Source of the DNA: Candidatus Latescibacterota bacterium | GTDB taxonomy: Bacteria > JAAXHH01 > JABIQT01 | Direction of reading: 5' to 3' | Assembly (NCBI GenBank): GCA_018667995.1 | Contig: JABIQT010001125.1 | Location: 1 to 13,100, forward strand | DNA: 13,100 bases | Position numbers and translations under genes: made by a program | Shown: positions 1-13,100 of the stretch, piece by piece | Position numbering within the stretch: position 1 is the stretch's first letter | How the letters are laid out: each line of letters opens with the position of its first letter | The notes under the pieces: model-generated | Database searches by the model: none | What the model saw: only the letters and a program-made list of their open reading frames with translations | What the model was told of the DNA's origin: nothing

Positions 1-114
1 CGCGAATTGGCGTGTGAGGAAATCCAGGACAGAATTCTGGCAGCTGTACGGGATTTTTCGCACGGAGCGGAGCAGTTCGACGATCAAACAGTTGTCGTAG
101 GACGAGCTATGTAG
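1..114 (+). CDS. C-terminal end of a SpoIIE/PP2C-type serine phosphatase (partial)
   Basis: Frame 1 is open from the window edge to a TAG at 112-114, giving 37 residues that end in FDDQTVVVGRAM. An F-D-D-x-T-hydrophobic-hydrophobic-hydrophobic motif very near the C-terminus is the usual ending of SpoIIE/RsbU-type PP2C phosphatases, where the paired aspartates help bind the metal ions. The preceding helix (EEIQDRILAAVRDFSHGAEQ) also fits, since this family typically has an I-x-x-x-V helix followed by a short Q/D-rich loop. Such enzymes dephosphorylate anti-sigma-factor antagonists or similar regulators. The sensor or receiver domain that would say which signal it reads lies outside the window. 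The family call rests on a short tail and so is moderate. The next gene on the same strand starts 144 bp downstream. Confidence 0.6.
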   Translation, partial: RELACEEIQDRILAAVRDFSHGAEQFDDQTVVVGRAM

Positions 115-257
115 GGCATCCCGGGCGGGCATTAATCTGAAGCCTGATCGCGAGAGGTGAATGGGGGACGGCGAATGGAACCGGATGGATACCACAGCCG
201 TCTTACAAACAGTGGTGCCCACATTTACCCAGAACCTGTCCAGAAAGCGAGAACCCG

Positions 258-731
258 ATGACGAATGCCAGATTTTGCGCGTCAAGACGTCCCGGATTTG
301 CTATGATGATTATGGTAAGCCTGCTCATAGCATCAGGCTGTGCCCCGCCACATATGAATGCGTCGAGAGACCTGGTCTCGGTCACCGTCCTCCCGGCCAA
401 ATCCCCCGTCTGGACCTATACAATTACAACCCAGAATGCGGAAAATTTGCTGGAAGTCTCGTTCGTCTCAGATTCTGACCTGAGCGACGTGGATGTAATC
501 TCCATCCCCGCAGAAATCGAACTGAAGAGTATCCATGAAGGCAACACCATCAAGGTGGCACTCCGAGGTCACAGGTTCAACGGGCGGGGATTCAATCAGA
601 ACCAGTTTCGAAGCATGAGACTGATGCTGCGGAGCAATGACAAGAACCTTCAGAACGGGGATATCAAGGTCCAGGTCACGGATTTTCGCGGCAATGTCAC
701 TACCGTCGAGAAGATATCGGGACCGGTGTGA
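258..731 (+). CDS. Predicted lipoprotein of unknown function
   Basis: This 157-residue protein has a basic N-region (RRPGF, residues 10-14), a hydrophobic core (MMIMVSLLIA, 16-25) and a lipobox-like SGC with Cys28, followed by APP. That is the layout of a type II signal peptide, which predicts a lipid-anchored protein after processing. Residue -3 is Ala instead of the usual Leu, so the lipobox is acceptable but not ideal. The mature part (about 130 residues) has alternating hydrophobic and polar residues suggesting beta-strands, and no family that I recognise. ATG 258 is the only plausible start: no in-frame ATG, GTG or TTG lies between it and the stop at 159, and a start at Met16 would remove the positive charges. 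The ribosome site is weak. A competing ORF from 161 in another frame has a better Shine-Dalgarno but an unprotein-like composition. The gene converges on pgk. Confidence 0.72.
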   Translation: MTNARFCASRRPGFAMMIMVSLLIASGCAPPHMNASRDLVSVTVLPAKSPVWTYTITTQNAENLLEVSFVSDSDLSDVDVISIPAEIELKSIHEGNTIKVALRGHRFNGRGFNQNQFRSMRLMLRSNDKNLQNGDIKVQVTDFRGNVTTVEKISGPV

Positions 732-797
732 GGTCCTGAGGAAAGCATAACGCTCCCCTTGTCGGTACCGGGAACCAAAGTCAACAGATCGGACGCT

Positions 798-1988
798 TTA
801 CGCCTTTGAAGTCAGCGCAGCGACTCCCGGTAGCACCGCGCCTTCTAATAATCCCAGGGAGGCGCCGCCACCGGTCGAAACATGGCTCATCCGTTCTTCC
901 ACCTCGAATACGTTTACGGCCGCTGCGGTATCCCCTCCTCCGATGATGGATACCGTTCCGGCATCGGTGGCGTCCGCAATAGCCGTGGCAATCTGCTTGG
1001 TGCCCTGCGCAAATTCAGGAATCTCGAATACGCCCATGGGACCGTTCCAAAGCACTGTCCCAGCCATCGCTACCGCCATGGTAAATCGCATCCTACTCTC
1101 CGGACCGATGTCCAGACCTAGCCAACCCGCTGGAATCTCGTTGGCGATGTCGGTTGGGACACCTGCCGCCAGCTGCTCTGCGATCACGTGATCCGACGGC
1201 AACAATAGGTCCCCTTCCCCGCTCCGATCCGACGCAAGGACTTCCGTCACGAAATCCAGACTAGCCTCATCGACAAGTGATCCACCAACAGGCACACCTT
1301 GGCTCTTGAGAAATGTGTATGCCATACCACCACCTATTATGACGGAGTCGGCGATCGCCAAAGCACGACGTGTCACGCCAATTTTATCCGATACTTTCGA
1401 GCCTCCGAGAATAACAACAAGGGGTCGGACGGGATTCTCAATGGCACGTGAGAGATAGGTCAGTTCACGTGCCATTAATAGACCTGCGACGCTCATTTCC
1501 ATGTGATGAGCTACACCCTCAGTGGAAGCATGCGCCCTGTGAGCGGTGCCGAAAGCGTCATTGACGAATATGTCTCCGGATGCCGCTAGCGCGCGGGCAA
1601 AGTCGGGGTCGTTCTTCACTTCCTTCTCATGAAACCGCACATTCTCCAGCATCAGGCAGTCGCCGTTTTCCATAGATTGGACCTTCCTACGGACTGCATC
1701 GCCAATACACTCAGGAACCGTTTCTACCTGTTGGTCGAGCAGTTTGGCCAAACGCGCCGCGACAGGTTTGAGGCGCAACGACTCGGTTACCCCTGTAGGT
1801 CTACCGAGGTGACTCATGAGAACCAGACGTCCCCCTCCGTCGAGCACGTGCCGCACTGTCGGTAGCGAGGCTCGAATTCTGGTATCGTCGGTAATGGCCC
1901 CATCGCTGTCCAGAGGCACGTTGTAGTCGACGCGCATTAGCACACGTTTTCCACGAACGTCTATATCGTTCAAGGTCATGGTCTGCAT
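798..1988 (-). CDS. pgk: Phosphoglycerate kinase
   Basis: The enzyme transfers the acyl phosphate of 1,3-bisphosphoglycerate to ADP, giving 3-phosphoglycerate and ATP; it is cytosolic and reversible, and acts in glycolysis and gluconeogenesis. The 396 residues match the usual bacterial length. Visible signatures in order: KRVLMRVDYNVPL (14-26), SHLGRPTG (59-66, substrate-binding basic patch), LENVRFHEKE (114-123), FVNDAFGTAHRAHAS (141-155), GGSKVSDK (195-202), LWNGPMGVFE (313-322), GGGDTAAAV (350-358) and the C-terminal STGGGASLGLLEG (371-383), so substrate and nucleotide sites look intact. The open frame runs upstream to 2192, but I place the start at ATG 1988. AGAGGA sits 5 nt before it, family similarity begins a few residues later, and the longer form would overlap the upstream gene. 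Met at 1979 is a second option. It is the last gene of a three-gene minus-strand unit, 58 bp after the E1-alpha gene. Confidence 0.96.
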   Translation of the reverse strand: MQTMTLNDIDVRGKRVLMRVDYNVPLDSDGAITDDTRIRASLPTVRHVLDGGGRLVLMSHLGRPTGVTESLRLKPVAARLAKLLDQQVETVPECIGDAVRRKVQSMENGDCLMLENVRFHEKEVKNDPDFARALAASGDIFVNDAFGTAHRAHASTEGVAHHMEMSVAGLLMARELTYLSRAIENPVRPLVVILGGSKVSDKIGVTRRALAIADSVIIGGGMAYTFLKSQGVPVGGSLVDEASLDFVTEVLASDRSGEGDLLLPSDHVIAEQLAAGVPTDIANEIPAGWLGLDIGPESRMRFTMAVAMAGTVLWNGPMGVFEIPEFAQGTKQIATAIADATDAGTVSIIGGGDTAAAVNVFEVEERMSHVSTGGGASLGLLEGAVLPGVAALTSKA

Positions 1989-1991
1989 ATT

Positions 1992-2000
1992 GTTCCTCTT
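1992..2000 (-). promoter_or_regulatory. Ribosome binding site of pgk
   Basis: Read on the minus strand this is AAGAGGAAC; its AGAGGA core ends 5 nt before the ATG at 1988. It decides the start in favour of the 396-residue protein over the 464-residue open frame. Confidence 0.7.
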
Positions 2001-2046
2001 AGAATTGCGTGATTGCTGCGAATTTATCCTTGTCAGTAGGTCCTGG

Positions 2047-3042
2047 CTAGTTTGAGTAGACATCCTTACAAGTGTCCTCGACCCGAGGCCAGGGGCTGCT
2101 CTCGGCAAAGGAAACGGCGGATTGTATTTCTTGTTCGATCCGTTGATCGATCTCTTTTTCAATCTCGTCCGTAAGAATACCACATTCGGCAAGTCTTCGA
2201 CGGAAAGCAGCTATCGGATCCCTCTGCCGCCAAGACTCCAACAAATCTCTGGGAACGTACGAAGCGTCATCGTTCTCCGAATGGCCCCGCACCCGCATGG
2301 TTCTGGCTTCGATGAGCGAAGGCCCGCCTCCGGTGCGGGCGAATTCAATAGCTTCACAGGTCGTCGCATGTACCGCAAGAACGTCATTGCCATCGACCTG
2401 TACCCCTCTGATCCCGTAACCTACGGCCCGGTCCACCAAGCGCTTACATGCATACTGATGAGAAACAGGAGTGGAGTACGCGAACTGGTTGTTCTCGATC
2501 ACAAGGATCAAGGGTAGCTTACGCACCGCAGCGAAATTCAGCCCCTCGTGAAAGTCACCGATGCTGGTACCTCCATCGCCTATGTACGTCAATGTTACAT
2601 ATTTCGAACCTGTGATACGACTGGCAAGAGCAACGCCGGCTGCCACTGGAATAAGTGCTCCAATGTGACTGACGAAGCCTATCATTCGATCCCTCATGCT
2701 ACCCAAATGGTGATTGCCGTCTTTCCCACGACTTGGCCCGGCAGCTCGCCCCATGTACTGTGCATAAACCACTGCTGGCGTCATTCCCCGGACGAATCGC
2801 GCCGCCATATCCCGATGCATGGGAGCAATTACGTCATCGGCCGCCAACGCCCAGGATGTACCCACGGCGACGGCCTCGTGGCCAATTCCTGTGTAGAGAG
2901 GCCCAACAAGCCGTCCCTGCCTGTAGAGGGCAATAGCACGCAGCTCAAACTCCCGAGACAGCAACATATAATAATACATGTCCAAGCAGTCCTGGTGCGG
3001 AATTCGAGAGGTAGGAGAACATGCGTCAATCGGTCGATTCAT
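2047..3042 (-). CDS. E1-alpha subunit of a thiamine-diphosphate 2-oxoacid dehydrogenase
   Basis: This 331-residue protein belongs to the PdhA/BkdA1/AcoA family, whose alpha-2 beta-2 heterotetramers decarboxylate a 2-oxoacid (pyruvate, branched-chain 2-oxoacids or acetoin) and pass the acyl group to a lipoyl E2. The ThDP motif is clear: GDG at 155-157, then 26 residues, then NN at 184-185. Also visible are TGIGHEAVAVG (51-61), DVIAPMHRDMAARFVRGM (70-87), GKDGNHHLGS (106-115) and the active-site loop RVRGHSENDDASYVP (250-264). Sequence alone does not fix the substrate; the RGHS-x-x-DD-x-x-YVP loop and short length lean towards the branched-chain/acetoin/alternative pyruvate group. The start ATG overlaps the lysR stop by 4 bp (ATGA) and has no clear ribosome site, which suggests translational coupling. 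The usual E1-beta gene does not follow; pgk does. Confidence 0.88.
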   Translation of the reverse strand: MNRPIDACSPTSRIPHQDCLDMYYYMLLSREFELRAIALYRQGRLVGPLYTGIGHEAVAVGTSWALAADDVIAPMHRDMAARFVRGMTPAVVYAQYMGRAAGPSRGKDGNHHLGSMRDRMIGFVSHIGALIPVAAGVALASRITGSKYVTLTYIGDGGTSIGDFHEGLNFAAVRKLPLILVIENNQFAYSTPVSHQYACKRLVDRAVGYGIRGVQVDGNDVLAVHATTCEAIEFARTGGGPSLIEARTMRVRGHSENDDASYVPRDLLESWRQRDPIAAFRRRLAECGILTDEIEKEIDQRIEQEIQSAVSFAESSPWPRVEDTCKDVYSN

Positions 3043-3950
3043 TTGCCGGGAGGCGGGATCTGCAGTGTGGGGATCATTTGAGAGAATAGATCAATCATGC
3101 GCTGAATCGGCACGGGTAGATAGCTGGTCTTCAGAATGACCAAACCTAGTTCGCGGTAGAGAGGGGACTGCGAAATCCGAAGATAGCGTAGGGTGCCGGA
3201 CTGTACCTCGCGTACGATTGACTGATAGGGGATAATGGTGACTCCGAGACCTATTTCGACCAGAGGCTTGATGATCTCGACGTTCTCCATCTCCATGATA
3301 ATTTGCGGACGCATATCGCGCTCTTCGAAAAAATGGTCTATGATCTTTCGTGTGTTGGATCCACGTTCAAAGAGAATTAAGGGCGTTGAGGCGAGCTCCT
3401 CAATAGAGACCTCTTCCCGGTCACAAAGTTGGTGATTGGGCCCCGTTACAACGACCATCTCCTCTTTGAAGACAGATGTGACCGTTAAATCTTGTGACTC
3501 CACCGGTAAAGTCAGGAAACCTACATCTATCTCATTGTTCCGAATTTTCGAGATCATCGGCTCGCTATTACCGGTTGTGACCGTGAGAGCTATATTTGGA
3601 AACTTGGTCTTATACTCCTTCAGTATCTGCGGAAGTAGAAAGGAACATACGGACATCCCTCCCCCAACGCGGAGGGTACCTTTTCCTACTTTCTCATTCT
3701 GCGCGACCTCTAGAATGGCCTCCTCGATATCCCTGAAAATACGGTAGCAGTGCTTGAGCAGTGTTTTGCCCGCTTCCGTGAGGAATACCCGTCTATTCGA
3801 CCTCATTAGAACCTGGACACCAAGTTCTTCTTCGAGAAGGCTGATTTGCCTGCTAATAGCCGACTGGGAGACATGCAGACGCTGCCCCGCTTTAGTAAAA
3901 CTGCCGGCTTCTACGATGGCCTGAAACATTTCCAGTTGACGAAGGTCCAT
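3039..3950 (-). CDS. LysR-family transcriptional regulator
   Basis: This 303-residue protein starting at ATG 3950 has the LysR layout. The N-terminal winged helix-turn-helix (residues 1-60) reads MDLRQLEMFQAIVEAGSFTKAG, then QRLHVSQSAISRQISLLEEE, then FLTEAGK. A linker helix follows (about 62-90), then a two-lobed effector domain (about 92-300) starting GTLRVGGG and containing VGFLTLPV and EIGLGVTIIPY. Such proteins bind DNA as tetramers and respond to a small metabolite. The open frame extends to 4031, but the extra 27 residues are unlike LysR proteins, which normally begin at MDLRQL. A weak GGA lies before ATG 3950. It is first in a unit with E1-alpha (4-bp overlap) and pgk, and divergent from gltB. 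It may regulate itself, the dehydrogenase subunit or gltBD; the effector is unknown. The resemblance to CbbR/CysB-like regulators is family-wide only. Confidence 0.92.
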   Translation of the reverse strand: MDLRQLEMFQAIVEAGSFTKAGQRLHVSQSAISRQISLLEEELGVQVLMRSNRRVFLTEAGKTLLKHCYRIFRDIEEAILEVAQNEKVGKGTLRVGGGMSVCSFLLPQILKEYKTKFPNIALTVTTGNSEPMISKIRNNEIDVGFLTLPVESQDLTVTSVFKEEMVVVTGPNHQLCDREEVSIEELASTPLILFERGSNTRKIIDHFFEERDMRPQIIMEMENVEIIKPLVEIGLGVTIIPYQSIVREVQSGTLRYLRISQSPLYRELGLVILKTSYLPVPIQRMIDLFSQMIPTLQIPPPGK

Positions 3951-4002
3951 AATTTCCAATGGTGTGATACGTAGGGCTATCTTGGGTAAACAACCATCGG
4001 AC

Positions 4003-4018
4003 ACACAACATATTGTGT
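4003..4018. repeat. Inverted repeat upstream of lysR, candidate operator
   Basis: ACACAA (4003-4008), spacer CATA, TTGTGT (4013-4018): two perfect 6-bp arms centred about 60 bp upstream of the lysR start. LysR proteins usually bind T-N11-A dyads near their own promoter, so this is a reasonable autoregulatory site. A dyad of this size in AT-rich DNA can also arise by chance. Confidence 0.35.
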
Positions 4019-4092
4019 CAAATAGCAACATTGACGTATGAAAACGCCAAGTTTCATCTGTTAATTAGATGGCATACATAAGTTTATTTTAC

Positions 4093-4121
4093 TTTACACG
4101 ATATGCCTATGCATTTATACT
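4093..4121 (+). promoter_or_regulatory. Sigma-70-like promoter for gltBD
   Basis: The -35 box TTTACA (4093-4098) and -10 box TATACT (4116-4121) are separated by exactly 17 bp; each matches the consensus at five of six positions. Transcription would start near 4128 and give a leader of about 270 nt before ATG 4401. It is the best promoter seen in the window and faces the gltB gene. Confidence 0.65.
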
Positions 4122-4297
4122 TTTTGTTTTGATTTTCGTAAGCAAAGAGAGACAGGTCGGGAAGTCCTCATTTCATCTGCATCCTCCTGTATCAAAATAT
4201 CGGTGACATCAAGGAAATCAAGGGATTTGTACCTTCATTCCCTCGGCTCTATCACTATCGTGAGCGTACGGATTTCCTAAGAGCTCTCAGTAAATTC

Positions 4298-4313
4298 TCG
4301 TTTTTGAAAACGA
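4298..4313 (+). other. Small hairpin in the gltB leader
   Basis: TCGTTT (4298-4303), loop TTGA, AAACGA (4308-4313): a perfect 6-bp stem in the transcribed leader, just before the alternative ATG at 4317. There is no following T-run, so it does not look like an attenuator terminator. It may be incidental. Confidence 0.3.
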
Positions 4314-4387
4314 AGTATGGCCGGCGCATTCTGGTTGTCTGATGACGTCGGAAGGATGCTACATTCTGCGCGCCTTCCTCAGGCCAC

Positions 4388-4393
4388 AAGGGG
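4388..4393 (+). promoter_or_regulatory. Ribosome binding site of gltB
   Basis: AAGGGG lies 7 nt before ATG 4401. The alternative ATG at 4317 has no such site, so this decides the start. Confidence 0.65.
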
Positions 4394-4400
4394 TACTGTT

Positions 4401-7400
4401 ATGTCAAGACAAACCTATCAGGGACTGTACGACCCTCAGTTTGAGCACGACGCCTGCGGGGTTGGGGTCGTCGCTGACTTCAATGGTCGGAAATCGCACG
4501 AGATTATCCGAAATGCAATCCGGGTGCTGATCAACCTGGAACACCGCGGCGCCACTGGATGCGATCCAGAGACGGGAGACGGTGCGGGCATTCTGATTCA
4601 GATGCCCCATGATTTTTTCAAACGCCAGTGTTCATATGAGGGTATCTCGCTGCCAGAAGCCGGCGCTTACGGGGTCGGCATGGTTTTTCTGCCGCGCGAT
4701 CTTTCCCAGAGATCCCTATGCGAGCGAGCGGTGGAACGCACGGTTTGGGACGAGGAGCTTGTATTCCTGGGTTGGCGTGATGTGCCCGTTGACCATAGCC
4801 AGGTCGGACAGGTTGCCCATGATGTTTCCCCCGTGATACGACAGTTCTTTATCGGTCGAGGCGAGATGACGTCAGATTCCGGACAGTTTGAGAGAATGCT
4901 ATATGTAGTCCGGAAAGTAATTGAGCACACGCTCGATCAAGAGAACCTTGAAGATAGAGATGATTTTTACATCTCGAGCCTATCCAGTACTACTATTGTC
5001 TACAAAGGATTGCTGAAATCCGATCAAGTTGACGCATTCTATCGCGATCTTTCAGATGGTTCAATGGTAAGCGCTCTAGCCCTAGTACATTCCCGCTACA
5101 GCACAAACACACTTGGTTCCTGGCGGCTTGCCCATCCCTACCGCTTCCTCTGTCACAACGGTGAAATCAACACAGTTCGCGGCAACCAGAACTGGATGCG
5201 TGCTCGAGAAGCCATTCTAGCCTCCGAACTGTTTGGCGATGACATGGCAAAGTTGCTTCCTATCATCCGTGAAGGATCCAGTGACACTGCCTGTTTTGAC
5301 AATGTCCTCGAGATGCTTGTGGCTACGGGTCGATCCCTTCCTCATGCCATGATGATGATGATTCCCGAAGCATGGGAAAATCATGAGTCGATGCCACGGG
5401 AGAAGCGCGATTTCTACGAATACCACTCCTTCCTTATGGAGCCCTGGGACGGACCAGCCCTGATTGCTGCAAGTGATGGAACGCGCGTCTGTGTTACGCT
5501 GGATCGTAACGGGCTCCGTCCTTTCCGCTATATTGTCACTAAAGACAGTTTCGTCGTGGGGGCTTCGGAAGCAGGCGTTCTGGATGTACCATCCGATCAA
5601 ATTCTCTACAAGGGGCGCCTGCAGCCTGGCCGTCTGTTCATGATCGATACGGAAAAGGGCTGGATCACTGACGATGAGGCGGTCAAGCACCAGATCTGCA
5701 ATGCCAAGCCCTATGGCGAGTGGCTTTCACAGCATCGGATTACACTGAATGACTTACCTGAACCAACTGTGGTGCCTGGCGTTGACCTGGAGTCGCTGCA
5801 AGATCGGCAACGAGCCTTCGGTTACACCAGTGAGGAACTGAAAATCCTTATTGGCCCAATGGCCGCTACTGGCGCAGAACCGCTCGGTTCCATGGGCAAT
5901 GATACGCCGATTGCGGTACTGTCCAACAAGCCGCAGCTTCTGTTTCATTATTTCAAGCAGTTATTCGCCCAGGTTACCAATCCGCCGCTTGATGCCATTC
6001 GTGAGGAACTGGTAACTTCTCTTGAGAGTTGCATTGGTGCTGAATCAAATGTATCACAGGAGTCACCTGAACACTGCCGTCAACTTCGCCTGGAGTTTCC
6101 GGTGGTCTCGAATCAACAGCTGGCTAAGATCAAAGCCCTTGATCAACCTGGCCTGAAGGCAGTTACGCTGGAAACACTGTTCGCGCGTTCGGAGTCCACG
6201 GGTGCGCTGGAACGAGCCGTAGAGGCATTGTGTCAGAAGGCTACTCAAGCCATCAGGGACGAGAACGCAACCCTCCTGATTCTTTCTGACCGGGGTATCA
6301 GCGAACGAGAGATCCAGATCCCGAGCCTGCTCGCCACAGCTGCCGTGCACCACCACCTGATCCGTAAAGGCCTTCGTACCAGAGTCGGAATTGTGGTGGA
6401 ATCGGGAGAGCCACGGGAAGTGATGCACTGTTGCCTGTTGAGCGGCTATGGTGCCGGTGCGATCAATCCGTATTTGCTGCTCGAGACGGCGGAGTGGATG
6501 CGAATTGATGGACTTATCGATACACGACCCAGTTCCAGTGACGTGGAGCACAATGTCATAAAGGCGCTGGGCAAAGGCATCTTGAAGACCATGTCAAAGA
6601 TGGGCATCTCGACGATTCAGTCCTACAGGGGCGCCCAGATATTCGAGGCGATCGGAATTAAGCAGGATGTCATCGAGCGATACTTCACATGGACGCCCTC
6701 GCGAATAGAGGGAATAGGACTGAATGAGATTGAGCAAGAGTATCGCACACACCATCACCACGGATACCCTGAACGGCAGACAGCCGCCAACACGTCTCTC
6801 GATGAGGGTGGATACTACCAATGGCGCCGCGACGGGGAATACCACCTCTTCAATCCCGATACCATAGCGCTATTGCAGGTTGCGACGCGAACAGATGATT
6901 ACGCCAAATTCCGCGAATACACCGCATTGATAGACGATCAGCAGACACAACTTGGCACGCTACGGGGCTTGCTGGGATTTAAGCAAGTAAATGATCCGAT
7001 ACCCATCGACCAGGTCGAACCGGCATCGGAGATTGTCAAACGCTTTGCCACCGGCGCAATGTCGTACGGATCCATCAGCCGCGAAGTGCACGAAACACTG
7101 GCTATCGCCATGAACCGCATTGGCGGAAAGAGTAATTCTGGTGAAGGTGGCGAGGACCCAGATCGCTACTATAGAGACGAGAACGGAGACTGGCGCAACA
7201 GTGCTATAAAGCAGGTCGCCTCTGGCCGGTTTGGCGTAACCAGTAATTATCTGGTAAATGCCACCGATCTTCAGATAAAAATGGCCCAGGGCGCCAAGCC
7301 CGGAGAGGGAGGCCAGTTGCCCGGGCATAAGGTATTCGAGCACATCGCTAAGGTGCGAAAATCAACACCTGGCGTGGGACTCATATCACCGCCGCCCCAT

Positions 7401-8984
7401 CACGATATTTACTCTATTGAAGATCTTGCACAACTGATTCATGACCTGAAGAATGCCAATAACCAGGCGAGGATCCACGTCAAACTGGTAGCCGAAGTGG
7501 GCGTCGGCACTGTAGCAGCTGGTGTTTCAAAGGGCAAGGCAGATGTGGTGCTCATCAGCGGTTACGACGGCGGTACCGGTGCATCACCGGAATCGTCAAT
7601 GAAGCATGCGGGTGTACCATGGGAACTGGGCCTGGCTGAGACACAGCATGTCCTGGTACAGAATGATCTTCGGGGCCGAATCATTGTTCAAACGGACGGG
7701 CAGCTGAAAACGGGTCGGGATGTCGCCATAGCTTGTATGCTTGGAGCGGAGGAATTTGGATTTGCCACGGCGGCATTGGTGGTGAGCGGGTGCATCATGC
7801 TCCGCAAATGCCATCTCAACACATGCTCTGTGGGCGTGGCGACGCAGGACGAGGAACTTCGTGCACGCTTCTCAGGCAAGCCGGAATATGTGGTCAACTT
7901 CATGTTCTACATGGCCGAGCATCTCCGCGAGATTATGGCACAGATGGGATTCCGAACGATCAACGATATGGTTGGGCGTGTCGACTGCCTGGATACGGAA
8001 ATCGCAGTGGACCACTGGAAAGCTAGAGGACTTGATTTCACCAAATTGCTGGCCACGATTGACGCACCTGAGACGGTGGCACGATACTGCCAGGAGACAC
8101 AGGATCATCGACTGGAAGAAGCATTGGACACGAGACTGATCGAAATGTGTGCGGAGGCATTGGACCACAAGAAACAGGTGGCTATTCGGCACTCGATACA
8201 TAATATCAACCGCACCACCGGCACGATGCTTAGTGCGGAGGTATCCCGCAGATATGGGGAAGAAGGACTGCCCGACGACACAATACAGCTGACCCTACAT
8301 GGTTCTGCAGGGCAGAGCCTGGGCGCGTTTCTGGCAAGAGGGATTTCAATTTCGCTCGAAGGGGATGCGAACGATTATTGTGGCAAGGGCCTCTCAGGGG
8401 GACGTCTGGCGATCAGACCACCAAAGGACGCTGACTACAAGGCCGAGGACAATATCATTATCGGAAACGTCGCGCTCTACGGCGCGACGGACGGAAGAGC
8501 TTTTTTTAGCGGCAGGGGCGGTGAACGGTTTGCGGTACGTAACAGTGGCGCTCACACGGTGGTAGAAGGCCTCGGCGACCATGGCTGCGAGTACATGACA
8601 CGCGGAGTCGTCGTTGTACTAGGCTCTGTGGGCCGCAACTTCGCGGCAGGAATGAGCGGAGGCGTTGCCTATGTGCTTGACGAAGGAAAAGTCTTCGAGC
8701 AGCTCTGCAATCAGGAGATGGTCGATATAGAATCAGTGACGGACGAAGCAGACATCCGAGAGCTTCGAAACCTGATCGAAGAACATGTTAAATACACAGG
8801 TAGTGAGCGAGCACAGGACCTTCTGAAAAACTGGGCGACTACACTAAAGAAATTCGTTAAAGTCATGCCGCGAGACTATAGAAGAGCACTGGAAATGATG
8901 GCTGATGAGCAGTCAGAGACGCAAGGTACCAATGGCGCTGGCGGACACAGCAGTAATGAAACGGCGCAAATTCCGAGTGTATAG
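4401..8984 (+). CDS. gltB: Glutamate synthase (NADPH) large (alpha) subunit
   Basis: With GltD the enzyme makes two glutamates from glutamine, 2-oxoglutarate and NADPH. From ATG 4401 the protein has 1527 residues, the usual GltB size. Domains in order: class II (Ntn) glutaminase with catalytic Cys19 in HDACGVG (exposed after removal of an 18-residue propeptide), with HSRYSTNT and [11 protein letters not shown] near residues 230-260; a central linking domain; an FMN-binding TIM-barrel synthase domain from about residue 870 ([38 protein letters not shown]); the 3Fe-4S motif Cys1131-x5-Cys1137-x4-Cys1142; and the C-terminal GXGXG beta-helix (from about 1300). It ends in a polar Gly/Ser/Asn-rich tail. 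The open frame extends to 4317, but those 28 extra residues are unlike GltB. gltD follows after 56 bp, probably in one transcript. Confidence 0.97.
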
Positions 8985-9040
8985 AACCAACAGGATTGGC
9001 GCAGAGAACCGATAGTCGGAACAAAGGATGTAGCTGAGAT

Positions 9041-10525
9041 ATGGGTAAGTCCACCGGATTTATGGAAATTGATCGCGAAAGCCTGACCTACCGGCCCGCA
9101 CTCGAGCGCGTTAATGATTGGGATGAGTTTCTACTTCCAATGGACGAGCAAGCCCTTGAGAAGCAGGGAGCACGGTGCATGGATTGTGGGATTCCCTTCT
9201 GTCACACGGGAGGGGCACCCACGGCTCCGGCGGCAGGTTGCCCTGTCAACAATCTGATCCCGGAGTGGAACGATCTAATCTTCCGCCACCACTGGAAGGA
9301 GGCCCTTGCCCGGCTGCACAAAACGAACAACTTTCCCGAGTTTACGGGTCGCGTGTGTCCCGCCCCTTGTGAAGGTGCCTGTGTGTTGGGTATCAATGAC
9401 GATCCCGTCACGATCAAAACCATTGAATGCGCTATTGTAGACAGAGGCTTTGATGAGGGATGGATTGTTCCGGAGCCACCAGAATCGCGCACCGGAAAGA
9501 AAGTCGCTATTGTCGGATCGGGACCTTCTGGCCTGGCATGCGCCGCCCAGCTCAATCGAGCGGGCCACCAGGTCACCGTATATGAGAGGGCTGATCGGAT
9601 TGGTGGCCTCCTTATGTACGGAATCCCAAATATGAAACTGGACAAAACCAGGATTGTTCAGCGGCGCCTCGACATAATGGAAGCAGAGGGCATATCGTTC
9701 GTTACCAACACCGAGATTGGTAGAGATCTTCCGGCCGAGAAACTCTTGAATGACAGTGACGCTGTCGTACTATGCATCGGTGCAACTAATGCGAGAGATT
9801 TGAAAGTCGAAGGCCGTGACCTTGAAGGTATCTACCCCGCCATAGACTTCCTGAGATCCAACACTCGAAGTCTACTCGATTCGAGCCATGCAGACGGCGC
9901 CTATATTTCCGCTAAGAACAAGGACGTGATCGTTATCGGCGGCGGGGACACGGGAACAGATTGTGTCGGCACATCCATGCGCCATGGCTGTAAGTCCGTG
10001 ACCCAGTTCGAGATCATGGCCCGGCCACCGGAACAGCGTGCCCCTCACAATCCCTGGCCCCAATGGCCTGTAGTTTATAAGCTGGACTACGGTCAGGCGG
10101 AAGCCAGCGAACGATTCGGTGCCGATCCTCGGACATACCTTATCAACACAGCCCGGTTTGTCGGAGATGCCAACGGGCAATTGAAGGAATTAGAGACGGT
10201 CAACGTTGAATGGGTCAAGACGGACAGTGGTCCACCTTTTCGGCCGATACCTAATTCAGAGAAGACCTGGCCTGCAGATCTCGTCCTGCTGGCCATGGGT
10301 TTCCTCGGTCCAGAGAATACTGTTCTCGATGCACTCAATATCGAGAGAGATGCCCGGTCCAATGCGAAGGCCGAGCATGGCATATTCTCCACCAACGTGG
10401 AAAGCGTTTTTGCCGCGGGAGATGCCAGACGCGGACAGAGCCTCGTTGTCTGGGCCATCAATGAGGGCCGTGGCGCTGCACGGGAATGCGACCGGTACCT
10501 CATGGGCTCCACAGATCTGCCTTAA
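9041..10525 (+). CDS. gltD: Glutamate synthase (NADPH) small (beta) subunit
   Basis: This subunit of about 494 residues oxidises NADPH at FAD and passes electrons through iron-sulfur clusters to the FMN of GltB. The N-terminal cluster domain has Cys46-x2-Cys49-x4-Cys54, Cys67 and Cys106-x3-Cys110-x3-Cys114, as expected for the two 4Fe-4S clusters. The FAD dinucleotide fold follows with GSGPSG (159-164) and [15 protein letters not shown]. The NADPH fold has [13 protein letters not shown] (from about 301), and the second FAD motif [22 protein letters not shown] lies near 457-478. Length and order match bacterial GltD throughout with no damage. ATG 9041 has only a weak ribosome site. The gene lies 56 bp after gltB on the same strand; I saw no promoter between them. 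No clear terminator follows it. Confidence 0.97.
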
Positions 10526-10585
10526 TCGATGGAGAGTGAGCGTGTTTGAGCTGTTCACGGTCCACCAGCCACTCGAAGATTTACG

Positions 10586-10702
10586 TTAGCCCCCAGCACC
10601 AAGGCCGGAAACCAAAGTCGCCGTCGTTTCATTACAGTGGTACACTTCTTTGGTGAAGGCACGCTTGACCGCCCTCGGTGGTCCAGATATCTTCAGTTTC
10701 AT
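10586..10702 (-). CDS. Possible small peptide gene (38 aa), unrecognised
   Basis: An ATG at 10702 on the minus strand opens 38 codons ending in TAA. The product starts MKLKISGPPRAVKRAFTKEV, is basic in its first half, has a single Cys at residue 23, a Thr-rich stretch (NETTATLVS, 24-32) and ends GLGAGG. A purine-rich AAAGAAAGAAC precedes the start by a few bases. Codon choice looks ordinary, and the peptide fits fully within a spacer that otherwise has no content. I do not recognise a family. The layout (basic leader-like half, then a Ser/Thr/Cys/Gly-rich tail) is compatible with a modified-peptide precursor, but no known motif supports that. The open frame continues upstream to 10825, but that longer version runs into the neighbouring gene and its palindrome. 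It could also be a chance ORF. Confidence 0.35.
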   Translation of the reverse strand: MKLKISGPPRAVKRAFTKEVYHCNETTATLVSGLGAGG

Positions 10703-10739
10703 GATTGTTCTTTCTTTGAATCGTTTCTGACATAAATCA

Positions 10740-10762
10740 CGGCTGACATCCAGTGTCAGCCG
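10740..10762. repeat. Perfect 9-bp inverted repeat between divergent genes
   Basis: CGGCTGACA (10740-10748), 5-nt centre TCCAG, TGTCAGCCG (10754-10762). On neither strand is it followed by a real T-run, so it is a poor intrinsic terminator. It lies 37 bp upstream of the 38-codon ORF start and 23 bp upstream of the fusion gene start, a typical operator position. On the minus strand CTGACA could also act as a -35 box with TTTATG 17 bp downstream, a weak promoter for the small ORF. As RNA it would fold into a stable hairpin in the leader of the fusion gene. Confidence 0.55.
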
Positions 10763-10785
10763 CGAAAAATAGATTGCCGTCCAAC

Positions 10786-12894
10786 ATGCGTATTGGGATA
10801 GATGCCACGTGTCTACCATCCGCAATCGCCGGTGCAGGACGCTATATAATCGGTCTTCTCAACGGCCTTGCTGAGATCAACACAAAGCACGATTTTTTCG
10901 TATTTATTAAGCACTCCGATCGGCTGCCGAGCCTGCCAGACGACGCGGCCGGATTTCGGTATATAGCCATTCCTTGGGAAGCTCGCCCTACAAGATTGAT
11001 CTGGGAATTGGCGGGCGCAAGAAGCGTGATTCGTCGGTACGGTCTGGATGTCTGGCATGCCCCACATTATATCATGCCCATTGGGGCAGACGCCAGTACA
11101 GTGGTGACGCTTCATGACATGGCGTTCTTCCTCTATCCAGAGCTATTTTCAGTATCGAAGCGCAGCCTGTTTCGGTGGGCTGCAAGACGAGCCGTCAAAC
11201 ATGCCGATCAGATCATCGCTACTTCCAATGCCACCCGGGATGAGGCTGTTAATCTCCTCGATCTGAACGCAGCAAAGACCACAGTCATTCATCATGGCGT
11301 GGACCCTGTCTTCGCGCCGGAGTCCCGACGTCAGGAATGGCGTCCTGCATGGACAAATGACGGTACCCCAGCCCCCTATATCCTCACCATAGGAACGACT
11401 GACACTCGGAAGAATCTACATACGCTCATTGATGCGTATCGCCTCCTCGTTGAAAGAGATAATCCACCCGAACACCTCGTTATTGCAGGTCAGCCTGGAA
11501 CAGCCCACCAAGATCTGATTCACCAAATAGCTGCCACAGGCCTTGCCCACAGGATTCATGTTACAGGTTACGTTGACGAGAGCGACCTACCCAGCCTCTA
11601 TGGCGGCGCGAGCCTCTACGTCGGCCCATCCGTGTATGAAGGTTTCGGATTTCCAGCCGTAGAAGCCATGGCGTGCGGCACCCCAGTTGTCGCCTCGCCC
11701 ATGCCCTCAATGATGGAAACTGGCGCAACCCCACGTGTGGTGTACCGAACCAAAGACAGTTTCGCATGGTATGATAACATCTCCGGCGCACTCGATATGT
11801 CGCATGCAGGCGGCTGGCAAACACACACTGTCCGGAACTGGGCCGTCATGGCGGAGGAGACGGTAGCAGTGTACGAGGCGAGCGCAGGGAAACTTGCAGT
11901 ACATCTCACCTCATCTCGGAATGCCTCCCGGCCGTCCGCGCATCCAATTCACACGAACGGTGTGGCGGATGCTGTGCTTAAAACCATCACCTACGCCGAT
12001 CTCTTCGATTATCCACTTGATTCCCACGAGATTCAAAGAGGCATGATCGGATCCTGCGGTTCGATGGAACAGGTCCGTGCGGCGCTACAAACCCTCCTTT
12101 TCTCCGGCGCGATCGAAGCAAGAGACGGCCTCTATGGTTTGAAAGAGCGCACCCACCTGTTCACGGAACGTGCTCAACGAAACGCTCAGGCCGATGTGTT
12201 GTTTCAGAGCAATAAGACCAGCATTTACCGAATTTGCATGTTTCCATTTGTCCGGATGGTTTCGCTCTCTGGAGCTATAGCGCACGGAAACTGTACCGAA
12301 TCCAGTGACATCGATCTCTTCATGGTCGTGGCATCTCGCCGACTCTGGATGGTATATGCGCTATTAGCCGTATACGCGCTGCTGGTGAGAAAACGCGATC
12401 TCCTGTGCATGAACTACCTGATAGGCGATACAGACTACGAGATAGCAGACCAGGAACTCTACACCGCACTCCAAATCTCCGCACTCCGTCCCATTTTTGG
12501 GTGGGACCATTATAGGCGCTTTGCCCTGGCCAATAGTTGGGTACAGCAGCATATGCCCCAGTGGAACGGACATTCTTCCGGCCCCGACCCCTTCTCAGGA
12601 ATCAAACTGTCCCGATGGTCGGCTGGCGTGAAGAGAAGTACGGAACTGATCCTTAGTTTGCCAATTTTCGGCGGACTGGAATGGTTAGTGCATCGATTCT
12701 ACAGTCGCAGAATAATGAACTCCATGCGCAAGGGTAGGAATGATGGTATTCACATCACTCGCAGCAGGATCAAGCTACATACAAACGATCACAGTAGACG
12801 TGTTCAGACTCTATTCGAGAGTCGATACGCTCAGGTCATCAGTGAAAGTCAACCATCGCAAAACACCCGCATGGAAAGACAGAAATCGCTTTGA
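10786..12894 (+). CDS. Fusion protein: GT4 glycosyltransferase plus nucleotidyltransferase-like domain
   Basis: This is a 702-residue protein from ATG 10786. Residues 1-370 form a GT4 (GT-B fold) glycosyltransferase: MRIGIDATCL with a glycine-rich GAGRY loop, VWHAPHY, VVTLHDMAF, IHHGVD, ILTIGTTDTRKN, VTGYVDESDLPSLY and the catalytic E-x7-E (Glu285, Glu293 in YEGFGFPAVEA). Such domains transfer a sugar from a nucleotide sugar, often to polysaccharide or lipid-linked acceptors. A low-complexity linker (371-393) leads to a winged-helix-like segment (394-455, AVLKTITYADLFDYPLDSHE). A nucleotidyltransferase-like region follows with SGAIAHGNCTESSDIDLFMV (495-514; Asp508 and Asp510), a short hydrophobic helix (521-534) and LCMNYLIGD. 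It resembles stand-alone uncharacterised nucleotidyltransferase-domain proteins. An upstream GTG (10753) lies in the palindrome, and ATG 10786 fits family starts better, though neither has a good ribosome site. Sugar, acceptor and second activity are unknown. Confidence 0.85.
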   Translation: MRIGIDATCLPSAIAGAGRYIIGLLNGLAEINTKHDFFVFIKHSDRLPSLPDDAAGFRYIAIPWEARPTRLIWELAGARSVIRRYGLDVWHAPHYIMPIGADASTVVTLHDMAFFLYPELFSVSKRSLFRWAARRAVKHADQIIATSNATRDEAVNLLDLNAAKTTVIHHGVDPVFAPESRRQEWRPAWTNDGTPAPYILTIGTTDTRKNLHTLIDAYRLLVERDNPPEHLVIAGQPGTAHQDLIHQIAATGLAHRIHVTGYVDESDLPSLYGGASLYVGPSVYEGFGFPAVEAMACGTPVVASPMPSMMETGATPRVVYRTKDSFAWYDNISGALDMSHAGGWQTHTVRNWAVMAEETVAVYEASAGKLAVHLTSSRNASRPSAHPIHTNGVADAVLKTITYADLFDYPLDSHEIQRGMIGSCGSMEQVRAALQTLLFSGAIEARDGLYGLKERTHLFTERAQRNAQADVLFQSNKTSIYRICMFPFVRMVSLSGAIAHGNCTESSDIDLFMVVASRRLWMVYALLAVYALLVRKRDLLCMNYLIGDTDYEIADQELYTALQISALRPIFGWDHYRRFALANSWVQQHMPQWNGHSSGPDPFSGIKLSRWSAGVKRSTELILSLPIFGGLEWLVHRFYSRRIMNSMRKGRNDGIHITRSRIKLHTNDHSRRVQTLFESRYAQVISESQPSQNTRMERQKSL

Positions 12895-12975
12895 GTCCGT
12901 CACAAGCTAGCCCAACTGATTGTCATCAGATATCGCCAATGGAATGATGCTCGCACGGCAGAGGTAATCCAGTCA

Positions 12976-13100
12976 ATGACTGAGGTTTTGTTCACACATT
13001 CGTACTTCCTTCGTTTCGATCAGAAACAGTGGGAAACAATGCAGCCGTATCCACCACTGGGGACCTTGTACGCTGCCGCATACGTTCGGCAGGCGAACTA
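12976..13100 (+). CDS. N-terminus of a B12-binding radical SAM protein (partial)
   Basis: An ATG at 12976 opens a frame that runs off the window after 41 residues. It begins MTEVLFTHSYFLRFD and continues QWETMQPYPPLGTLYAAAYV. A beta-strand followed by a P-P-L-G-x-x-x-x-A helix is the usual start of the N-terminal cobalamin-binding (Rossmann-like) domain of B12-dependent radical SAM proteins, in which the 4Fe-4S CxxxCxxC motif comes much later. The core is therefore not visible, and substrate or reaction (methyl transfer, ring formation or another radical step) cannot be judged. GAGG (12961-12964) lies 11 nt upstream as a fair ribosome site. The gene follows the fusion gene by 81 bp on the same strand, so co-transcription is likely. 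Confidence 0.7.
   Translation, partial: MTEVLFTHSYFLRFDQKQWETMQPYPPLGTLYAAAYVRQAN

Follow-up and report, generated by a model that had tools for sequence, protein, structure and literature searches.

The stretch of DNA analysed here (hereafter, the window) comprises 13,100 nt of a Candidatus Latescibacterota genome and contains, downstream of gltB-gltD, a forward-strand gene (10786-12894) whose 702 codons run in one open frame from ATG to the TGA stop, with zero internal stops. The encoded 702-aa protein encompasses an N-terminal GT4 (GT-B) glycosyltransferase domain (residues 1-368; 10786-11889), a linker (residues 369-389; 11890-11952), a winged-helix domain (residues 390-457; 11953-12156), a nucleotidyltransferase-fold core (residues 468-585; 12187-12540) and a C-terminal tail predicted to be mostly helical (residues 586-702; 12541-12891). 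It is followed, on the same strand, by the start of a B12-type radical-SAM gene (12976-13100), which is cut by the contig end and whose product agrees at 34 of 41 residues with the start of the corresponding protein (rSAM1) in the homologous locus L012. The layout agrees with a previous sequence-only reading of the window, which had claimed one uninterrupted frame joining a GT4 domain, a linker and a region with a DxD motif. The list of open reading frames includes an alternative GTG start at 10753, but the ATG at 10786 is preferred because relatives start at a conserved MRIG(I/M)DAT. A short hairpin, GGCTGACA-TCCAG-TGTCAGCC, was read by eye at 10742-10762, just 5' of this ATG.

The N-terminal half matched the Pfam models PF00534 (E 5.8e-29; 101.3 bits, cut-off 26.4) and PF13439 (E 1.7e-20; 74.2 bits, cut-off 28.5). 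With both GT-B domains above the Pfam cut-off, residues 1-368 are assigned as a complete GT4 domain, and the translation places its E-x7-E motif at E285 and E293 (11638-11664), with seven residues between them; these scores and the translation corroborate the complete GT4 domain and motif positions proposed in the sequence-only reading. The GT-B pair and the E-x7-E motif are common to GT4 enzymes such as MshA, PimA and the MSMEG_0565 family (TIGR04047). Unlike these enzymes, the window protein carries a C-terminal winged helix and a nucleotidyltransferase-fold domain, and it scores far under the NCBIfam cut-offs of the GT4 families compared. In four Balneolia homologues (L015, L016, L019 and L020) an Asp replaces the second Glu of the motif, and the fused gene of L087 has its GT4 half split across two frames (233 and 466 aa).

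The earlier reading had also described a winged-helix region and a nucleotidyltransferase-like region with a DxD motif in the C-terminal half, and had suggested a Pfam search for both fused domains. Whereas the GT4 part is well above its cut-offs in that search, the nucleotidyltransferase part of the window protein falls below them (Polbeta, E 0.02; NTP_transf_2, E 0.26), scoring 12-16 bits against curated cut-offs of 21.0 and 26.9. A distant stand-alone homologue, L047, barely passes the NTP_transf_2 cut-off (PF01909; 21.1 versus 21.0 bits). A search with the family profile against the PDB returned as sole hits members of the MNT/DrrA/minimal nucleotidyltransferase group, all of them weak (best E 0.013). 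The predicted structure (pLDDT 83.6) presented fold matches of the nucleotidyltransferase core to MntA and ANT(4'), with a Z of 7.9 and an rmsd of 3.0 over 110 residues for ANT(4') 6un8. The profile, the predicted structure, the fold matches and L047 hence uphold the nucleotidyltransferase-like assignment, and the winged helix is supported by VIA-align matches of residues 390-457 to winged-helix proteins, with Z up to 10.

Proteins with the Pol beta-like fold canonically present a glycine between strands 1 and 2, a DxD motif on one strand and a third metal-binding acid. In the alignment of the C-terminal domain, the conserved glycine (G496) is found in 46 of 46 rows and both aspartates of D508-x-D510 (12307-12315) in 45 of 45, and C541-x-N543 and N583-x-W585 are likewise invariant (C541, N543, N583 and W585; 45 of 45) across these very divergent rows. 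The invariance of these seven residues suggests that the active site is under selection. At the second position of the GS/GG motif the residue differs between rows, and no third invariant acid was present anywhere in the domain across the 45-46 aligned rows, leaving two of the three canonical acids; judging from the order of the predicted strands, Asn543 would sit where the third is expected. The presence of two canonical acids makes nucleotidyl transfer plausible on sequence grounds. RelA/SpoT synthetases lacking one canonical acid and Tam41, which keeps only one, are still enzymes (review, PMC11646218), and nucleotidyltransferase activity is hence possible despite the missing acid.

Likeness to ANT(4')/kanamycin nucleotidyltransferase is one of fold only: identity is 11%, the window protein is fused to a GT4 domain, and no third acid was found in it. 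MNT/MntA type VII antitoxins, which gave the best Foldseek and profile matches, have the glycine and DxD core in common with the window protein, but the latter adds a winged helix and a C-terminal tail and lies in a biosynthetic neighbourhood. The winged helix more likely serves structure or dimerisation than the reading of DNA. The linker preceding it is variable in the alignment and has a pLDDT below 50 in the full-length model; the pTM of this model is just 0.52, and no interface between the GT4 and C-terminal halves is hence predicted. The tail contains the motif IKLHTNDH (residues 662-669; 12769-12792), invariant in all ten A3 alignment rows, the window included.

Homologues were searched for using the C-terminal domain as query. 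A profile search yielded matches in 16 of 384 genomes, and in-depth searches of two phyla returned matches, a few of them weak, in 19 of 82 and 11 of 40 genomes; a plasmid search with the same domain returned zero matches. The rows kept include 22 fused genes, 8 separate adjacent pairs, about 10 stand-alone genes and 4 cut by contig edges. Fused rows come from the window's phylum, Ignavibacteria, Bacteroidetes, Balneolia and one further phylum. All three genomes of the window's order having the C-terminal domain carry the fused form, and in L012-L020 (Ignavibacteria, Bacteroidetes, Balneolia and an uncultured bacterium of the window's order) the genes are fused wherever the contig permits judgement, L018 being cut by a contig edge. 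The 8 split cases belong to a different phylum, in which the two genes are adjacent, in the same order and orientation and -107 to 263 nt apart. Stand-alone homologues of the C-terminal domain exist without an adjoining GT4 gene, indicating that this domain does not always depend on a GT4 partner.

The trees of the two halves recover the same main groups. Two clades are well supported, one of 14 fused rows and one of 9 rows, in which 8 are fused and the remaining one lies at a contig edge; on the C-terminal tree, the fused state requires three changes, against a mean of 15 when labels are shuffled. The distance matrices of the two halves are strongly correlated (Mantel r 0.96 over 28 rows, a value reached in 0 of 2000 permutations), and a correlation of 0.85 was obtained among the 8 split pairs. 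This congruence is partly owed to shared vertical descent. The data demonstrate that the pairing of the GT4 domain with the winged-helix/nucleotidyltransferase-fold region is old and conserved.

The gene neighbourhood outlines a cluster conserved across phyla. A B12-type radical-SAM gene lies downstream of the fusion in the window and in six other loci (L011, L012, L013, L014, L040 and L084), and also downstream of split or stand-alone genes (L100, L101, L102 and L045). The cluster further includes a second and a third B12-type radical-SAM gene, two methyltransferases, another GT4 and an amidohydrolase, and a polysaccharide flippase-like gene is found in L023 and next to some stand-alone copies. 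Upstream, gltD is present in L012 and gltB-gltD in L023, there with further frames in between (gltB was read by eye in L023). The radical-SAM proteins encoded nearby combine a B12-binding with a radical-SAM domain, as in HpnJ-type clusters. The top NCBIfam match of rSAM1 is HpnJ, at 139.9 bits, and because this is far below the cut-off of 577.6 bits no pathway is assigned. A second contig of the window's genome, C984 (L119), opens within the third radical-SAM gene (rSAM3, sharing 70% identity with its L023 counterpart), with a methyltransferase and a second GT4 (both 46% identical to those of L023); further on lie an MT2-like methyltransferase, an amidohydrolase gene and a frame resembling a GT2. 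Judging by gene order, the window's cluster probably continues on this contig.

The conservation of the fusion across phyla and the side-by-side genes in the same order elsewhere support a functional coupling of the domains; the fusion clearly points to a shared function, and both parts probably serve a single pathway. This bears out the coupling that the earlier reading had inferred; its choice between a shared product and control of the transferase is not decided by sequence. From the observed architecture and conservation we infer each catalytic step of the following scheme. Our preferred reading, which we put forward tentatively, is that of a two-part enzyme which adds a sugar to an acceptor and afterwards a nucleotidyl group to the same glycoconjugate intermediate. 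The GT4 half would transfer a sugar to a lipid-linked or small-molecule acceptor, and the C-terminal half would bind NTP and Mg2+ at D508/D510 and transfer a nucleotidyl group to the resulting intermediate, possibly onto a sugar hydroxyl, as aminoglycoside nucleotidyltransferases do. The fusion would hold the intermediate between both sites.

The main rival reading, which we regard as possible though unlikely, holds that the nucleotidyltransferase-fold part, rather than being a transferase, binds nucleotides or has a regulatory role, switching the GT4 half or positioning it, in line with the lack of an invariant third acid, the variable GS/GG motif and the scores below the Pfam cut-off. The DxD motif and the invariant Cys, Asn, Asn and Trp are nonetheless kept in all 45 rows, some of them stand-alone genes with no GT4 next to them, where control of this GT4 cannot explain the conservation. 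It is improbable that the nucleotidyltransferase part AMPylates a protein, be it itself or a partner, and thereby controls glycosyl transfer in the manner of MntA and DrrA: both rank among the closest matches in sequence and fold, but these are weak and limited to the core, and no HEPN toxin partner was recognised among the family-named neighbours, which are biosynthetic, in the neighbourhoods examined, where several neighbours carry no assignment. A role in anti-phage defence or another conflict system is very improbable, since the weak PADLOC match to PDC-S09 (2.3e-4) and the match to the GT4-conflict model PF20706 are set against higher scores for general GT4 models and a conserved, biosynthetic neighbourhood; a paper on conflict systems contained nothing specific to the GT4-conflict lead. 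Finally, an artefact merging two genes through an assembly join or frameshift at the linker, for which the earlier reading had suggested a check and which a draft of 1165 contigs might invite, is refuted by independent genomes carrying the same fusion, two others from the order and further ones from unrelated phyla, and by the presence of gltD upstream in L012 and L023 as well.

According to the sequence-only reading, this domain order is not known from a characterised protein, and the literature searched gave no description of the fusion or the cluster, although one may exist elsewhere. Both domain types are already known; it is their fusion and the cluster that are apparently undescribed. 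Returning to the preferred two-part enzyme, a broader and more speculative proposal, which we hold as doubtful, is that the undescribed cluster starts with a conserved bifunctional glycosyltransferase-nucleotidyltransferase and makes a radical-SAM-tailored, nucleotidylated glycoconjugate common to several phyla. The fusion gives access to this cluster and its up to three B12-type radical-SAM enzymes, and to the question of how a nucleotidyltransferase fold functions, or is put to another use, when it has two acids rather than three.

Members of the Balneolales and of the f275 family present different neighbours. In L016, L018 and L020, a small gene adjoins the fusion on the opposite strand; the one in L016 has a weak match to APH(3') kinase (16.4 bits, cut-off 205).
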